In this document: positions 1 through 64,000 of the stretch, piece after piece
How the letters are laid out: each line of letters starts with the position of its first letter
How positions within the stretch are numbered: position 1 is the first letter of the stretch
Source of the DNA: an uncultured Verrucomicrobiales bacterium
Lineage (GTDB): Bacteria > Verrucomicrobiota > Verrucomicrobiia > Verrucomicrobiales > Akkermansiaceae
Length of the DNA stretch: 64,000 nucleotides
Assembly: GCA_937928735.1 (NCBI GenBank)
Contig: CALFVF010000012.1
Coordinates: 1 to 64,000, forward strand
Direction: 5' to 3'
The notes under the pieces: model-generated
What the model saw: the letters and a program-made list of their open reading frames with translations, nothing else
The model's database searches: none
What the model was told of the DNA's origin: nothing
Program-made: the position numbers and the translations under genes

Positions 1-587
1 CAGCCACCAATTATATCGCTTATAGATCAGCAGAAAGGTAACTGATCACTACTAGCTGTCAATCCGCAGCCTCACCTCTATCCGTGGCGCCTCAGCAGAA
101 GGTAACTGATCACTACTAGCTGTCAATCCGCAGCCCCAACACCTCATTATATCGCTTTGGATTTAAGGTAACTGATCACTACTAGCTGTCAATCCGCAGC
201 AGAGGAACTAGCAGGGAAGACCCTCCACGAAAGGTAACTGATCACTACTAGCTGTCAATCCGCAGCGATTAGACCATGCACGATACACAAACACTAAAGG
301 TAACTGATCACTACTAGCTGTCAATCCGCAGCATTACTGTGGTCGCAGAGGAAGACTACGAAAAGGTAACTGATCACTACTAGCTGTCAATCCGCAGCCG
401 TCTTCGCGACCGTCTGCTATCTGACGAGAAGGTAACTGATCACTACTAGCTGTCAATCCGCAGCTGAGCCTTGTGGCAGCACGCCTCGAGAGTCAAGGTA
501 ACTGATCACTACTAGCTGTCAATCCGCAGCTGTAATTAGTAGTTTTCTGTCTACTCCACTAAGGTAACTGATCACTACTAGCTGTCA
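1..587. CRISPR. CRISPR array, distal end (36-bp repeats, ~30-bp spacers)
   Basis: The window opens on the last 4 bases of a repeat. Eight complete identical 36-bp repeats follow at 35, 99, 165, 231, 297, 363, 429 and 495, and a ninth copy at 561 matches only its first 27 bases. The repeat begins AAGGTAACTGATCACTACTA and ends GTCAATCCGCAGC. Nine spacers are visible; all are 30 bp except 71-98 (28 bp). The decayed repeat suggests the right side is the trailer and the leader and cas genes lie to the left, outside. The 36/30 geometry is typical of type II (also V and VI); no cas gene is present to decide. A GCTG/CAGC pair near the repeat's right end could form a small hairpin. Confidence 0.97.
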
Positions 588-692
588 GATTATGCCTCAG
601 AGAAGGAGATGTGATAGTTGATCGTTATAAATGTGTTTTCATATTCATGATAGTTCTTTACCTCGTTTTATGAAACGGATAATTTCACATCT

Positions 693-1403
693 ATGTTAGA
701 AAATGTAAAACTCCAAGAATTTATAGAGAGGTGTCTACGATTAGAATCAAAGGTAGAGAGATTCTGTGGTCTGGAATCATGGCAGAGAGCGAACTTAGTT
801 CGGGAGTTTCTCGTGGGTGATCGACTCAAGAGCTTTCAGGCGGAGCCTGTGTATGCGGTCAGTGGTGTGGGGAGAATGAATCCTTTAAAACTCGCAGAGC
901 GCAGAAGGGTGACTTCTATTTATGATTGGTTCACCACTATTGAGGGGCGGCAGGAGGCGATGGAATTTAGTGAAAGAGTGATAGAGAGTCTAGGGTTCAG
1001 AGGAGCTAAAGACCCTCAGGAGCTTAGACCATCCCAAATCACTCAACCCTTAAGTGTGATCACGTGGGAGGAGGTGGTGGATGAGAATCAAATTCTTTCA
1101 GAAAGAGGGCAATACCAACACGGGACAACCTCTGATGGCTATGCACCCTCTAAAGCCTATTTTGAGGCTAGGCAGAGTCAGCAGGGAGATCTAGCAGAGG
1201 CTCTGGATGACTTGCGGAAGCTCCATAAGCAAGCTGCGTTTCTCTTCTTAAATGGAAACACCTATGCGAAGATTGGAGTGGATTTGGCAGCTATTTTAGT
1301 GGAGGATCTAACAATGTTACAAACAGAAGTGATTACTGGGCATATATCAGGGGTGGATATTCTGCCTGTGGGTGAGCTTAGGGAGAAGCTTTTAGGAAGT
1401 TAA
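693..1403 (+). CDS. Hypothetical protein next to CRISPR trailer
   Basis: I do not recognise this 236-residue protein. It starts about 105 bp past the decayed terminal CRISPR repeat and no clear ribosome binding site precedes the ATG. It has no signal peptide or membrane segment. It is soluble, rich in Glu, Arg and Leu, with predicted helical stretches at both ends (residues 1-45 and 165-190). It carries no nuclease motif of Cas1, Cas2, Cas9 or Csn2, so it should not be called a cas gene from its position. The following 170 bp to the LOG gene show nothing notable. It is probably a real gene because it is long, open and AUG-initiated, but its function is unknown. Confidence 0.6.
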   Translation: MLENVKLQEFIERCLRLESKVERFCGLESWQRANLVREFLVGDRLKSFQAEPVYAVSGVGRMNPLKLAERRRVTSIYDWFTTIEGRQEAMEFSERVIESLGFRGAKDPQELRPSQITQPLSVITWEEVVDENQILSERGQYQHGTTSDGYAPSKAYFEARQSQQGDLAEALDDLRKLHKQAAFLFLNGNTYAKIGVDLAAILVEDLTMLQTEVITGHISGVDILPVGELREKLLGS

Positions 1404-1577
1404 TAGGAGTGATCAGGAAAACGTGGATGGTCGAAAGTCATTGAATAAGTAGAACTATTCAGCGATTTGATTTTCGGGAGTTGTGGGCTGTTCTATGGTA
1501 GTTGGGTGAGGAGGAAGTGTGGATTTGTGGAAAATTCTCTAGCGAGGAAAGAAAAGATCCGTTAATTTCTTAGCTAG

Positions 1578-2681
1578 ATGAATAAACCCAAACAATCAAA
1601 AGGCCCCCGTGAGAGAGATTTCACAGCGGGATTAGTCAATGGTGCGTCTTGTTCTTATGTTGGGACGACTGGTGAGGTGAGTCTTGATCAGCGCATTATG
1701 GCGATGGCTCAGGATATTGCAGGTGATCAGGACGCTTGTTTACTTGCGGAGATGATGACGACTGCGGTGCGTATCACTCGTGGCCCGATTAGTGGTGGTG
1801 ATTATAAGATGATGAATCGCGCTCTCAAGGAGATGCAGATTGCGCATGAAATCTTCGCGTCTTTCCGTGGGGGGCGTAAAGTCGCAGTTTTTGGCTCTGC
1901 GCGCACACCTGCGGATGATCCTGAGTATCTTACTGCCGTGGATTTCTCGAAGCGTATGCTTGCGGAGGGCTTTATGACCATTACCGGAGCTGGGCCAGGG
2001 ATCATGGCGGCTGGTAATGAGGGGGCTGGGCGTGAGAATAGCTTTGGCCTTAATATTTCTCTTCCTTTTGAGGCTTCTGCGAATGCTTTTATTGCGGGCA
2101 ATGAGAAGCTGATTGATTTTAATTTCTTCTTCACTCGCAAGCTTTCCTTTGTGAAGGAGGCGGATGCGGCTGTGGCTTTCCCAGGTGGCTTTGGCACGAT
2201 GGATGAGATCTTTGAGGCGCTCACGCTGATTCAGACGGGCAAGGCGACTGTGTACCCTATTGTGCTGATTGATGCGAAGGGTGGTAACTACTGGAAGGAC
2301 TGGGAAGAGTTTGTGAAGACACAGTTGCTTTCTAACAAACTCATTTCAGAAACTGATTTTGCGCTCTTTAAGGTGACGGACTGTGTGGATGAGGCGATCG
2401 AGGAAATTGTTTCCTTCTACAAGGTGTTTCATTCCTACCGCTATGTGGGTGACCAGTTAGTGATTCGCCTGAATGAGGCGATTTCTGAAAACTCTCTGGC
2501 GGCACTCAATAAGGATTTTGCAGATATTGTGAAATCGGGTGAGATTGTGCAGCGTGGAGCACTGGAAGAGGAGGCGAATGAGGAAGATCTAGCAGAACTG
2601 CCGCGTGTTGTCTTACGCCATAAGCGCCGCGATTTTGGGCGTTTGCGCATGCTGATTGATGCGATCAATGAGTCGAAATAG
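1578..2681 (+). CDS. LOG family protein (TIGR00730-type Rossmann fold)
   Basis: This 367-residue cytoplasmic protein belongs to the LOG/lysine-decarboxylase-like family, whose characterised members are cytokinin riboside 5'-monophosphate phosphoribohydrolases or nucleotide pyrophosphorylases. The core starts at VFGSAR (residues 104-109), continues with GAGPG (137-141) and has the diagnostic PGGFGTMDE motif at 202-210, which contains the catalytic Glu and phosphate-binding glycines. A 100-residue N-terminal extension and a basic C-terminal tail make it longer than the usual 180-220 residue LOG enzymes, as in the larger bacterial subgroup. It lies 29 bp upstream of the ABC exporter genes and may share their transcript. 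The substrate cannot be read from sequence. Confidence 0.88.
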   Translation: MNKPKQSKGPRERDFTAGLVNGASCSYVGTTGEVSLDQRIMAMAQDIAGDQDACLLAEMMTTAVRITRGPISGGDYKMMNRALKEMQIAHEIFASFRGGRKVAVFGSARTPADDPEYLTAVDFSKRMLAEGFMTITGAGPGIMAAGNEGAGRENSFGLNISLPFEASANAFIAGNEKLIDFNFFFTRKLSFVKEADAAVAFPGGFGTMDEIFEALTLIQTGKATVYPIVLIDAKGGNYWKDWEEFVKTQLLSNKLISETDFALFKVTDCVDEAIEEIVSFYKVFHSYRYVGDQLVIRLNEAISENSLAALNKDFADIVKSGEIVQRGALEEEANEEDLAELPRVVLRHKRRDFGRLRMLIDAINESK

Positions 2682-2710
2682 ATTCAGTAGAGTTAAAATA
2701 AATTAAAGTT

Positions 2711-3691
2711 ATGAGCTCTCCTTATGTGATTGATATCTCGAATGTCCGTAAGACCTACTCCGGAGGTGTAGAGGCGCTGCGAGGTGTCTCTCTTAAAGTG
2801 CCTCGGGGTGAAATCTTTGGCTTATTAGGGCCGAATGGTGCCGGTAAGAGCACGCTTATTAAGATATTGATGACCATTATCCGCGCTTCCTCCTGCCAAG
2901 GTGTGATGCTTGGGCAACCTGTGGGTCATAAGGCAACACTGGCTAAGGTGGGCTATCTGCCTGAGCATGTGCGCTTCCCTGAGTATCTGACGGGTAGGCA
3001 GGTGATTCACTACTCTGCGGGATTAGCTGGGGTGCCGACTCGCTATGCAAAGAAGAAGACAGAGGAGCTCTTAGAGTTCGTGGGGATGAAGACTTGGGCG
3101 AAGAAGCCGATGAAAACGTTTTCTAAAGGAATGAAGCAGCGCATAGGACTCGCCCAGGCACTAGTGAATGATCCTGATATTGTGTTTTTGGATGAGCCCA
3201 CAGATGGGGTGGATCCTAAGGGGCGAAAAGAGATGAGAGAGGCACTGCGGGAACTCGCCAGCGAGGGGCGTACAGTCTTTGTGAATAGTCACTTGTTAGG
3301 TGAGTTAGAGATGATCTGTGACAGTGCTGCTGTGATGACTCAGGGCGAGATTGTCCTTCAGGGTAGTTTGAGTGAGCTCATCCAATCTGATGGCTACACA
3401 CTGAGTGTAGAGGGTGATTTGTCAGTGGATCTACAGACGAAGTTAGAGCGGATGCAGGTGAAGCATGAGAACGGTGAACTCACTGTGGAGAATAAACACC
3501 TTGCTCAGCAGCTGATTGACACACTACGTGCGAGTGAAGTGAATATCCTCAGTATGTATAAGAATAAGCAGAGTCTTGAGGATATGTTCCTAGATGCTGT
3601 GGAGGGAATGGGGCCAGGAGCCTATCAAGGAGAATCGAAGAAAGAGAATAAACCTAATAAAGAGGTGGTGAATAAGGAGGTGGTATCATGA
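2711..3691 (+). CDS. ABC exporter ATP-binding subunit
   Basis: This is the ATPase of an ABC-2 type export system (326 residues). Walker A GPNGAGKS is at 40-47, the signature region reads FSKGMKQ (about 137-143, replacing LSGGQ) and Walker B DIVFLDEP is at 156-163. Replacement of LSGGQ by SKGMKQR is common in CcmA/DrrA-like and NatA-like ATPases. After the nucleotide domain there is a DrrA-like C-terminal extension with a charged, Lys/Glu/Asn-rich tail. Its TGA stop overlaps the permease ATG by four bases, so the two subunits are translationally coupled. The substrate is unknown. Confidence 0.93.
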   Translation: MSSPYVIDISNVRKTYSGGVEALRGVSLKVPRGEIFGLLGPNGAGKSTLIKILMTIIRASSCQGVMLGQPVGHKATLAKVGYLPEHVRFPEYLTGRQVIHYSAGLAGVPTRYAKKKTEELLEFVGMKTWAKKPMKTFSKGMKQRIGLAQALVNDPDIVFLDEPTDGVDPKGRKEMREALRELASEGRTVFVNSHLLGELEMICDSAAVMTQGEIVLQGSLSELIQSDGYTLSVEGDLSVDLQTKLERMQVKHENGELTVENKHLAQQLIDTLRASEVNILSMYKNKQSLEDMFLDAVEGMGPGAYQGESKKENKPNKEVVNKEVVS

Positions 3692-4704
3692 AGACGCTCT
3701 GGGTGATTTTACTGGATTCTTACCGCATGATGAATGCGCGTAAGCTCTTCTGGGTGTGTATAGCTATGTCGCTGATGGTGGGGCTTGGCTATGCTTCTGT
3801 GGAATTTGATGAGACGGGTTATTCCATTGGTTTTGGGATGATACATTTTGAGAATGAATTTCTCACTAAGGGCTCGCCGATGGCGCAGTGGTTTTATGTG
3901 ATGATTTTTAATGAATTTTTTGTCAAATTGTGGCTGGGAGGAGGGGCGATTCTATTAGCCATAGTGGCCACAGCTTCCATTTTCCCAGAGCTGACAAAGG
4001 AGGGAGCCATAGAGGTGACTCTCTCAAAGCCCGTTGGGCGCTGGACGATATTTTTGGCGAAGTTTTTTGGAGGCTGTCTGTTTACGTTTTTGCAGTCTTT
4101 ACTCTTTGTGACGATTGTCTTTATAGCTGTGGGGCTGCGTGTGGAGGTATGGAATGTGACCTTATTCTGGGCAGTGCCTTTAGTGACCTTTGTCTTTAGC
4201 ATGCTGTTCTGTGTGTCTGCTCTGATTGGTGTTATGTTTCGCTCCGAAATTTTTGCTATTATTGGAACCTTGATGCTATGGTGCTTAAGCTGGAGTGCGC
4301 AGTCGTTTGAGTTAATTGCCTACGATTTAGAAGTGGTGAAACCTAATGCTGGCTATAAGTTGAATATGCAAACAGCTCAGTTAGAAAAACTACCCAAAGG
4401 AACAAAACCCAAGGAACCCAAATTATTACCGATAGCTCAAGTTTTAGAGAAACCACTTCCAAAGACGCGAGCAGGTGCTGAACTTCTAAAACGCTTTATT
4501 GTCTTTCCGGATAGTGGCAGTGGTTTAGAGAGTATTGACTTCGAGTCGCTTAGGGGGGGGCGTAGTCAAAGTAGCGTATTACAATCCATGAATAAGGAAC
4601 TAAACCAGCGGCATAGTACAGCGTATGTCATCTGGGGTTCTCTGGCCTTTATTACTGTAATTCTTGCGATTGCGGGATTTCTCTTTGTGAGAAAGGATTA
4701 CTAA
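3688..4704 (+). CDS. ABC-2 type permease subunit
   Basis: This is the membrane partner of the ATPase encoded just upstream (338 residues). Hydrophobic segments lie near residues 20-37, 85-105, 127-150, 158-182, 185-205 and 315-333, a layout typical of ABC-2/NosY-like permeases. A large soluble loop of about 100 residues (roughly 210-310, Lys/Pro-rich) separates the last two segments and probably faces the periplasm. The ATG overlaps the ATPase stop. No further subunit follows: rsuA starts 27 bp later. The substrate cannot be predicted. Confidence 0.85.
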   Translation: MKTLWVILLDSYRMMNARKLFWVCIAMSLMVGLGYASVEFDETGYSIGFGMIHFENEFLTKGSPMAQWFYVMIFNEFFVKLWLGGGAILLAIVATASIFPELTKEGAIEVTLSKPVGRWTIFLAKFFGGCLFTFLQSLLFVTIVFIAVGLRVEVWNVTLFWAVPLVTFVFSMLFCVSALIGVMFRSEIFAIIGTLMLWCLSWSAQSFELIAYDLEVVKPNAGYKLNMQTAQLEKLPKGTKPKEPKLLPIAQVLEKPLPKTRAGAELLKRFIVFPDSGSGLESIDFESLRGGRSQSSVLQSMNKELNQRHSTAYVIWGSLAFITVILAIAGFLFVRKDY

Positions 4705-4731
4705 TTCATTTGTTGAGAACGAACGAGAGGC

Positions 4732-5418
4732 GTGCGGATTGATCGGAGATTAAGGCTGGTTTCAGGCATGTCTCATCGTGAGGTGAGAGCGGCGATTGCT
4801 GCAGGGCGAGTGCAGTGTAATGATCTCGTTGTCACCTCGGGTGATACGCATACGGATGTCTTTATTCGCCTCAGTGTGGATGGCAAGGAGGTGTACCATA
4901 AAGAAGCTGTGTATATTATGCTTCATAAGCCCCCGGGGTACGTGAGTGCGAATAGCGATAGCGAACATCCTACGCTCTTCGCGCTCCTTAAGGGGGAATA
5001 CACAGGTGAGGAGCTCCATATAGCAGGCCGCCTAGATCGCTACACTACGGGGCTTGTTCTGCTGACCAATGACGGACAGTGGTCTCGAGCGATGACGAAC
5101 CCATCCTCAAAAAAACCCAAGGTCTACGAGGTGGAACTTGATGGTGATCTGGAGTCTTCTATGGTCAATGCCTTTGCGGAGGGGTTTTATTTCCCGACAG
5201 AAGGGAAATACACCATGGCGAGTGAATTAGACATTCTCGCGCCTCGTCGTGCTCGCCTTACGCTCTATGAGGGGATGTATCACCAAGTGAAGCGAATGTT
5301 TCACCGTGTGGGTCGAAAGGTGGTGAAATTACACAGAATCTCTGTGGGGCCCTACGAACTCGGGGATTTGGCAGAAGGCCAGTGGAAGCTAGTCTCTGAT
5401 CAGGTGTTCGATGTTTAG
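4732..5418 (+). CDS. rsuA: RsuA/RluE-family pseudouridine synthase
   Basis: The product (228 residues) converts a uridine to pseudouridine in rRNA; RsuA itself modifies U516 of 16S rRNA. The start is GTG, preceded by a GAGAGG ribosome binding site. An S4 RNA-binding domain occupies about residues 1-50 and includes MSHREVRAAIAAGRVQ. The catalytic motif GRLDRYTTGLVLLTND follows near 98-113, its Asp being the nucleophile. A KVYEVELDG strand and a Y-HQVKRMF segment complete the fold. Length matches E. coli RsuA (231). RluE or RluB-type specificity is possible; the family call is firm and the exact site is inferred. Confidence 0.85.
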   Translation: MRIDRRLRLVSGMSHREVRAAIAAGRVQCNDLVVTSGDTHTDVFIRLSVDGKEVYHKEAVYIMLHKPPGYVSANSDSEHPTLFALLKGEYTGEELHIAGRLDRYTTGLVLLTNDGQWSRAMTNPSSKKPKVYEVELDGDLESSMVNAFAEGFYFPTEGKYTMASELDILAPRRARLTLYEGMYHQVKRMFHRVGRKVVKLHRISVGPYELGDLAEGQWKLVSDQVFDV

Positions 5419-5531
5419 AGTCCTCCATAGAGTGAAGGATGAATTTTTAAAAAAATGGGAATAAAGTGAACACGCTGGCCATCGGACGAGATAGCTTAGT
5501 GGTGATCACTGGCTAAAATCGATATAAAACC

Positions 5532-5870
5532 ATGAAAACAACCATGACAATACTAGCTGCCAGCGCAGCTCTTATGGTGGGTGCTAGTGCTGCACCTATC
5601 TCGTCGTCTGTTGCCGATGTAAACATCGTCGCTGCAGATGAAATGACTAAGACAGTGAATCTCACTGTCACAGGCATGAAATGAGCGGGCTCTTGTAGTA
5701 GAAAAGTGCAGGCTGCACTTAGCAATGTTGAAGGAGTCGTCTCATCAGAAGTGACCAAGGGGAGAGCTGTCGTAACAGCGAAGAAAGATGTGAAAGCAGG
5801 ACAAATGATCAAAGCTCTCAAGAAAGCAGGCTTTGGTGGTTCTGTTGAAAAGAAAGGGAAAAAAGGTTAG
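5532..5870 (+). CDS. Secreted HMA-domain protein with in-frame TGA; candidate selenoprotein
   Basis: Reading from ATG 5532 to TAG 5868 gives 112 residues with a single in-frame TGA at codon 51 (5682-5684). Residues 1-20 are a signal peptide (hydrophobic core ending in GASA). The rest is a heavy-metal-associated (HMA) fold: VNLTVTGMK, then the TGA, AGSCSRKVQAALSNVEGV, and a second half ending AGQMIKALKKAGFGG. The TGA falls where the first metal-binding Cys of GMxC is expected, giving U-AGS-C. The frame is intact on both sides and the HMA consensus continues past the TGA, so decay would have to be very recent. A stem-loop at 5704-5720 fits a bacterial SECIS. TGA is an ordinary stop in neighbouring genes (ABC ATPase, fatty-acid hydroxylase). 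A pseudogene is the alternative. Confidence 0.75.
5704..5720 (+). promoter_or_regulatory. Candidate bacterial SECIS stem-loop
   Basis: AAGTGCA (5704-5710) and TGCACTT (5714-5720) form a perfect 7-bp stem around the loop GGC (5711-5713). The loop begins 26 bases after the in-frame TGA at 5682-5684. Bacterial SECIS elements lie in the coding region just after UGA, with a short apical loop carrying a G in its first two positions at roughly this distance. All three criteria are met here. The stem also encodes the conserved helix residues KVQAAL, so a purely coding explanation is possible. Confidence 0.65.
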
Positions 5871-5892
5871 TTTTTTTTCTTCACCCATAGTT

Positions 5893-6049
5893 ATACCAAC
5901 TCAAAAACTAGCTGGTCGAATTCGCTAGACCTTTGACGAGACGTTATCGTTGTCACTCATCGGAGATGCTCGCATCACCGATGGGTTCCGCCTTAACCTC
6001 TCACCAAATCTCTTCGCGCTTTCTAGCAGTTAGTTTTCCTCACTGGTAT
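5893..6049. mobile_element. MITE-like element family 1, copy A
   Basis: This 157-bp non-coding element has imperfect terminal inverted repeats of about 26 bp: ATACCAACTC at the left and the complement ending CTGGTAT at the right. A central hairpin pairs CATCGG-GATG with CATC-CCGATG. The near-identical copy B lies at 17828-17985 and a shortened copy C at 37975-38088. No reading frame of useful length is present, so mobility would need a transposase from elsewhere. It sits between the candidate selenoprotein gene and its terminator. Confidence 0.85.
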
Positions 6050-6054
6050 TAGAA

Positions 6055-6083
6055 GGTCTAGGGAGTTTCCCTAGGCCTTTTTT
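6055..6083 (+). terminator. Rho-independent terminator
   Basis: A 10-bp stem GGTCTAGGGA / TCCCTAGGCC (one G-U pair) with loop GTT is followed by six Ts. It reads in the + direction and would end the transcript of the HMA protein gene, 185 bp upstream, with the family-1 element in between. The opposite strand has no T run. Confidence 0.85.
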
Positions 6084-6167
6084 GTGCATAGAGGAATACA
6101 TAGAGAGGTATTAGGCGCTAGTTTACGCCAACTCTTTTCAATACCGAGCGTTTGGCGTGCAGAGGCC

Positions 6168-7589
6168 TTACTCAGAGCTTTCTTCAGGTAAGGGGAAATC
6201 CTGAGGTTTACCTCTCTTTCCACCCTTTGTCTTATTTCTTGAGCGAATAGAAAAGACAATGGGAACACCCAGGATATTGTGTTTGTCCCGAATTCGATTG
6301 GAGAGGTACTGCTCGTAGTGCTCATGCATGAGGCGCTTGTCATTGACAAAGAGCACGTAGGTGGGGACGGGAATTGCTGTGTAGCGGTCATTCACGATCG
6401 CTGTCCCATAGAGTAGTTTCACGCGCTTATTGAACTTCTTATGCGTGCCTGGAGGCTTCGACTGGAAGGACTCCTGTAGAAGGCGATTGAGCATACCTGT
6501 AGTGATCGTGTTCTGCGCGGATTCCCGAATCTTTGTGACTTGCTTAAAGACTTGAGAAATATGCTGACCCTCGCGGGCGGAGACACAGGCGATAGGGGCG
6601 TAGCTGACAAAGAAGAGCTCAGTATCAACGAGTTTTTTCACCTTCTCGAGGCGCTGGGTGCGCTCCATGCCTGGGTGGAAGAGATCCCATTTATTGAGCA
6701 CAAGTAGACAAGGTTTATTCTCATTCTTAATGGTGCGAGCAATGGTGCGATCCATGGTGGAGACTCCAGCCTCTAGGTCGATGACTAAAAGGCATAAGTC
6801 AGCGCGGCGAATGGACTTCTCTGTACGCATCGCAGAGAACACCTCCACACTTGTGTCCATTTTCGCGCGCTGGCGCAGTCCTGCTGTGTCGATGAGGGTG
6901 TGGAGCTCACCCTGGAACTCATAGGGGATATCCAGTGCATCGCGCGTGGTACCGGCAATTTCTGAGACAATGGCACGCTCATCATGGAGAATGGCATTGA
7001 TCAGAGAGGATTTGCCTGCATTGGGCTTACCCACAATGGCGATTTTTAGCCCAGCACGAGTGACCTCTGCTTCAGCCTGGGCGATTTCGTCTCGAAATGG
7101 TTTCAGAGAAACATCAATGAACTCACAGAGAGCTCCGAATCCACGGCCGTGTGCCGCTGAGATCGCAATACCATTGCCCAGCCCTAGAGTCGCGAAGTCA
7201 CTGGCGATATTCTCCTGCTCGGCGTGATCAGCCTTGTTAAGAATCAGGCAGACCTCGGGCTTCGCACGTCTGAGCTTTTGGGCGAGTGCCTGATCAATCG
7301 CTGTGAGACCATCGCGCGCATCCACCACAAAGAGAATGAGATTAGCCGTATCCATAGCCACCTCGGCCTCCAGAGTCACTTGGCCTGCGAATCCATCATC
7401 CAGAGTGGCGCCGATCCCCCCTGTATCGATCACCTCGCAGGGGTGCTCGGTGAGAGTGCAGGGGGCTGAGATACGGTCTCGTGTTACACCGGGCTGATCG
7501 TGCACAATCGCGATATTACGCCCAGCTAGTCGGTTAAAAATGGCGGACTTTCCGACGTTAGGACGCCCTACGATAGCTACAGTTGGCAT
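6168..7589 (-). CDS. der: Ribosome-assembly GTPase Der (EngA)
   Basis: Der acts in maturation of the 50S ribosomal subunit. The 473-residue protein has the unique double-GTPase layout: first G1 motif GRPNVGKS at 8-15, DTGG at 55-58 and NKAD near 118-121, then a second G1 motif GKPNAGKS at 187-194 with DTAG and NKWD. The C-terminal third is the KH-like domain, followed by a basic tail (RNKTKGGKRGK). Length is normal for the family (about 440-490). The start is unambiguous because the G1 motif lies at residue 8. It is transcribed alone, convergent with the candidate selenoprotein gene. Confidence 0.97.
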   Translation of the reverse strand: MPTVAIVGRPNVGKSAIFNRLAGRNIAIVHDQPGVTRDRISAPCTLTEHPCEVIDTGGIGATLDDGFAGQVTLEAEVAMDTANLILFVVDARDGLTAIDQALAQKLRRAKPEVCLILNKADHAEQENIASDFATLGLGNGIAISAAHGRGFGALCEFIDVSLKPFRDEIAQAEAEVTRAGLKIAIVGKPNAGKSSLINAILHDERAIVSEIAGTTRDALDIPYEFQGELHTLIDTAGLRQRAKMDTSVEVFSAMRTEKSIRRADLCLLVIDLEAGVSTMDRTIARTIKNENKPCLLVLNKWDLFHPGMERTQRLEKVKKLVDTELFFVSYAPIACVSAREGQHISQVFKQVTKIRESAQNTITTGMLNRLLQESFQSKPPGTHKKFNKRVKLLYGTAIVNDRYTAIPVPTYVLFVNDKRLMHEHYEQYLSNRIRDKHNILGVPIVFSIRSRNKTKGGKRGKPQDFPLPEESSE

Positions 7590-7710
7590 GATATAAGAAA
7601 AAAAGAATTCACTGGGGGAAAAGAGGCATAGTGCAGGAGAGAAAGGTTTGTCAACTACAGTTCCAGACTCTCAGAGCGAGGTTCTCGCTCAGGTGAGAGG
7701 CGAGTACTAC

Positions 7711-7883
7711 CACTTAAGGGCACCTCTGAAAACCTCATTTCTGAAAATACCACCAGATTGCTCCATTTCTGCGTTGTCCACAATCCTTATGAATACATTC
7801 AAAAGTGATTGTGTTTGCCTTGATCTGAAACAATCTGAAGACATTTTTTACCAAAAGCAGGTTTCCAGAGGTACCCTTAAGTG
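7711..7883. mobile_element. MITE-like element family 2, copy 1
   Basis: This 173-bp non-coding element has a 24-bp terminal inverted repeat with two mismatches, starting CACTTAAGGG at the left and ending CCCTTAAGTG at the right. The inner part matches the copy at 11698-11858 at about 90% by eye. If the mobile unit starts at GGGCACCTCTG, the bases next to both ends read TTAA, which could be a target duplication. The right end overlaps the 3' end of the pgsA-type gene. No transposase is encoded. Confidence 0.85.
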
Positions 7884-8464
7884 CCTCGGTGACGAATAGA
7901 ATGTAGCTGTTTGATACTCTCTATCGTGTAGTGGTGGGCGGAGAAGAGAGTGATGGCAGCGGTCAATAGCACGGGATAAATTGGCGAGAAGGGGACGACT
8001 TTGAGCATCACCCAGCCCAGCGTGAACATCTGAGCGATCGTACATACTTTACCGATCCAGTGAGTGTGAATGGCGACGCTACCATTGAGCTTGAGAATCA
8101 TAGCAATGCCAATACCCATGCTAATATCTCGCAGCACCACCATAGAGGCGAACCACACCGGAAGCTGCCAGCCATGTTCTCCCCAGGGGACTTGAGAAAG
8201 TACCACGAGAGCCACGAGCATAAGTACCTTGTCAGCGAGAGGGTCGAGAATCGCACCCAGTCTAGTAGGACTATTGGTGCGGCGCGCCACATAGCCATCG
8301 AGAGCATCACCCGCAGCTGTGAGGATAAAGAAGCAGAGTGCCCACCAGCGAAGACTCTCCACGGGATTCCCCGCCAAGACACTCTCACCATATTGCCACG
8401 CTAGGGTGCCATAGATAGGAATGAAAATGAGGCGAATAATCGTGATGAGATTGGCCAGTGTCAC
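7877..8464 (-). CDS. pgsA: CDP-alcohol phosphatidyltransferase (PgsA-like)
   Basis: This membrane enzyme joins CDP-diacylglycerol to an alcohol, most likely glycerol-3-phosphate in phosphatidylglycerol synthesis. The full CDP-OH motif D-x2-DG-x2-AR-x8-G-x3-D-x3-D spans residues 53-78. Transmembrane segments flank it: residues 5-24 and 40-54, then several from 80 on. The GTG start gives a typical PgsA N-terminus (NLITIIRLIFIPIY). Length is 195. Its TAA stop and last residue lie inside the family-2 element, so the C-terminal end was probably reset by that insertion. PgsA versus another alcohol specificity is inferred. Confidence 0.85.
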   Translation of the reverse strand: MTLANLITIIRLIFIPIYGTLAWQYGESVLAGNPVESLRWWALCFFILTAAGDALDGYVARRTNSPTRLGAILDPLADKVLMLVALVVLSQVPWGEHGWQLPVWFASMVVLRDISMGIGIAMILKLNGSVAIHTHWIGKVCTIAQMFTLGWVMLKVVPFSPIYPVLLTAAITLFSAHHYTIESIKQLHSIRHRGT

Positions 8465-8609
8465 GCACTAGACATGCGATGAATGAGCCACATAGAAAAG
8501 TAAAATGAGCACTAGGTGGGGACAAAACACAGGTACGCAGAAATCCCAGCGCACGAATCCCTCTGCCAAGACTTGCATGCCGCTCGAAACAAGGCTAAGG
8601 GATACATCC

Positions 8610-9908
8610 ATGAAAGTACTCAGTCATAAGGATTCTAGCTATTTAGAGTTTGTCCGCACACTGGATCGCCGAGCGATTCCCGCGAAGCACCTTCGTGAGA
8701 GTGTCGCCAGTATCGTGGCTGATGTGGAAACACGCGGTGAGGCTGCAGTATTTGACTACACAGAGAAATTTGACGGCGTGCGGCTAAACGCTCAGACCAT
8801 GCGTGTGAGTGTGGAAGAGATCCAAAATGCGCGCAATGTCGTGGAAGACTCCGTGAAGCAAGCGATCGAGGAAACGCGCTGTAATGTGCATGAATTTGCC
8901 CTGCACTCACTCAGACAAGACTGGCAGGCGCACAATCGCCAAGGGGTTGAGGTCGGAGAGCGCTTTGTCCCCTATGATCGAGTAGGCTGCTATATCCCTG
9001 GCGGGAAAGCACCCCTTGTCTCCACAGCCCTTATGACAGCTGCATTTGCGCAGGCCGCAGGGGTCGAGCAGATTGTTGCCGCCACACCCGTGGGCGTGAA
9101 TGGAGAGGTGAATCCGAACTTACTCTATGCCCTCGTGGAATCAGGGGCGACAGAGATTATTAAATTCGGCGGAGCTCAGGCCATCGCTGCGATGGCGCTC
9201 GGCACAGACTCCCTCGAACCTGTGGAGAAACTCTTTGGCCCGGGCAATAGCTATGTCGTTGAGGCGAAGCGCCAGCTCGTAGGAGCCGTGTCTATTGACC
9301 TCTTACCTGGGCCCAGTGAGGTGCTGGTAATCGCGGACGACTCTGCGAATGCCACCTTTATCGCGGCCGATTTATTAGCGCAGGCCGAGCATGGTGGAGA
9401 TAGTGTCGTCGGGTTTCTCACGGACTCACAAGACCTACTAGATCAAGTTCAGTTAGAAATTCAAAAACAACTCAAGACACTCTCTCGGGCAGAGTATCTC
9501 ATTCCCGTGTTAGAAAAGGGGACATTTGCTCTGTTCGTGGAAGATTTAGAAAGTGCTCTGACTATCTGCAATGAATTTGCGCCAGAGCACCTATGTCTGA
9601 TTGTTAGGGAAGAAGAGAAGTGGCTGAAGAAGGTGCGTACAGCAGGTGCCATTTACGTGGGGAATTACGCAGCTGTCGCTGTAGGGGATTTCTTAGCAGG
9701 GCCCAGCCACACACTCCCTACAGGAGGTTCTGGGAAATCATTCTCAGGAATTCGCGCGGATCAATTCCAGCGCCGCACCAGCATAGTACGCATGGATCAG
9801 CAGTCCGTGCGACTTTCTGAACCATTCGTGAAAGAATTCGCCCGAGTCGAGGGACTCGACGCACACGGACAGAGTGTGACGATTCGTGCCGAGTGGAGTG
9901 AGGAGTAA
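8610..9908 (+). CDS. hisD: Histidinol dehydrogenase
   Basis: HisD catalyses the last two oxidations of histidine synthesis, L-histidinol to L-histidine, using NAD and Zn. I chose ATG 8610 because it follows an AAGGCTAAGGG ribosome binding site and gives 432 residues, as in E. coli (434). A start at 8505 would add 35 non-conserved residues. Family signatures are present: CYIPGGKAPLVSTALMTA, GGAQAIAAMALGT, GPGNSYVVEAKR, LPGPSEVLVIAD, AEHGGD (metal and catalytic residues) and GPSHTLPTGG. No other his gene is in the window. It ends 11 bp from the convergent FHA gene. Confidence 0.96.
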   Translation: MKVLSHKDSSYLEFVRTLDRRAIPAKHLRESVASIVADVETRGEAAVFDYTEKFDGVRLNAQTMRVSVEEIQNARNVVEDSVKQAIEETRCNVHEFALHSLRQDWQAHNRQGVEVGERFVPYDRVGCYIPGGKAPLVSTALMTAAFAQAAGVEQIVAATPVGVNGEVNPNLLYALVESGATEIIKFGGAQAIAAMALGTDSLEPVEKLFGPGNSYVVEAKRQLVGAVSIDLLPGPSEVLVIADDSANATFIAADLLAQAEHGGDSVVGFLTDSQDLLDQVQLEIQKQLKTLSRAEYLIPVLEKGTFALFVEDLESALTICNEFAPEHLCLIVREEEKWLKKVRTAGAIYVGNYAAVAVGDFLAGPSHTLPTGGSGKSFSGIRADQFQRRTSIVRMDQQSVRLSEPFVKEFARVEGLDAHGQSVTIRAEWSEE

Positions 9909-9919
9909 GTAATAGCGAC

Positions 9920-10546
9920 TTACTTACCAAAAGCCTCTAGCAGCTTCTCGTGGAGCATGGAGTCATTGTCCATATAGTGGCGCACGCTCATACCCAGAAA
10001 GATGGCGACGATACCCAGAATAAGAAAAAGCAGAGGATTTGTGCCGACTCGTTTTACCTGTATCACTGGCTGCTGATTTGGTGGTAGGGCGTTTGTCGGG
10101 ACTGGTTCACTCGCTGGTGCTTGCGCGGGTTGAGGGGGACTTGGCGGGGAGGGTTTGGACGGCGCTGCTTCCTCACTGTGGCTCTTATCGGGAAAGGAGG
10201 GGCGCTGGCGTGATTGGAAGTCTCCTTCGTCATCGAGTTCTTCACGCTCTTCTTCTGTGAGTTGGAACTCTAGAGCCACATCACCGATCGAGGCCTCTGT
10301 TCCATCAAAGAGGTCGATGATTTGGAACTTTGTGCCGTCCTGTTTGAGCCCATTGGTCGAGTCTAAGTCTTCGAGGATGTAGCCACCTTTGACACGCCTG
10401 ATTTCACAGTGGAGGGATGAGATAGAGCCGCAAGAGAGTTTGACATCATTGTCTAAGGCGCGGCCGATTTTAATAATCTCTCTCTCGAGTTTGAGACGAT
10501 AGGGCTGTGGTGCTTCCCCTTTTTCTGTGACGGTGACTCTGGGCAT
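9920..10546 (-). CDS. FHA-domain membrane-anchored protein
   Basis: The 208-residue protein has an N-terminal forkhead-associated (FHA) domain at about 20-95, with the conserved IGRALDNDV, SISSLHCEIRR and DSTNGLKQDG motifs that bind phosphothreonine. A Glu/Asp-rich and then Pro/Ser/Ala-rich linker (95-165) leads to one transmembrane helix at about 171-188 and a short tail. The FHA domain should face the cytoplasm, tethered by a C-terminal anchor. No kinase or phosphatase is next to it, so its partner is unknown. It is divergent from the fatty-acid hydroxylase gene, with 260 bp between them. Confidence 0.85.
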   Translation of the reverse strand: MPRVTVTEKGEAPQPYRLKLEREIIKIGRALDNDVKLSCGSISSLHCEIRRVKGGYILEDLDSTNGLKQDGTKFQIIDLFDGTEASIGDVALEFQLTEEEREELDDEGDFQSRQRPSFPDKSHSEEAAPSKPSPPSPPQPAQAPASEPVPTNALPPNQQPVIQVKRVGTNPLLFLILGIVAIFLGMSVRHYMDNDSMLHEKLLEAFGK

Positions 10547-10806
10547 AAGAACTTGAAAAGTTTTATGAGTCTAAAAATTCATGTGGCTTTAAGCAACGAA
10601 AATCTCGAGAACTTAGAGACTTGCGTTGCTAGGACTCAGTGTAGCACAGCGCTCAATAATGATCCCATGATACGATACAAATCAGAAGCTTATGATCCAT
10701 AAAAGCTTCTCTCATGTGTCTTAGCACCTTTCTATAAAACGACTATTTGAACTGACAACGATTCGCGCGGGGGAATAGCCAAGTCAGCCCAGACCTCGAA
10801 ACAAGT

Positions 10807-11697
10807 ATGCCCGATACGCTCTCCATCATCAAAGATGCCTATACTAGTTATGCAGAGTATCTGTGGCGCGAAATCACGAATCCAAGCTGGAATAACTATG
10901 TATACTGGCTTATGGGGATTTCCCTTTTCTTCTTTATTTTAGAGATTCTGCGACCTTGGAGAGAAGATCAGCCGCGATTTAGAAAGGACTTTTGGTTGGA
11001 TGCCTTCTACATGGTTTTTAATTTCTTCCTCTTTTCACTGATCATTTACAATGCGGCTTCGGAGGTTATCGTTACTTGGTTTCGTGAGGGTCTAGCGTAC
11101 TTTGGAATCGATAACCTTGTTGCCATCGAGATTGGAAGTTGGCCGATATGGGGGCAGCTACTTGTGCTGTTTCTTGTTCGAGACTTTGTGCATTGGAACG
11201 TGCATCGCATGCTTCACCGCGTGCCTTGGCTCTGGGAATTTCATAAAGTCCACCATTCTGTGGAACAGATGGGCTTTGCCGCTCATCTGCGCTTTCACTG
11301 GATGGAAAATGTCGTCTATCGAGTTCTTGAATACCTTCCACTAGCTCTGATCGGCTTTGGGATTCAGGAGTTCTTTCTTGTCCATGCTTTCACAACCTTG
11401 GTGGGGCATTTTAATCACTCAAATTTACGTGTTCCCTTGGGTCCACTGAAATATGTTTTTAACAATCCTCAAATGCATATTTGGCATCACGCGAAGAAGA
11501 TGCCCAAAGAGCACCTGTATGGTATGAACTATGGCCTGACTCTAAGTATCTGGGACTATCTCTTTGGCACTGCCTGTATCCCGCACGATGGGAAGGATAT
11601 CCCTCTGGGTTTCACAGGGGTGAAGACGTTTCCAAAAACCTTCATTGGCCAGAGTCTTCACGGTTTTAGAAGAAAGCGAAAAAAGAAAGACGTATGA
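10807..11697 (+). CDS. Fatty acid hydroxylase / sterol desaturase superfamily protein
   Basis: This integral membrane di-iron oxygenase (296 residues) has the histidine boxes of the family: HWNVHRMLH, then HKVHHS, HFNHSN and HIWHHAKK. Hydrophobic segments lie at about 30-50, 60-85, 115-135 and 180-200. Family members hydroxylate or desaturate lipids such as fatty acids, sterols or carotenoids; the substrate is not evident. A basic tail ends the protein. A family-2 element starts directly after the TGA stop. The gene appears monocistronic. Confidence 0.85.
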   Translation: MPDTLSIIKDAYTSYAEYLWREITNPSWNNYVYWLMGISLFFFILEILRPWREDQPRFRKDFWLDAFYMVFNFFLFSLIIYNAASEVIVTWFREGLAYFGIDNLVAIEIGSWPIWGQLLVLFLVRDFVHWNVHRMLHRVPWLWEFHKVHHSVEQMGFAAHLRFHWMENVVYRVLEYLPLALIGFGIQEFFLVHAFTTLVGHFNHSNLRVPLGPLKYVFNNPQMHIWHHAKKMPKEHLYGMNYGLTLSIWDYLFGTACIPHDGKDIPLGFTGVKTFPKTFIGQSLHGFRRKRKKKDV

Positions 11698-11858
11698 AGG
11701 GCACCTCTGAAAACCTCATTTCTGAAAATACCACCAGATTGCTCCATCTCTGCGTTGTCCACAATCCTTATGAATGCATTCAAAAGTGATCGTGTTTGCC
11801 TTGATCTGAAACAATCTAACGGCATTTTTTACCTAAAGCAGGTTTCCAGAGATGCCTA
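11698..11858. mobile_element. MITE-like element family 2, copy 2
   Basis: This 161-bp copy matches the element at 7711-7883 over its whole interior. Its ends are AGGGCACCTCTG at the left and CAGAGATGCCT at the right, an imperfect inverted repeat of about 20 bp. It starts at the base after the stop codon of the fatty-acid hydroxylase gene. Flanks differ (ATGA and AACC), so no target duplication is visible here. It is non-coding. Confidence 0.82.
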
Positions 11859-11982
11859 ACCCTGAGCTGACAGTAATCAAATAGTCGAGTGCATAAGTGA
11901 CCCTCAGTAGTGACCCTCAGCAATGATTCCATGTTCTAGTGATTGCGTGTTTGCTGCCAACTGACAGCGTCTATGACTATGG

Positions 11983-12111
11983 TCAGCAGAAGGTAGGTTG
12001 GGACGATGCAGCTGGCTGCCCATTCCCTTTCATCGCTTGAGAGGCAGAATAGACTAAGGTAAGGCTGAGTGCTGCCACAGCGAGGGTGATGAGGAAGTTC
12101 TTGAGGGTCAT
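11983..12111 (-). CDS. Possible small exported or membrane peptide (42 aa)
   Basis: ATG at 12111 to TGA at 11983 encodes 42 residues: MTLKN, a hydrophobic stretch to about residue 21 (FLITLAVAALSLTLVYSA), then a polar tail ending in Cys. It resembles a bare signal peptide or a one-helix membrane peptide. No Shine-Dalgarno sequence precedes the ATG, but several safe genes here also lack one. It lies in an otherwise empty 360-bp gap between the family-2 element and crcB. Conservation would be needed to confirm it. Confidence 0.35.
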   Translation of the reverse strand: MTLKNFLITLAVAALSLTLVYSASQAMKGNGQPAASSQPTFC

Positions 12112-12217
12112 AGTGATTTAGATGTTATGAGAAGGTGCTTCAGATAAGACTGGGAGCAAGTGGTTTTTTGGGAGTTATTTCTACAAATAGTACGAAATCG
12201 TTTCTCTTTTACTTCGC

Positions 12218-12580
12218 TTAAGTACTACGGCCTAACTTGTAGCCGAGATAGCTCGCTGCTAACCCACCGAGAACGGAGGCTAGAATATAGACACAGGCGA
12301 GGGTGATTTGCTGAGACTCGATGAGCTTTTGAGAATCAAGGGCGAAGGTCGAAAACGTGGTGAATCCGCCGAGGAATCCTGTTGTGAGGAGAGGAGGGAG
12401 CCAGCTTATTTGAGTGCTTTTCCCCCAGCCGTGGAGCCAACCAATCAGAAAACAGCCCAGAATATTGCAGAGAAAGATCGCCAAGGGGAATTTCCCCGCA
12501 GGAGCAGGAAGAGCACTGGACAGGGCAAACCGAGCCATAGCACCTAAGCCTCCTCCTAGAAAAACGTAGAATAAGTGCAT
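12218..12580 (-). CDS. crcB: Fluoride channel CrcB/Fluc
   Basis: Fluc proteins are dual-topology dimers that export fluoride passively. The 120-residue length, four hydrophobic helices and conserved motifs support the call: GGGLGAMARF near the start, CNILGCFLIG (the Asn of the pore) and TTGFLGGFTTFSTF near residues 66-79, with the phenylalanine box. It lies 46 bp downstream of the metal-importer permease on the same strand and could be its last cistron. No fluoride riboswitch consensus is seen in that short gap. Confidence 0.95.
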   Translation of the reverse strand: MHLFYVFLGGGLGAMARFALSSALPAPAGKFPLAIFLCNILGCFLIGWLHGWGKSTQISWLPPLLTTGFLGGFTTFSTFALDSQKLIESQQITLACVYILASVLGGLAASYLGYKLGRST

Positions 12581-12626
12581 AGGTCAGTGTGAGATAGAAA
12601 TCTGGGTGAGATAAGTCCGCACGGTC

Positions 12627-13481
12627 TTAGTCCGTCGTGTGGCGTTTCAGCAAGATACCGTGCCGTGGACTTAGCAGGAAGGAGAGAATAAAGACAGTAC
12701 CCAGAGTAAAGACAATCGCGGGACCAGGCTGAACATCGATAGCAACTGAGAGGATGACCCCAAACACACCAGCAAGAGCGCCAATGATCCCACCACCCCA
12801 GAAGATCAGAGCCGTTTTATCCGTGTAGAGTAGCATAGTGGCTGCGGGGGCGACGAGTAAACCAACAGAGAGCACACAGCCTACAGCTTGAAGAGAGGCG
12901 ACAAGCATTAGTACGAGTAGGAGGAAAGAAAGATACTGCATCAAGCGCGTAGGCACTCCCTGTGCGGCCGCGACATTAGGCTCAAAGAGTGTGAGTAAGA
13001 GAGGGCGCATGAAGAGGATACAGGCAGCGAGAGTGAAGGCGCTAATGAGAAAGGCGATCTTAAGATCTGAGTCACTCACAAAGGTGATTTCACCAAAGAG
13101 CCATTCGTGTAAATCCACAGACACAGGCAAGAAGGGGAGCAGGGCGATCCCCCCTGCAAAAGCAGACGTGTAGAGAATGGCGAGGGCGGTCGCTTGGGGG
13201 ATACGGGAATTACGCCCCACCAGTACCGAGCTGAGACCAACTAACAGACAGGCAAAGAGTGCCCCCATAAAGGCATTGAGTTGGGAGAGATGCCCTGTGA
13301 AATACACTGCAATGGCAATACCCGGCAGCATGGTGTGAGAGAGCGCAGATACGGAGAGAGCATTTCGCCGAAGATTCACAAAACCACTAAAAAAACCATT
13401 GGCAAAGCCAATCAAGACCGCAGCTAGGAGTGCGCGCTGGAGAAAGCTCTGTTCGCGGATGAGCTCAAAGACTTCACTCAT
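12627..13481 (-). CDS. Zinc/manganese-type ABC importer permease
   Basis: This 284-residue ABC-3 family permease (ZnuB/MntB/TroC type) has seven to nine hydrophobic helices, with the family pattern SALSHTMLPGIAIAVY near residues 45-62 and a cytoplasmic-loop region LMQYLSFLLL. The ATP-binding gene overlaps its start by four bases. Zn and Mn importers cannot be separated from the permease alone. The periplasmic binding protein is absent from this locus. Confidence 0.88.
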   Translation of the reverse strand: MSEVFELIREQSFLQRALLAAVLIGFANGFFSGFVNLRRNALSVSALSHTMLPGIAIAVYFTGHLSQLNAFMGALFACLLVGLSSVLVGRNSRIPQATALAILYTSAFAGGIALLPFLPVSVDLHEWLFGEITFVSDSDLKIAFLISAFTLAACILFMRPLLLTLFEPNVAAAQGVPTRLMQYLSFLLLVLMLVASLQAVGCVLSVGLLVAPAATMLLYTDKTALIFWGGGIIGALAGVFGVILSVAIDVQPGPAIVFTLGTVFILSFLLSPRHGILLKRHTTD

Positions 13482-14230
13482 GCGTTAAAACAAGATTCGA
13501 TGTTAGGCTCCGTGAGGAGTTCTTCAGTTGGGCCGAACCCATAGCCCCGCTGATTCAGCAGAAGTGTCTGATTAAAGATTTCAGAGGCATTGGAGAGATC
13601 GTGGTGAGAGGCAATAATGAGTCTGCCTTCCTCTGCGAGAGAGAGAATGGTTTTTTCTAACATAGCTGCTGCTGTACGGTCTAGTCCTGTGAAAGGCTCA
13701 TCAAGGAGGAGGACGTGTGCCTCCTGACAAATCGCTCTGCCGAGGAAAGCGCGCTGCTGCTGACCACCTGAGAGCTCGCGAATCTGGCGCTCAGAGAGAT
13801 CAGTGAGCTCTAAGTGCTCTAGTGTTTGATCCACGGCAGCGTGATCGACTTTAGAGAATCGTGAGAACATACCCGTTTGTGGGTAGCGTCCCATTTCCAC
13901 CAGACCTCTCACTGTGATCGGGAAGTTCCAGTCGACTTCTTCTCGCTGGGGTAAGTAGGCGAACTCGCGCGACCACTTAGTGATGCGGGAGCCACGCCAG
14001 CTCAGTGAGCCTTTTGTGTACTTGGTGAGACCCGCAATGGTCTTTAGCAGAGTGGATTTACCGGCACCATTTGGCCCTATCAGAGCGACTCGGTTCCCAC
14101 AGGAGGTAGAAAAGGAAATGTCCTTGAGGGCAGAAACTTGGCGATAGCCAACACTCAGAGAGTCCACCACTAATTCGTGATGTTGCGAATGGTGTGCACA
14201 GCACTCGTGATCGCTATGAAGTTCTGACAT
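13478..14230 (-). CDS. Zinc/manganese-type ABC importer ATPase
   Basis: This 250-residue ATPase belongs to the ZnuC/MntA group. Walker A GPNGAGKS is at 52-59, signature LSGGQQQR at 153-160 and Walker B VLLLDEP near 173-179, followed by the switch His in IIASHHD. A striking N-terminal leader, HSDHECCAHHSQHHE, has six His and two Cys in the first 19 residues and probably binds metal. The stop overlaps the permease start. The upstream anchored His/Asp-rich protein, 21 bp away, is likely co-transcribed. Confidence 0.9.
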   Translation of the reverse strand: MSELHSDHECCAHHSQHHELVVDSLSVGYRQVSALKDISFSTSCGNRVALIGPNGAGKSTLLKTIAGLTKYTKGSLSWRGSRITKWSREFAYLPQREEVDWNFPITVRGLVEMGRYPQTGMFSRFSKVDHAAVDQTLEHLELTDLSERQIRELSGGQQQRAFLGRAICQEAHVLLLDEPFTGLDRTAAAMLEKTILSLAEEGRLIIASHHDLSNASEIFNQTLLLNQRGYGFGPTEELLTEPNIESCFNA

Positions 14231-14251
14231 GAGTGTGCAGAGTACGTCAGC

Positions 14252-14725
14252 TTACCACTCTACCACAACAACATCTTGGATATTATCATCACTTCTGAGG
14301 TAAACATTCTTTTGTGCATGGTTTTGTGGTGCGAGTTCGAGTTCTACAAAGTTCTGCTCACTAGGCGTCTTCCAGTTCACCTCGACAAGAAACTCAGCAC
14401 TATGGCCTTGGATATTGGTGGCTACAGCGTCTGAGTAGACTTGGGTGTTTAGATCTTTTCTCTCCGCGATGATGCGTTCCCCCTGTTTCACAGTGACAGA
14501 CTCAGGGATACTGGAGAAATACATGGTTAATTGAGTCGGCAGAGATGTGTCATCGTGGTCACCGTGATCGTCTGAGCCATTCTCTGAGGAAGCAGCTTCG
14601 GCAGCCTTCTCAGCTTCGACTTCAAATAACTGATCAGCATCAATCATGATGCCTTTCATGGTAAAATAGAGACCGCCAAAGATACAGGCTATCACGCCAA
14701 GACCGACTAGTGGGGAAGCTTTCAT
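14252..14725 (-). CDS. Membrane-anchored His/Asp-rich protein with metal-importer genes
   Basis: ATG 14725 gives 157 residues; an upstream TTG would add 12 poorly supported residues. The N-terminal helix (residues 4-24, GLGVIACIFGGLYFTMKGI) anchors the protein. An Ala/Glu-rich helix follows, then an acidic His cluster, DDHGDHDD (about 56-63), and a roughly 95-residue domain with the look of a beta-sandwich. I do not recognise a named family. It lies directly upstream of the metal ABC importer genes and may pass metal ions to them in the periplasm; this rests on context and the His/Asp cluster. Confidence 0.7.
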   Translation of the reverse strand: MKASPLVGLGVIACIFGGLYFTMKGIMIDADQLFEVEAEKAAEAASSENGSDDHGDHDDTSLPTQLTMYFSSIPESVTVKQGERIIAERKDLNTQVYSDAVATNIQGHSAEFLVEVNWKTPSEQNFVELELAPQNHAQKNVYLRSDDNIQDVVVVEW

Positions 14726-14870
14726 AGGGGGTGTTATTGTCGAAATGGCATTGTATTGCAAGCCTTTTGCATGATGCTTGCATGGGCATTAATAGAGGAG
14801 CTAGACCAGTGACATGCGGTTGAGGATATGCCGTTTATCGTAGTAAAGAGAAGGTGAGCTAAAGGACTGA

Positions 14871-14936
14871 GAAGAGAGAGCCTCGAAGTCCTATTTGGAA
14901 GCCAAATCCTCTCTTGCTCAATCTAGAAGATTGAGC
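14871..14936 (+). promoter_or_regulatory. Structured leader upstream of trhO
   Basis: Two perfect hairpins lie just before the trhO ATG at 14948. ATTTGG/CCAAAT (14893-14907, loop AAG) can be enclosed by an outer AAGAGAG/CTCTCTT pairing. GCTCAATCT/AGATTGAGC (14916-14936, loop AGA) ends 11 bases before the ATG and would cover the ribosome-binding region. No T run follows, so this is not a normal terminator. It could control translation; no known riboswitch class is recognised. Confidence 0.4.
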
Positions 14937-14947
14937 TACTGAGCTGT

Positions 14948-15868
14948 ATGAGTGATTCTATGAGTGGTTCGCCCCAGCAAGCACCCTACCAAGTCCTACT
15001 CTACTATTTCTACACGGAGATAGAAGATCCAGAGACCTATAGAAAAGAGCATCTAGCTCTCTGCGAGGGTTTAGGGCTCAAGGGGCGTATTCTGATCTCT
15101 CAAGAAGGCATTAATGGCACAGTCTCTGGCGAAACAGCATCTTGTCAGGCCTACCAAGACGCGCTGCGCGCTGATCCACGTACTGCGAATATGGAGTGGA
15201 AAGTCGATCCAGAGCAGGGGCACGTCTTTCCGAAACTATCGATAAAAGTTCGCTCAGAAGTCGTCACACTAGGACTCGGGGAAGAGGACTTTTCACCCAC
15301 CGAGAGTACGGGCAAGCACCTCAGCCCCGAAGAATGGCGAGAAGCCATGAAAGACCCCAATGCCGTGATCATTGATGCTCGCAATGACTATGAGTGGAAG
15401 GTGGGGCATTTTAAAAACGCGATCTTACCTCCTCTGCGCAATTTCCGTGAATTTCCCCACTGGATCCGCGAGAACCGTGACCAGTTAGAAGGAAAGAAAA
15501 TCCTCACCTACTGCACGGGGGGAATTCGCTGTGAGAAATTCAGCGGGTTTCTACTCAAAGAAGGCTTTGAAGACGTGAATCAGCTGCACGGTGGAATCGT
15601 GACCTACGGGAAAAACGAGACGACTCGAGGAGAAGACTTTGATGGCGAATGCTATGTCTTTGACTCGAGAGTGAAAGTCCCTGTCAATACAGCGAATCCA
15701 GAAGTCGTCGGGCGCTGTGTCCACTGTGAGATGCGGACTGAGCGCTACGTGAACTGTGCCGAAAAGCACGACTGCAATGAACAACACTTCTGCTGTGAGA
15801 GCTGTGCCACTGAGCACCACGGCTGCTGCTCAAGCACCTGCGAAGAAGTGGTGATAGCTAAGCTGTAG
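14948..15868 (+). CDS. trhO: tRNA uridine(34) hydroxylase TrhO (YceA, rhodanese)
   Basis: TrhO hydroxylates uridine 34 of certain tRNAs in an oxygen-dependent route to 5-hydroxyuridine. The 306-residue product has the N-terminal UPF0176 domain with KGRILISQEGINGTVSG and a rhodanese domain with active-site Cys near 189 (TYCTGGIRCEK). The C-terminal Cys/His cluster (about residues 256-300) contains the pairs CVHC, CCESC and CCSSTC and probably binds zinc. Length and order match the family. The start is ATG 14948; ATG 14960 is also possible. Confidence 0.93.
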   Translation: MSDSMSGSPQQAPYQVLLYYFYTEIEDPETYRKEHLALCEGLGLKGRILISQEGINGTVSGETASCQAYQDALRADPRTANMEWKVDPEQGHVFPKLSIKVRSEVVTLGLGEEDFSPTESTGKHLSPEEWREAMKDPNAVIIDARNDYEWKVGHFKNAILPPLRNFREFPHWIRENRDQLEGKKILTYCTGGIRCEKFSGFLLKEGFEDVNQLHGGIVTYGKNETTRGEDFDGECYVFDSRVKVPVNTANPEVVGRCVHCEMRTERYVNCAEKHDCNEQHFCCESCATEHHGCCSSTCEEVVIAKL

Positions 15869-15880
15869 ACTGAGCTCATA

Positions 15881-16318
15881 ATGCAAAAGTTAGTAGTATT
15901 ATTAATAGTGGCCTTGTTGAGTGCATGTTCTGTCCCTGAATATCATGATGGTTGGATATCTGGTGTGAAAAGAGGGCAGAAAATCCGAGATTTAAGAACT
16001 GTACCAAAACACTCCACTGATCTTAGAGAACTGTCATTGAGTTTACCCATTCTGGAATCAAGAGATAGCGCTACTCTAGATGTGTATTACGAATTGTCTG
16101 AGGCTGCTCCAGATAAAGATGTTTGGCATTTACCAGCTGACGGAGCCCAAATACCTGTCACAGTGACTCGTTTACCGAATGATGCCAATGGGTTGCAAAA
16201 AATCAGATTATCATACTCTCATGTGAGAGATGGAAATTATGCAGAATTTGATTCCTATGAGACCAGTCTCAAAAGACTTGAAGGTGAATGGGAGGTAACA
16301 GACCACCGAAAGAAATGA
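15881..16318 (+). CDS. Small lipoprotein of unknown function
   Basis: The 145-residue product begins with a lipoprotein signal (MQKLVVLLIVALLSAC) and Cys16 would be lipidated. The mature part is polar and likely beta-rich, with no family that I recognise. It starts 12 bp after trhO, so co-transcription is likely, although a shared function is not evident. About 210 bp of unassigned sequence follow, up to the convergent cytochrome gene. Confidence 0.7.
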   Translation: MQKLVVLLIVALLSACSVPEYHDGWISGVKRGQKIRDLRTVPKHSTDLRELSLSLPILESRDSATLDVYYELSEAAPDKDVWHLPADGAQIPVTVTRLPNDANGLQKIRLSYSHVRDGNYAEFDSYETSLKRLEGEWEVTDHRKK

Positions 16319-16528
16319 TGTAAACGGTTTCCAGCACCTCTATTTCTGCGTCGCTAAAACGAGTCTAACATTGGTCTTTAGATCTCCTGGCAAATCCCTC
16401 ATGAATAGAAATGTCATAGTCGCTCCTGCGAATAACCCAGCGACGGCAGAAGTGGCTATTTTCTTATTCATCTCATAAGTGGTCTAACCTATGGGATGAA
16501 TTTGTGAGAGAAAATAATGCTAATGCAC

Positions 16529-17152
16529 CTATCCGCGGCCAATGCCTGTCAGACCTGGTAGAATACAGAGGCAGGCCCAGATTGAGGAGAGAAGTAGACC
16601 AATTGTGCCCACACCGACCTTCTCAGGAAGGACATTGTTGATTGTGGTATCAAGTGGCTGTATTTCTACGGGTGCTGCCGGTTCCTCAGGTGTATTCGGG
16701 TCAAGGAGATCAGCTGCTTGTACTGAGCCATTTACCGGCTTGCCTTGGGTGAGGAGAGTTTCCACTTCCTCAACTGTGACTGCAGAGGCGCCATTGCCGT
16801 ATTGGTGGCGCACATAGGTAAGAATATCAGAGATTTCCTCATTGGTGAGTGGTTTACCCGCATTGAGAGATTGGGGCATAACACTGTTGTACTTCTCACC
16901 CGCAACCTCAATTTCACCCACCAGGCCGTATTTGACGATTTTGACAAGATTTTCCTTTGGTCCAGTGACCCACTCTGAATTCGCGAGTGGAGGGAAAGCT
17001 CCTGGAATACCTGCACCGGTAGGCTGGTGGCAAGTGGCGCATAGCCCGGGAGTATCGTAGAGCTTTTTACCACGCTCAAGAGCAGCTTCATCCGCTACGG
17101 CTGTAGTCAGGGAGGTAGCAAGAATAGAGACAGAAAGAAATCGCTTCAACAT
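16529..17152 (-). CDS. Monoheme cytochrome c with C-terminal membrane anchor
   Basis: This 207-residue protein has a signal peptide (residues 1-20) and one c-type haem site CATCH at 38-42, with axial Met likely in SVMPQ (Met92). The cytochrome domain runs to about 115 and carries the DILTYVR helix. A Pro/Glu linker and a hydrophobic C-terminal helix (about 183-203) tether it to the membrane. It is about 60% identical by eye to the cytochrome encoded immediately upstream, so the two arose by tandem duplication. It probably transfers electrons on the periplasmic side. Confidence 0.88.
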   Translation of the reverse strand: MLKRFLSVSILATSLTTAVADEAALERGKKLYDTPGLCATCHQPTGAGIPGAFPPLANSEWVTGPKENLVKIVKYGLVGEIEVAGEKYNSVMPQSLNAGKPLTNEEISDILTYVRHQYGNGASAVTVEEVETLLTQGKPVNGSVQAADLLDPNTPEEPAAPVEIQPLDTTINNVLPEKVGVGTIGLLLSSIWACLCILPGLTGIGRG

Positions 17153-17257
17153 AAGAAAATCAGTGGTTGCGGCGCACCCTAGTGTCCAAGGGCACAGAGG
17201 TCACGCCTTAAGATGAGAAAAATCAGTGGGAGTTGTAGCCTATTGAACTCCTGAGGT

Positions 17258-17719
17258 CTACTCAGAAGGCTTTTCGAGGTCACTGGCCTTGAACATACCT
17301 GTGGTCTTGGAGTCCTTGAGGATCTCTTGAACTTGCTCCAGTGTGACGGCCTCTTTCTTTTCACTGAAGGTCATGCGAACGTAGGTAAGAATATCAGCGA
17401 TCTCTTGATCTGTCAGTGGTTTTCCAAGATTGAGAGGAGTAGGCATCACACCATTGTACTTTGTACCAGCGACTTCTATCTCGCCCATGAGACCATATTT
17501 AGTGATCTTAACGAGGTTCGAGAGAGGGCCCTCGACCCACTCGGAGTTTGTCAGTGGGGGGAAGGCTCCGGGGAGACCAGCTCCTGTGGGCTGGTGACAA
17601 GTCGTGCACAGACCGGGAGTGTCGTAGAGTTTTTTACCACGAGCTAGGGATTCTTCATCCGCTGAGGCAAAGAGAGAGAAAGAGCTGAAAAGAACTAGGC
17701 TAAGGAGTGTGTGTTTCAT
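17258..17719 (-). CDS. Monoheme cytochrome c, soluble paralogue
   Basis: ATG 17719 gives 153 residues and a clean signal peptide (residues 1-20). A start at 17779 would precede the signal. Haem site CTTCH is at 38-42 and the axial Met lies in GVMPTP (Met92), in register with the paralogue at 16529-17152. The C-terminus stops after a charged helix and has no membrane anchor, unlike the paralogue. Both share DTPGLC-TCHQPTGAG. The pair could act in series, soluble shuttle and anchored acceptor. Their 105-bp spacer contains no clear terminator. Confidence 0.88.
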   Translation of the reverse strand: MKHTLLSLVLFSSFSLFASADEESLARGKKLYDTPGLCTTCHQPTGAGLPGAFPPLTNSEWVEGPLSNLVKITKYGLMGEIEVAGTKYNGVMPTPLNLGKPLTDQEIADILTYVRMTFSEKKEAVTLEQVQEILKDSKTTGMFKASDLEKPSE

Positions 17720-17827
17720 AATGTCGGTATGGTGAAAATATGGTGAGTGGCTATGTAAGAAATTACACGCATTTGTCAAATACGTCTAGTCTCAGCAGTG
17801 ATGTTAGAGTGAAAAAGGAGATGCTTT

Positions 17828-17985
17828 ATACCAACTCAAAAAACTATCTGGAAGAATTCGCTAGACCTTTGACGAGATGCCATCGTTGTCACTCATCGGA
17901 GATGCTCGCATCACCGACGAGTTCCGCCTTGATCTCTCACCAAATCTCTTCGCGCTTTTTACCAGTTAGTTTTCCTCATTGGTAT
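17828..17985. mobile_element. MITE-like element family 1, copy B
   Basis: This 158-bp element is nearly identical to copy A (5893-6049). It starts ATACCAACTC, ends TTGGTAT, and its internal hairpin is CATCGG-GATG / CATC-CCGACG. Its ends agree at about 19 of 26 positions when inverted. It lies between a cytochrome gene start and tRNA-Leu, and its right end is five bases from a TTGACA box. Confidence 0.87.
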
Positions 17986-17989
17986 TAGA

Positions 17990-18018
17990 TTGACAAATGA
18001 GCAGTAGCGGCACAAAAC
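17990..18018 (+). promoter_or_regulatory. Possible promoter of tRNA-Leu
   Basis: A perfect TTGACA box at 17990-17995 lies 39 bp before the tRNA. At 17-bp spacing the -10 position (18013-18018) reads CAAAAC, a poor match. The -35 box begins immediately after the right end of family-1 copy B, so the element could influence this promoter. Confidence 0.3.
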
Positions 18019-18033
18019 AGCTCAGCACTTTGA

Positions 18034-18114
18034 GCCGACATGGCGGAATTGGTAGACGCGCTCGATTCAAAATCGAGTTCCTAGTGAGTGTGGGTTCGAT
18101 CCCCACTGTCGGTA
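18034..18114 (+). tRNA. tRNA-Leu (anticodon CAA)
   Basis: A cloverleaf can be drawn by hand. Acceptor strand GCCGACA pairs with TGTCGGT (one G-U), the D arm contains GGTAGACGCG, the anticodon stem CTCGA/TCGAG encloses loop TTCAAAA (anticodon CAA, reading UUG), a short variable arm follows, and the T arm is GTGGG/CCCAC around TTCGATC. The discriminator is A and CCA is not encoded. The long class II form fits Leu. Confidence 0.95.
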
Positions 18115-18207
18115 TTCTCAATGTGCTTTATTACAATGACTTGTGTTAGTTGTATTGGATGTATTGATTGTGTTAGTTACTTGGATCCTGAGGGTTTTGC
18201 AGCTGCC

Positions 18208-19434
18208 CTAAAGAGATTTCACTTGGTCTAATCGAGTATGCTGATTGCGTAGGTCGTCTCTAGTGATGCCTTTTCCGCGGTTCATGCGCTCCATTTTTTG
18301 TAGAGTCGCCTGCATACCATAAATCGCTGCAAGCACGTCACCTGTGTGTCCAGTTTCTGAAATGGTGTGCATGTTACGAATCGGGAAGCCAATGGAAGAA
18401 ACAGCACAGTCAAAGCCCGCTAGTGCGGCAGCCATGGCATCTGTTCCCGTGTCCCTGCCTGACATATCGCGCTGAAGTGGGATGCCTTCATCCAGACAAG
18501 CTTGCTCGATAAGGGAGTTGAGATAATCACTCGTGACAGCTCCCGTGGTGATGGTGAAGCCTTCTCCCATAGTCATGGAGTTCATGCGCTTCGCAGCAAT
18601 TCCCGGGGCGGCGTCATAGTCGTGGTTCACATCTGTGGCGATGATCATATCTGGCTGGAGTTCACCGGCGATTGCGGTAGCGCCGAAGCGGCCGATTTCC
18701 TCATGTGTGGCGATGGTGAAGAGCACACGTAGGTTCTTGAGTGGCTTCTTGGCGATGAGGGCGGCAAGTTCAGACACTGTGAAACAGCCAAGACCATTGT
18801 CGAGGTAGGCGCCGTAGAAACTGTCCGCGGAAAAGCCTCGCTTGATAGGGCGATCTAGTATAATTGGGTCGCCAGCCTTGAGGCCAAGTTTTTCTAATCG
18901 CTCCTTGCGGTCTTCACCGTGCATTTGGAGCTCGATATAGAGCATGTTCTGTTTGATGCCTTTTTCTCCTGAGCGAGTCGGCGCATCTGCGAAGTGGATC
19001 GCACCGAGTGCCTCGATAGTGCCTCCTTCAATGACTCTGTACTCTCCAGGTTTCTTCGGATTTTGGGGGAAGATCTTCACCTCGTGGCCGATAAGGACAT
19101 TCGGGATAAAGGAATCGCAGTTTATCCAGATTTTCCCATCACTGGTGATCTGGCGCACCTGCATGCGTATTTTATCGGCATGGCCTATGAGCATCACACT
19201 GGGCATGTCATCCTGACCTGGGTGAGTGTCTAACACAATGCCTGCATTGCCCTTAAACTGGTGAATACCCCATGACTTTGGTTTTATTGTTTCAAAGAAT
19301 GGCTTGATCACTCCATAGCTCATAGCGGCCTCTAGCCCGATGGGCGAGGGGGCTGCGAGGATTTCTTGCATGAAGTTGAACTGCTTGGATGGCATGGATT
19401 TCTGCCAGACTGGTTTTGTTTTTTTTGTCGCCAT
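18208..19434 (-). CDS. M42 family metallo-aminopeptidase
   Basis: This cytosolic co-catalytic metallopeptidase (408 residues) belongs to the M42 family (glutamyl/leucyl aminopeptidases, formerly endoglucanase-like). The metal and catalytic residues are visible: H85 and D87 in GHADK, D212 in AYLDNG, E245/E246 in THEEIG, D268 in ATDVN and H356 in MHTISE. The usual PDZ-like dimerisation insert fills 95-200. Length is slightly above the common 340-360 because of an N-terminal extension. It follows tRNA-Leu convergently and is probably transcribed alone. Confidence 0.9.
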   Translation of the reverse strand: MATKKTKPVWQKSMPSKQFNFMQEILAAPSPIGLEAAMSYGVIKPFFETIKPKSWGIHQFKGNAGIVLDTHPGQDDMPSVMLIGHADKIRMQVRQITSDGKIWINCDSFIPNVLIGHEVKIFPQNPKKPGEYRVIEGGTIEALGAIHFADAPTRSGEKGIKQNMLYIELQMHGEDRKERLEKLGLKAGDPIILDRPIKRGFSADSFYGAYLDNGLGCFTVSELAALIAKKPLKNLRVLFTIATHEEIGRFGATAIAGELQPDMIIATDVNHDYDAAPGIAAKRMNSMTMGEGFTITTGAVTSDYLNSLIEQACLDEGIPLQRDMSGRDTGTDAMAAALAGFDCAVSSIGFPIRNMHTISETGHTGDVLAAIYGMQATLQKMERMNRGKGITRDDLRNQHTRLDQVKSL

Positions 19435-19507
19435 GGTACTGTGTGGTGAGAAGGGTGTGAAAGGGAGTAGTTAGATAAAGGGTAGCTGAGGGTGGGATTC
19501 GTTAGAG

Positions 19508-20659
19508 TTAGGCAGGAGGGAGGCTAGGGTCGATTTCTTCTCGCCAAGCATCGATGCCACCTGTGACATTGATGAGCTCAGTGTAGCCGAGTTCAGCGAG
19601 CTGGAGAATGGCCTTTTGGCTTCTCACGCCACCTTTGCAGTAGACGTAGAGTGTCTGGTCTTTTGGTAGTTCTGTGTGTCTCACAGGAATATCTGCTAGA
19701 GGAATGTGCATGCTCGATTCGATCTTCGCCGCCGCTACTTCATGGGGCATGCGGACATCGAGCAGTGTGCCGTTTAGTTGAGTGCTCAGGAGCGTTTGGA
19801 GTTCTGTGACGGTGATAGATGGCATAGTATGGGTGGAGGATGGGTTCGTGGATGAGGCTGGGTTCAATCCGCAGAATTCTTGGTAATCGATGAGTTCGGT
19901 AATACTTGGCTCATCGCCACAGAGTGGGCACTGGGGGTCTTTGCGCAGGCGGAAGCTGCGGAAGCTCGTACTTGGCGCATCATAGTGAACGAGTTTACCC
20001 AGTGGAGGCTCGCCGAGCTGAAGAATGAGTTTGATGGCTTCCATGGCTTGTAGAGAGCCTATGATACCGGGTAACACTCCAAGTACGCCTGCTTCTGCAC
20101 AGCTGGGAACACTCCCTGGATCTGGAGGCTCTGGCAGCATGCAGCGGTAGCATGGGCCGCCGAGATGTGGAGCGAAGACACTGATTTGACCCTCGAAGCG
20201 AAAGATAGAACCATAGATGTTAGGCTTCTTCAGTATAGCTGCCGTGTCGTTACTAAGGTAGCGAGTAGGGAAATTATCGGTACCGTCAAGTAGAATGTCA
20301 TACTGGCTAGCGATTGAGAGCGCATTGCTGGCACTAAACTGTGTCTTGTGGCACTCGACTTCCACATGGGGGTTGGTTTCCTTTAGGCGTGCTTTGGCGC
20401 TTTCGAGTTTATCCTTACCGACCCAAGACTCACCGTGGAGAATCTGGCGCTGGAGGTTAGAGAGTTCCACTTGATCGTCATCGACAAGGCCGATTCTTCC
20501 GACTCCAGCTGCTGCGAGATAGAGTGCGGCTGGGGAGCCGAGACCTCCTGTGCCGATACAGAGGACAGAGGCCTGCTTGAGCTTTTCCTGCCCCTTGGTG
20601 CCGATTTCAGGAAGGCTGTAGTGGCGCGCATAGCGCTGGTGTTCTTCAGGAGTGAGCAT
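19508..20659 (-). CDS. moeB: MoeB/ThiF-type adenylyltransferase with C-terminal rhodanese
   Basis: The 383-residue enzyme adenylates the C-terminal glycine of a ubiquitin-like sulfur carrier (MoaD or ThiS). The E1-like domain has the nucleotide motif GTGGLGSPAA (36-45), VDDDQVELSNLQRQ (59-72) and zinc pairs C170/C173 and C244/C247, with C187 near the usual catalytic position. The C-terminal rhodanese domain (280-380) has active Cys341 in YCKGGVRS and could supply persulfide sulfur. This fusion resembles MOCS3-type proteins. No moa, thi or sulfur-carrier gene is adjacent, so molybdopterin versus thiamine or cysteine synthesis is undecided. Confidence 0.9.
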   Translation of the reverse strand: MLTPEEHQRYARHYSLPEIGTKGQEKLKQASVLCIGTGGLGSPAALYLAAAGVGRIGLVDDDQVELSNLQRQILHGESWVGKDKLESAKARLKETNPHVEVECHKTQFSASNALSIASQYDILLDGTDNFPTRYLSNDTAAILKKPNIYGSIFRFEGQISVFAPHLGGPCYRCMLPEPPDPGSVPSCAEAGVLGVLPGIIGSLQAMEAIKLILQLGEPPLGKLVHYDAPSTSFRSFRLRKDPQCPLCGDEPSITELIDYQEFCGLNPASSTNPSSTHTMPSITVTELQTLLSTQLNGTLLDVRMPHEVAAAKIESSMHIPLADIPVRHTELPKDQTLYVYCKGGVRSQKAILQLAELGYTELINVTGGIDAWREEIDPSLPPA

Positions 20660-20910
20660 GATCGCTATTTCTCCCTGAAGATGGACTAGCTTCTAGGAAC
20701 AGGCAAGTGGGTTTGCTCCTAGGTGAGAAAAAAGATGTTTCTGAAAAATCGCCACAGATCTCAAAAGAGATCACAAAAAAGAGATTTCGGAGAAACTCGG
20801 AAGGGACTCAAGAGAAACTCAAAGGGTGGGCAGAAGGATGGCTTAGAAGGGTGGCTTAGCAGGGAGGTAAAGATAGCCTCGGGAGGAGCTAGAGCTACTT
20901 AGAGAGTCAC

Positions 20911-21177
20911 TTAGCTGAGTTCCTCACAGGCTTGTTGCCAGTCTGTTTCACAACAACCTTCTTTACCACACGAGACTCGATCGAGATAGATGAGGTAGGC
21001 GCGCTCAGAGATGGCTTGGTGAGAGGGTGGTTGAGTGTGACTAGTTTTTGGTGATTTGTTACGCTGGGTTAGATCTACTTTGGTCTTTGGTTTTGGAGAG
21101 CTTTGTTTTTTCGCGGTTTTTTTAGCTGTGGTGCTTGGCGCTTTCTTTACGGCTTTTTTAGTGTTTTTTTTGGCCAT
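20911..21177 (-). CDS. Lysine-rich DUF2934-like protein
   Basis: ATG 21177 gives 88 residues. The first 45 are Lys/Ala/Thr-rich (AKKNTKKAVKKA), similar to histone H1-like or nucleoid-protein tails, and probably bind nucleic acid. The C-terminal 35 residues, with ISERAYLIYLDR and DWQQACEEL, match the DUF2934 pattern (I-RAY-IY ... DW-A--EL), a short helix-turn-helix-sized domain often fused to such tails. Three cysteines (CGKEGCC) sit between its two helices and may bind metal. It lies alone between moeB and the ParA locus. Confidence 0.65.
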   Translation of the reverse strand: MAKKNTKKAVKKAPSTTAKKTAKKQSSPKPKTKVDLTQRNKSPKTSHTQPPSHQAISERAYLIYLDRVSCGKEGCCETDWQQACEELS

Positions 21178-21192
21178 GGGTACTGATTTCAA

Positions 21193-21691
21193 GATAGAGA
21201 ACGTTTGTTCTGGTTAGGTGCTTGGGCTATGACACTCTGCGTTGATTTCTGATAGAGTCAATATGACCTTCATGAAAAAACTTAGAGTTGTGGATGAATG
21301 AAAGCAAATGAGCGCGCGAGATAAGAGAGCGCCAGAGACTCACTCGGTGTCTTAATTAACAGAGCCCGTCTTAAAAGTCAATCTCATCGAGCGTGAAAAT
21401 AGGTGACAGTCTTGTCGTGTTTTGCCGTATTTTGTTAGTAATTCTTGTCCTGAGAAGGTGTATTGGTGCTGTTTCTTTGGTTATTCTATTGAAGGGTGCT
21501 TTAAGAAATGATCTGGTAGAATTCACGGAGTATTGGGTGAAATAGGCTCGTCACAACTTATCGGCAGATTTAAGGAGCAGATGGCTCTGAAAACCCCACT
21601 TTCTTGCAAGGTGAATTGATTAGAACCATCAAAAGCCAGTGCACGAGAGGGTAGGATGAACTATTTTTAGAAAATTAACTTCCTTGCTGCG
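21193..21691. other. Non-coding gap before ParA locus
   Basis: No convincing gene is seen in these 499 bp. Two short stretches resemble ends of the mobile families: ATCTGGTAGAATTC at 21511-21524 matches the inner left end of family 1, and CTCTGAAAACC at 21587-21597 matches the left end of family 2. Both lack a partner end and may be eroded remnants or chance. The promoter for the ParA gene presumably lies in the right half. Confidence 0.4.
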
Positions 21692-21730
21692 TTGGGTGAG
21701 CCTAGCCTTAGGGCGTATTTAGAAATTACT

Positions 21731-22519
21731 GTGATCAAATTAGCCGTAACGAGTCAAAAAGGAGGAGTGGGTAAGACCACCGTTTCAATTAATGCCGCCT
21801 ATGCCCTAGCACAGGCAGGATACAAGGTCTTATTGGTCGATGCTGACCCGCAGGGCTCGGTGGGGTTATCGCTGACTCGTCAGTCGCGGAAGCTCAAAGG
21901 GTTTTTTGATTATATTTCTGACACAGAGCTTGCGTTCTTCTCAGTGGTGATCCCCACTCGCAAGGACACCCTGAGTATGGTGGCAGCGGGTCAGGGGAGT
22001 GACTATGAAATAGGCTCTGGCTACACTGGGCAGTCAGCCTTGCCTAGGATTCAGCAATTTTTTGATGGAGCGCAGGAAGCTGGTTATGATCTTTGTATCA
22101 TTGACTCAGCGGCAGGATTGTTTGGAGTGACCACAGATGTGCTTGAGGTGGCGGACGCTGTGATGGTGCCTCAGCAGGCAGAGCCTCTTGGTATTCGTTC
22201 GGTGCCAAAGTTACTCGAAGGGCTCTCAAAACTCAGAAGATCAAATACGAAACTGAGGGTTCTGGGAGTGCTCATGACTCAAGTACAGAATCGTCTCATA
22301 GAGAGCGTGGAGGCTGTTTCGGGGCTGCGGGAATTACTCCCAGCGGCCATGGTTCTGAACACAGAGATCCCCAGGGATGATCTTGTTTTGCGCGCCAGCT
22401 CAAAGGGGTTTCCAGTAGGAGCGCTTGAGCCTCACGCGGAAGTGTCTGAGGCATTCGATGCACTGGGGCGTGAAATAGAGTATTTGTTAGAACTCGAGCT
22501 TAAAACAACTCAACAATAA
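21731..22519 (+). CDS. ParA/MinD-family partitioning-type ATPase
   Basis: GTG 21731 gives a 262-residue protein beginning MIKLAVTSQKGGVGKTT, with the deviant Walker A (KGGVGKTT) directly after the start strand; an upstream TTG would add 13 atypical residues. Further ParA features are DADPQGSVG (Walker A' region) and CIIDSAAG (Walker B). ParA proteins dimerise on ATP, bind DNA or membrane, and position plasmids, chromosomes or protein clusters. No ParB follows. The next gene, 19 bp away, encodes a disordered protein with a roadblock-like end and is the likely partner. Positioning of a protein cargo is therefore a reasonable guess. Confidence 0.88.
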   Translation: MIKLAVTSQKGGVGKTTVSINAAYALAQAGYKVLLVDADPQGSVGLSLTRQSRKLKGFFDYISDTELAFFSVVIPTRKDTLSMVAAGQGSDYEIGSGYTGQSALPRIQQFFDGAQEAGYDLCIIDSAAGLFGVTTDVLEVADAVMVPQQAEPLGIRSVPKLLEGLSKLRRSNTKLRVLGVLMTQVQNRLIESVEAVSGLRELLPAAMVLNTEIPRDDLVLRASSKGFPVGALEPHAEVSEAFDALGREIEYLLELELKTTQQ

Positions 22520-22538
22520 TAGAAAGGTAGTTAAATAG

Positions 22539-23357
22539 ATGGATTCAGTGCAAGGATGGGTCGATAAAGAGCAGATTCGGCGTTTGTCAGAACGGTTAAT
22601 GGCGCCAGTGACTGCCGATATGGAAGGTGAGGCTCAGGTAGATCAAAGGCAAGAAGCTCCCGTAGATGTAGTTGAAGTTTCTGAGCCAGCAGGAGGTCTA
22701 GTGACTCGTGAGAAAGTAGTGAGAGTTCCTCTTCCAGAAATTACAAAAGCTCCCGTATCCCAGAGTGTTCCAGTTGCCGATGACACAAAGCGCACCCACA
22801 GCGAGGTAGCTCAAGAGGAGTCACAACAAGAGGAACCTCAAAAAGAAGAGTCCCAAGGAAAAATTGTAGAGAGCTTAGAAGAGGAGACAGAAGAGCCAAA
22901 ACCTCATATAGCTCAAAAAGCAGTTTCCGCACTCGCCCAGGCACGTGCTGTAGCTGAGAAATCAGGAGCGATCACGAAGGCTAGTAGTGCGGCCTCTACC
23001 TCTAGAGTGAGTGAAGAGGAGCTTTCTTTCTTCGAGGCACTAGAGGCCTCGTTGCACGCAGAGCATGGTGTTCAGGGTTTATGCGCGCTGGATCGAGATG
23101 CGGATGTGCTCTATGAGAATGTGCAAATCATCGCATGGAGAGATCTCTTGGTGGCACTGCTTAAAGGTAATAATCCCTATATCGGTACGGAAACTCCAAA
23201 GACACCACTACATGTCTGCTTGCGCGTGACCGCGAAACTTCAATTACAAATTCTATCAACCATGACTTCACGAGGAGTCGTGGTTCTTGGGCTATTCGTG
23301 GAGAGTCGGCTTACGGAGAGTGTTTTAACGAGTCTTGTTGAGAAAATGAAAATCTAG
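22539..23357 (+). CDS. ParA-associated adaptor-like protein, disordered with roadblock-like C-domain
   Basis: The 272-residue protein has three parts. Residues 1-25 form a charged helix (WVDKEQIRRLSERLM). Residues 26-160 are low-complexity, rich in Glu, Gln, Val and Pro, and probably disordered. Residues 165-272 form a compact domain whose helix-strand-strand-helix-strand-strand-helix pattern (FFEALEASLHAEHG, VQGLCALDRDADVLY, IIAWRDLLVALL, LHVCLRVTAKLQLQI, GVVVLGLFVES, TESVLTSLVEKM) resembles Roadblock/LC7 proteins. The fold call is by eye. Its position with a ParA ATPase parallels adaptor proteins such as McdB, which are also disordered. No ParB-type HTH is present. Confidence 0.6.
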   Translation: MDSVQGWVDKEQIRRLSERLMAPVTADMEGEAQVDQRQEAPVDVVEVSEPAGGLVTREKVVRVPLPEITKAPVSQSVPVADDTKRTHSEVAQEESQQEEPQKEESQGKIVESLEEETEEPKPHIAQKAVSALAQARAVAEKSGAITKASSAASTSRVSEEELSFFEALEASLHAEHGVQGLCALDRDADVLYENVQIIAWRDLLVALLKGNNPYIGTETPKTPLHVCLRVTAKLQLQILSTMTSRGVVVLGLFVESRLTESVLTSLVEKMKI

Positions 23358-23396
23358 CTTGGCGTCTGTGTGTGTAAGCATATAGCTTAGACACTT

Positions 23397-24365
23397 ATGA
23401 AGTTTTTGTGTGTTTCAGCTTTTTTTGAGACTCAGCGTCAAGGCCGTTGGGCTTGGCCTTGGCTGCTGTTAGGTATCATTCTGGGTATATTTGGTTTAGT
23501 AGCTTCTGATAGTCTATACTACTGGATACTGTATTTCTTAGCGCAATATTTGGAAATACAGTGGATAGTTGATTTTTATTATACTGAGACCCACACGACT
23601 CCCCCTCATCTCATTTTGATGCTACTTGGAGTGGGGATTCCGTTTTGGGCAGCGGCTATTGTTGGGACTCTAGTTCAAGGCCGATCTGTGAAGTCCTTGA
23701 TGTCTCCACTCTATGGTTTTCGTTGGGGTTTAGTAGGAAAATCCTTTCTCGTAGTGTCTTTGGTAACAGCTCTATTGAGTGTCATTCCTGGAACAGGTAG
23801 TGACGTACCTAAACTTGAGTTTACAGGTATTGGCAAGGAGCATATTATTTGGATGATTCCTGTGCTGCTATGTATTTTTATTCAAACTAGTGGCGAAGAT
23901 GTTTTATTTAAAGGGTATTATTTACGTCAGCTTGGAGCAGTAACACGGATCTTTTGGGTAGCACCAGTGCTTGTCGCGGCAATTTTTGTTGCAGCTCACA
24001 TCGGGAATCCTGATGTAGTGGATAAGTTGTGGATTCTTGTACCAGTCTTTTTCATAAATGAATTATTCATTATCTACCTAACCATACGTACAGGTGGTAT
24101 GGAAATTCCCCTAGTGCTGCATTGGTTTAACAATACCATGATTATGCTGTTTCTTGCTGAGCGTACCACCCAGGCGAATGACCTTACTTTATGGGTTTTT
24201 GATAAGCCTCTCAATGCTGCTGATTATGAAGCGAGTGATATTGAAATGGTGATCACAGCACTCATCTTTAATGGTTTCTTTTTACTCGCTTTTTGTTGGA
24301 GTCGTTCACCGTTTTATGTGCCTCCAGTCACTGAACAAGAACCTCCCACGGAGAAAGGACTCTGA
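23397..24365 (+). CDS. CPBP-family (CAAX protease-like) membrane protein
   Basis: The 322-residue membrane protein has about eight hydrophobic helices. The Abi/CPBP domain is in the second half: SGEDVLFKGYYLRQ corresponds to the EExxxRG motif, AAHIGN to the second His motif, and LHWFNNTM to the last. The first motif reads E-D-VLF-K rather than E-E-xxx-R, so both the second acid and the Arg are conservatively changed. Members are intramembrane proteases or their inactive relatives. It is 40 bp after the ParA-partner gene and may share the transcript. Confidence 0.82.
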   Translation: MKFLCVSAFFETQRQGRWAWPWLLLGIILGIFGLVASDSLYYWILYFLAQYLEIQWIVDFYYTETHTTPPHLILMLLGVGIPFWAAAIVGTLVQGRSVKSLMSPLYGFRWGLVGKSFLVVSLVTALLSVIPGTGSDVPKLEFTGIGKEHIIWMIPVLLCIFIQTSGEDVLFKGYYLRQLGAVTRIFWVAPVLVAAIFVAAHIGNPDVVDKLWILVPVFFINELFIIYLTIRTGGMEIPLVLHWFNNTMIMLFLAERTTQANDLTLWVFDKPLNAADYEASDIEMVITALIFNGFFLLAFCWSRSPFYVPPVTEQEPPTEKGL

Positions 24366-24387
24366 CTGGTAGAGAGTAAGGCTAGGG

Positions 24388-26115
24388 CTAAGGCTGTTCT
24401 TCAGCAGGAAGGGATAGAGTGGTTGATAGCCCATTGTTGCTGGGCTCATTATCATTCTGGAAGGCGTCAGCGTCAATTCGGCTGCGTATTTGTACAGAGC
24501 CTCCATTAAGTAGAGGGACGAAGTTGAGTGGTAGGTGAAATGTCTCTGTGTCACCGGGGGGGATGAAGCCTGATTCGAGCTTATGCTCGCCCGAATTGGT
24601 GGTTACGGTGATGGGGACACTGTTGAGCTCAGTAGTACCTTGGTTTTGGATGGTGACAAGGACTTGATCTCTTGAAGAGGTATTATCGGCAGGTGCGATA
24701 TAGTGAGAGGCGATGGCAGGATCAACAATATTGGGGGTGTTATAGTTGACAGCGCGTCCGACATCGAGATGACCATTACCTAGTAGATTATCTGGGCCAG
24801 GGGCGCCGGCGTCATTCGTGTGATCGAGGACGATTTGTGCTGCTTGCACAGTGCTGAGTTGAGGGTGGTTAGACATCACAGCACTAATGGCACCTGCCAC
24901 AGCAGGGGCGCTAAATGATGTACCACTGGAGAGGATAAATTGGTCATCGAGCCAGGCTGTGTTTACCTGAAACCCAGGAGCAGTCATAGAGAGATCATCA
25001 CTGGCATTGGAGAAATTCACATGAGCTCCTGTGCCGTCCACCGCTCCTACAGAAATGACATTGGGATAGGCCGAGGGGTAGGCGCTGAAATCAAGCCCTT
25101 CGTTACCTGAGGAGGCGACAATGATGGCTCCATTCTCAGAGGCATAATTCACAGCGCGTGCCACGAGAGGAGAATTCCCATAAGAACCTAGTGAGACGTT
25201 AAGAATCTGAGCGCCAGCGTCCACCGCAGCTATGATGCCATCGGCGAGCGCGAAGGAAGTGGAAGAGCCTGTAGCATTAGTGATGGGAATAGAGAGTAGA
25301 GTGCTCGCAGGGGCAATTCCTGGGGCGATATCACCGAGGCCTGCAATGATTGAGGCGACAGCGGTACCATGTCCGTGAAATTCAGGAGCAAGCTCACCTT
25401 CTGAATTTGCCTGGAGTGCTGTGTTGCCCTCTGTTTTTTGAGTCAGCATGTCCTCAAAAGAACTCGTTATAATGGTCTCGAAGCCGGATAGGGCTGAATG
25501 AGCCGTGATGCCTGAGTCTATGACAGCGACCGTCACACCTTCTCCCCATGTGGAATTATCTGTACCAATACCAACTTGATTGAGTAGCCCTCCACCAACA
25601 GCAACGGCATTGGCTTGTGCGGCGACTGTTTCAAAATCGAGTGGTGGATTAAGAAAGAAGTTAGAAGATGTCTCAAAGTCGAGTTCATCGAGATCTGCGC
25701 TAGCGAGACTTCTTGCCTGGACTAGGAGACTGTTGAGTTGGTTAGAGCGGCCGAGGACTTGGAGGCCTCTGGAGCCGTTCTTTTCTAGGAAAGACTCGAG
25801 GTCTTCTAGTGAGGCGAAGCTAAGTACTTTTTCACCGGGAATAGCAAACGGGGAGTCTGAGTCTTGGGTGAGTTTTGATGCATCAATTGAAGATGAAGAA
25901 TCAGCGGTCTCGCCACTCAAGTGGTGAAGTGATTTTTTTTGAGAATGAGGTTTGTTTGACTTAGCTGGGCTTGTTGGATGGGTCTCGTCACTCGACATTT
26001 GAGTCAAGGTTGTGTCACCTGAATGATCATTAGAACTTAGTTGCTGGGTCACAACTCCTGTAGCCACAGCGACTAGAACAAGGGCTGTGGGTAAAAGGTA
26101 GGATGATTTGTTCAT
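24388..26115 (-). CDS. Secreted subtilisin-like serine protease (S8)
   Basis: The 575-residue precursor starts with a signal peptide or anchor (LLPTALVLVAVATGVVTQ). A Ser/Thr/His-rich linker and a pro-region follow to about residue 165. The peptidase domain has the full triad: Asp in AVIDSG (near 204), His in HGHGTAVAS (near 246) and Ser in SSGTSFSAP (near 399), with oxyanion Asn region ASSGNEG. The last 110 residues form a beta-sandwich of CARDB type (VLVTIQNQGTTELNSVPITV), a likely surface-binding module. It is convergent with the CPBP gene, 22 bp away. Confidence 0.92.
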   Translation of the reverse strand: MNKSSYLLPTALVLVAVATGVVTQQLSSNDHSGDTTLTQMSSDETHPTSPAKSNKPHSQKKSLHHLSGETADSSSSIDASKLTQDSDSPFAIPGEKVLSFASLEDLESFLEKNGSRGLQVLGRSNQLNSLLVQARSLASADLDELDFETSSNFFLNPPLDFETVAAQANAVAVGGGLLNQVGIGTDNSTWGEGVTVAVIDSGITAHSALSGFETIITSSFEDMLTQKTEGNTALQANSEGELAPEFHGHGTAVASIIAGLGDIAPGIAPASTLLSIPITNATGSSTSFALADGIIAAVDAGAQILNVSLGSYGNSPLVARAVNYASENGAIIVASSGNEGLDFSAYPSAYPNVISVGAVDGTGAHVNFSNASDDLSMTAPGFQVNTAWLDDQFILSSGTSFSAPAVAGAISAVMSNHPQLSTVQAAQIVLDHTNDAGAPGPDNLLGNGHLDVGRAVNYNTPNIVDPAIASHYIAPADNTSSRDQVLVTIQNQGTTELNSVPITVTTNSGEHKLESGFIPPGDTETFHLPLNFVPLLNGGSVQIRSRIDADAFQNDNEPSNNGLSTTLSLPAEEQP

Positions 26116-26247
26116 AATTTGAGCTCAGTGAGTTGTGGTGATTAATTAATATAAAATGACCTACACAATAAGATAGCTTATTCTAGAAAATATTCCATAC
26201 AATTTAGGGGGGCTCTAGAGATTGTAGGAGGAGTCTTTTGGTTTCTT

Positions 26248-27015
26248 TTAGGTCATTAGACCTTTTTTTGAAGGATGGAGAGCGGCATCGAGAAGGCGCT
26301 GACCCGCGGCACTGAGATCGAGCTGCTGGGCTTGCTGGATTGCCTCAGTGAGGCCAAGTTCACTGCGAAAGAAGAGATTGTAGATTTCTTTGATCTCTTT
26401 TCTCTCAGAGGTACTAAAGCCATTGCGCTTGAGGCCGACATTATTGAGGCCAGTTAAGTGGTTTTGGCTATGTGCCATGCAGTAGGGAGGGACGTCTTTA
26501 GTGATACTCGAGTTCCCTTGTATGATGCAGTATGATCCGATGTGAACAAACTGGTGAAAGCCTGCACCTCCGCCAAGGAATACAGAATCTCCAATGGTGA
26601 TGTGTCCCGCTATCATCACGTTATTGGCGAGAGTGTTATGACTTCCCATCGTGACATCATGGGCGAGGTGGGCATTAATCATGAGGAAATTATGATCGCC
26701 CAAGCGCGTGAGTCCTCCCTCAGAGGTAGAGCGGTGAATGGTGACATTTTCACGAATGGTATTATGATTCCCGAGGCTCACGCTACTTTTAATACTTGTA
26801 TCAAAGGAGGCATCTTGCGGAGTGCCACCAATGACACTCCCATAGCCGATACGATTATGACTCCCCAGAGTGGCTTCACCTGTGATCCAGGCGTGTGGCT
26901 CAATCTGGCAGTATTCTCCAATGTTTACGCCAGCATCAATAATACAAAATGCTCCGATCTGAGCACTGGGGTGGATCTTGGCTTCTGGGCTGATTATAGC
27001 GGTAGGATGTATCAT
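26248..27015 (-). CDS. lpxA: UDP-GlcNAc O-acyltransferase LpxA
   Basis: LpxA moves an R-3-hydroxyacyl chain from ACP to UDP-GlcNAc, the first step of lipid A synthesis. The 255-residue protein begins MIHPTAIISPEAKIHPSAQIG, the left-handed beta-helix of hexapeptide repeats. The catalytic His is in the NAHLAHDV region, and MIAGHITIGDSVFLGGGAGFHQF follows. The C-terminal helical domain (SERKEIKEIYNLFFRS) is typical. Length matches E. coli (262). It is not next to lpxD or fabZ, its usual partners. It supports a Gram-negative outer membrane. Confidence 0.95.
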   Translation of the reverse strand: MIHPTAIISPEAKIHPSAQIGAFCIIDAGVNIGEYCQIEPHAWITGEATLGSHNRIGYGSVIGGTPQDASFDTSIKSSVSLGNHNTIRENVTIHRSTSEGGLTRLGDHNFLMINAHLAHDVTMGSHNTLANNVMIAGHITIGDSVFLGGGAGFHQFVHIGSYCIIQGNSSITKDVPPYCMAHSQNHLTGLNNVGLKRNGFSTSERKEIKEIYNLFFRSELGLTEAIQQAQQLDLSAAGQRLLDAALHPSKKGLMT

Positions 27016-27029
27016 GTGTTTGTCCTGAG

Positions 27030-27725
27030 TTAGTGAGAGAGTCGGCCGTGTTCTTGAAATGAGTAATAGGGCTCTTGAGTGCCGAGGTGCTTACCAATAA
27101 TGATATGATCGAGTAGACGGATTTTGAGAAGCTCAGAAGCTTCCTTGATGGCCTGAGTCATAGAGATATCGGCATGACTGGGGCGGCAATCCCCAGAGGG
27201 GTGATTGTGAACAATAACAATGCTCTTTGCATCGTGGAGAATGGCGGGCTTAAGAATATTTCTGGGGTGCCAGAGGGTCTGATCGAGAATGCCGCGAGTG
27301 ACCTCGATTGTCTTTAGGTGGCAGTTTTTTGTATCGAGTAAGAATGCGAGCAGTACCTCCTGAGTTTCTCCCTCTAGCATGGGCTGGACGTAGGTGTAGA
27401 TCGTTTCTGGAGAGCTAAGTTCTAGGCGCTGGATTTGCTCCTTAGCCACTCTGGCACCGAGCTCGAAGGCCGCGAGGATCTGGCAAGACTTCGCGATGCC
27501 CAGTCCTAGTTCTGCGGAGAGCTGCTTGAGCTCGAGGCGTCCTAAGTTTGAGAGGTTCCCATGTTGCTTGATGAGTCGTTTACCGAGTTCAATCGCATTC
27601 TGTCCCTGCACACCAGTGCGGATGAAGAGAGCGAGAAGTTCAGCATCAGAGAGAGCACTCACGCCATGCTGTGCGAGCTTTTCTCTAGGCTGCTGCTGCT
27701 CTGGCATATCAAGAATACGCTCCAT
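27030..27725 (-). CDS. radC: RadC family JAB-domain protein
   Basis: I chose ATG 27725 (or 27707), which gives the family N-terminus PREKLAQHGVSALSDAELLALFIRTG. A start at 27773 would overlap ispF. The 231-residue protein has a helix-hairpin-helix segment (about 40-90) and a C-terminal JAB/MPN metal-binding domain with IVHNHPSGDCRPS and the upstream Glu (GETQEVLLAFLLD). Its role is uncertain despite the DNA-repair name. It is 29 bp downstream of ispF and 14 bp upstream of lpxA, so all three may be one operon. Confidence 0.9.
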   Translation of the reverse strand: MERILDMPEQQQPREKLAQHGVSALSDAELLALFIRTGVQGQNAIELGKRLIKQHGNLSNLGRLELKQLSAELGLGIAKSCQILAAFELGARVAKEQIQRLELSSPETIYTYVQPMLEGETQEVLLAFLLDTKNCHLKTIEVTRGILDQTLWHPRNILKPAILHDAKSIVIVHNHPSGDCRPSHADISMTQAIKEASELLKIRLLDHIIIGKHLGTQEPYYSFQEHGRLSH

Positions 27726-27754
27726 GAGGACTGAGAAGGTGAAGGGAGAATGAA

Positions 27755-28234
27755 TTATAGAATGACAAGGCAAGCTGTCGCCATGGCAGCGATCCCTTCC
27801 TTTCTGCCCACAAAGCCCATGGTTTCATTGGTCGTGGCTTTTATGCCGATTTGTGAGGTTTCGAGTTGGAGAGCTTCGGCAATATTGGTCTTCATCGCAG
27901 GGACATGGGCGAGGATCTTTGGCGCTTCAGCAATCAGAGAAGAATCCACATTTTGAATCTCAGCCCCTGCTTCTTGGGCAAGTTCACGGCAGCGCTTGAG
28001 AATATCTAGGGAGCAAATGCCCTCAATAGTGGCGTCATCTGGCGGGAAGTAATAGCCGATATCAGGTAGGCCAAGGGCCCCGAGTAGAGCATCGGCAATC
28101 GCGTGAGAGAGCACATCGGCATCGGAGTGGCCCAGCAGGCCGTGAGTGTGAGGGATGTTGACACCACCGAGAATACATGGGCGATTTTGGGCAAATTGAT
28201 GGACATCATAGCCGATGCCGGTGCGAATTTTCAT
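27755..28234 (-). CDS. ispF: 2-C-methyl-D-erythritol 2,4-cyclodiphosphate synthase
   Basis: IspF forms the cyclodiphosphate of the non-mevalonate isoprenoid pathway. The 159-residue length is standard. Zinc ligands D10 and H12 lie in GYDVHQF and the third His in SHAIADALLGALG. LPDIGYYFPP and the C-terminal ATTNETMGFVGRKEGIAAMA motif (substrate site) are present. It is a homotrimer in characterised species. It lies between the UPF0173 hydrolase and radC on the same strand. IspD is not adjacent. Confidence 0.97.
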   Translation of the reverse strand: MKIRTGIGYDVHQFAQNRPCILGGVNIPHTHGLLGHSDADVLSHAIADALLGALGLPDIGYYFPPDDATIEGICSLDILKRCRELAQEAGAEIQNVDSSLIAEAPKILAHVPAMKTNIAEALQLETSQIGIKATTNETMGFVGRKEGIAAMATACLVIL

Positions 28235-28249
28235 AATGAATAAAGTCTA

Positions 28250-28930
28250 CTAGAGAGGGAGAGTTTGTAGAATCTCAGGGAGAATGAGTTTGAGGTTCTT
28301 TTGTTGGAATTTCTTCCGTACTTCTTCGTGGTTGATAGCGATAGGCTCAAAGGTGTCAAAGTGTACGCCAATGACATTTTTGGCATTCACCCACTGCGCA
28401 CAAATTGTAGCGTCTTCCACTCCCATGGTAAACACATCCCCAATGGGTAAAATCGCCCAGTCAATATTGTGAAATTCACCAATGAGCTTCATATCATAGG
28501 TAAGGGCTGTGTCACCTGCATAGTAAAAGCTGCCCTCTGGACTCTCTAAGAGAAAGCCTCCTGCATTACCGCCATCTGAGCCATCGGGGAGCTTAGAGGA
28601 GTGAATGGCATTGACGTACTTTAAGGTGCCGAAGGGCAAAGAAATTGTTCCTCCGTGATTGAGGGGCTGGAGTTTCTCTAAGCCTTTGGCACTAAACCAT
28701 TCATAAATTTCAAAATTACTAATGATGGTAGCACCTGACTGGCGAGCTATGGCTTCGGCATCTGCGATATGATCAGCGTGTCCGTGGGAAATGCAGATAT
28801 AGTCGGGGTTAAGAGAAGTAATATCGACGTTCTTCGCCGCAGGGTTTGGAGTGATAAAGGGATCAAATAAAACGGTGTGCTCTCCCACTGTGACCGAGAA
28901 GCAAGAATGCCCATAATATGTGAAATTCAT
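28250..28930 (-). CDS. UPF0173 metal-dependent hydrolase
   Basis: The 226-residue protein is a metallo-beta-lactamase-fold hydrolase of the UPF0173/YtkL group. It has MNFTYYGHSCF at the start, VLFDPFITPNP, and the metal motif HGHADH at 49-54. Further ligands lie in YAGDTALTYDMK and GVHFDTF. Length equals the family norm. The substrate is unknown. It is 15 bp upstream of ispF on the same strand and so may be its first cistron. Confidence 0.9.
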   Translation of the reverse strand: MNFTYYGHSCFSVTVGEHTVLFDPFITPNPAAKNVDITSLNPDYICISHGHADHIADAEAIARQSGATIISNFEIYEWFSAKGLEKLQPLNHGGTISLPFGTLKYVNAIHSSKLPDGSDGGNAGGFLLESPEGSFYYAGDTALTYDMKLIGEFHNIDWAILPIGDVFTMGVEDATICAQWVNAKNVIGVHFDTFEPIAINHEEVRKKFQQKNLKLILPEILQTLPL

Positions 28931-29059
28931 AATAGCTGGACACTATACTAGGTAAGTTAGAAGAAAAGGCCAAAACGATCTAGCTGAGCACTCTTTATGT
29001 CAGCACAAATTTGTTAGAAAGGTGAAGTTGCTTTTGGAGAAGGAACGCCATGAAGATTT

Positions 29060-29623
29060 CTAAAATCCTAAAATAGCAGAAATCTCCTCATTGGCGTAGA
29101 GAGATGGGTCATTGGCCATCGCTAAGACTAGTTCGGTCTCAAGAACATCATTGAAGGGGTCATCAATGGCGCTGTCCTCGAGATTCTCGCTAGTGACTCC
29201 GGAGTGAGCCCTAGAAACTGGATTATCGGAAACATTGTGCGCAGGTGATAGCTGTGAATTGTCGCCTAGCTCGCCTTGAAGGGAGTGAGATTGGGAAGAA
29301 TGCGTTCCCGTGGGAGAAAAGAAACTGAAGCCTACCAAGAGACAGGCCGCAGCGGCGGAGAGGGAGAGAATGACTTTTTGGGAGGTCTTGGTCTTCCACC
29401 AAGACACTTGATTAGAACTTGGTATGAGAATATTTGCAGCAGCCTCTGTCGTTTGCTGGGGAAGAGAACCTAGTGGAGAGTCCTGAGTCGGGTCGGCTTT
29501 AATCTGCTCAAGAACTCGATTGGAGAAATCAGTAGAAGGAATCTGCGGAGGAGATTGGCCAAGTAAATCCCAGAGCTCGTCGCTCTCTAGCTCGGGGTCA
29601 TAGTCTTTGAGTTCTCGCTTCAT
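29060..29623 (-). CDS. Single-pass membrane protein, anti-sigma-factor-like layout
   Basis: ATG 29623 gives 187 residues, starting MKRELKDYDPELESDELWDLLGQ. An acidic cytoplasmic part (1-75) precedes one transmembrane helix (VILSLSAAAACLLVGFSFF, about 82-100). A Ser/Asn-rich periplasmic region follows and ends in an acidic helix, LETELVLAMA. The layout resembles anti-sigma factors or small regulators encoded near ECF sigma genes, but no sigma gene or zinc motif is seen, so no function is assigned. It stands alone between sdhB and the UPF0173 gene. Confidence 0.6.
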   Translation of the reverse strand: MKRELKDYDPELESDELWDLLGQSPPQIPSTDFSNRVLEQIKADPTQDSPLGSLPQQTTEAAANILIPSSNQVSWWKTKTSQKVILSLSAAAACLLVGFSFFSPTGTHSSQSHSLQGELGDNSQLSPAHNVSDNPVSRAHSGVTSENLEDSAIDDPFNDVLETELVLAMANDPSLYANEEISAILGF

Positions 29624-29766
29624 GGTGGTTCTCAATGATTTGCAATCATACAAAATTAGTTACTCTCTATGAGAAGTAACACAAGAGAAACAGGAGAGTT
29701 GCAAAAAAAGACGAAAAAATCAGCGAATGAGGCAACGAATGAGTCAGCAAGCCAATGAATGAAATA

Positions 29767-29792
29767 CAGCCAGCTGTCTTGTTAGCTGGCTG
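29767..29792 (-). terminator. Hairpin after sdhB, terminator-like
   Basis: A perfect 9-bp stem CAGCCAGCT/AGCTGGCTG with an 8-base loop lies about 70 bp beyond the sdhB stop. On the minus strand it is followed by TATTTCATT, a weak U tract. It is a plausible end for the sdhB transcript, although the tail is poor. Confidence 0.5.
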
Positions 29793-29827
29793 AAGATTGA
29801 GCTTCGCTTTTGAGACGAACTAGGTGA

Positions 29828-29869
29828 GTCTGCCTAGAAGAATCAGCCTAGTAGAGTCAGCCTAGGTTA
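29828..29869. repeat. Triple tandem 14-bp repeat at sdhB end
   Basis: Three imperfect 14-bp units lie head to tail: GTCTGCCTAGAAGA, ATCAGCCTAGTAGA and GTCAGCCTAGGTTA. The third contains the sdhB stop codon. This may be slippage or a small duplication. Confidence 0.6.
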
Positions 29870-30626
29870 GAGCCTCTTTAAGGGTCGCTTGGGTAAAGTC
29901 TCGGTTCAGCTTAGCGATATTATCCACACTGATTTCCTTAGGGCAGGCGGCTTCGCATTCGTATTGATTTGTGCAGTTCCCGAAGCCTTCAGCATCCATT
30001 TGGCGAACCATACCCAGCACACGGCGGTCTTTCTCAGCTTTGCCTTGGGGTAGCTTATTTAAATGTGCAGCCTTAGCGGAGACAAAGAGCATTGCACTTC
30101 CGTTCTTACAAGAAGCAACACAGGCACCACAGCCGATGCAGGCAGCGGCGTCAAAGGCCTCGTCAGCGAGTTTTTTCTCAATGGGCATGGAGTTCGCATC
30201 CGGGGCAGAGCCCGTGCGTACGTCAATGTAGCCACCAGAGGACATGATGCGATCAAAGCTACTGCGATCCACAATAAGGTCTTTGACAACAGGGAAGGCC
30301 TTCGCGCGGAAGGGTTCAATCCAAATTGTCTCACCGTCATCAAACTTGCGCATATGCAGCTGGCAGGTTGTGACACCTGTCTCTTTGCCATGAGGAATCC
30401 CATTGATGGTAAGTGAACACATGCCGCAGATGCCCTCTCTGCAGTCATGGTCAAAGTGAATGGGTTCCTCTGAGCCATCTGAGATGATGCGCTCATTGAC
30501 AATGTCTAGCATTTCTAGAAAGGAAGCTTCCTCGGGAATATTAGGAGCGTCATAGGTGACAATAGATCCCTTTTCGGAGGCTTTACGCTGTCTCCATACT
30601 TTCAGAGTCAAATTGAGAGTGGCCAT
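29862..30626 (-). CDS. sdhB: Succinate dehydrogenase/fumarate reductase iron-sulfur subunit
   Basis: The 254-residue electron-transfer subunit carries electrons from the flavoprotein to quinone. The plant-type [2Fe-2S] site is C62, C67, C70 and C88 (CREGICGMC). The [4Fe-4S] and [3Fe-4S] sites use C163, C166, C169, C173 and C218, C224, C228 ([25 protein letters not shown]). The sequence resembles the type that works with a single two-haem cytochrome subunit. sdhC and sdhA, usually directly upstream, are absent; the preceding gene is the FHA-ABC exporter on the same strand, 132 bp away. Confidence 0.93.
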
Positions 30627-30758
30627 AAGTAATGAGTGATAACTTCCCAGCTAAGCGCGGGATGCCATAGCGTAACAAAAAGCAGATGATCTGCAACTTA
30701 TTAACAGAAAAAATAAGAGACTCCAGATTTGTCGTTTATACGAAGATTTGACTCAAAA

Positions 30759-33700
30759 CTAGCGAACATTCTTGTTCCAGTGAGAAACAACAAGAGTCGC
30801 AAGAATCAGACTGATGAGTGAAATGCCCGCAATCACACTAAAGCAGAAGGTAATGGTGCCGATACGCTGATTGTGAATATATTTCCATTCTGCTAGAAAA
30901 ATATTTCGATACTGCTGATTGCGATTATCCGTACGGTGGATTTCGGCGCGACTCACAATTAAATCTGAGCGATTATTGGCAAAAAAGTCCGCACAAGCTC
31001 TGATGTCTTCCTCCTCTTCGGGATTTGTAACATGGACATTCAGGTTTCTGAGAGCTTCAAGGTTACCACTCTGAGCGAGTTCTCGGATGTTTTGGCACAG
31101 CATCTGGGCGTCCCTAGGTGAGATCGCTTCTGCGGCGTAGAGTAAAGTGAGTCCAGTAGTTAGGGCTTCTAGCTTGTCTGATTGCTTGGGGCTGAGTTGG
31201 AATTGATTGGTTTCAGAAATTAGGGTGATTTTATCAATAGAACTCTGGATTTTACGGCGCTCGTACTCAAAGGGATTTCGCTGTGCTTGAGTCACAATCA
31301 TGCCCTCAAAGGCGTAGCGCAAGGGCATCACTGTTGCGGGAACGGGCTCTCCGCCTTGAATACGATTTTTATGTCCACCTTGGAATAAGCCACGATTCAT
31401 TTCCTCAAAAGGCACGAGAGCACCCGCGAGGAGTAACTGTGGGACCAAGAGCAGAGGGACAGAGCTAAGAGCTGAGCGTTCACTGCGCACGACTGCGGAA
31501 ACCAGAAGAGCGAGGGCAGTGCCACAGAGAGCTGTGAGAGTCATCCAGAGCCAGTGCTCCAGCCACACACCTCTCACCTCGAGGAGTAAATGCCCCACAG
31601 TAGTGTAGATGGCACACTGGATCATCGCTAAAAAGGAAAGAGAGCTAAATTTCGCAAAAATATAGAGAGGGACACTAAAGCCGCAGTTTCGCTCGCGTCG
31701 TAGCACTGGCCGATCCCGCAGGATTTCCGTGGCGCTATTGGTGAGGCCCAGGAACATGCCCACAGTCACAGTAAGAAACATGTAGGTGATGAAGTGGAGA
31801 CCAGTTGAGTAATCGTAGCGCCCCTCAGCGGAAGCTCGCAGAGTGAGGGCGATGAGTCCTGCGAGCAGCGGAGCCTCGAGAATAGTGGTGTAGAAGGTGC
31901 CGCGATTTCGTAGTTTCGCGATCAGTGAGCGCCTGAGGTGAGTGAGGAAGAGCCGGTGGTTTTCTTTCCATTTTCTGCGTTTTCGCTGCGGAATAGGCAT
32001 GTTGTCTTCCGCTTTTGGCAGCTGGCTGATCTGGGAGGGTTGGTCGGTTTCTTGGACGCGGACATTTTCGAGAAGTCGGTAGCCCTCGAAGCGTTCTTGC
32101 CAGAATGTGGGGCTAAATCTTCTCGTGAAGTTTTCCTCTTGGTTCTGAGCGAGCTGCAAGACCGGACTCTCGAGCACATCAAAGACAAAGTCCGCACCTT
32201 GTGAGTCTTTTTGGTCTCTCACTTCAGAGGGGATATCAAGTTCACTACAGGCGGTGTCGAAGTAGCGAATCATGCTCTTAGGGGAACCATAAAAGGCGAC
32301 CCTTCCCCCCTTATCGAGTAAGAGAACCTTATCGAAATAGGCCAGGACGGAAGCCCCTGGTCGATGGAGAGAGGCGATGACGATCTTATCCTTCGCGAGT
32401 CCGCTGAGTGTTTCCGCGACATGCTCAGAATCTTTTGAAGATAAACCAGAAATAGGCTCATCAAAGAGAAAGATTTCAGCCGCTGAGCTCAAGTCTAGGC
32501 CGAGATTGAGCCGCCCTCGCTCACCACCACTAATTTGCTTATCCCCTGAGGAACCCACAAGGCGGTGGGCTAGTGGTGTGAGAGCGAGTTCGGCAAGAAT
32601 CGAGTCGACCCTGCGCTCATGCTCTCTATGTGCGATGTGAGGCCGCCGCACAATAGAGGCCTGGGAGAGGTGCTCTCTAACTGTGAGGTGGGGGTTAAGT
32701 GCCTCTTCTTGAGGCATATAAGTGATGAATGGGGCAAGCCTCTCACGGTGCTGATAGAGTGATATGCCATTGAGCCTGATATGGCCTCTTGAGGGCTTTA
32801 GCTGCCCTGCTAGTGAGCTTAGAAGCGTGGACTTACCACTGCCAGAAGGCCCCATAATACAGAGCATCTCACCTCGCCGAATAAGAAACTCAATGTTATC
32901 GAGAGCAGGGTCTTTACTCCCAAAAGAATTCCGACCAAAGGAATGTGAAACACTATCAACGAGGAGCTCCTGGACAACGGTGCGCTCTTCATCGATCCAG
33001 CCCTCACTGAAGCGGCAGCGCACACCCTGACTCGCAGAGAGCTGAATGAAATCACCGTTTTTGAGCTTACAGTACTGGCGGATCTGCTGCCCATTAATGG
33101 TAATTGGCCGCTCTGACTTTTCGATCTCTAGAGTGCCTGCCGCACTAGAGGGATCAAAGGTGATCTTTAGACGAACTGCCGAGGCTAAGCCGGGAGAGAG
33201 TAGGAGGTCTCCACGTTTGAGATTTAGGGCCTCATTGGAGACAATGAGGGAGAGCTTTTCGCTGCCGAGTTTAAAGCGTCCTCCTGCGGATGTGGCCTGG
33301 ATTCGGAGTTTTTCCAGAGAGACTCGTTTTTGGCTAGAGAGTTTTAGCTCTCCGTGGAGATTTGTACAGAGCGGGGGATCTTCCTCGATCGCGAAGTCCG
33401 GAGCAATTTTTAGATTCGTGGGTTTAAGGCGCGTCAGGGTTGCTGATGTGTGAAAATCAATGCGGACCTCACTCTGGCGTGTACGGGAGCGCTCCACCAC
33501 AAGTCCTCCCTCATTTTCGTGTAAAAATATCGATCTAACTTCACCCTTCGTCTGGGCAGAGATCAAAAATGATAAATCATTGTAGGAGAGACTCCAGCCA
33601 GGGATACTAAGGCGCTGGTGGGAGCGGATACGCACAGTAATGCCCGCAGCCACAGGGGCACCACTGAGCCAGAGAGTGTGCGTGCCGGAATTTCGCAGAA

Positions 33701-34298
33701 GAGTCACTTCACCAGCTCGGTAGAGTCGAAATTCGTGATTATTTGCCTCAGCGGGTAATAAAACGTCAGCCTTTTCGTTACTCCCGAAGCGAATACGCTC
33801 AAAGGGGATGGTCTGGGGCTCCTCATCCTGCATTTCCGCAAGAATAGACTCACCGGTACTGCGCTCGCCGAGCTCCGCCATAAAGCTTAGCAGAGCAGCT
33901 AGGCCTTCTTTTTGCCGAGCTGAGGCATTGATGAGTAAGAAGAGCTGCAAGCCCAGCGAAACAAGTCCCTCACTAGTGAGTTGGTCTTTAAGCGAGCGAG
34001 CGAGTTCGTCAGGAGTGGTTGCTGAGCCTAAGGCTTTCTGAATGCGGGTGGCGAGCCAGCCGTGGTCTGCCTCAGGGAAGGCATGACGTAAAAGATCAAG
34101 GGCAATTTGAGCTTCTTTCTGGTCAACTTGGCCGTCCAGTGCGACAAAGGAGGCGAAAATATCAACGAGGATTTCCACATGAACCAAGCCACTTGGAGCA
34201 GCTCCTTTGCAGAAACGGCGAGAGGTGATTCTTTCAAACCAACTCTGCTTTTGCTTGCCAGATGACATATCTGTGGAAATTTTCACTAAGGCCAACAT
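30759..34298 (-). CDS. TerB-FHA-ABCG fusion exporter
   Basis: The start is uncertain: ATG 34298 (1179 residues) or ATG 34268. Longer frames would run into ftsH. Domain order, numbered from 34298: a TerB-like helical domain (about 35-150, with DGQVDQKEAQ), two or more FHA-like beta-sandwich segments (about 150-420), an ABCG-type ATPase (Walker A GPSGSGKST near 484, signature SGGERGRL, Walker B IFLFDEPISGLSS), a linker, and an ABC-2 membrane domain of six helices (about 790-930, plus the last helix at 1155-1175) with a 200-residue soluble loop before the final helix. FHA domains imply control by phosphothreonine. ATPase and permease in one chain is the ABCG half-transporter layout; it should dimerise. 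The substrate is unknown. Confidence 0.85.
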   Translation of the reverse strand: MLALVKISTDMSSGKQKQSWFERITSRRFCKGAAPSGLVHVEILVDIFASFVALDGQVDQKEAQIALDLLRHAFPEADHGWLATRIQKALGSATTPDELARSLKDQLTSEGLVSLGLQLFLLINASARQKEGLAALLSFMAELGERSTGESILAEMQDEEPQTIPFERIRFGSNEKADVLLPAEANNHEFRLYRAGEVTLLRNSGTHTLWLSGAPVAAGITVRIRSHQRLSIPGWSLSYNDLSFLISAQTKGEVRSIFLHENEGGLVVERSRTRQSEVRIDFHTSATLTRLKPTNLKIAPDFAIEEDPPLCTNLHGELKLSSQKRVSLEKLRIQATSAGGRFKLGSEKLSLIVSNEALNLKRGDLLLSPGLASAVRLKITFDPSSAAGTLEIEKSERPITINGQQIRQYCKLKNGDFIQLSASQGVRCRFSEGWIDEERTVVQELLVDSVSHSFGRNSFGSKDPALDNIEFLIRRGEMLCIMGPSGSGKSTLLSSLAGQLKPSRGHIRLNGISLYQHRERLAPFITYMPQEEALNPHLTVREHLSQASIVRRPHIAHREHERRVDSILAELALTPLAHRLVGSSGDKQISGGERGRLNLGLDLSSAAEIFLFDEPISGLSSKDSEHVAETLSGLAKDKIVIASLHRPGASVLAYFDKVLLLDKGGRVAFYGSPKSMIRYFDTACSELDIPSEVRDQKDSQGADFVFDVLESPVLQLAQNQEENFTRRFSPTFWQERFEGYRLLENVRVQETDQPSQISQLPKAEDNMPIPQRKRRKWKENHRLFLTHLRRSLIAKLRNRGTFYTTILEAPLLAGLIALTLRASAEGRYDYSTGLHFITYMFLTVTVGMFLGLTNSATEILRDRPVLRRERNCGFSVPLYIFAKFSSLSFLAMIQCAIYTTVGHLLLEVRGVWLEHWLWMTLTALCGTALALLVSAVVRSERSALSSVPLLLVPQLLLAGALVPFEEMNRGLFQGGHKNRIQGGEPVPATVMPLRYAFEGMIVTQAQRNPFEYERRKIQSSIDKITLISETNQFQLSPKQSDKLEALTTGLTLLYAAEAISPRDAQMLCQNIRELAQSGNLEALRNLNVHVTNPEEEEDIRACADFFANNRSDLIVSRAEIHRTDNRNQQYRNIFLAEWKYIHNQRIGTITFCFSVIAGISLISLILATLVVSHWNKNVR

Positions 34299-34409
34299 GC
34301 GGGAGCCGCGCCTAAGAAGCAAGCAGGAGAAAAAAGGATTTTCTTTTCTCAAAAGAGCAGTAGTGTGTGCCCGCTGTGAAGATTTACAGCAAGTGAAAAC
34401 AGAAGACAT

Positions 34410-36833
34410 ATGCCGGATAACGACCCTAAGAACGAATCTCCAAGCCCTAAAAACACCAATGGAGCCCCAAACACACCGGGGACTCCTGGTGGCGTGAACT
34501 GGCGTGCCATCATCTCTATTTCTGCAGTAGCAGCCGTATTGGTGATTCTGTGGAAAGTGGGGGGAACACCCAGTAAGCCTGAACAACTTGATTTTTCAGA
34601 ATTTGTGACCCTCTATCATCAAGGGCGTGTGGTAGAGGATGAGTCTTCTATCCCAGAGATTAAGAAACTCGCGACAAACGAAGAAAAACTTAAGAAACTC
34701 AAAGAACTAGGGATCAAAACAGACCCGACACTCCTCTTTGTGGGGCCAGAGGGTGGCTCGTCAGGGATACTGAGAGGCTACTTCGATAGTACAGAGAGAA
34801 TAGATCGCTCTCTTAGTCCTGATAAATCTCCGTTTCGAGTTTCTGTGAATCTTGACCTTGCCGGGAAAGAGATCAATGACCTCTTTTATGGTGAAAATGT
34901 CGCGACACTCACAGTGAATGAAATTCCAGCGGCTGTGAATGCTCGCCATATTTCTCTCTCAGAGCTCCGCCAGCTAGTCGCCCAGAAACTAGTAGATTTT
35001 GAAGGCAATGACAGGGTAACAATTTACACTGAATCAACCACAAATCGCTCAATCATTGAGGGGGTAGAACTCATATACAACGAGAAGAAAAACGTAGAAA
35101 CACACTACAGACCCCTTGAGGTGCCAGTGAATATTAAGGTGCGTAGTGAGCAAGATATGCAGCTGATTAATAAAATCGCTGAGCACAAATATGAGAGTGG
35201 CACCCTACAGGCCGTACTCATTAATCTACTACCCTTCTTATTCATCATTCTACTACTCTTCTTCTTGATCCGCCATCAGATGAAGGCCTCTGGCAAAGGA
35301 GCCATGAATTTTGGCAAATCCAAGGCCAAGCTAATGAGTCAGGATAAAAATAAGGTCACCTTTAAGGATGTGGCAGGCATTGATGAAGCCAAAGAAGAAC
35401 TCGTCGAAATCGTCGAATTCTTAAAAGACCCGAAGCGCTTCCAGAAACTAGGTGGAAATATCCCTAAGGGTGTTCTCATGGTAGGCCCTCCGGGAACGGG
35501 TAAGACCCTACTTGCTAGATCCATCGCTGGTGAAGCAGATGTGCCGTTTTTCTCCATTAGTGGATCAGACTTCGTTGAGATGTTTGTGGGGGTCGGCGCG
35601 AGTCGAGTGCGTGACATGTTTGAACAAGGTAAAAAGAACGCACCGTGTTTAATCTTCATTGATGAGATTGATGCCGTTGGCCGCCACCGTGGACAAGGCA
35701 TGGGGGGCGGTCATGATGAGCGCGAGCAGACATTGAACCAAATGCTTGTTGAGATGGACGGCTTTGACGCTCGCCAAGGAGTCATCATCATTGCTGCGAC
35801 AAATCGCCCAGATGTACTAGATCCAGCTTTACTTCGCCCAGGTCGATTTGACCGCCAAGTCTCTGTCTCATTGCCAGATCTCAAAGGCCGCGAGCAGATT
35901 CTTAAGGTACACGCCCAAAAGATTAAAATGGCTGAGGGTGTTGAACTCACAATTATCGCACGCGGCACTCCAGGTTTCTCAGGAGCAGAACTAGCGAATT
36001 TGATCAATGAATCCGCCCTCCTTGCTGCAAGAAAAGGTCTCACAGAAGTGAGCCAACCAGAGCTCGAAGAAGCCAGAGATAAAGTCCGCTGGGGACGTGA
36101 GCGCCGGTCCATGGCTCTGAGTGAGCAGGAGAAAGAAGTGACAGCTTATCACGAAGCAGGTCATGCGATATTGCTCGCACTTTTAGAAAATACAGACTCA
36201 CTCCACAAGGTAACCATCATCCCGCGCGGACCATACCTAGGAGCTGCCTTCCACTTACCAAAAGAAGACCGTTACCAATACCGCAAGAACGAAGGTCTTG
36301 AGCAGCTCATAGTCACCATGGGCGGGCGTGTTGCCGAAGAGCTCACCTTCGGTGATGTGACATCAGGAGCTAGTGGCGACATTAAACAAGCCACTTCCCT
36401 CGCCAGAAAGATGGTGTGTGAATGGGGGATGAGTGATCTCATGGGTATGGTCGAGTACATAGAACCTCAGGGTGCCTCTATGATGGGAGGCATGGGTGCG
36501 AAGACCTACTCAGAGGATACAGCTCAGAAAATTGACGCAGAGATTAAGCGCCTCATTGATGAGGCCTATGAGGAGGCTAAACGCATCCTCTCAGAGCATC
36601 ACGAAGCTCTCAAAAATATCGCCCAAGCTCTGCTAGAATACGAAACTCTCGATGGCGCCCATATTGATGAAATCATTGCTACAGGCAGCATGCAAGACCC
36701 ACCTAAGATGCCAGAGCCCCCAGAACCTCCGAGTGTAGAAGTGCCCAAGGATGGTAGTGCTTCCTCAGCGGGAAAGAGTGAAAAAGATGACGATGACCCT
36801 CTAGCGGGTGAAGTTGTCGGAGCACCAGCTTAG
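34410..36833 (+). CDS. ftsH: ATP-dependent membrane zinc metalloprotease FtsH
   Basis: FtsH extracts and degrades membrane and regulatory proteins. The 807-residue chain is longer than the common 600-700. A Pro/Asn-rich cytoplasmic extension (1-33) precedes TM1 (about 35-52). A periplasmic domain follows to about 265, then TM2 ([18 protein letters not shown]). The AAA domain has Walker A GPPGTGKT at 359-366, Walker B IFIDEID and the SRH region. The zinc site HEAGH is at 581-585. A Pro/Glu-rich C-tail completes it. The periplasmic domain is unusually long. It is divergent from the FHA-ABC gene and followed by a strong terminator. Confidence 0.97.
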
Positions 36834-36857
36834 TGTCAGAAGAGATACACTTTAGAG

Positions 36858-36890
36858 AGCCTGCGGAGATTCTATCTGCGGGCTTTTTTT
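36858..36890 (+). terminator. Rho-independent terminator of ftsH
   Basis: A 10-bp stem AGCCTGCGGA / TCTGCGGGCT, with two G-U pairs and a 7-base loop, is followed by a run of seven Ts. It lies 25 bp beyond the ftsH stop. Confidence 0.9.
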
Positions 36891-37288
36891 GTGCTCGTGA
36901 ATACGACCTTCAACCCAGTGTGGTAGAATACAGCTATGGATCTGGAAGGCTGGAGGAGAAGCTCATACCAACTCAAAAAAACTAACTGGTAGAAGTAGCC
37001 ATAGCCGCTGGACATCCTTCGCTAGTGCTCTGGGTGGCACAAAGTCACTTGTTTTTGTGAAGAGAGTCTGAGTGAAGGATTTGTTAAGTGCGGGTTATTT
37101 TTTGTAAATAATAGGCAGAATGGAGTGAATACGTGCAAAAACGTGATATGATCGAATAAATTTATTTTTTGAAGCTAATGATCTCAAAACAGAATGCATT
37201 GGCTACAAATGAAATTTTTTGGAACGACGACGCTGCGTGGATGTAAATACAGCAGTAGAGTGGTTCTTTCCCCGAATAAGACACAAAC
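36891..37288. other. Non-coding gap with solo family-1 end
   Basis: No gene is supported in these 398 bp. The only clear content is the isolated end of mobile family 1 at 36965-36991. The last 150 bp are AT-rich (for example AATAAATTTATTTTTTG near 37157) and probably hold the promoter of the lamin-tail gene. Confidence 0.5.
36965..36991. repeat. Solo end of family-1 element
   Basis: 27 bp beginning ATACCAACTC and ending AACTGGTA match the terminal repeat of family 1. The sequence after it shows only scattered similarity (TTCGCTAG) and no right end. It is a decayed or truncated copy. Confidence 0.7.
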
Positions 37289-37975
37289 ATGAAAGCGACA
37301 TCCCCCAATCTTAAATTATTGCGTTCTCCCATCAGAACTTGTTTCTCAATCACTACGGCCACTCTCTTTTTTTCTGAAGTCTATGCTGGTGTTTTGATCA
37401 CAGAAGTGGACAACGATACGGATTACGTCGAAATCACCAATACCTCTACGGTAGCACTAGATATATCGGGCTGGACTCTAAACGTCCAAGATGACGACTT
37501 TGTGAATTGGTCATTCACTCTCGGTACTGGCTCTGTCTTGGCAGCTGGTGAGAGCTTTGGAGTGAGTGATGAGGCGTACTTTGGCGCTGTCGTCTCTACA
37601 GAGAATATCCCGAATTTTAATGCAAGAGGGGCCCTAGTTTATGTGACAGATGACTCAGACATCCTTCAAGACGCCTTAGCGATAGTAGCAGGAACAGACA
37701 CTGGTGGCACCCCACCGCTTAATTTTCCAGACTTCCTAGGTACGATAGACTGGACGAGTGGGGATGCCGTTGTGCGTACAAGTAATGAGCGCTTCACGAG
37801 TAATAGCTTTGTCATTGGAAGCGCCTCGCCGGTCACCTCAACAACTCTGAGTGGAACATCAGCGACAACCATTACACCTATTGCAGGGGTATCAGCTATT
37901 CCTGAAGCTTCGTCTGTGAGTTTGCTAGGACTTGTGGGAATCAGTTTTTTGGTGCGTAGGCGCCGTAAAGGCTAA
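37289..37975 (+). CDS. Secreted lamin-tail-domain protein with PEP-CTERM-like tail
   Basis: The 228-residue precursor has a signal peptide (to about VYAG, residue 35) and a lamin-tail domain (about 35-130) with GVLITEVDND, DYVEITNTS and LDISGWTL. The tail, AIPEASSVSLLGLVGISFLVRRRRKG, has the three parts of a PEP-CTERM exosortase signal: a Pro-Glu motif (here PEA), a hydrophobic helix and a basic end. Exosortase would be elsewhere. It is probably displayed at the surface or in matrix. A family-1 element starts on the last base of the stop codon. Confidence 0.85.
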   Translation: MKATSPNLKLLRSPIRTCFSITTATLFFSEVYAGVLITEVDNDTDYVEITNTSTVALDISGWTLNVQDDDFVNWSFTLGTGSVLAAGESFGVSDEAYFGAVVSTENIPNFNARGALVYVTDDSDILQDALAIVAGTDTGGTPPLNFPDFLGTIDWTSGDAVVRTSNERFTSNSFVIGSASPVTSTTLSGTSATTITPIAGVSAIPEASSVSLLGLVGISFLVRRRRKG

Positions 37976-38088
37976 TACCAATTCAAAAAACTATCTGGTA
38001 TAATTCGCTAGATCTTTGACGAGATACCATCGTTGTCACCCACCAAATCTCTTCGCCCTTTCTACCAGTTAGTTTTCCTCATTGGTAT
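37975..38088. mobile_element. MITE-like element family 1, copy C (internally deleted)
   Basis: This 114-bp copy has both ends (ATACCAATTC and TTGGTAT, inverted match about 21 of 26) but lacks a block of about 44 bp containing the central CATCGG hairpin found in copies A and B. Its first base is the last base of the lamin-tail stop codon, so insertion reached exactly to the coding end. Confidence 0.85.
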
Positions 38089-38109
38089 AAGCAATCTAGT
38101 CAGTAATAT

Positions 38110-38146
38110 GAAAAAAAGCCGCTACTCGTCTCGAGCAGCGGCTTTT
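38110..38146 (-). terminator. Terminator between lamin-tail gene and rng
   Basis: AAAAGCCGCT / AGCGGCTTTT (10 bp), with an inner CTCG/CGAG pair across one mismatch and loop TCT, is flanked by seven As on the left. On the minus strand these become a U tract, so it ends the mre-mrdA-rng transcript. The + strand U tract is only four bases. Confidence 0.85.
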
Positions 38147-38171
38147 GGATAATGAGTAAGGTTGTTGAGGC

Positions 38172-39758
38172 TTAGCCCTCAGCGATAGTTTTCTCAGTCG
38201 CCGCGTCAATGATGGCGAAGCGTTCGCGGTGTAGACTTGGGTCTGAGCGGAAAATAAGGCGTCCACTGTGGGAGCGCTCCAGCTCCATGAGTAGCTTTGA
38301 GTCTTCTGCCTTAAAGCGGTTGAGAACATCACTGTTCACCATGACGATGAGATCTCCTACGGTGTCGCGATTTTTCTGAATCACGGTGTTGAGTTTACGC
38401 TGGATTTCTACAGACATAGTCATTGTTGTTTTCACTCTGGCGCGTCCTTGGCAGTATGGGCAGGGCTCATACATCGTGTCTCGCAGAGATTCGTGCAGGC
38501 GCTGGCGTGTCATTTCCATGAGGCCGATAGCCGATATCTGCATGACTTGTGTCTTTGCCTTGTCACGAGAGAGACGGTCTTTCATGGCGCGGTAGACAGC
38601 CATTTGATCACGGCGGTGACGCATATCAATAAAGTCGACGACGACTAGACCGCCGATATTGCGCAGGCGTAGCTGGCGCGCAACTTCCTCGGCCGCCTCA
38701 ATATTGGTCTCAAGAATCATCTTATCGACATCCTTTGAGCCTTTATTTCTGCCTGTATTGACATCAATAGCGATCAGAGCTTCTGTCTCGTCAATGACGA
38801 GGTAGCCTCCACAGGGGAGCCAGACTTGTCTGAGGAATGCTTCATCGATCTGTTTCTGAACGCCAATTTTATTAAAAATGGACTGGCGACTCGGGAAGTG
38901 ATGAATGCGGCGCTTGGCTCGGCGTGAGATCTTGCCGGCGACTTCACGCATGAACTCTGTAGTTTCTAAATCATCACAGATGATTTGGTCGACATCATCG
39001 GTGAGGAAATCACGAGCTGTGCTCTCGATGAGATCTGGTTCCTGGAACGTGCAGATAGGGGCAGGTTTATTATCGCGGATGTGTTCGACTTGTTCCCACT
39101 GCTCTAGAAGCATGGCGAGGTCTCTGACAAAGTGGCGAGCACGCTGACCTTGGGCGACTGTTCGCATGATAATACCCATGCCTTCAGGGACTTTGAGCTT
39201 TTGCATGATGCGGCGCAGTCTCTGGCGCTCTTTGGGATCATCGACTTTACGAGAGATACCAAACTGTTCAGAGAATGGCATGAGTACGAGGTAGCGACCT
39301 GCCAGTGAGACATTGGTAGTAACTCTGGGGCCTTTGTTGCCAATCGGGCCCTTAGAAACCTGAATCATGATTTCAGAGCCGATCGGGTAGATACTTGGAA
39401 TGTCCTTAGAGGTGACTTTCTTTTGTTTTTTCGCTGGGCGGTCACCGCGTTTGATTTCTTCAAGACTGGAGTCTAGTGCTGCGGGGATAGCATCCCAGAA
39501 GTGAAGAAAGGCGTTCTTTTCCATGCCGATATCCACAAACATGGCCTTGAGACCAGGTTCGATGTTTTTTACAGTGCCTTTGTAGACACTGCCGACGATA
39601 TTGGCATCTCCTTCACGCTCGACGTTGTATTCTTCGACGCTGCCATTTTCTAGCAGGGCGACTCGTCGCTCGAGTTTTTCAGAGTTGATGACTAGTGTGG
39701 TACCTTGGTGGGGGTCTGGTGTGCCCCAGCCTAAAGCTCGTTTGATTGTTTTAATCAT
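38172..39758 (-). CDS. rng: Ribonuclease G/E family
   Basis: This endoribonuclease (528 residues) takes part in rRNA 5'-end maturation and mRNA decay. The N-terminal region has the S1 domain (VGSVYKGTVKNIEPGLKAMFVDIG). The DNase I-like catalytic core includes IDVNTGRNKGS and VVVDFIDMR, whose Asp residues bind Mg. The Zn-link is CPYCQG near residue 440. It lacks the long C-terminal scaffold of RNase E and so matches RNase G size. It is the last gene of the shape-protein operon, as in several Gram-negative genomes where rng follows mreBCD. Confidence 0.95.
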   Translation of the reverse strand: MIKTIKRALGWGTPDPHQGTTLVINSEKLERRVALLENGSVEEYNVEREGDANIVGSVYKGTVKNIEPGLKAMFVDIGMEKNAFLHFWDAIPAALDSSLEEIKRGDRPAKKQKKVTSKDIPSIYPIGSEIMIQVSKGPIGNKGPRVTTNVSLAGRYLVLMPFSEQFGISRKVDDPKERQRLRRIMQKLKVPEGMGIIMRTVAQGQRARHFVRDLAMLLEQWEQVEHIRDNKPAPICTFQEPDLIESTARDFLTDDVDQIICDDLETTEFMREVAGKISRRAKRRIHHFPSRQSIFNKIGVQKQIDEAFLRQVWLPCGGYLVIDETEALIAIDVNTGRNKGSKDVDKMILETNIEAAEEVARQLRLRNIGGLVVVDFIDMRHRRDQMAVYRAMKDRLSRDKAKTQVMQISAIGLMEMTRQRLHESLRDTMYEPCPYCQGRARVKTTMTMSVEIQRKLNTVIQKNRDTVGDLIVMVNSDVLNRFKAEDSKLLMELERSHSGRLIFRSDPSLHRERFAIIDAATEKTIAEG

Positions 39759-39800
39759 AAAATTTGTATGTTAAGAATAAGGTTAAATATATAAATGAAT

Positions 39801-41960
39801 CTATTGTGATTGAGTTGAATTAGGTTCTGTTATGGGCACAGCCTTTGGAGGCTTTCTGCCATTTGGGTATTGGTTCGAGTAATTGGCATAAAAGTGATCG
39901 GGTAAGTCTTCGGTAGCAGGAGGGTGGACGACTATTTTTGTCTTTAGGTCGTCTTCATTTTCTACAGAGCCGTTAGGGGCGAAGGTGGCCTCGAGGAGGT
40001 CGCCTTCTGTAGGGAGAGTGATTTGGGAGATAAGGCCGAAGTTTCCCACGTAGGGGATCATTGGTTTTAGTGGGAGTGTTTTGCCTTCTTCAGCAGCAAA
40101 GAGGCCATTGTAGATCATTTTTACAAGGGGGCCCGCCACACCTCCGCCACTACCACCTCGCTGTACGGCAACAATGACGACGTAGCGTGGAGATTCATAG
40201 GGGGCGAAGGAGGCAGTCCATGCGACATGGCTGCGTAGGCCTTTGTCCGTGGTTTGTGCAGTGCCCGTTTTGGCGGCAATTTCGATGTCCTTGAGGGCGA
40301 CCTTGGTGGCAGTTCCGCCAGTCTGGTTCACTGCTTTCCACATACCGCGTTTGATTGTTGCGAGGTCAGAGGGGGAGAGTCCGTGGGTGAGGAGGTCTTT
40401 TTCAAGAATGGGGGTGTTCTGAATTTGTTCTTCACCACTGGGGTGGGTCACTGTTTTGATAATTCTTGGTTTATAGTAGCGCCCTCCATTGGCGATGGCC
40501 GAGACAAGAGCGGCCATTTGTAGTGGTGTGGCCTCTGAATCACCTTGACCAATCGCCATCATGCCTGTGAGTGCGGCCGTCATTCGCTTGTCACGATAGG
40601 TGCGCTGCCATTGTTGACTACCGGGGAGGGTGCCCGCTGATTCATGCGGCAGGCGGATGCCTGTGGGCTGGCCGATACCGAGTAACTCCATGACATCAGC
40701 GACCTTTTCGGAGCCGAGTTGATTAGCGAGTTTCATGAAGTAGGGATTACAGGAGCGCTGGATAGATTCGCTGAGCCCTAGAGTGCCGTGACCGTATGTC
40801 TTCCAGCAGCGGATTTTTTGTTTGCCGTATTGGACATACCCTGGGCAGTCGCAGTAGTAGTCCATTTTACCGTGGATGGCTGCCGCTATGGCCATGGGGA
40901 GCTTAAAGGTGGAGCCAGGGGGCATTTTGCTGATACCTCGGTTTGTGTAGGGAGAGGCGAGGTTCTTGCGGTATTGATTATTTTTTTCGACAGAAATGGA
41001 GGGGATGAAGTCATTGGGATCGAAGTCGGGGACAGATGCCATGGCAAGGACTTCGCCAGTTCTGGGATCCATGACGATCGCGGCACCACGGCCGATTCTG
41101 CGTAGCACGGTTTCAGTGAGGTGCTGGATGCGAGCGTCTATAGTCAGTTCGACCTGTGAGCCGATACCGGGTCTCTGGTAGTCAGAAAGGCCGATTGTTT
41201 TCCCCTTTTCGTCTTTGAGAATTGTGCGAATGCCCTCGGGGCCTTTGAGGTAGGTATTCATGATTACCTCGATACCAGCATCTCCCTTGGGCTCGCCTAT
41301 GTAGTGCTTGTACTGAGGCGGTATATCACCCTTCGCCCAAGGTTTAATGTAACCCAGTATATGAGAGGCTAGTGAGCCATAGCTGTACTCTCGCTGCGGT
41401 GTGACAGAGACATAGACTCCGGGGAGCTCTAGATTGTGCTCAGCGAAGTGGGCAAATTGCTCATAAGTGAGATCACTGCGGAAGGTGTAGGGGACGAGGC
41501 CTCGGTGGGTGAGGAAGTGAGAATTCATCGCCCGTGGGTTAAAGCTGGCCTCTAGACCATGTGTTTCTAGGCGCGGGATCACCCATTCAGTGACGATTTG
41601 GGCAATGTCTGGGCGTTTGGATTTGGGAGACTTATTTGATTTGGCGCCTTTCTCCGTCGTTTCTTCGCTCTCAGAGCTTGTGTCGTGATTGGCTCGGTAG
41701 TCTTGATAGATTTCTTCGAGGTTAAAGGTGACTTCGTAGTTTTTGAGGTTTTTGGCGAGGACGACACCATGTCTATCTGTGATTTCTCCGCGCACCCCGG
41801 GCTCTCTGACCTTTACACTGTAGTTACGTGGCAGTTTTTCTTTGTAGGATTCTTGATTGAGAATCTGCATTTGATGCAGACGGCTCAAGAGTACACCACA
41901 GCCCACCAATATAAAAATGGTAAGAAAATACAGTCTGTGTCTGTAGCGTGGTGACATCAT
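39801..41960 (-). CDS. mrdA: Penicillin-binding protein 2 (cell elongation transpeptidase)
   Basis: PBP2 cross-links peptidoglycan during elongation. The 719-residue class B PBP has an N-terminal membrane anchor (11-28), a dimerisation domain beginning VREPGVRGEITDRHGVVLA, an Asp/Ser/Lys-rich insert near 92-117, and the transpeptidase domain. Motifs are S350-TFK, S403-CN and KTG in IAAKTGTAQT. It follows mreD by 30 bp. The partner rodA is not between mrdA and rng, where it often lies. Confidence 0.95.
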   Translation of the reverse strand: MMSPRYRHRLYFLTIFILVGCGVLLSRLHQMQILNQESYKEKLPRNYSVKVREPGVRGEITDRHGVVLAKNLKNYEVTFNLEEIYQDYRANHDTSSESEETTEKGAKSNKSPKSKRPDIAQIVTEWVIPRLETHGLEASFNPRAMNSHFLTHRGLVPYTFRSDLTYEQFAHFAEHNLELPGVYVSVTPQREYSYGSLASHILGYIKPWAKGDIPPQYKHYIGEPKGDAGIEVIMNTYLKGPEGIRTILKDEKGKTIGLSDYQRPGIGSQVELTIDARIQHLTETVLRRIGRGAAIVMDPRTGEVLAMASVPDFDPNDFIPSISVEKNNQYRKNLASPYTNRGISKMPPGSTFKLPMAIAAAIHGKMDYYCDCPGYVQYGKQKIRCWKTYGHGTLGLSESIQRSCNPYFMKLANQLGSEKVADVMELLGIGQPTGIRLPHESAGTLPGSQQWQRTYRDKRMTAALTGMMAIGQGDSEATPLQMAALVSAIANGGRYYKPRIIKTVTHPSGEEQIQNTPILEKDLLTHGLSPSDLATIKRGMWKAVNQTGGTATKVALKDIEIAAKTGTAQTTDKGLRSHVAWTASFAPYESPRYVVIVAVQRGGSGGGVAGPLVKMIYNGLFAAEEGKTLPLKPMIPYVGNFGLISQITLPTEGDLLEATFAPNGSVENEDDLKTKIVVHPPATEDLPDHFYANYSNQYPNGRKPPKAVPITEPNSTQSQ

Positions 41961-41990
41961 GATTTGTTAGAAAGATCTCTGGTCGTCGAG

Positions 41991-42590
41991 TTAGTGAATG
42001 GGTGTTTCTGGTGTGAAATAGCGCCTGCGTAGCCCATCATAGCGGATGATGTAGTCGCAGGCCTTAGCGAGTCGAAAGAGAAAGGCAAAGACGAGGGGAG
42101 AGCCAATCATGGTAAGAGCGGCGGTGAGTGAGATTTGTAAGAAGACTCGCGAGGGGTAGAGGAACTCACCACGCACAAAGGTGATGAGCGAAAACTCAGC
42201 AAAGAGATAGAGAAAGGTGGCGACGCCAGTGAGGAGTACCGACACCTGCCAGAGACCACGGCGAAAGAGGGGCTGCATACTCTGCATAATAAAGCCCATG
42301 AACCCATAGAGAAGAATCGAGTAGCCAAAGCTCAGAGAGGGGACGAGCTCTGTGTAGACGCCGGGATCACCACCATGAGAGCCTAGGTAGTGCTGAGCAT
42401 CCCAGAGGAAACCTGCGAGAAAGGCGAGCAGCAGCATCATGCTGAGGCGTACAGTGACTGCAGCACAGAGGAACACGAGAGGTAAGATAAGTGCCCGGGC
42501 GTCATAGAGTGGGGTGATGACAGGCACGAACTGCTGCAAGATGCAGCCGATCAAAATCAAGGCGATAAGACTGAGGTGATAGCGAATCAT
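41991..42590 (-). CDS. mreD: Rod shape-determining protein MreD
   Basis: This 199-residue polytopic membrane protein has five or six hydrophobic helices. MreD is poorly conserved, so the call rests mainly on topology and its place between mreC and mrdA. Its start overlaps the mreC stop by four bases. With MreB and MreC it guides wall elongation. Confidence 0.85.
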   Translation of the reverse strand: MIRYHLSLIALILIGCILQQFVPVITPLYDARALILPLVFLCAAVTVRLSMMLLLAFLAGFLWDAQHYLGSHGGDPGVYTELVPSLSFGYSILLYGFMGFIMQSMQPLFRRGLWQVSVLLTGVATFLYLFAEFSLITFVRGEFLYPSRVFLQISLTAALTMIGSPLVFAFLFRLAKACDYIIRYDGLRRRYFTPETPIH

Positions 42591-43390
42591 TTATGACCAG
42601 TGAGAACAAATACGGTGTTGAGATCCGCAAAGTCCACAGCTGGCTCAACTCGAGCTTCAGCGTCAAAGGCACCAGAATCAATAGAGACTATGGTACCTAA
42701 AAGGATATCTGCGGGAAAGAGACCACCCCGACCAGTGGTGTAGACTTGGCTACCTGGCTGGATGTTTGCCTCCTTGGATAAATAGCGTAGCCGCAGTACA
42801 GGTGTGTCTGTAGACTGGATACGCTGTCCGCTTAAAATGCCTACTTCTTGAGTGTCGCCTATCTTCGCAGAGACTTGGCATTTCTCATCAGAGAGCAAAA
42901 TGATGGATGAAGTGGATTGATCAGTGCGATCAATTTTTCCCACAAGACCTTCGGCGGCGAGCACGGGAAGTTGCACGCCGATGTCAGAAGTTTCTCCTCG
43001 GTCAATGGTTGCTGTCTGCCACCATGTGGAGGGCTTTCGCCGAATGATTTTTGCAGCAATCACTGTGAAAGGTGAGCGCTGCTGGAAGTTCAACGCGGCT
43101 CTGAGCTGGATGTTTTCTTGCTCTAGCATTCTGAGGTGGGCGACCTCTGTTCGCAAGACCCCGAGTCGGCCTTCGACTTCTTGGAGTTCCACTTCGAGCT
43201 CCTTTGAGTGCTTCACCTCATCCGCGAAGCGGCGCGCTTTGACCTCAAGAATAGAGCCTGAGCTCAGAAAGGGTCCTAGGGCTGAGTAGTATCCACTCTG
43301 GATTTCGCGCACCACACTCTCGCTTCTTGTCAGCACCCAAGCGGTGCCAGCAAGAAAGAGTAAAAGAGTGAAGAGGTTGAGCGGTTTCAC
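42587..43390 (-). CDS. mreC: Rod shape-determining protein MreC
   Basis: The 267-residue protein has one N-terminal anchor (6-21). A coiled-coil follows at about 60-95 (ELEVELQEVEGRLGVLRTEVAH), then the beta-rich MreC core with PSTWWQTATIDRGE, GLVGKIDRT and SSIILLSD. It forms a periplasmic scaffold linking MreB to PBP2. It lies 58 bp after mreB and overlaps mreD by four bases. Confidence 0.95.
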   Translation of the reverse strand: MKPLNLFTLLLFLAGTAWVLTRSESVVREIQSGYYSALGPFLSSGSILEVKARRFADEVKHSKELEVELQEVEGRLGVLRTEVAHLRMLEQENIQLRAALNFQQRSPFTVIAAKIIRRKPSTWWQTATIDRGETSDIGVQLPVLAAEGLVGKIDRTDQSTSSIILLSDEKCQVSAKIGDTQEVGILSGQRIQSTDTPVLRLRYLSKEANIQPGSQVYTTGRGGLFPADILLGTIVSIDSGAFDAEARVEPAVDFADLNTVFVLTGHK

Positions 43391-43448
43391 AGTGGATTCT
43401 ACAGGTAGTCGAGTCGTATAGGTTTGAGCTTAGGACAGGTTCGTCAGT

Positions 43449-44564
<1,116 letters not shown>

Positions 44565-44655
44565 CTAAGAACTAGCTAGACTATCCATGTCAGACCCTTG
44601 TGGGTCAAGGGTTTCTGAGGATTTATCGGGCTTCTCTGAGAACCTAGATTTACGT

Positions 44656-45156
44656 TTACGCTAATTTCAGACGATCGTCTGAGGCGAGGATCTCTGTGAG
44701 AGCTGGCCAGCCACCACTACGCTGCATGTTAAACACCTGGAGATAGAGTGTCGTGAGGCTAGGAGAGTGGGCTTTAAGAAGAGTATCTGTGGCGAGTTTG
44801 AGCTTCTCAGAGTCGAGGTCATCAGGGAGGTCACCTTCCACAGTACCATTACCATCGTGAGGGATTTCTAAGCTGTCACAGAAGCTCACAAGCATTTCTT
44901 GTTTCCCCTGCATGAACCAGATTTGCAGCAGGTGCTCACCCATCATGTCACTAGTTTTTGACTGGAGGGTTTTATGGAGCCAGGTGATTTGTTCACTAAC
45001 TGGTTTTTTGGTGACAAATACAGGGCGCAGCCTCTTATTGGCTGCTAGGCTGGCAACGGCGTTTTTATAGAGGTCGCGTTCGTTTTCGCGAAGCCAAGTA
45101 AAGAGTTCGGTGACAGTGGCTGGGTCGACGGCGCTGAAAAGTTGATGAGCTTGCAT
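44656..45156 (-). CDS. Uncharacterised cytoplasmic protein
   Basis: ATG 45156 gives 166 residues (MQAHQLFSAVDP). A start at 45210 would add 18 residues of hydrophobic and basic sequence with no signal cleavage site. The protein is alpha-helical and has no motif that I recognise. Several helices carry Trp and Leu (LFTWLRENERDLY, ITWLHKTLQ, LLQIWFMQG). It lies upstream of mreB on the same strand but 180 bp away, so it need not be part of that operon. Confidence 0.6.
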   Translation of the reverse strand: MQAHQLFSAVDPATVTELFTWLRENERDLYKNAVASLAANKRLRPVFVTKKPVSEQITWLHKTLQSKTSDMMGEHLLQIWFMQGKQEMLVSFCDSLEIPHDGNGTVEGDLPDDLDSEKLKLATDTLLKAHSPSLTTLYLQVFNMQRSGGWPALTEILASDDRLKLA

Positions 45157-45433
45157 AGTAAAAAATAAAATTGAGAATAATCGTTTTCGGGAAAGTTGGG
45201 TTCCAGTCAAAACTGGAAAATAGACATGAGCTTCTAATCAAGAGAGGCTGACTGTCAAGTGCGAGGAAGCTAGCAGTAGTGATTTCTGATGTTTTCTGGC
45301 GATTTCGATCATTGTCTTTAAAATCCAGTCTTTCCTCACGACCTGTGCTTGACGCTCCTCGGCACGCAGTAAAGAGTGGTGTTTCTCCAAAAACGGAAAA
45401 AACGACACTCACTACTATTGCTTTTTCAAACTG

Positions 45434-47143
45434 ATGAACGAATACGAAAATAATTCACGTCCCTATTCTTCGAAGGTCGTCGACGGCCCAGACCGTGCTG
45501 CGAGTCGCGCTATGCTCTACGCAGTTGGCTTTGAGAAAGAAGACTTTGAGAAACCCCAGGTCGCTGTCGCCTCGCTCTGGAGTGAAGTGACACCCTGCAA
45601 TCTGCATTTGGATAAACTAGCGAAAGAATGCGCGAAGGGCGTGGACGCGGCACAAGGCAAGTCTCTCACCTTTGGCTCGATCACTGTGTCCGATGGCATT
45701 TCTATGGGGACTGAGGGGATGAAGTACTCACTGGTGAGTCGCGAAGTCATTGCTGATTCTATCGAAACAGTCGTGGGTGCTGAGGGGATGGATGGCCTCG
45801 TGGCTGTGGGTGGCTGTGATAAGAATATGCCGGGCTGCATGATCGCGATTTCGCGCCTGAATCGCCCAGCGGTCTTTGTCTACGGGGGTACGATTTTACC
45901 GGGGTGTGCGACCATTAAGGGAGAGAAGAAGGATCTCGATGTTGTCTCTGTGTTTGAGGCTGTCGGCCAGCATGCGAATGGGCAGATCAATGACGGTGAG
46001 CTCGATATTGTCGAAGGCTGCGCGATTCCAGGAGCTGGCTCTTGTGGTGGCATGTACACGGCAAATACCATGGCTAGTGCGATCGAAGCTCTAGGAATGA
46101 GTCTGCCTAACAGCTCTGCACAAGCCGCAGTGGGAGACGATAAACTCATGGACTGCGTGGACGCGGGAGCGGCCGTGGTGAATATGATTCGCTTGGGCAT
46201 TCGCCCCTCAGACATCATGACTCGTAAGGCCTTTGAGAATGCGATTACGCTGGTGATCGCATTGGGCGGCTCGACCAATGCTGTTCTTCACCTTCTTGCC
46301 ATGGCTCATGCGGCCAATGTGGAGCTCAGTATTGATGATTTCACAGAAATCGGGAAGCGCGTTCCCGTGATTGCCGACCTGAAGCCATCTGGGAAATACG
46401 TGATGGCTGATCTCGTAAGAATAGGAGGGACAATTCCTGTGATGAAAATGCTTCTCAAAGCTGGTCTATTCCACGGAGATGTGATGACAGTCACCGGGAA
46501 GACCATGGCTGAGAACTTGGCGAACTCTCCTGTCGAATTCCCAGCGGATCAGAAGATCATTCGCCCTCTGGATAACCCGAAGAAAAAAGACAGCCACTTA
46601 CGCATTCTCTATGGGAATCTAGCCTCAGAAGGATCAGTCGCTAAGATCTCAGGGAATGAAGGAACTAGCTTCACAGGTAAGGCACGCTGCTTTGACTCAG
46701 AGGAAGAGAGTCTCAAGGCGATTCTTGCTGGTGACATCCATCCCGGTGATGTGATTGTCGTGCGTATGGAAGGGCCTAAGGGAGGACCTGGTATGCGCGA
46801 GATGTTAGGGCCAACAGCAGCTGTGATGGGACGTGGTCTCGGTGACTCCGTGGCACTGATTACAGATGGGCGATTCTCAGGTGGTAGTCACGGCTTTGTA
46901 GTCGGACACATTACTCCTGAGGCCTTTGTAGGTGGTGTGATTGGTTTACTCCATGATGGGGATGAGATCACCATTGATGCTGAGAAGAACACCATTGATG
47001 TGAATCTATCAGAAGACGAACTCACCCAGAGACGGAAAGCCTGGGTGCAGCCAGAGCCACGCTATAAGCGCGGAGTACTCGCCAAGTTCGCCAAGCTAGC
47101 CGCCTCAGCCTCGAAGGGAGCTGTGACAGACGGTGATCTATAA
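45434..47143 (+). CDS. ilvD: Dihydroxy-acid dehydratase
   Basis: IlvD converts 2,3-dihydroxy-isovalerate or -methylvalerate to the oxo acid in valine and isoleucine synthesis. The 569-residue protein has the Fe-S cysteine motifs CDKNMPGC and [20 protein letters not shown], plus [12 protein letters not shown] and the C-terminal [15 protein letters not shown]. It is monocistronic with its own terminator. No ilvB, ilvC or leu genes are nearby. Confidence 0.97.
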
Positions 47144-47194
47144 CGCAAAAAAAGTAGCAGGGTAGATCGAATCAAATAGGCCGAATCAAATAAG

Positions 47195-47234
47195 AACTCC
47201 AATCGCGCTAGTTATGCGCTATTGGAGTTTTTTT
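47195..47234 (+). terminator. Terminator of ilvD
   Basis: AACTCCAAT / ATTGGAGTT (9 bp), with an inner GCGC/GCGC pair, is followed by a run of Ts. It ends ilvD transcription and lies 57 bp before the convergent sufS stop. Just upstream CGAATCAAATA is repeated directly (47168 and 47182). Confidence 0.88.
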
Positions 47235-47290
47235 GTTTTCTGAATGTTTTCTGAACACTTCTCTCTTAGCTGTTTAAGAGTGAAATTTTG

Positions 47291-48520
47291 TTAGAGGAGC
47301 ATCATCTTCGCCTTTTTCACAGCTTGGAGGAATCGCTCGATCTCCTCACTTGTATTGTACGCCGCAAAGGAGGCTCTCGCGGTTCCCGTGATCCCGAATC
47401 GAGCCATTAGTGGCTGGCAGCAGTGATGCCCCGTGCGTACAGCAATGCCCATTTGATCAATCAGTGTACCCAGGTCGAAGTGGTGGATACCCTCAATGAG
47501 AAAAGAGACGACACCCGCCTTATTCTCACTAGTGCCATAGATGGTGACTCCCTCGATTTCCTGGAGTCCAGCTGTGGCGAGATCCAGCAGAGTGCTTTCG
47601 TGCTTAGCGATGTTATCCACGCCAATTTGCAGCATCCACTCGAGAGCTCTAGCGAGAGCGATGGCGCCCTCAATGTTAGGTGTGCCGGCTTCATACTTGA
47701 AGGGGAGTTCATTGTAAGTCGTGCCAGTGAAGCTGACTTCTTTGATCATCTCGCCTCCACCCTTCCAAGGTGGGAGCTCGTTGAGAATATCTTTCTTTCC
47801 CCAGAGGATGCCGATGCCTGTTGGGGCGTAGGTCTTATGTCCCGAGAAGGTGTAGAAGTCACAGTCGAGCTTTTGTAGGTCAACCTCCATATGCGGGGCG
47901 GACTGGGCGCCATCGATAAGAACAAGAGCGCTATGAGCTCTGGCTTTTCCAATGAGTGTCTCTACTGGATTAATGGTACCCAGAGCATTTGAGACGTGAT
48001 TGAGGGCAACAAGCTTTGTGGTAGAGTCGAGGAGTTTATCGATGCTGGTGAGATCATACTCGCCTGCATCGGTGATGGGCAGTATTCTCAGAGTCGCTCC
48101 TGTGCTCTCGCAGAGCATTTGCCAGGGAACTATGTTAGAGTGGTGCTCCATCTCAGAGATTAAGATCGAGTCTCCGGCTTCAATAACCTTTCCTTTCTCT
48201 AAAATACCAGCAACGAGGTTAATCGAGTCTGTAGTGCCTGAGGTGAAAATCACTTCATCCACGTGTGGAGCATTCAGGTAGCTGGCAATACTCCTACGTG
48301 CTTCTTCGTGCGCTTCTGTGGCGATTCTTGAGAGGTAGTGGACACCTCTGTGGATATTAGAATTTTGAGTTTCGTAGTATTTACGAGATGCTTCGAGAAC
48401 AGTTCTCGGTGTGTGTGAGGTCGCTGCATTGTCGAGGTACACGAGTGGGCGGCCTTTGATCTGGCTCTGAAGAATGGGAAATTCTTTGCGAATTTCAGCG
48501 GTGTCTAACAAATAGCTCAT
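47291..48520 (-). CDS. sufS: SufS-type cysteine desulfurase
   Basis: This PLP enzyme removes sulfur from cysteine (group II desulfurases also act on selenocysteine). The 409-residue protein has the PLP lysine in FSGHKTYAPTGIG (near 228) and the active Cys in RTGHHCCQPL (near 366), where two adjacent cysteines occur. No sufBCD or sufE/U gene is adjacent. Its ATG shares one base with the stop of the DUF4340 gene (TAATG), so it is translationally coupled to the Gld-like operon. Confidence 0.93.
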   Translation of the reverse strand: MSYLLDTAEIRKEFPILQSQIKGRPLVYLDNAATSHTPRTVLEASRKYYETQNSNIHRGVHYLSRIATEAHEEARRSIASYLNAPHVDEVIFTSGTTDSINLVAGILEKGKVIEAGDSILISEMEHHSNIVPWQMLCESTGATLRILPITDAGEYDLTSIDKLLDSTTKLVALNHVSNALGTINPVETLIGKARAHSALVLIDGAQSAPHMEVDLQKLDCDFYTFSGHKTYAPTGIGILWGKKDILNELPPWKGGGEMIKEVSFTGTTYNELPFKYEAGTPNIEGAIALARALEWMLQIGVDNIAKHESTLLDLATAGLQEIEGVTIYGTSENKAGVVSFLIEGIHHFDLGTLIDQMGIAVRTGHHCCQPLMARFGITGTARASFAAYNTSEEIERFLQAVKKAKMMLL

Positions 48521-50409
48521 TAGTTTGTGAAAAGGTCTGTTGCGAGAGTGCCCGCAGTTTCAGCATTCAGTAAGAAGTAGTCTGGCTCTCCAGAGATGCT
48601 GACATAGTAAAATTGGTTATTCGCTGCTTTTGATGCGCGGGAGAGTTTCAGCCAATGATCGATCTCATAGCTGGGCTCGCCCTCGTCATCATACTCTTGT
48701 ACGACAACTGTAAGAGTGAAGTCAGGGTCTTGCAAAAGTTCTTTCGCCTTCATGTGAGTGGGGCCTAGCCGGCGAAAGGCAGAAAGCTTGGAAATCGACT
48801 CGAAGTAATAGCGTGCTCTATTTTGATTGAGCTGATCGGTGAGGTCATTTTGACCTTGTATCGCACTGTAAGTATCTGTGTTGAAGTTGTAGGTAATGTA
48901 GGTGAGAGGGCTTCCTTTTTTACGAAGATTGATGGAAGTGATATCAATGGTGGGTAAGTTCCAGAGGCGTTTGGGTTTCCACTCCCAGAGTGGTCTGTCG
49001 AGTTTTTGTAGTGTGTCCTCGCTGATTTGCCAGACGATGGGTAAGTGCGCCATTTTAGCGTAGATGAGTGAGTCATCAGGACTTCTTGAGATCTGTAGGC
49101 GTTGTTGGTTTTGGCCAAAGTCAACGAGAGCAATCTGTAGGAACGGTTGATCGAGTCCGTAGGGGCGTAGATCTACGGCAGCGTCTGAGGCGAATTTGAT
49201 CACTTTATCCACAGTGAGAGCTGTGAAAAATTCTGTTAGTGTCTCGATCTCTAGGTCTGTGGCTCCATTTGGGAGAAGAAGCTGATAGGGGCTGCCACGC
49301 TGGCGATCCAGTAGGATAGGTTGCTGGTTTGCAGGGCGAATGACGACAGTTTTGAGTTGTTGGCCATTGAGGGCGAGCATGTTTTTTGCTCTAATATCAT
49401 TGATGGTGAGGGGGAGTTTGCTGAGTGAGACCTCTATCTCTGCGGCTGGATTCACAGGGAGAGAAAACACGGGACTGCGGTTAGAGACTTTCGCAAGGGC
49501 GAGTTCTTCTGTGTTTTCTTTTGGCAGGGCAATAGAGAGGGTGATTTCTTCATCTTGCTGGAAGTGCTTGATGCCGACCTCAAGAGTCTCATCGGGATTA
49601 AGGCTCTCGGGGAAGTTCTGAGAGTCTTCCACCTCAGTGGCGGTGAGTAGGGAGAGGTCTGTGATGAGTTGTTTTACAGCAACTTGATCACAGCGCAGCT
49701 CTAAGGGTTTGGTAATAAACCAAGGTTTACCGATAGCGGCTCGCTGCATGACCATGTCAGTGCCTTTTCGCATGAGGCGTATTTGTTCAATGGACTCGTA
49801 GATAGCCAGGGGGCGGTGGTCGCGGAATTTCTGGAAGTGGTTTTCAAATAGCTCATGAAGCTGCAAGCTTGTATCGGTGACGAGGTAGATGGAGTCTTTT
49901 CTAGAAGATTGCTTATGACGAATGAAGTATGTAGGAAGCTTTGTTTTATCCTCATCTTCAGCAATGCTGTGCCATGGGCTGATGCGCCCTAGGCGGAAAT
50001 GTTCTAGTGTGTTTGACTCTGCATCATAGAGTTGAAATTCAAACGCTCCCCCCCTTAGACCAAGGTTTTCTACATCTGTGCCTTTTCGAGGAAGGACATC
50101 GACAATCTTTGAGTTATGGAGAAAATGCAGCAGGGGTTCGACCCGGGTGTGGTAGTCCGCGCGGTCCTGCCATGGTTCTGAGGTCTGCCATTGTTGGCCA
50201 CTTCCATGCATATCTAGCGTGGGGCCATTAGGGTATTTAATTTTAATTCGTCTCAGTGCAAATATATCACTGGGAAATGCCTTCTCACCGATCTCGAATG
50301 TTTCCGTGGCTTTGAATAAAGCTATGGGCGCGTCATCAAGTCTGGCGAGACTAGCGATAGCTAGGCCGACTGTTATGAGAAGAAGAACGATGTTAGTGAG
50401 TGCTTTCAA
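48520..50409 (-). CDS. DUF4340-type protein of Gld-like ABC cluster
   Basis: The 629-residue protein has an N-terminal anchor (5-22) and a large periplasmic part with repeated beta-rich segments (for example WQTSEPWQDRADY, KPWFITKPLELR, LWEWKPKRLWNL), matching the DUF4340 layout. Such proteins commonly follow GldG-like genes in Bacteroidota, Verrucomicrobiota and Proteobacteria. Its start lies 15 bp after the GldG-like stop and its own stop overlaps sufS. Function is unknown. Confidence 0.75.
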   Translation of the reverse strand: MKALTNIVLLLITVGLAIASLARLDDAPIALFKATETFEIGEKAFPSDIFALRRIKIKYPNGPTLDMHGSGQQWQTSEPWQDRADYHTRVEPLLHFLHNSKIVDVLPRKGTDVENLGLRGGAFEFQLYDAESNTLEHFRLGRISPWHSIAEDEDKTKLPTYFIRHKQSSRKDSIYLVTDTSLQLHELFENHFQKFRDHRPLAIYESIEQIRLMRKGTDMVMQRAAIGKPWFITKPLELRCDQVAVKQLITDLSLLTATEVEDSQNFPESLNPDETLEVGIKHFQQDEEITLSIALPKENTEELALAKVSNRSPVFSLPVNPAAEIEVSLSKLPLTINDIRAKNMLALNGQQLKTVVIRPANQQPILLDRQRGSPYQLLLPNGATDLEIETLTEFFTALTVDKVIKFASDAAVDLRPYGLDQPFLQIALVDFGQNQQRLQISRSPDDSLIYAKMAHLPIVWQISEDTLQKLDRPLWEWKPKRLWNLPTIDITSINLRKKGSPLTYITYNFNTDTYSAIQGQNDLTDQLNQNRARYYFESISKLSAFRRLGPTHMKAKELLQDPDFTLTVVVQEYDDEGEPSYEIDHWLKLSRASKAANNQFYYVSISGEPDYFLLNAETAGTLATDLFTN

Positions 50410-50424
50410 GTCTAGATCAAACAG

Positions 50425-51957
50425 TTAGGAACGGCGTGAATACCAGGTGATAAAAGCAATAATGAGGCCTATTGCAGGTAAGATAATGTAAGAACTCAGG
50501 TTTATCTGGCTCTGATGCTTAGGCTCAATGGTGAGTTTTTGGCGAAACACAGGCTCGGGGCCATCACCCATGAGGGTCTCTCGACCAACCATCCAGTGAA
50601 AGCTATTGTTGAGAAAGTCACTCATTTCCTCACGCATGTTGACTGGTGTGAGGAATTCTGTGTTACCTATGACAATCAGGCGGGAGGCTAGCTCGACTTT
50701 TGTATCTTGGTTTTCTCTGCCTTTGACGATGGCTGCGGCTAAATAGAGAGGAGCGCCATGATCTTCTCTATGGTCGAAGTTAGGTTCTGGCTCTTGGTAT
50801 TTTGTTTCTCCCCACCAGCCCTTCGCTGCTCTGATGAGAGGAAATGCAGCAATGCGGCGATTAATGAGTTTATCATCATCAAAGCGCACTTCCAGCGAGC
50901 AAGACGGGCCATCGAGTTGGCTGGGTTTCTCACCGAGTTGTTTGGTCACAGTGGGGCCCTTGACAATGATCGACCTCGCTGAGGTGAATGTTTTCCCATT
51001 CTTACGAGTGATCACTCGATCATTGCGCGGTGTAATACCATAAGATCTGAGAAAGGAGCGCAATTTATGGAGCTCAGCATTTGGGTCTAAAGTGATGAAA
51101 ATAGAGGAACTATCGCGATTCCAGTACTCAGAGAGGACAGCGAGTTCACGCTCATCTAGATCATAGCGCGGAGCGATGAGGGCGACACCCTCAGCGTCCT
51201 CGGGTATTTTCTCAGTGGATGATAGGCGCAGTTCCTTGAGGGCGATGTTTTGCCTCTGCATCAGAGTCTTGAGTGTTTTCCAAGGAGCGACTCCTTCTTC
51301 GGCATTGGCATCTAACTGGCTTTTATCAAAGAGAAAGTAAAATGTACGTGGCTGGCCCTCTAATGCACTGAGAATAGCCGTGCTGACACTAGCTTCATCC
51401 TGCCAGCCAATGACGACCTCTTTATTATAGCGATCTAAATCAGAAACATAGAGCTTATGAATTGGCAGGTAGCGGACGTGATTGGCAATGTCTTGCTCTC
51501 TTTGAGCATCGGTGAGTTCCGTCTCAGAGGGTGTTCTGGCATCAATAAATATCGCTTCTTCAATGAAGGTGTGCGAGTAGGTATTCGCGATATCTTGGGT
51601 GCGATCTAAGTTCTTTAGTGGGTCGACAAATTCGAGTTTAATGCGACCATAGCTCTTGCGGCGAAATTCTTCGAGAAGTGCGCGAATACGTAAGTAGTGA
51701 GGGTTGCTGGTTTTTATCACAGCGATCAGGCGAAGATCATCTGTATGATTTTTGAGTAAATCACTTTTGAGGAGCTCTTTGGTGGTGTCTGAGAGGGTGA
51801 ACTCAGATTTCTTAGTGAGATCGAAGCGCTGGTGCTCCGTGCAGCCTAAGAAGTTCGCCAGACCTGTGATAGAGATGACGAGAATAAACTGAAAAAGAGC
51901 TTTGGCGCTGAGAGTGAATCGAGCGACCGAGCGGCGGTGTAATTTGGGCTCAGACAT
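50425..51957 (-). CDS. GldG-like auxiliary protein of ABC transporter
   Basis: The 510-residue protein has an N-terminal helix (about 18-40), a long periplasmic domain (FTLSDTTKELLKSDLLK, FYFLFDKSQLD, ALIAPRYDLDERELAVLSEYW) and a C-terminal helix (488-505) ending in Arg/Ser. This is the layout of the GldG/ABC-type uncharacterised transport family. It starts one base after the permease stop, which implies coupling. Confidence 0.82.
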   Translation of the reverse strand: MSEPKLHRRSVARFTLSAKALFQFILVISITGLANFLGCTEHQRFDLTKKSEFTLSDTTKELLKSDLLKNHTDDLRLIAVIKTSNPHYLRIRALLEEFRRKSYGRIKLEFVDPLKNLDRTQDIANTYSHTFIEEAIFIDARTPSETELTDAQREQDIANHVRYLPIHKLYVSDLDRYNKEVVIGWQDEASVSTAILSALEGQPRTFYFLFDKSQLDANAEEGVAPWKTLKTLMQRQNIALKELRLSSTEKIPEDAEGVALIAPRYDLDERELAVLSEYWNRDSSSIFITLDPNAELHKLRSFLRSYGITPRNDRVITRKNGKTFTSARSIIVKGPTVTKQLGEKPSQLDGPSCSLEVRFDDDKLINRRIAAFPLIRAAKGWWGETKYQEPEPNFDHREDHGAPLYLAAAIVKGRENQDTKVELASRLIVIGNTEFLTPVNMREEMSDFLNNSFHWMVGRETLMGDGPEPVFRQKLTIEPKHQSQINLSSYIILPAIGLIIAFITWYSRRS

Positions 51958-51958
51958 A

Positions 51959-52711
51959 TTATTTTTTCCAGCGACGATAATCGACGACTTGATGTGTCAG
52001 CATGAGGATGAAGAAGGTCATAGAGAGATGATACATTGCCGCGCGAAGATCTAGCAGCCCCTGCGTGTAGTAGGCGAGATGCTCCTGGATGGAAATGTAG
52101 TGGAAGAGGGCCGCTCCCTGGAAAGAATCACCAAATAAGGCAGGCACATAGCCAAGGAAAAACAACATCACCACAATAAACATAGAGAGAATACCCGCGA
52201 TGATCTGACTCGAAGTGAGGGCTGAAGTCAGGCAACCAATCGCTGTGAAAAACGCGCCAATCAGATAGAGAATCATGTAAGTGCCAATGATATGGCCAGA
52301 CTCTAGGGGAGCAGGCTGTCCGGTGATGACAGAGAAAAGCTGCACGTGGAGCAGTAGCGGGAGCCAGAGTAAAGTGTAGTAGAGAAAGGCCGCTAAGTAC
52401 TTGGAGAGAACGACTTGCCATGTGCGGACAGGGGCCGTCATCAGGCCCTCAAGGGTACCGGTGCGCTCCTCATCCGCGAAGAGGCGCATAGTGATGAGAG
52501 GAAAGATAAAAAGAAAATAAAACCAGAAGTTCGGGGTATGAAGTAGAGTGAAGAGCATATTCTTCTCCACAGGCCCGCTCTGATAGTACTCGAGAGCGGT
52601 GGAGAGTGACATCCCCTGCATAAAAATCACAACACTCAGTAGAATCCACCCAAAAGGGGAAATCAGAAAGTGAGTGAGTTCTTTTTTTAATAAAATAGAA
52701 AGAGTCCTCAT
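51959..52711 (-). CDS. ABC-2 type permease (GldF-like)
   Basis: The 250-residue membrane protein has six hydrophobic helices and the conserved MRLFADEERTGTLEGLMTAPVRTWQVVLSKY segment (about 80-110) of GldF-like permeases. It is the first gene of permease-GldG-DUF4340-sufS. An ATP-binding gene would be expected upstream but is not there; the next gene encodes a LysM protein. Confidence 0.87.
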   Translation of the reverse strand: MRTLSILLKKELTHFLISPFGWILLSVVIFMQGMSLSTALEYYQSGPVEKNMLFTLLHTPNFWFYFLFIFPLITMRLFADEERTGTLEGLMTAPVRTWQVVLSKYLAAFLYYTLLWLPLLLHVQLFSVITGQPAPLESGHIIGTYMILYLIGAFFTAIGCLTSALTSSQIIAGILSMFIVVMLFFLGYVPALFGDSFQGAALFHYISIQEHLAYYTQGLLDLRAAMYHLSMTFFILMLTHQVVDYRRWKK

Positions 52712-52889
52712 AGTGGCCTGTTCCCGCAGGTTTAGGAGGTTCTGAACTTAAGTCCAAGGGTAAAATACCTGAGAAATCTCAAAAGTAAAAGATAAGATAG
52801 AAAAGAGCACAGCAAGAGTCATTTTCTCCGTAAGCCTCCGGAAACGAGGTGGCTGTATCATAGAAACACGCAGATTACACCATGCGTCA

Positions 52890-53483
52890 TTATCTAGGAA
52901 TGAGAATAGTTGACCCAGTGACAATTGTTGTGCCACGAATGCCATTCGCGCGCTGAATGGATGAAATCGAGACACCGTAATAGCGTGATAAACTATAGAG
53001 CGTGTCAGAGCTAGTGACTCTATGAGAAATCGGCGCCTGAGCGCGAGGTCGAATCACCTGAGGCTGTGGGGCACTGGTTTGAGGGTTTCTATGGGAGGCG
53101 ACAGGTGGAATAGTAGGCTGAATTCTGGAGGGACTCGTGCGGTTGCTATTGTTAAGAGATCGAGATGAGGGAGGAGTGTACTGAGGGAGTCTCTGGGGCT
53201 GTGGTGCGTAATTGGGCTGAGGAGTGGGTGGATTAGGCAGAGTTTTTGGTTTGGAAGGCTTTGAGGACTTACTTTCTCCGCGTCTATTAACAAAGATTCG
53301 TCGAGGGGGCTTATCCGCCCAGCTTTCGATATATTTCCCGTTTGAGTCAAATGGGCCATGGCTCTGCTGGTAGCCAGGTTTTCTGACGACCTCAATTGTC
53401 TCAGAATACTCATTTCCACAGTTTGAGAGGGTAGCTCCCCCACAAATGATCGTGATAGAAACAATGATTCGAGAAACATAGGA
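52890..53483 (-). CDS. LysM-domain lipoprotein
   Basis: ATG 53483 gives 197 residues with a lipoprotein signal (IIVSITIICGGATLSNC); lipidated Cys is near residue 22. A start at 53516 adds 11 residues before the signal. A Pro/Ser/Gln-rich spacer (60-140) leads to a C-terminal LysM domain (VTSSDTLYSLSRYYGVS, IQRANGI, STILIPR) that binds peptidoglycan glycan. No catalytic domain is present. Confidence 0.85.
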   Translation of the reverse strand, partial: SYVSRIIVSITIICGGATLSNCGNEYSETIEVVRKPGYQQSHGPFDSNGKYIESWADKPPRRIFVNRRGESKSSKPSKPKTLPNPPTPQPNYAPQPQRLPQYTPPSSRSLNNSNRTSPSRIQPTIPPVASHRNPQTSAPQPQVIRPRAQAPISHRVTSSDTLYSLSRYYGVSISSIQRANGIRGTTIVTGSTILIPR

Positions 53484-53728
53484 CATGGAGAGGAGACTAC
53501 ACAAGTAGGCTTTCACTTGGCGATGGAATTGTGAGTAAAACCGGGAAGAATTCTAGAATCTATCTGTGAGCAGGCAGTGAGAGAGGTCAGCGTGTTTTTT
53601 TTGAAGCCAGAGAGTTTGAGATGAGCATGAGCCACTATAGATGATGGGATCATAAGAAAGTAGAGAAGAAAGCTTGCAGGGAAGAGCTCTAGAGTTGTCA
53701 TCTTTGAGAGATATGTTACGACCTAGGC

Positions 53729-54484
53729 ATGATACCCCGCTCCTTCCTTACTCTTTCTACAGCCATTGGCGCCTTGGCGATATTGTGGTCATGCGCGAAG
53801 CAGACCACTTCGACAAACTCCACTGAGCAGACCCTATACCCTGTGAGTCATTCTAAAACTAAGCCACAGGCCAGCTATTCGAGTCTAAAGCAGCTCTACA
53901 GAGAGGTCAATGTCCAGCGTGACTACATCCCCAAGGGAGTGCATGGCAGAAAGGAAAAGAGGAAGCTAAGACCCATGTTTATCACCATACATTCGACACA
54001 GAATTTTGCACAAGGAGCAGATGCATGGAGACACTCACTGGCGCTAAAAAATGGCAAACTCCGCGCACACAAGAGCAAACGCGGAAATCGGATTGGTTAT
54101 CTAACATGGCACTTTAGTGTAGACGAGAGTGTTGTTGTACAGCACCTGCCTACAGATGAGCAGGGAGAGCACGCCGACTTCGATGGGCCAGGGAATAACT
54201 TCAGCCTGGCGATCGAGATGTGCGAGCACAAAGGCAATGACCTGCTAGCAACCATTGAGCGAACAGCGAAACTCACAGCCTACCTCATGCACAAGCATGA
54301 TATAGCGCTGGATAAAGTCGTTCCACACTACCACTGGCCAAGAGTCGGCCTAAAGACACCACATAAAAACTGCCCCCACTTCCTGCTCGATAACGGCCGC
54401 CCAGGGCGGAAGTGGCAAATTTTCTTGAGAATGGTCAACAAGCACTACCAGTCGGTGGGGCAGCAGAGTCCCTCTGTGGTGTAG
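53729..54484 (+). CDS. N-acetylmuramoyl-L-alanine amidase lipoprotein
   Basis: The 251-residue protein has a lipoprotein signal (LAILWSC, Cys22) and an amidase_2/PGRP domain that cleaves the glycan-peptide bond of peptidoglycan. Zinc ligands appear as ITIHST (first His), HYHWPRVGLKTPHKNCP (second His and the catalytic Lys/Thr region), with HADFDGPGNNFSLAIEM between. Unlike AmpD it should be outer-membrane anchored. It is divergent from the LysM gene. Confidence 0.9.
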   Translation: MIPRSFLTLSTAIGALAILWSCAKQTTSTNSTEQTLYPVSHSKTKPQASYSSLKQLYREVNVQRDYIPKGVHGRKEKRKLRPMFITIHSTQNFAQGADAWRHSLALKNGKLRAHKSKRGNRIGYLTWHFSVDESVVVQHLPTDEQGEHADFDGPGNNFSLAIEMCEHKGNDLLATIERTAKLTAYLMHKHDIALDKVVPHYHWPRVGLKTPHKNCPHFLLDNGRPGRKWQIFLRMVNKHYQSVGQQSPSVV

Positions 54485-54552
54485 TTTATAAGGCTAGGCA
54501 CGTAGACCCTGAATTACTTTCGTGTGAGAAAGTGAGTTCTCTGGTTTGTGTG

Positions 54553-54945
54553 CTAATTGTGAGAGCTCAACCGATGGTAAATTCTGTGTATCCCGATACA
54601 AATAAGAAGGGACGTTGCTGGAATGGTAATGGCTATGTATACTCCAGTTATAACAAAAGGAAATGATATGCTACAAATTGACAAAAATATACACCAGATA
54701 GTAGTTATACTGAAATTATCATTTGATGAGAAAATGAGCCTAAGAATGTTAATGATGATGCTAGTGATAGAAGTGAGGATGAGGCAAGTGAAACACATGC
54801 CAGCCTTGCTAAGGTAGATTACACTGAAATCAAATAATCCTCTAGTTTTGTATTCGTAATTATTTAAGTCTAAAATAATGAACAGAATATAGCTAATGAT
54901 TATCGGAAATATTGTAATTAGAATCGATTTTATATCAAATGACAT
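54553..54945 (-). CDS. AT-rich small multipass membrane protein
   Basis: The 130-residue protein has three or four hydrophobic helices (about 8-26, 48-70, 84-104, 105-122) and is rich in Ile and Ser. The codon use is far richer in A and T than the neighbours (ATA, AAT, TTA), which suggests recent acquisition. No family is recognised. A reading frame on the opposite strand over part of this interval is less protein-like. Confidence 0.5.
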   Translation of the reverse strand: MSFDIKSILITIFPIIISYILFIILDLNNYEYKTRGLFDFSVIYLSKAGMCFTCLILTSITSIIINILRLIFSSNDNFSITTIWCIFLSICSISFPFVITGVYIAITIPATSLLICIGIHRIYHRLSSHN

Positions 54946-55029
54946 CGTTTTAGGTCATAGTTTTTCGAAGATATCCCAGAGAACGACGCAAATATAAAAT
55001 GCCACGACACATGGAGCCTCAGAGAGTCC

Positions 55030-55437
55030 TTAGTCTTTAATCATAGCTGGTGGCTCGGCAGGTAAAGTCTTGGTTTTTAAGCTTAATTTACTAATGATTC
55101 TAGCCTGATAGAAGATGCAGGCTATCAGTAATAGAGGTGCGAGGAATATTAATGTACCTGCGATTTCAGACATCGCAAAGCTGCCCGTCTCTTCATCCGG
55201 AAACTTTCGATCGTGGGATGTGTAGCTGATAGATTGATCTTTTAACGAGCTAATCAAGAGATCGTTTTTACTCGCCTCATAAGGAATATCTACAGAGCGA
55301 AGTTCACCTGCAGACGTGTAATACGTAAAGTCGATAGATCCATAACTATAGAGATCGACTTTTGAAATGTTTTGCGATTTCAAGTCGTTTACGAAAGTGC
55401 CATAAGTGACTTTTGAGGGAGGTGAACTTTTAGCCAT
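55030..55437 (-). CDS. Stand-alone FtsH periplasmic-type domain with C-terminal membrane helix
   Basis: The 135-residue protein begins with a segment resembling the FtsH extracellular domain: VTYGTFVNDLKSQNISKVDLY, a beta-strand pair, ELRSVDIPYEASKNDLLISSLKDQSISY. A transmembrane helix follows (about 95-113, TLIFLAPLLLIACIFYQA) and a short basic tail. In FtsH the same order leads into the AAA domain, but here the chain stops 20 residues after the helix. It has no N-terminal helix, so how the domain reaches the periplasm is unclear. It could modulate FtsH. It is distinct from the full ftsH at 34410. Confidence 0.65.
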   Translation of the reverse strand: MAKSSPPSKVTYGTFVNDLKSQNISKVDLYSYGSIDFTYYTSAGELRSVDIPYEASKNDLLISSLKDQSISYTSHDRKFPDEETGSFAMSEIAGTLIFLAPLLLIACIFYQARIISKLSLKTKTLPAEPPAMIKD

Positions 55438-55464
55438 AGATAAGAAAATTTAGTGTTTATGTAA

Positions 55465-55908
55465 CTAGGTTACAATCTCTTCAACAAGCAGCCTATGACT
55501 CAGTAGCTGAGCTTTTAGATCATCGACTTGCTCGGTCGTGTAGGCGAGTTTTTCGCTGTGTCCCCAGACAGGGGCTGGCCATACGGGATCGTTTGGAGAC
55601 CGGCCGATCACGTGAATGTGCAGCTGACTCACTATATTTCCAATCTGGCCGATGTTTATCTTTGGCTGATTGAGAGTGGTTTCTAGAAACTGAGAGAGCA
55701 GGTCGACAAAGGAGAGTGCTTCTTCACGCAGATCAGCTGGTAGGTGGTGGAGCTCTTCCTTCTCAGTTTCTGGCACAATGAGAAACCACGGGTAATGCGC
55801 ATTGTCCTTGAGGAGCAGATGCAGGCGGCCGACTTTACCTAAATAATGGGCACTACGTAGGAGGTCTTTGGAAGGTAGGAGGTCTTTGGAAGGCTCAAAG
55901 TCTTGCAT
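55465..55908 (-). CDS. HIT-family (histidine triad) hydrolase
   Basis: The 147-residue protein has the HIT active site VSQLHIHVIGR (about 88-98) and the following DPVWPAPVWG, marking a subfamily in which Gln replaces the first His of HxHxHxx. HIT proteins hydrolyse nucleotide phosphates or adenylated substrates; the substrate here is unknown. The N-terminal strand HYPWFLIVPE binds the nucleotide in relatives. The sequence LPSKDLLRS near the start contains a short duplication (PSKDLL twice). Confidence 0.88.
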   Translation of the reverse strand: MQDFEPSKDLLPSKDLLRSAHYLGKVGRLHLLLKDNAHYPWFLIVPETEKEELHHLPADLREEALSFVDLLSQFLETTLNQPKINIGQIGNIVSQLHIHVIGRSPNDPVWPAPVWGHSEKLAYTTEQVDDLKAQLLSHRLLVEEIVT

Positions 55909-55947
55909 GATAGGGTAGGTGGAGATAGAAGCTTGTCCTACTCGTCC

Positions 55948-56388
55948 TTAAGGTACTCTGAACTTGTGATCAGGGTTATTGTCATGCGGGTCTCTCACAA
56001 GGATACCACGGCTGAGGCCTGTGACATCGACTTTATTACCTGTGTAGGGATTCAGCACGAAGCCTTTTTGACCAGGAATCGCCTTGGCAAAAGGATAAGT
56101 CGGCTTCGCTTGGGAGGCTGGGCTACTTGAAGACTGTGGTTTGTTATTGAGAGAATTGAGTCTATCAGGTGTAGGGGGTTTTGGCACGCTTGTGTTGCTT
56201 GAGGGTCGCGTTGTTGGCGCGGGGACTTCTGTGGGTCGGGTAGTAATACCTGGGGTTGTGGGTGTGCCTTGGGAGTTATGTGCCGCTGGGTTCGCGTATG
56301 GATTATAGCCACCAGCAGGCGCGTAAGTGAATGGGTAGCAGGCGGTGAGTAGCAGGCTAAGTGGGAATAGTAGAACTAGATGTTTCAT
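55948..56388 (-). CDS. Proline-rich lipoprotein
   Basis: ATG 56388 gives 146 residues with a lipoprotein signal (LVLLFPLSLLLTAC, Cys near 17). The mature part is rich in Pro, Ser, Thr and Asn to about residue 105, then ends in a conserved-looking segment, KGFVLNPYTGNKVDVTGLSRGILVRDP. That tail resembles a motif of verrucomicrobial and planctomycete secreted proteins (NPYTGN), but I cannot name the family. Confidence 0.7.
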   Translation of the reverse strand: MKHLVLLFPLSLLLTACYPFTYAPAGGYNPYANPAAHNSQGTPTTPGITTRPTEVPAPTTRPSSNTSVPKPPTPDRLNSLNNKPQSSSSPASQAKPTYPFAKAIPGQKGFVLNPYTGNKVDVTGLSRGILVRDPHDNNPDHKFRVP

Positions 56389-56461
56389 AGAAAAAGCAAT
56401 GGAATGCCAGATTTTTAGCACTTTATGGATGACTTGTCAAATGGCGTGTCAGTTTTAGCGA

Positions 56462-58033
56462 TTAACTTGGAAGCTCGATTCTAGGGAAAATGGGTTTTGG
56501 CTTGGCGACTTCGTGCCCTATGGGGAGAACGCCCCACTTGAGTTCACTGAGCTTTAGCTCGGAGAGTTCTGGTGCTTTGAGTTGTGCCTGGATCCGCTCA
56601 CAGGCGTGAGGAATCACGGGGCGCAGTAGGACACTAGCGAGGGCGACGACTTCGACCATATGGGCAAGTACTGCATTGAGTTCCTCTGTCTTTGTTTCGT
56701 CCTTGGCAATTTCCCAAGGCTTGTGCTCTTCCGCGAAGATATTGGCTCTGGTGATGAACTCGATCACAGCTGTGAGAGCTTGAGAGATTTCGTACTGATC
56801 CATTGCAGTCTGGTACTGCTCCAGAGTCTTGGCGAAGCTCTCGCGCAGTGTCTGACACGAGGCGTCATCATAGCTAGAACTCACAGTCACTCCTGCACTG
56901 TAGCGCTTGGTCATATTGAGTGCGCGGTTACAGAGATTTCCCAAGTTATTGGCCAATTCTGTGTTAAAGAGCATAACGAGGCGCTCCGGTTCATAGTTTG
57001 AGTCTTTCCCAGTGTGGATGTCGCGCACGAGGTAGTAGCGTACAGCATCTTGGCCAAAGATTTCCACCAAATGGATGGGATCCATGAGAGCGGCCTCTTC
57101 CTTGGTCATTTCACTCTTAGAGACCTTGCCTCCCTTTTTGTTCCACCAGCCATGCACCAGCAAAGAGGGGATTTGGGCGTCATCAAAGCCCATCGCGTGG
57201 AGCATGATTGGCCAATAAATAGAGTGAGAGGGAACGAGAATGTCTTTACCAATAACATGGAGATTCGCCGGCCAGAGGGAATCGAAGTCGGGGAGTTCAC
57301 TACTAGGATCTTTCTGGTAGCCTGCAAAAGAGATGTAGTTAATGAGAGCATCAAACCACACAAAGGTGACGAAGTCTGTGTCAAATGGCAGCTCGATCCC
57401 CCAGCGCAAGCGCTCCTTAGGGCGTGAGATACAGAGATCATTTCCCTCGCTGCGCTCAATGGCATTGAGCACATCCGCGCGGCGGAAATGCGGAAGAACG
57501 AAGTCTTTGTGCGATTCGACAAATTCGCGCAACCAAGACACGTGCTCACTGAGGCGGAAGTAGTAGTTTTCTTCATCCCGCTCTTCGACGACTCCCCACT
57601 CAGGGCCGAATTCACCATCTTCATTGCGCTCCTTGTCAGTAAGAAACTGCTCTTGGCGGATCGAGTAAAAACCTTTGTATTGCTTTTTGTAGATCTGCCC
57701 TTGCTCAAAGAGGGTGTTGAGGATTTGCTGGACGCAGCTCTTGTGCAGAGGGTTTGTGGTTTCCGCCCAGCTGTCATAGGAGAGACCGAGTTTCTCCCAA
57801 GCTTGGGAGAAGCCCTTTGTGACGCGGCGCACATAGGTGTTAGGGTTCACACCTTCGGCCTCAGCGGTTTGCTGGACTTTCTGGCCATGCTGGTCGACTC
57901 CCGTGAGGAAGTGGGAGTCATTGCCCTTGAGCTTCTGATATCTGTGGATGACATCAGCGAGTACCTTTTCGTAGGCATGGCCAATGTGCGGGGTGCCATT
58001 GGTGTAATCGATAGCTGTGGTGATATAGAACAT
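56462..58033 (-). CDS. metG: Methionyl-tRNA synthetase
   Basis: MetRS charges tRNA-Met. The 523-residue class I synthetase has HIGH as TPHIGHAYEKV (residues 15-25) and KMSKS as GKVSKS (near 305). It has the anticodon-binding helical domain but no C-terminal tRNA-binding EMAP-like extension. In the connecting peptide no CxxC zinc knuckle is seen, so it belongs to the zinc-less short type. It follows the TPR gene on the same strand. Confidence 0.97.
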   Translation of the reverse strand: MFYITTAIDYTNGTPHIGHAYEKVLADVIHRYQKLKGNDSHFLTGVDQHGQKVQQTAEAEGVNPNTYVRRVTKGFSQAWEKLGLSYDSWAETTNPLHKSCVQQILNTLFEQGQIYKKQYKGFYSIRQEQFLTDKERNEDGEFGPEWGVVEERDEENYYFRLSEHVSWLREFVESHKDFVLPHFRRADVLNAIERSEGNDLCISRPKERLRWGIELPFDTDFVTFVWFDALINYISFAGYQKDPSSELPDFDSLWPANLHVIGKDILVPSHSIYWPIMLHAMGFDDAQIPSLLVHGWWNKKGGKVSKSEMTKEEAALMDPIHLVEIFGQDAVRYYLVRDIHTGKDSNYEPERLVMLFNTELANNLGNLCNRALNMTKRYSAGVTVSSSYDDASCQTLRESFAKTLEQYQTAMDQYEISQALTAVIEFITRANIFAEEHKPWEIAKDETKTEELNAVLAHMVEVVALASVLLRPVIPHACERIQAQLKAPELSELKLSELKWGVLPIGHEVAKPKPIFPRIELPS

Positions 58034-58113
58034 AGGAAAATAGTTAGAGAAAAGATATGGCAGAAAATGGAGTCGGTAAGAGCCTTTAGGGCACTATGAA
58101 TTGGACAACAAGA

Positions 58114-58449
58114 TTATGATTTGAGGACTTTACCACCTAGGCCGAGGATAGTGGCGTTTTGTTTGGCCTCTTCTGCCTCGGGGATTTGGCCATTGGCCAC
58201 ATACATCTGAGAGAGGGCTGTCCACGCTAGTAGGTCATTAGGCTCAAGTGTGACAGCCTGGAGGCCACAGCCGATAGCTTCTTTGAGCTGGTCAGTTTTC
58301 ATCAAAACCATACCAAGTGCCTGCCAGCCATCAAAGAAAGCAGGGTCGAGTTCGACACAACGGCGATAGCCAGTAATAGCTGCTTCCAGCTCGCCAATAG
58401 CTAAGTCACCGTTGGCTTGGTCAAAAAGGTCGTCGCGTTGAGTATTCAT
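58114..58449 (-). CDS. TPR-repeat protein
   Basis: The 111-residue protein consists of about three tetratricopeptide repeats: AITGYRRCVELDPAFFDGW, ALGMVLMKTDQLKEAIGCG and LLAWTALSQMYVANGQIPEAEE. It has no signal peptide. Such small TPR proteins serve as protein-binding scaffolds. It lies between the PpiD-like gene and metG on the same strand and may be co-transcribed with metG (80 bp gap). Confidence 0.85.
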   Translation of the reverse strand: MNTQRDDLFDQANGDLAIGELEAAITGYRRCVELDPAFFDGWQALGMVLMKTDQLKEAIGCGLQAVTLEPNDLLAWTALSQMYVANGQIPEAEEAKQNATILGLGGKVLKS

Positions 58450-58459
58450 AGACGTAGTA

Positions 58460-58486
58460 AAGCCCGCTCGTGCAATAAGCGGGCTT
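58460..58486 (-). terminator. Hairpin between ppiD-like and TPR genes
   Basis: A perfect 9-bp stem AAGCCCGCT/AGCGGGCTT with a 9-base loop lies 40 bp after the PpiD-like stop and 10 bp before the TPR start. Only a three-base T tail follows on the minus strand. It may be a weak terminator or a translation-control hairpin for the TPR gene. Confidence 0.5.
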
Positions 58487-58525
58487 CGTGATCAAATAGA
58501 GATCAAAGTTATGGTGAAAATGCCT

Positions 58526-60157
58526 TTATGGCTGACCGGGCAGAGTCTTATCTGCGGCTAAATATTGGTTTCTGAGCCAGACTTGGAAGATCTGAGCACT
58601 GAGGTTATTATTGTATCCGACGAGTTGCCCGTTGGCATGTATTTCCGGCTGGGCGTTTTTCTCGAGTGTGCGCTTTGTGAGCTGAGCAATAACGGCTGTC
58701 TGCCCACCATTAGTTAATGTGACGTCTGTGACTTCACCTGTCTTCACCGCTAGGCAGGCTTCGTGGAGCTCTGGCTGGTCAGGCACTCTCTGTGGACCAA
58801 ATTGCTGCATCTGTGGTAAACTGATTGTTTGATAGGCTTGGAATGGGCCAGTGGTTGTCACTGTGAGTTCGAGTTTATCTGCGACTGCCTGGAAGTCTGC
58901 ACCTTCAGCAGTGAGCTTTTCGTGGACTTCCTGAGCTGCTGCGAGAAGCGCTTCATCGATGAGTTTCTCAGTCACCGCCTTTGTGGCTTCTTCCTTCGCT
59001 TCCTCGTAAGTTTTCTTTCTGGGTTCGACAATCTCCTCGACCTTCATGACGAAGTAGCCGTCCGGGGCGACAGGGTAGTAATCACTGAGTGCTTGGAGGC
59101 CTTCTCCAAATTCTTTGCCAGCGATATCATCAAAGATAAAGCCCTCTGGGCGTCCTGTGGAGCGGTGGCGTTTCTGGGGATTCCCGATAGCGGCACGTAG
59201 GGCTGACTCGTCGAGTAATTCTGTCTGGATGATTTTAATGTCTTTCCAGCCGTCTTCTGCTGAGTTTTCTAGGAATTCAGCACCTTCGGTTTCTTCGATT
59301 TTATTGGTAAATTCAGTGAACTGGACTTTGAGGAGATTCACATTGGATTCGTGAAGAGCATTAATAGCTACGAGTTCTTTTTGGTGAATCTCACGCAGTC
59401 TTGTTTTTTCTTCTTCACTAATGTCTCCACTGAGATCTGGTGCAGGAGGTGCTGGTGGTCTCGGAGAGGTGGAGAGGACGTAGGAGACGCGGAGTTTTCT
59501 CTCTGTCATGTAGCCCTCCTGATTCTCTTCCCAGAATTCTTTGATTTGTTCCTCAGTGGGTGTGACGCCCTCGATGTAGTCGGCACGTTTCCACTCGATA
59601 GTACTTGCTGTGAAGGATTGCTCTCCTGCGTTCATAGTCGCAAGGCTCTGCTCTCTAGGCATGATGAGGCTGCCAGAAATCACTTCTTTGATCTTATCGT
59701 GGAGTAAGAGGTCTCCTATGAGGCTGCGGAAGTCTGCTTCTGTCATCGCTCCTGGGAGATTTTTGACAAATTCTTCGTAGCGGCTCGAATCAAAGCCACC
59801 TTCTTGATTCGCAAAGAATCGGTGCTTATGGATGAATTCTGTGATTTCTGCGTCACCAGCATAGAGTCCCATTTTTTCTGCCTCAGAACGCAGGATGAGT
59901 CGATTAGCGATGAAGTCAGCAGGATTGGCAGCACCGAGACCGGTGGCGGATGCTTGGTCAGTGAAAGAATAGACGAGCTGGCGCGCGGATTCTCCTGAGC
60001 GGTAGTACTCTGTATTAGAGACACTGATGCCATTGACTGTCATGACTTTTTGGCTGCCAGCTGGCTGGACATTATTCATTGTGAGAATGAGACCTGCGGC
60101 TAGCAGGATAATGACGATGACCATGAGGCCTGTGTATTTACGAATATTTTCGAGCAT
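58526..60157 (-). CDS. PpiD/SurA-like periplasmic folding factor
   Basis: The 543-residue protein has an N-terminal anchor (11-27) and a SurA-N chaperone domain (about 40-180, with VNGISVSNTEYYR and NRLILRSEAEKMG). A parvulin-like middle region contains PDGYFVMKVEEIVEPRKKTYEEAKEEA. The order resembles PpiD, which aids outer-membrane protein folding at the inner membrane. The parvulin domain is atypical, so isomerase activity is uncertain. It is divergent from trxB, with 299 bp between that contain nothing notable. Confidence 0.85.
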   Translation of the reverse strand: MLENIRKYTGLMVIVIILLAAGLILTMNNVQPAGSQKVMTVNGISVSNTEYYRSGESARQLVYSFTDQASATGLGAANPADFIANRLILRSEAEKMGLYAGDAEITEFIHKHRFFANQEGGFDSSRYEEFVKNLPGAMTEADFRSLIGDLLLHDKIKEVISGSLIMPREQSLATMNAGEQSFTASTIEWKRADYIEGVTPTEEQIKEFWEENQEGYMTERKLRVSYVLSTSPRPPAPPAPDLSGDISEEEKTRLREIHQKELVAINALHESNVNLLKVQFTEFTNKIEETEGAEFLENSAEDGWKDIKIIQTELLDESALRAAIGNPQKRHRSTGRPEGFIFDDIAGKEFGEGLQALSDYYPVAPDGYFVMKVEEIVEPRKKTYEEAKEEATKAVTEKLIDEALLAAAQEVHEKLTAEGADFQAVADKLELTVTTTGPFQAYQTISLPQMQQFGPQRVPDQPELHEACLAVKTGEVTDVTLTNGGQTAVIAQLTKRTLEKNAQPEIHANGQLVGYNNNLSAQIFQVWLRNQYLAADKTLPGQP

Positions 60158-60456
60158 CGTTGTGGCGAGTCAGAATGAAAAGAAAGGTGAAAAGAAGGAT
60201 GAAAAGTGAGATTAAAATAGGATTCGGGGTAGATGGGTGTGCTCAGTGGTTGGTCTCACCGAGAGGATCATCATTCGCGAAGTGGTTAGTTTCTAGAGCG
60301 GAGGAAGCAGCGCATCAACCGAGAAATGCAGAAATTCACGAAAAAGTCGCCACTTTCACTATTCAAACTCTCTGGAGGTGTGATTTTGATGAACTGTCCA
60401 CTTGCTACAGAGGGTTTCTGGGGCATAATCCCGCCCAGTAAGACTCATATTGTCCT

Positions 60457-61407
60457 ATGGAAAACGTTATCATTATTGGAACAGGCCCTTCGGGGTATAC
60501 GGCAGCGATATACGCAGCACGAGCAGACCTATCACCAGTTATTCTCACCGGAGACCAACCGGGAGGCCAACTAACAACGACTACTGATGTAGAGAATTTC
60601 CCCGGTTTTCCCGACGGCGTCATGGGCCCAGAGCTTATGGCTAAAATGCAGGCGCAGGCGGAGAAGTTCGGCACTCGTGTTGAGAATGCCGTCATTGTTA
60701 CAAAGATTGAGCAGAATGAGGATAAGACCTTTCAGGTGCATTCCATCAATCAGTTCACTCAAGAGGAAAAAGTTTGGCAAAGTAAAACTGTGATCATCGC
60801 CTCAGGTGCGTCTGCACGCTACCTTGGTATTGAGGGTGAGATGGATCTCGTCAAATCAGGTGCCGGTCTCACAGCGTGTGCGACTTGTGATGGAGCCTTT
60901 TATAGAGATGTGCCAGTTTGTGTTATCGGTGGCGGCGATAGTGCCTGTGAAGAGGCAACTTTCTTAACAAAATTCGCCAGTAAGGTGTATTTGATTCACC
61001 GCAGAGATGAACTCCGTGCTTCTAAAATCATGGCTCAGCGTGCGCTAGATCATGAGAAGGTAGAAGTTGTCTGGAATAGTGGTCTCGAGGACTATGTGTT
61101 AGATGATAACAAGCGCATCCGCGCCGTGAAGCTCAAGAACACAGTGGACGGTAGCGAGAGTGAGCTAGCAGTGGAGGGTGTCTTTATGGCGATTGGCCAC
61201 ATTCCAAATACAGGTTTTGTCAATGGACTCGCTGACTTAGATGATTCTGGCTACATTCTGCAGGTGCCAGGTAAGACTGCGACTAAGACCGCAGGTCTCT
61301 TTGCGGCGGGTGATGTGGCAGACACTGTGTACCGTCAGGGTATTACTGCTGCGGGACAGGGCTGTATGGCAGCACTAGAAGCTGAGCACTATTTGGCCGC
61401 TCTCTAA
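60457..61407 (+). CDS. trxB: Thioredoxin reductase
   Basis: TrxB reduces thioredoxin with NADPH and FAD. The 316-residue protein has GTGPSGYTAAIYAARA (FAD), the redox pair C141-AT-C144 in CATCDGAFY, GGGDSACEEA (NADPH) and AAGDVADTVYRQ near the end. Length matches E. coli (321). It is also the usual electron source for selenium reduction and selenoprotein turnover, though nothing here ties it to that role. It is followed by a strong terminator. Confidence 0.97.
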   Translation: MENVIIIGTGPSGYTAAIYAARADLSPVILTGDQPGGQLTTTTDVENFPGFPDGVMGPELMAKMQAQAEKFGTRVENAVIVTKIEQNEDKTFQVHSINQFTQEEKVWQSKTVIIASGASARYLGIEGEMDLVKSGAGLTACATCDGAFYRDVPVCVIGGGDSACEEATFLTKFASKVYLIHRRDELRASKIMAQRALDHEKVEVVWNSGLEDYVLDDNKRIRAVKLKNTVDGSESELAVEGVFMAIGHIPNTGFVNGLADLDDSGYILQVPGKTATKTAGLFAAGDVADTVYRQGITAAGQGCMAALEAEHYLAAL

Positions 61408-61465
61408 GTCTAAGGGAGTTGCTCTCTGATTGAGATTAGTTAGTAAGATCTCTCTTTTTTCTATT

Positions 61466-61497
61466 AAAAACGCCACCTAGAGTTAGGTGGCGTTTTT
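61466..61497. terminator. Bidirectional terminator (trxB / moxR)
   Basis: A 14-bp perfect stem AAAAACGCCACCTA / TAGGTGGCGTTTTT with loop GAGT has a T run on the + side and As on the left that give a U run on the minus strand. It lies between the convergent trxB and MoxR genes and can serve both. Confidence 0.93.
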
Positions 61498-61619
61498 TTG
61501 AGATCAAATTCAGGCTAGTAGAGCTGGTTAACAGAGCGGGGTAATAGAACTGAATAACAGAGCAGAGCTAGAGAGATGAAAGCATTCTGCGAACCCGCTC
61601 TATTGGTAGTTTCTAGAGC

Positions 61620-62603
61620 TTAAGGTACGGCCACGCGAGAGAGGATTTTACTCACGATATGGTCGTTGGTCATATCTTCTGCCTCAGCCTCGTAGCTGAG
61701 TAGGATTCGATGTCTGAGAACATCCAGTGCTAGGTCCTTAACATCTTGTGGTGTCACAAAAGCGCGACCTTTCATGAAGGCTCGAGCTCTCGCGGCAAGT
61801 GCGAGATTGATCGTCGCCCTGGGAGAGGCTCCAGCACGAATCAAAGGGGTGAGGGAGGGGTCAGCCTTGCCGGGTGAGCGTGTGACATGGACAAGCTCGA
61901 CGATATATTCTCTCACCGCAGGGTCGATATAGATCTGGTTCACCAGTTTGCGGCATTCTCTGATTGTCTCAAGGTCAACGACTTTCTTAGTGGAGTACTT
62001 CGGAGCAGAAGTTGCCATTCTATCGAGAATCGTTAATTCTTCTGCTTTCGAGGGGTAATCCACGGTGACCTTTAGTAGGAAGCGGTCGAGCTGCGCCTCT
62101 GGGAGTTGGTAGGTGCCTTCTTGGTCAATCGGGTTTTGGGTCGCGAGGACAAGAAATGGATCTGGTAGGGGGTAGGTCTGATCACCGATGGTGACTTGCT
62201 GCTCCTGCATCGCCTCGAGTAGGGCAGATTGAACCTTGGCGGGAGCACGGTTAATCTCATCAGCAAGAATAAGGTTATTAAAAATAGGCCCTAACTTTGC
62301 CGAAAATTGGGAATCCTGGGGATTGTAGATCATGGTGCCAACCAAGTCGGCGGGGAGTAGATCTGGGGTGAACTGTAAACGGGCAAAATCAGATTCTAGA
62401 CAACCTGCAAGAGCGTTGATCGTGAGTGTTTTCGCCAAGCCAGGAACACCTTCTAGCAAAACATGGCCATTACTGAGCAAGGCGATGAGTAGACGATCAA
62501 TGAGTTCACCTTGGCCGACGACGACCTTGCTCATTTCTTGTTTGAGGGCATCTATCCAGATTGATTTTTGCTGGATCGTTGCCGATAGTTCTTCATTATT
62601 CAT
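61620..62603 (-). CDS. MoxR-family AAA ATPase
   Basis: ATG 62603 gives 327 residues; an upstream start at 62708 would overlap coaD. MoxR ATPases act as chaperones, often with VWA-domain proteins, to assemble or activate enzymes. Walker A is GVPGLAKT (near 50), Walker B ILADEINRAP, sensor 1 VLATQNP, followed by PEAQLDRF and the C-terminal lid with SPRATINLA. The VWA and DUF58 genes that usually follow are not seen here before trxB. Confidence 0.92.
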   Translation of the reverse strand: MNNEELSATIQQKSIWIDALKQEMSKVVVGQGELIDRLLIALLSNGHVLLEGVPGLAKTLTINALAGCLESDFARLQFTPDLLPADLVGTMIYNPQDSQFSAKLGPIFNNLILADEINRAPAKVQSALLEAMQEQQVTIGDQTYPLPDPFLVLATQNPIDQEGTYQLPEAQLDRFLLKVTVDYPSKAEELTILDRMATSAPKYSTKKVVDLETIRECRKLVNQIYIDPAVREYIVELVHVTRSPGKADPSLTPLIRAGASPRATINLALAARARAFMKGRAFVTPQDVKDLALDVLRHRILLSYEAEAEDMTNDHIVSKILSRVAVP

Positions 62604-62622
62604 TGTTGTTTTGGTAGCGCTA

Positions 62623-63114
62623 TCAAAGTGACGCTTTGTTTTGGAGTGCTTCAAAAACTGGCTGTGGGACGTAGCGTCTGACAATGCTCTGCCACTGGTC
62701 GGGGCCAATGAGGCTTTTCACCATGCTTGAAGAGAGTTCTGAAATATCTCGTGGCGGCATTAAGAAGGATGTAGTGATTTTGGGTGCCATGTCGCCATTG
62801 ATGTGGCGCATCACACGCTCATATTCATAGTCTGCCTGAGAGCGAATACCTCTGAGAATGTAGTGAGCATCCACCTCGCGTGCGTAGTCGACGAGGTAGC
62901 GATTATTGAAGTGGGAGATCGTTAAACGCTCGCAGGAGGGGATGCTTTCCTCGAGGAGTGTGATTCGCTCTTGGACAGAAAATGTATAGGATTTACTAGG
63001 ATTAGAGCCGATAGCTACGTAGAGATGATCGAAGAGCTCAAGGCCTTGTTGGATCATCCAGAGGTGTCCATTGGTCAGTGGGTCAAATGATCCTGCGTAT
63101 ATCGCTCTGCGCAT
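62623..63114 (-). CDS. coaD: Phosphopantetheine adenylyltransferase
   Basis: CoaD makes dephospho-CoA from ATP and 4'-phosphopantetheine. The 163-residue protein has the nucleotide motif AGSFDPLTNGH (T14-NGH17), the YILRGIRSQADYEYE region and ISELSSSMVKSL near the C-terminus. Length is standard (159 in E. coli). It is 19 bp upstream of the MoxR gene on the same strand. Confidence 0.97.
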   Translation of the reverse strand: MRRAIYAGSFDPLTNGHLWMIQQGLELFDHLYVAIGSNPSKSYTFSVQERITLLEESIPSCERLTISHFNNRYLVDYAREVDAHYILRGIRSQADYEYERVMRHINGDMAPKITTSFLMPPRDISELSSSMVKSLIGPDQWQSIVRRYVPQPVFEALQNKASL

Positions 63115-63322
63115 GTCGGCAGACTAGACTAGCCTGGGAGTTTTGTCAGCCGCCCATTTTAAAAATTCACGTCGTGTGGTGATGAGTCAATATGGAGAGA
63201 TGAGAAAGAGGAAATGCAGGGCCTGGAGAATTCCATTGACTGATAAGCATGCAACTACTTAGTGTATACTCTACTTCGTATTGCCATGGAAACAATACAT
63301 ACGTTTAATTCGTCCATCTTCT

Positions 63323-63940
63323 ATGAACACACGGGATCAAATTATAAAATCAGCCTGGAAACTCTTTAGTGATAAAGGTTTCGAGGGGGTCTCAGTGAGG
63401 GATGTGACCAATGCCGCAGGAGTGAATTTAGCCTCAGTGAGTTACCATTTTGGTAGTAAAGCCGGGCTGATTCAGGAAGTGGTGAAAATCGCGATGAATC
63501 CAGGCAATAAGCGCCGCTTAGAGCTGCTTGATATGTACATGAAGGAGTATGGTGATATCGAGTCTGTCCCAGATGAGAAAATTATTGAGGCCTTTGTGAG
63601 GCCGATTATTTTCCCTGAAGAGTATGGGGGCAATAAGGATATTCTCGCAAGAATATCGGCACGATATCTCATTGAGCGTGATTACGACATTCCAGAGGGA
63701 GTTTTAGCTCTATTCGGAGAGGTCTTTAAGGCCTTTGGCATGGCGCTGGGGCCTCGATTTCCGAAGTTAACCATGAGTCAGATTCAGGAGCGATTAATGT
63801 TCTGCTCAGGAGCGGCGATGCATATGCAGGCGTTTGGTGATATCGCAGCCAAGACGTTAGGAAAAGAACGCTTGGAAATCAGCCCAAAAGAAATGATGGA
63901 AGACCTCGTGCGTTTTTGTGCTGCGGGGTTCCACCAGTAG
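63323..63940 (+). CDS. TetR-family transcriptional regulator
   Basis: ATG 63323 gives 205 residues. A start at 63281 would add 14 residues without support. The N-terminal helix-turn-helix (about 5-55) reads IIKSAWKLFSDKGFEGVSVRDVTNAAGVNLASVSYHFGSK, typical of TetR with the recognition helix at VNLASVSYHF. The C-terminal ligand domain resembles the DUF1956/CecR type. It is divergent from coaD; the target gene is not evident. Confidence 0.9.
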   Translation: MNTRDQIIKSAWKLFSDKGFEGVSVRDVTNAAGVNLASVSYHFGSKAGLIQEVVKIAMNPGNKRRLELLDMYMKEYGDIESVPDEKIIEAFVRPIIFPEEYGGNKDILARISARYLIERDYDIPEGVLALFGEVFKAFGMALGPRFPKLTMSQIQERLMFCSGAAMHMQAFGDIAAKTLGKERLEISPKEMMEDLVRFCAAGFHQ

Positions 63941-64000
63941 GTAGAACTCTGTGGCTTAGATGGGTCCTGAATCGTTCTCAAGTCAGGATAAACTCGCAGT

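Follow-up and report, generated by a model that had tools for sequence, protein, structure and literature searches.

In a 64,000-nucleotide stretch of Akkermansiaceae DNA (contig CALFVF010000012.1, hereafter the window), we identified a gene that very likely encodes a genuine selenoprotein, belonging to a type that has so far not been catalogued. Its UGA codon (5682–5684, forward strand) would almost certainly be decoded as selenocysteine (Sec), directed by a stem-loop at 5704–5720 and by the Sec machinery of the genome, and the product is predicted with high confidence to be an HMA-fold protein whose metal loop, GMKUAGSC, presents UxxxC in place of CxxC. Taken together, an exported small UxxxC HMA selenoprotein with a soft-metal role is the explanation that we consider likely. 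The first-pass annotation of this DNA had proposed a candidate selenoprotein at this place, a proposal now supported by the conservation of the TGA, the stem-loop, the selection acting on both sides of the codon and the sel genes.

An in-frame UGA in the metal loop of a putatively secreted HMA protein

The gene (5532–5870, forward strand) spans 112 codons up to a TAG, with a lone TGA at codon 51 (5682–5684) preceded by GMK and followed by AGSC, exactly as previously annotated, and its frame is kept in relatives. The proposed signal peptide (residues 1–21, MKTTMTILAASAALMVGASAA; 5532–5594) reads as one by eye in the translation, and a lipobox-like N-terminus was found, with a loose pattern, in 45 of the 101 family members with a usable ATG. 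With C substituted for U, the window protein matched the Pfam HMA domain (PF00403) over residues 44–101 (5661–5834) at 28.3 bits, over the gathering cut-off of 24.8, and the part after the TGA scored 27.3 bits to the same domain when taken alone. The TGA is thus located at the first metal-binding Cys of an HMA domain, in agreement with the initial claim. A full HMA consensus around this codon had also been reported; its first metal position stood, but the second Cys (Cys55, 5694–5696) is displaced, so that the loop is UxxxC, one residue longer than the canonical CxxC, which the window protein does not have. Gene callers stopping at TGA would truncate UxxxC HMA genes.

The neighbouring ORFs, outside the system, are one upstream on the forward strand (4732–5418), which we take to be an RsuA-like pseudouridine synthase, and one downstream on the opposite strand (6168–7589), presumably a Der-like GTPase. 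An Rfam scan of the window returned only one element, a tRNA. Since TGA ends 5 of the 42 window ORFs of at least 200 aa, it is an ordinary stop here, as had been stated, and a genome-wide reassignment of TGA was rejected on the basis of this usage and of the retention of TGA at the site.

Searching 60 Akkermansiaceae genomes with the read-through protein returned 31 match rows in 20 genomes, among which 16 (11 genomes, 5 genera) had a TGA, one had a TAA and 14 were stop-free, the aligned TGA members having G-[ML]-x-U-x-x-x-C in common. All 260 Akkermansiaceae genomes were also searched with a profile built from 61 members. An in-frame TGA was present in every one of the best 52 matches (from 41 genomes, scoring 58.3 to 106.8 bits), and inspection placed it at the metal site each time, the motif being UxxxC in 51 of them and UxxC in the remaining match (G586); two of these matches (G058 and G586) showed an additional stop codon of another kind beside the TGA. 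At or below 55.7 bits, the matches listed were mostly without TGA, many being located in frames of 700–870 aa, the size of P-type ATPases, and four lower-scoring rows among them had a TGA (G009, G123, G159 and G430). The last three of these have a CxxC HMA motif, their TGA being located elsewhere than at the metal site. The keeping of the UGA in relatives is accompanied by coding constraint on both of its sides: by a simple counting method applied to non-independent member pairs of 60–97% protein identity, the median dN/dS was 0.24 before the TGA (150 usable pairs out of 167) and 0.23 after it (250 out of 271).

Variants of the loop were observed among the relatives. The G009 relative (L345, G009:C3:592327-592629), a lower-scoring TGA-bearing HMA protein, has UxxC followed by its own hairpin, while the G586 member (L346, G586:C23:5213-5485) associates UxxC with a hairpin whose GTGCAGTCTGCAC stem is shared with the UxxxC members. 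An uncultured Rubritalea (L010/L183, G050:C47) carries two UxxxC HMA domains in one frame, giving two Sec, with the same stem-loop after each of them.

Stem-loop and selenocysteine machinery

Bacterial SECIS elements have an apical loop with a G, located roughly 16–37 nt from the UGA. The perfect stem-loop reported behind the TGA was confirmed: a 7-bp stem (AAGTGCA/TGCACTT, arms 5704–5710 and 5714–5720) starts 19 bases 3′ of the TGA and closes on a GGC triloop (5711–5713) that starts at the 27th nt after it, and this structure is conserved, with some covariation. Its folding energy is unexceptional (z = -1.07, 26 of 200 shuffles folding as well) and adds nothing alone; the weight of the stem as a SECIS comes from its conservation. 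In 14 relatives picked by protein similarity, the stem being ignored in the choice, standard pairs were observed in 96.9% of the cells, vs 92.8% in shuffles (0/500 as high) and 15–49% in slid versions. Both-sided changes occurred at 2 of the 7 pairs (14/500 shuffles as high); the 5 others were invariant in these relatives, and further pair types were no more numerous than in shuffles (196/500).

Codon usage within the arms extends this observation to the 109 members recovered from GTDB with a DNA pattern (see below) that leaves the decisive wobble bases of the stem free. GTG encodes the valine of the 5′ arm in 106 of them (vs 24% elsewhere in the same genes) and GCA the alanine of the 3′ arm in 99 (vs 17%), while 106 have GTC or GGC as triloop. 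All 6 tested pairs, two of which are largely fixed by the pattern, are formed in 92 members, and for the four pairs with free bases 407 of 436 cells pair, vs 21 of 44 in 11 chance matches. The stem is weak in the delta/myxobacterial members (n = 7; GTG in 6, GCA in 1 and the closing pair in 4), for which the SECIS, if any, may have another form. These seven members (L151, L154, L156, L178, L205, L207 and L244) have loops reading GMTULEQC, GMTUPSGC and similar.

The sel genes on which Sec decoding relies were recovered from the genome of the window as regards selA, tRNA-Sec and a Sec-type selD, leaving out selB. The selA match reached 494 bits (cut-off 268), the tRNA-Sec match 59.8 bits (gathering score 47; typed as SeC with anticodon tca by ARAGORN) and the selD match (G000:C18:50248-51174) 373 bits (cut-off 125), so that selA, selC and selD are all present. 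This selD has its own in-frame TGA. More broadly, of the 29 family genomes whose selD exceeds the cut-off, 28 have one in-frame TGA in this gene, so that selD encodes a selenoprotein there too, and the remaining one (G001) has its match divided between two contigs, with the TGA on the N-terminal piece; a comparable hairpin follows the TGA in most of the 26 selD genes displayed (of 29). In the assembly of the window (93.9% complete), no selB model match exceeded its cut-off, and a same-genus SelB query returned low-identity matches only. Among the 60 family genomes sampled, selA was found in 31 and selB over cut-off in 30, the genome of the window being the sole selA carrier without selB, and each of the 6 other genomes sampled from its genus possesses selB. 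The missing selB is probably an assembly gap. Furthermore, the 11 genomes with a TGA protein in the 60-genome search are all among the 31 selA-positive ones (hypergeometric p = 2.5e-4, uncorrected for kinship). In more distant GTDB genomes, chosen at 30 of the 103 family loci, selA was over cut-off in 28 and lacking from two (G624 and G627).

An in-frame TGA within such a short gene, together with a selB that was not found in the assembly, could also be read as a stop standing in place of a Cys codon, either in a pseudogene or through a sequencing error, two outcomes that the first-pass annotation had itself listed as refuting its proposal. Both are ruled out by the retention of the TGA in homologues: it occupies the same site in the 52 strongest family matches (52/52) and in the 109 GTDB members (where the search pattern imposes it), while the stem is conserved and purifying selection acts on both sides of the codon. 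We consequently rejected this explanation, which appears extremely improbable. Only slightly less so is a read-through of the UGA with another residue, or its use mainly as a regulated stop releasing a short secreted peptide. The unseen selB would leave some room for it, but the stem has the geometry expected of a SECIS, the genome encodes selA, tRNA-Sec and a Sec-type selD, and selection after the UGA equals selection before it. The decoding of the UGA as Sec is the reading retained hereafter.

Distribution, rare Cys forms and a second HMA selenoprotein family

When 387 genomes of the phylum were sampled, with the best 12 candidates per genome scored, 95 genomes had a match; among the matches listed, the window's own genome provided the sole UxxxC-family match with a TGA, so the family is patchy in the phylum. 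The other TGA rows corresponded to a second family described below (G000 and G024), plus G123 and G159. Read with the profile, the best 29 other places of this sample displayed CxxC in 28 cases and CxxxC in one (L123, G242:C92:41657-41869). This last protein, from another class of the same phylum, has a TGT at the Sec position (sequence GMSCAVGCVGKV), a signal-like, secreted-looking start and ~ 90 residues, and is devoid of the stem. A Cys counterpart with the odd CxxxC spacing therefore exists and is rare in the genomes searched. Relatives with Cys at codon 51 had been put forward as support for Sec; L123 is the one relative that offers it, and no Cys form was seen in Akkermansiaceae.

The GTDB genomes were scanned with a degenerate DNA pattern fixing G-[MLI-type]-x-TGA-x3-Cys-x3-V-[QR]-[AS]-A, which imposes the TGA and the UxxxC spacing on this set, unlike in the 60- and 260-genome searches. 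The scan produced 120 matches in 114 stretches, including 109 members at 30 bits or more to the family model (106 distinct cores, at 103 loci), some of their contigs overlapping with the 60-genome sample. The 11 matches under 30 bits were set aside as chance matches, one of them (L201, 16.5 bits) being somewhat HMA-like. According to record names, the 109 members are distributed among Verrucomicrobiota (61, including Akkermansiaceae and Rubritalea), Planctomycetota (28), delta/myxobacteria (7), Poribacteria (3) and records with names that gave no assignment (10), and the UxxxC family spans at least four phyla. By record name, a named isolate, Rubritalea profundi SAORIC-165 (locus L184), carries the family.

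A second HMA selenoprotein family, first picked up by the first UxxxC profile, was observed in the same genome (G000:C1:82671-83243, reverse strand; L278:2172-2744, reverse strand; L315). The protein of the window's genome is secreted-looking, with 191 residues, a tandem of HMA domains and two TGAs (GGGUGAAKKV and GLGGUADTN); its HMA score (15.8) is under the Pfam cut-off of 24.8, which a relative (L316, 26.2) exceeds. Matches were found in 51 of the 260 family genomes, 50 of them (one per genome) with exactly two TGAs. The G587 match is a fragment at a contig end, with one TGA, and one more row is a cross-match of the first family. The 30 aligned loci all retain the two Sec, and neither domain has a Cys at the usual second position; an xGUxx-loop hairpin follows the TGAs in most of these loci. 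None of the four members scanned reached an NCBIfam cut-off.

These two families could tentatively be seen as parts of a selenium-based extracytoplasmic system of soft-metal defence or supply, comprising at least two HMA selenoprotein families (UxxxC and two-Sec tandem) that are nearly always Sec-coded, and in which the two selenolates of the tandem may share one ion. Because Cys forms are rare, methods based on Cys/TGA pairs would tend to miss both families. According to the authors of deep-Sep, Cys relatives are abundant for nearly every selenoprotein known and have often been the means of recognising it, and the method of these authors may miss selenoproteins without Cys homologues (PMC12013277).

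Soft metals or redox chemistry, and comparison with known systems

Outside the cytoplasm, the selenolate–thiolate pair of the window protein would bind the ion of a soft metal (for instance Hg(II), Cu(I), Ag(I) or Cd(II)), much like the two thiolates of MerP, and the bound metal would be scavenged or handed to a transporter. We infer this role with some preference rather than with assurance. Against solved structures, the family profile matched 51 distinct HMA-domain sequences, most of which belong to proteins handling copper, mercury or zinc. MerP (1afi, 1osd) was one of the best matches with a single domain, and in the top three chain alignments the family has one extra residue between the two ligand positions. 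In addition, two distant planctomycete proteins, just under the cut-offs for their MerT-like parts, appear to be MerT-like fusions. In L166, a MerT-like part (Pfam MerT 32.3 bits, cut-off 32.9) precedes the Sec-HMA domain, the protein scoring 68.4 bits to a MerTP fusion model (cut-off 180). L168 combines the Sec-HMA domain with a MerT-like part (Pfam 32.8, cut-off 32.9) and with a CopZ N-terminal metallochaperone domain that exceeds its cut-off (108.5 vs 100 bits). The initial annotation had assigned the Sec residue to "a metal or redox site": these putative fusions would favour soft metals.

The genomic context of the family was less informative. Across 103 loci (109 members), the commonest clusters of neighbour genes occurred at 10 loci at most, and no clear metal gene recurred. 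Seven neighbours scanned with Pfam consisted of three hitless proteins, a beta-lactamase-fold protein, a DUF4064 protein, a TPR protein and an RND transporter (L250). RND-type efflux genes lie just upstream of the Sec-HMA gene at two loci (L250:2765-6277, reverse strand, and L219:2-2449, forward strand), where the multidrug and CusA/CzcA models were matched, all under their cut-offs, which does not establish a metal system. Long open stretches upstream of the gene in some GC-rich genomes looked spurious by eye and were discarded, except for the fusions L166 and L168.

Still within a selenoprotein, the UxxxC pair might instead be redox-active, forming a selenenylsulfide that reduces extracytoplasmic peroxides or disulfides, with the HMA fold as a mere scaffold. 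Most characterised selenoproteins have redox motifs, as reported in a 2026 inventory (PMC13188914), and the spacing of nearly all members is unlike that of the metal-binding CxxC. This spacing is however not strict, as UxxC is found in G586 and in the lower-scoring G009 relative, and in the second family of the same genome Sec is retained with no Cys where its partner would usually be. Considering also that the solved HMA domains matched by the profile come mainly from proteins of copper, mercury and zinc, and that L166 and L168 display MerT and CopZ domain fusions, we hold the redox function to be unlikely, and soft-metal binding remains the preferred reading.

Among known systems, MerP (TIGR02052; 1afi, 1osd) is, like the window protein, a secreted single HMA domain; it has a GMxC loop with CxxC and no Sec, whereas the window protein has UxxxC and scored 33.3 bits to the MerP model, far under the cut-off of 92.55. 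The CopZ metallochaperones (NF047957, NF033794 and NF033795) are likewise small HMA proteins, usually cytoplasmic and with CxxC. NF047957 was the best NCBIfam match of the window protein (38.3 bits), although under its cut-off of 85, and the window protein exceeded no NCBIfam cut-off. By their names, the MerT/CopZ fusion-like heavy metal transport selenoprotein (NF045683) and the MerTP fusion (NF033556) associate a MerT-like membrane part with an HMA domain, as do L166 and L168, which reached 65.9 and 61 bits, likewise under cut-off. By contrast, the window protein has no MerT part and matched NF045683 with the HMA end only (24 bits, cut-off 375). The UxxU metal-binding (seleno)protein (NF041115) is also HMA-like with Sec in its metal loop, but it has two Sec in UxxU, according to PMC13188914, instead of one in UxxxC, and the window protein scored 37.2 bits to this model (cut-off 95).

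The family might already have been reported, if the two MerP selenoproteins of the GOS survey were members of it. Table 2 of that survey counts two selenoproteins and no Cys homologue under "Mercuric transport protein MerP" (PMC2398784), and some of the member records have marine names (ALOHA, TMED, ETNP). The comparison is however by name only, the table providing neither motif nor sequence, and the 2026 inventory of 119 families names, in the part covered here, no MerP, UxxxC or PF00403 selenoprotein (PMC13188914). In addition, a full-text literature search, at the level of search listings, returned no description of a UxxxC HMA selenoprotein. Such an earlier report seems rather doubtful, and we regard the family as probably uncatalogued.

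HMA-type selenoproteins are known, through NF041115, NF045683 and the MerP entry of the GOS table. As judged from its sequence, the window protein is by test both a putative selenoprotein and an HMA protein, and by test it is distinct from MerP, NF041115 and NF045683. Beyond what the first-pass annotation could show, the comparisons brought out the UxxxC spacing, the scarcity of Cys forms, a distribution across several phyla, the fusions and, in the same genome, another family with two Sec. With more than 100 members in several phyla, a single Cys form found, and Sec placed at a site of metal-binding type instead of a thioredoxin-like one, the UxxxC family makes testable the use of Sec as a natural ligand for soft metals outside the cytoplasm.
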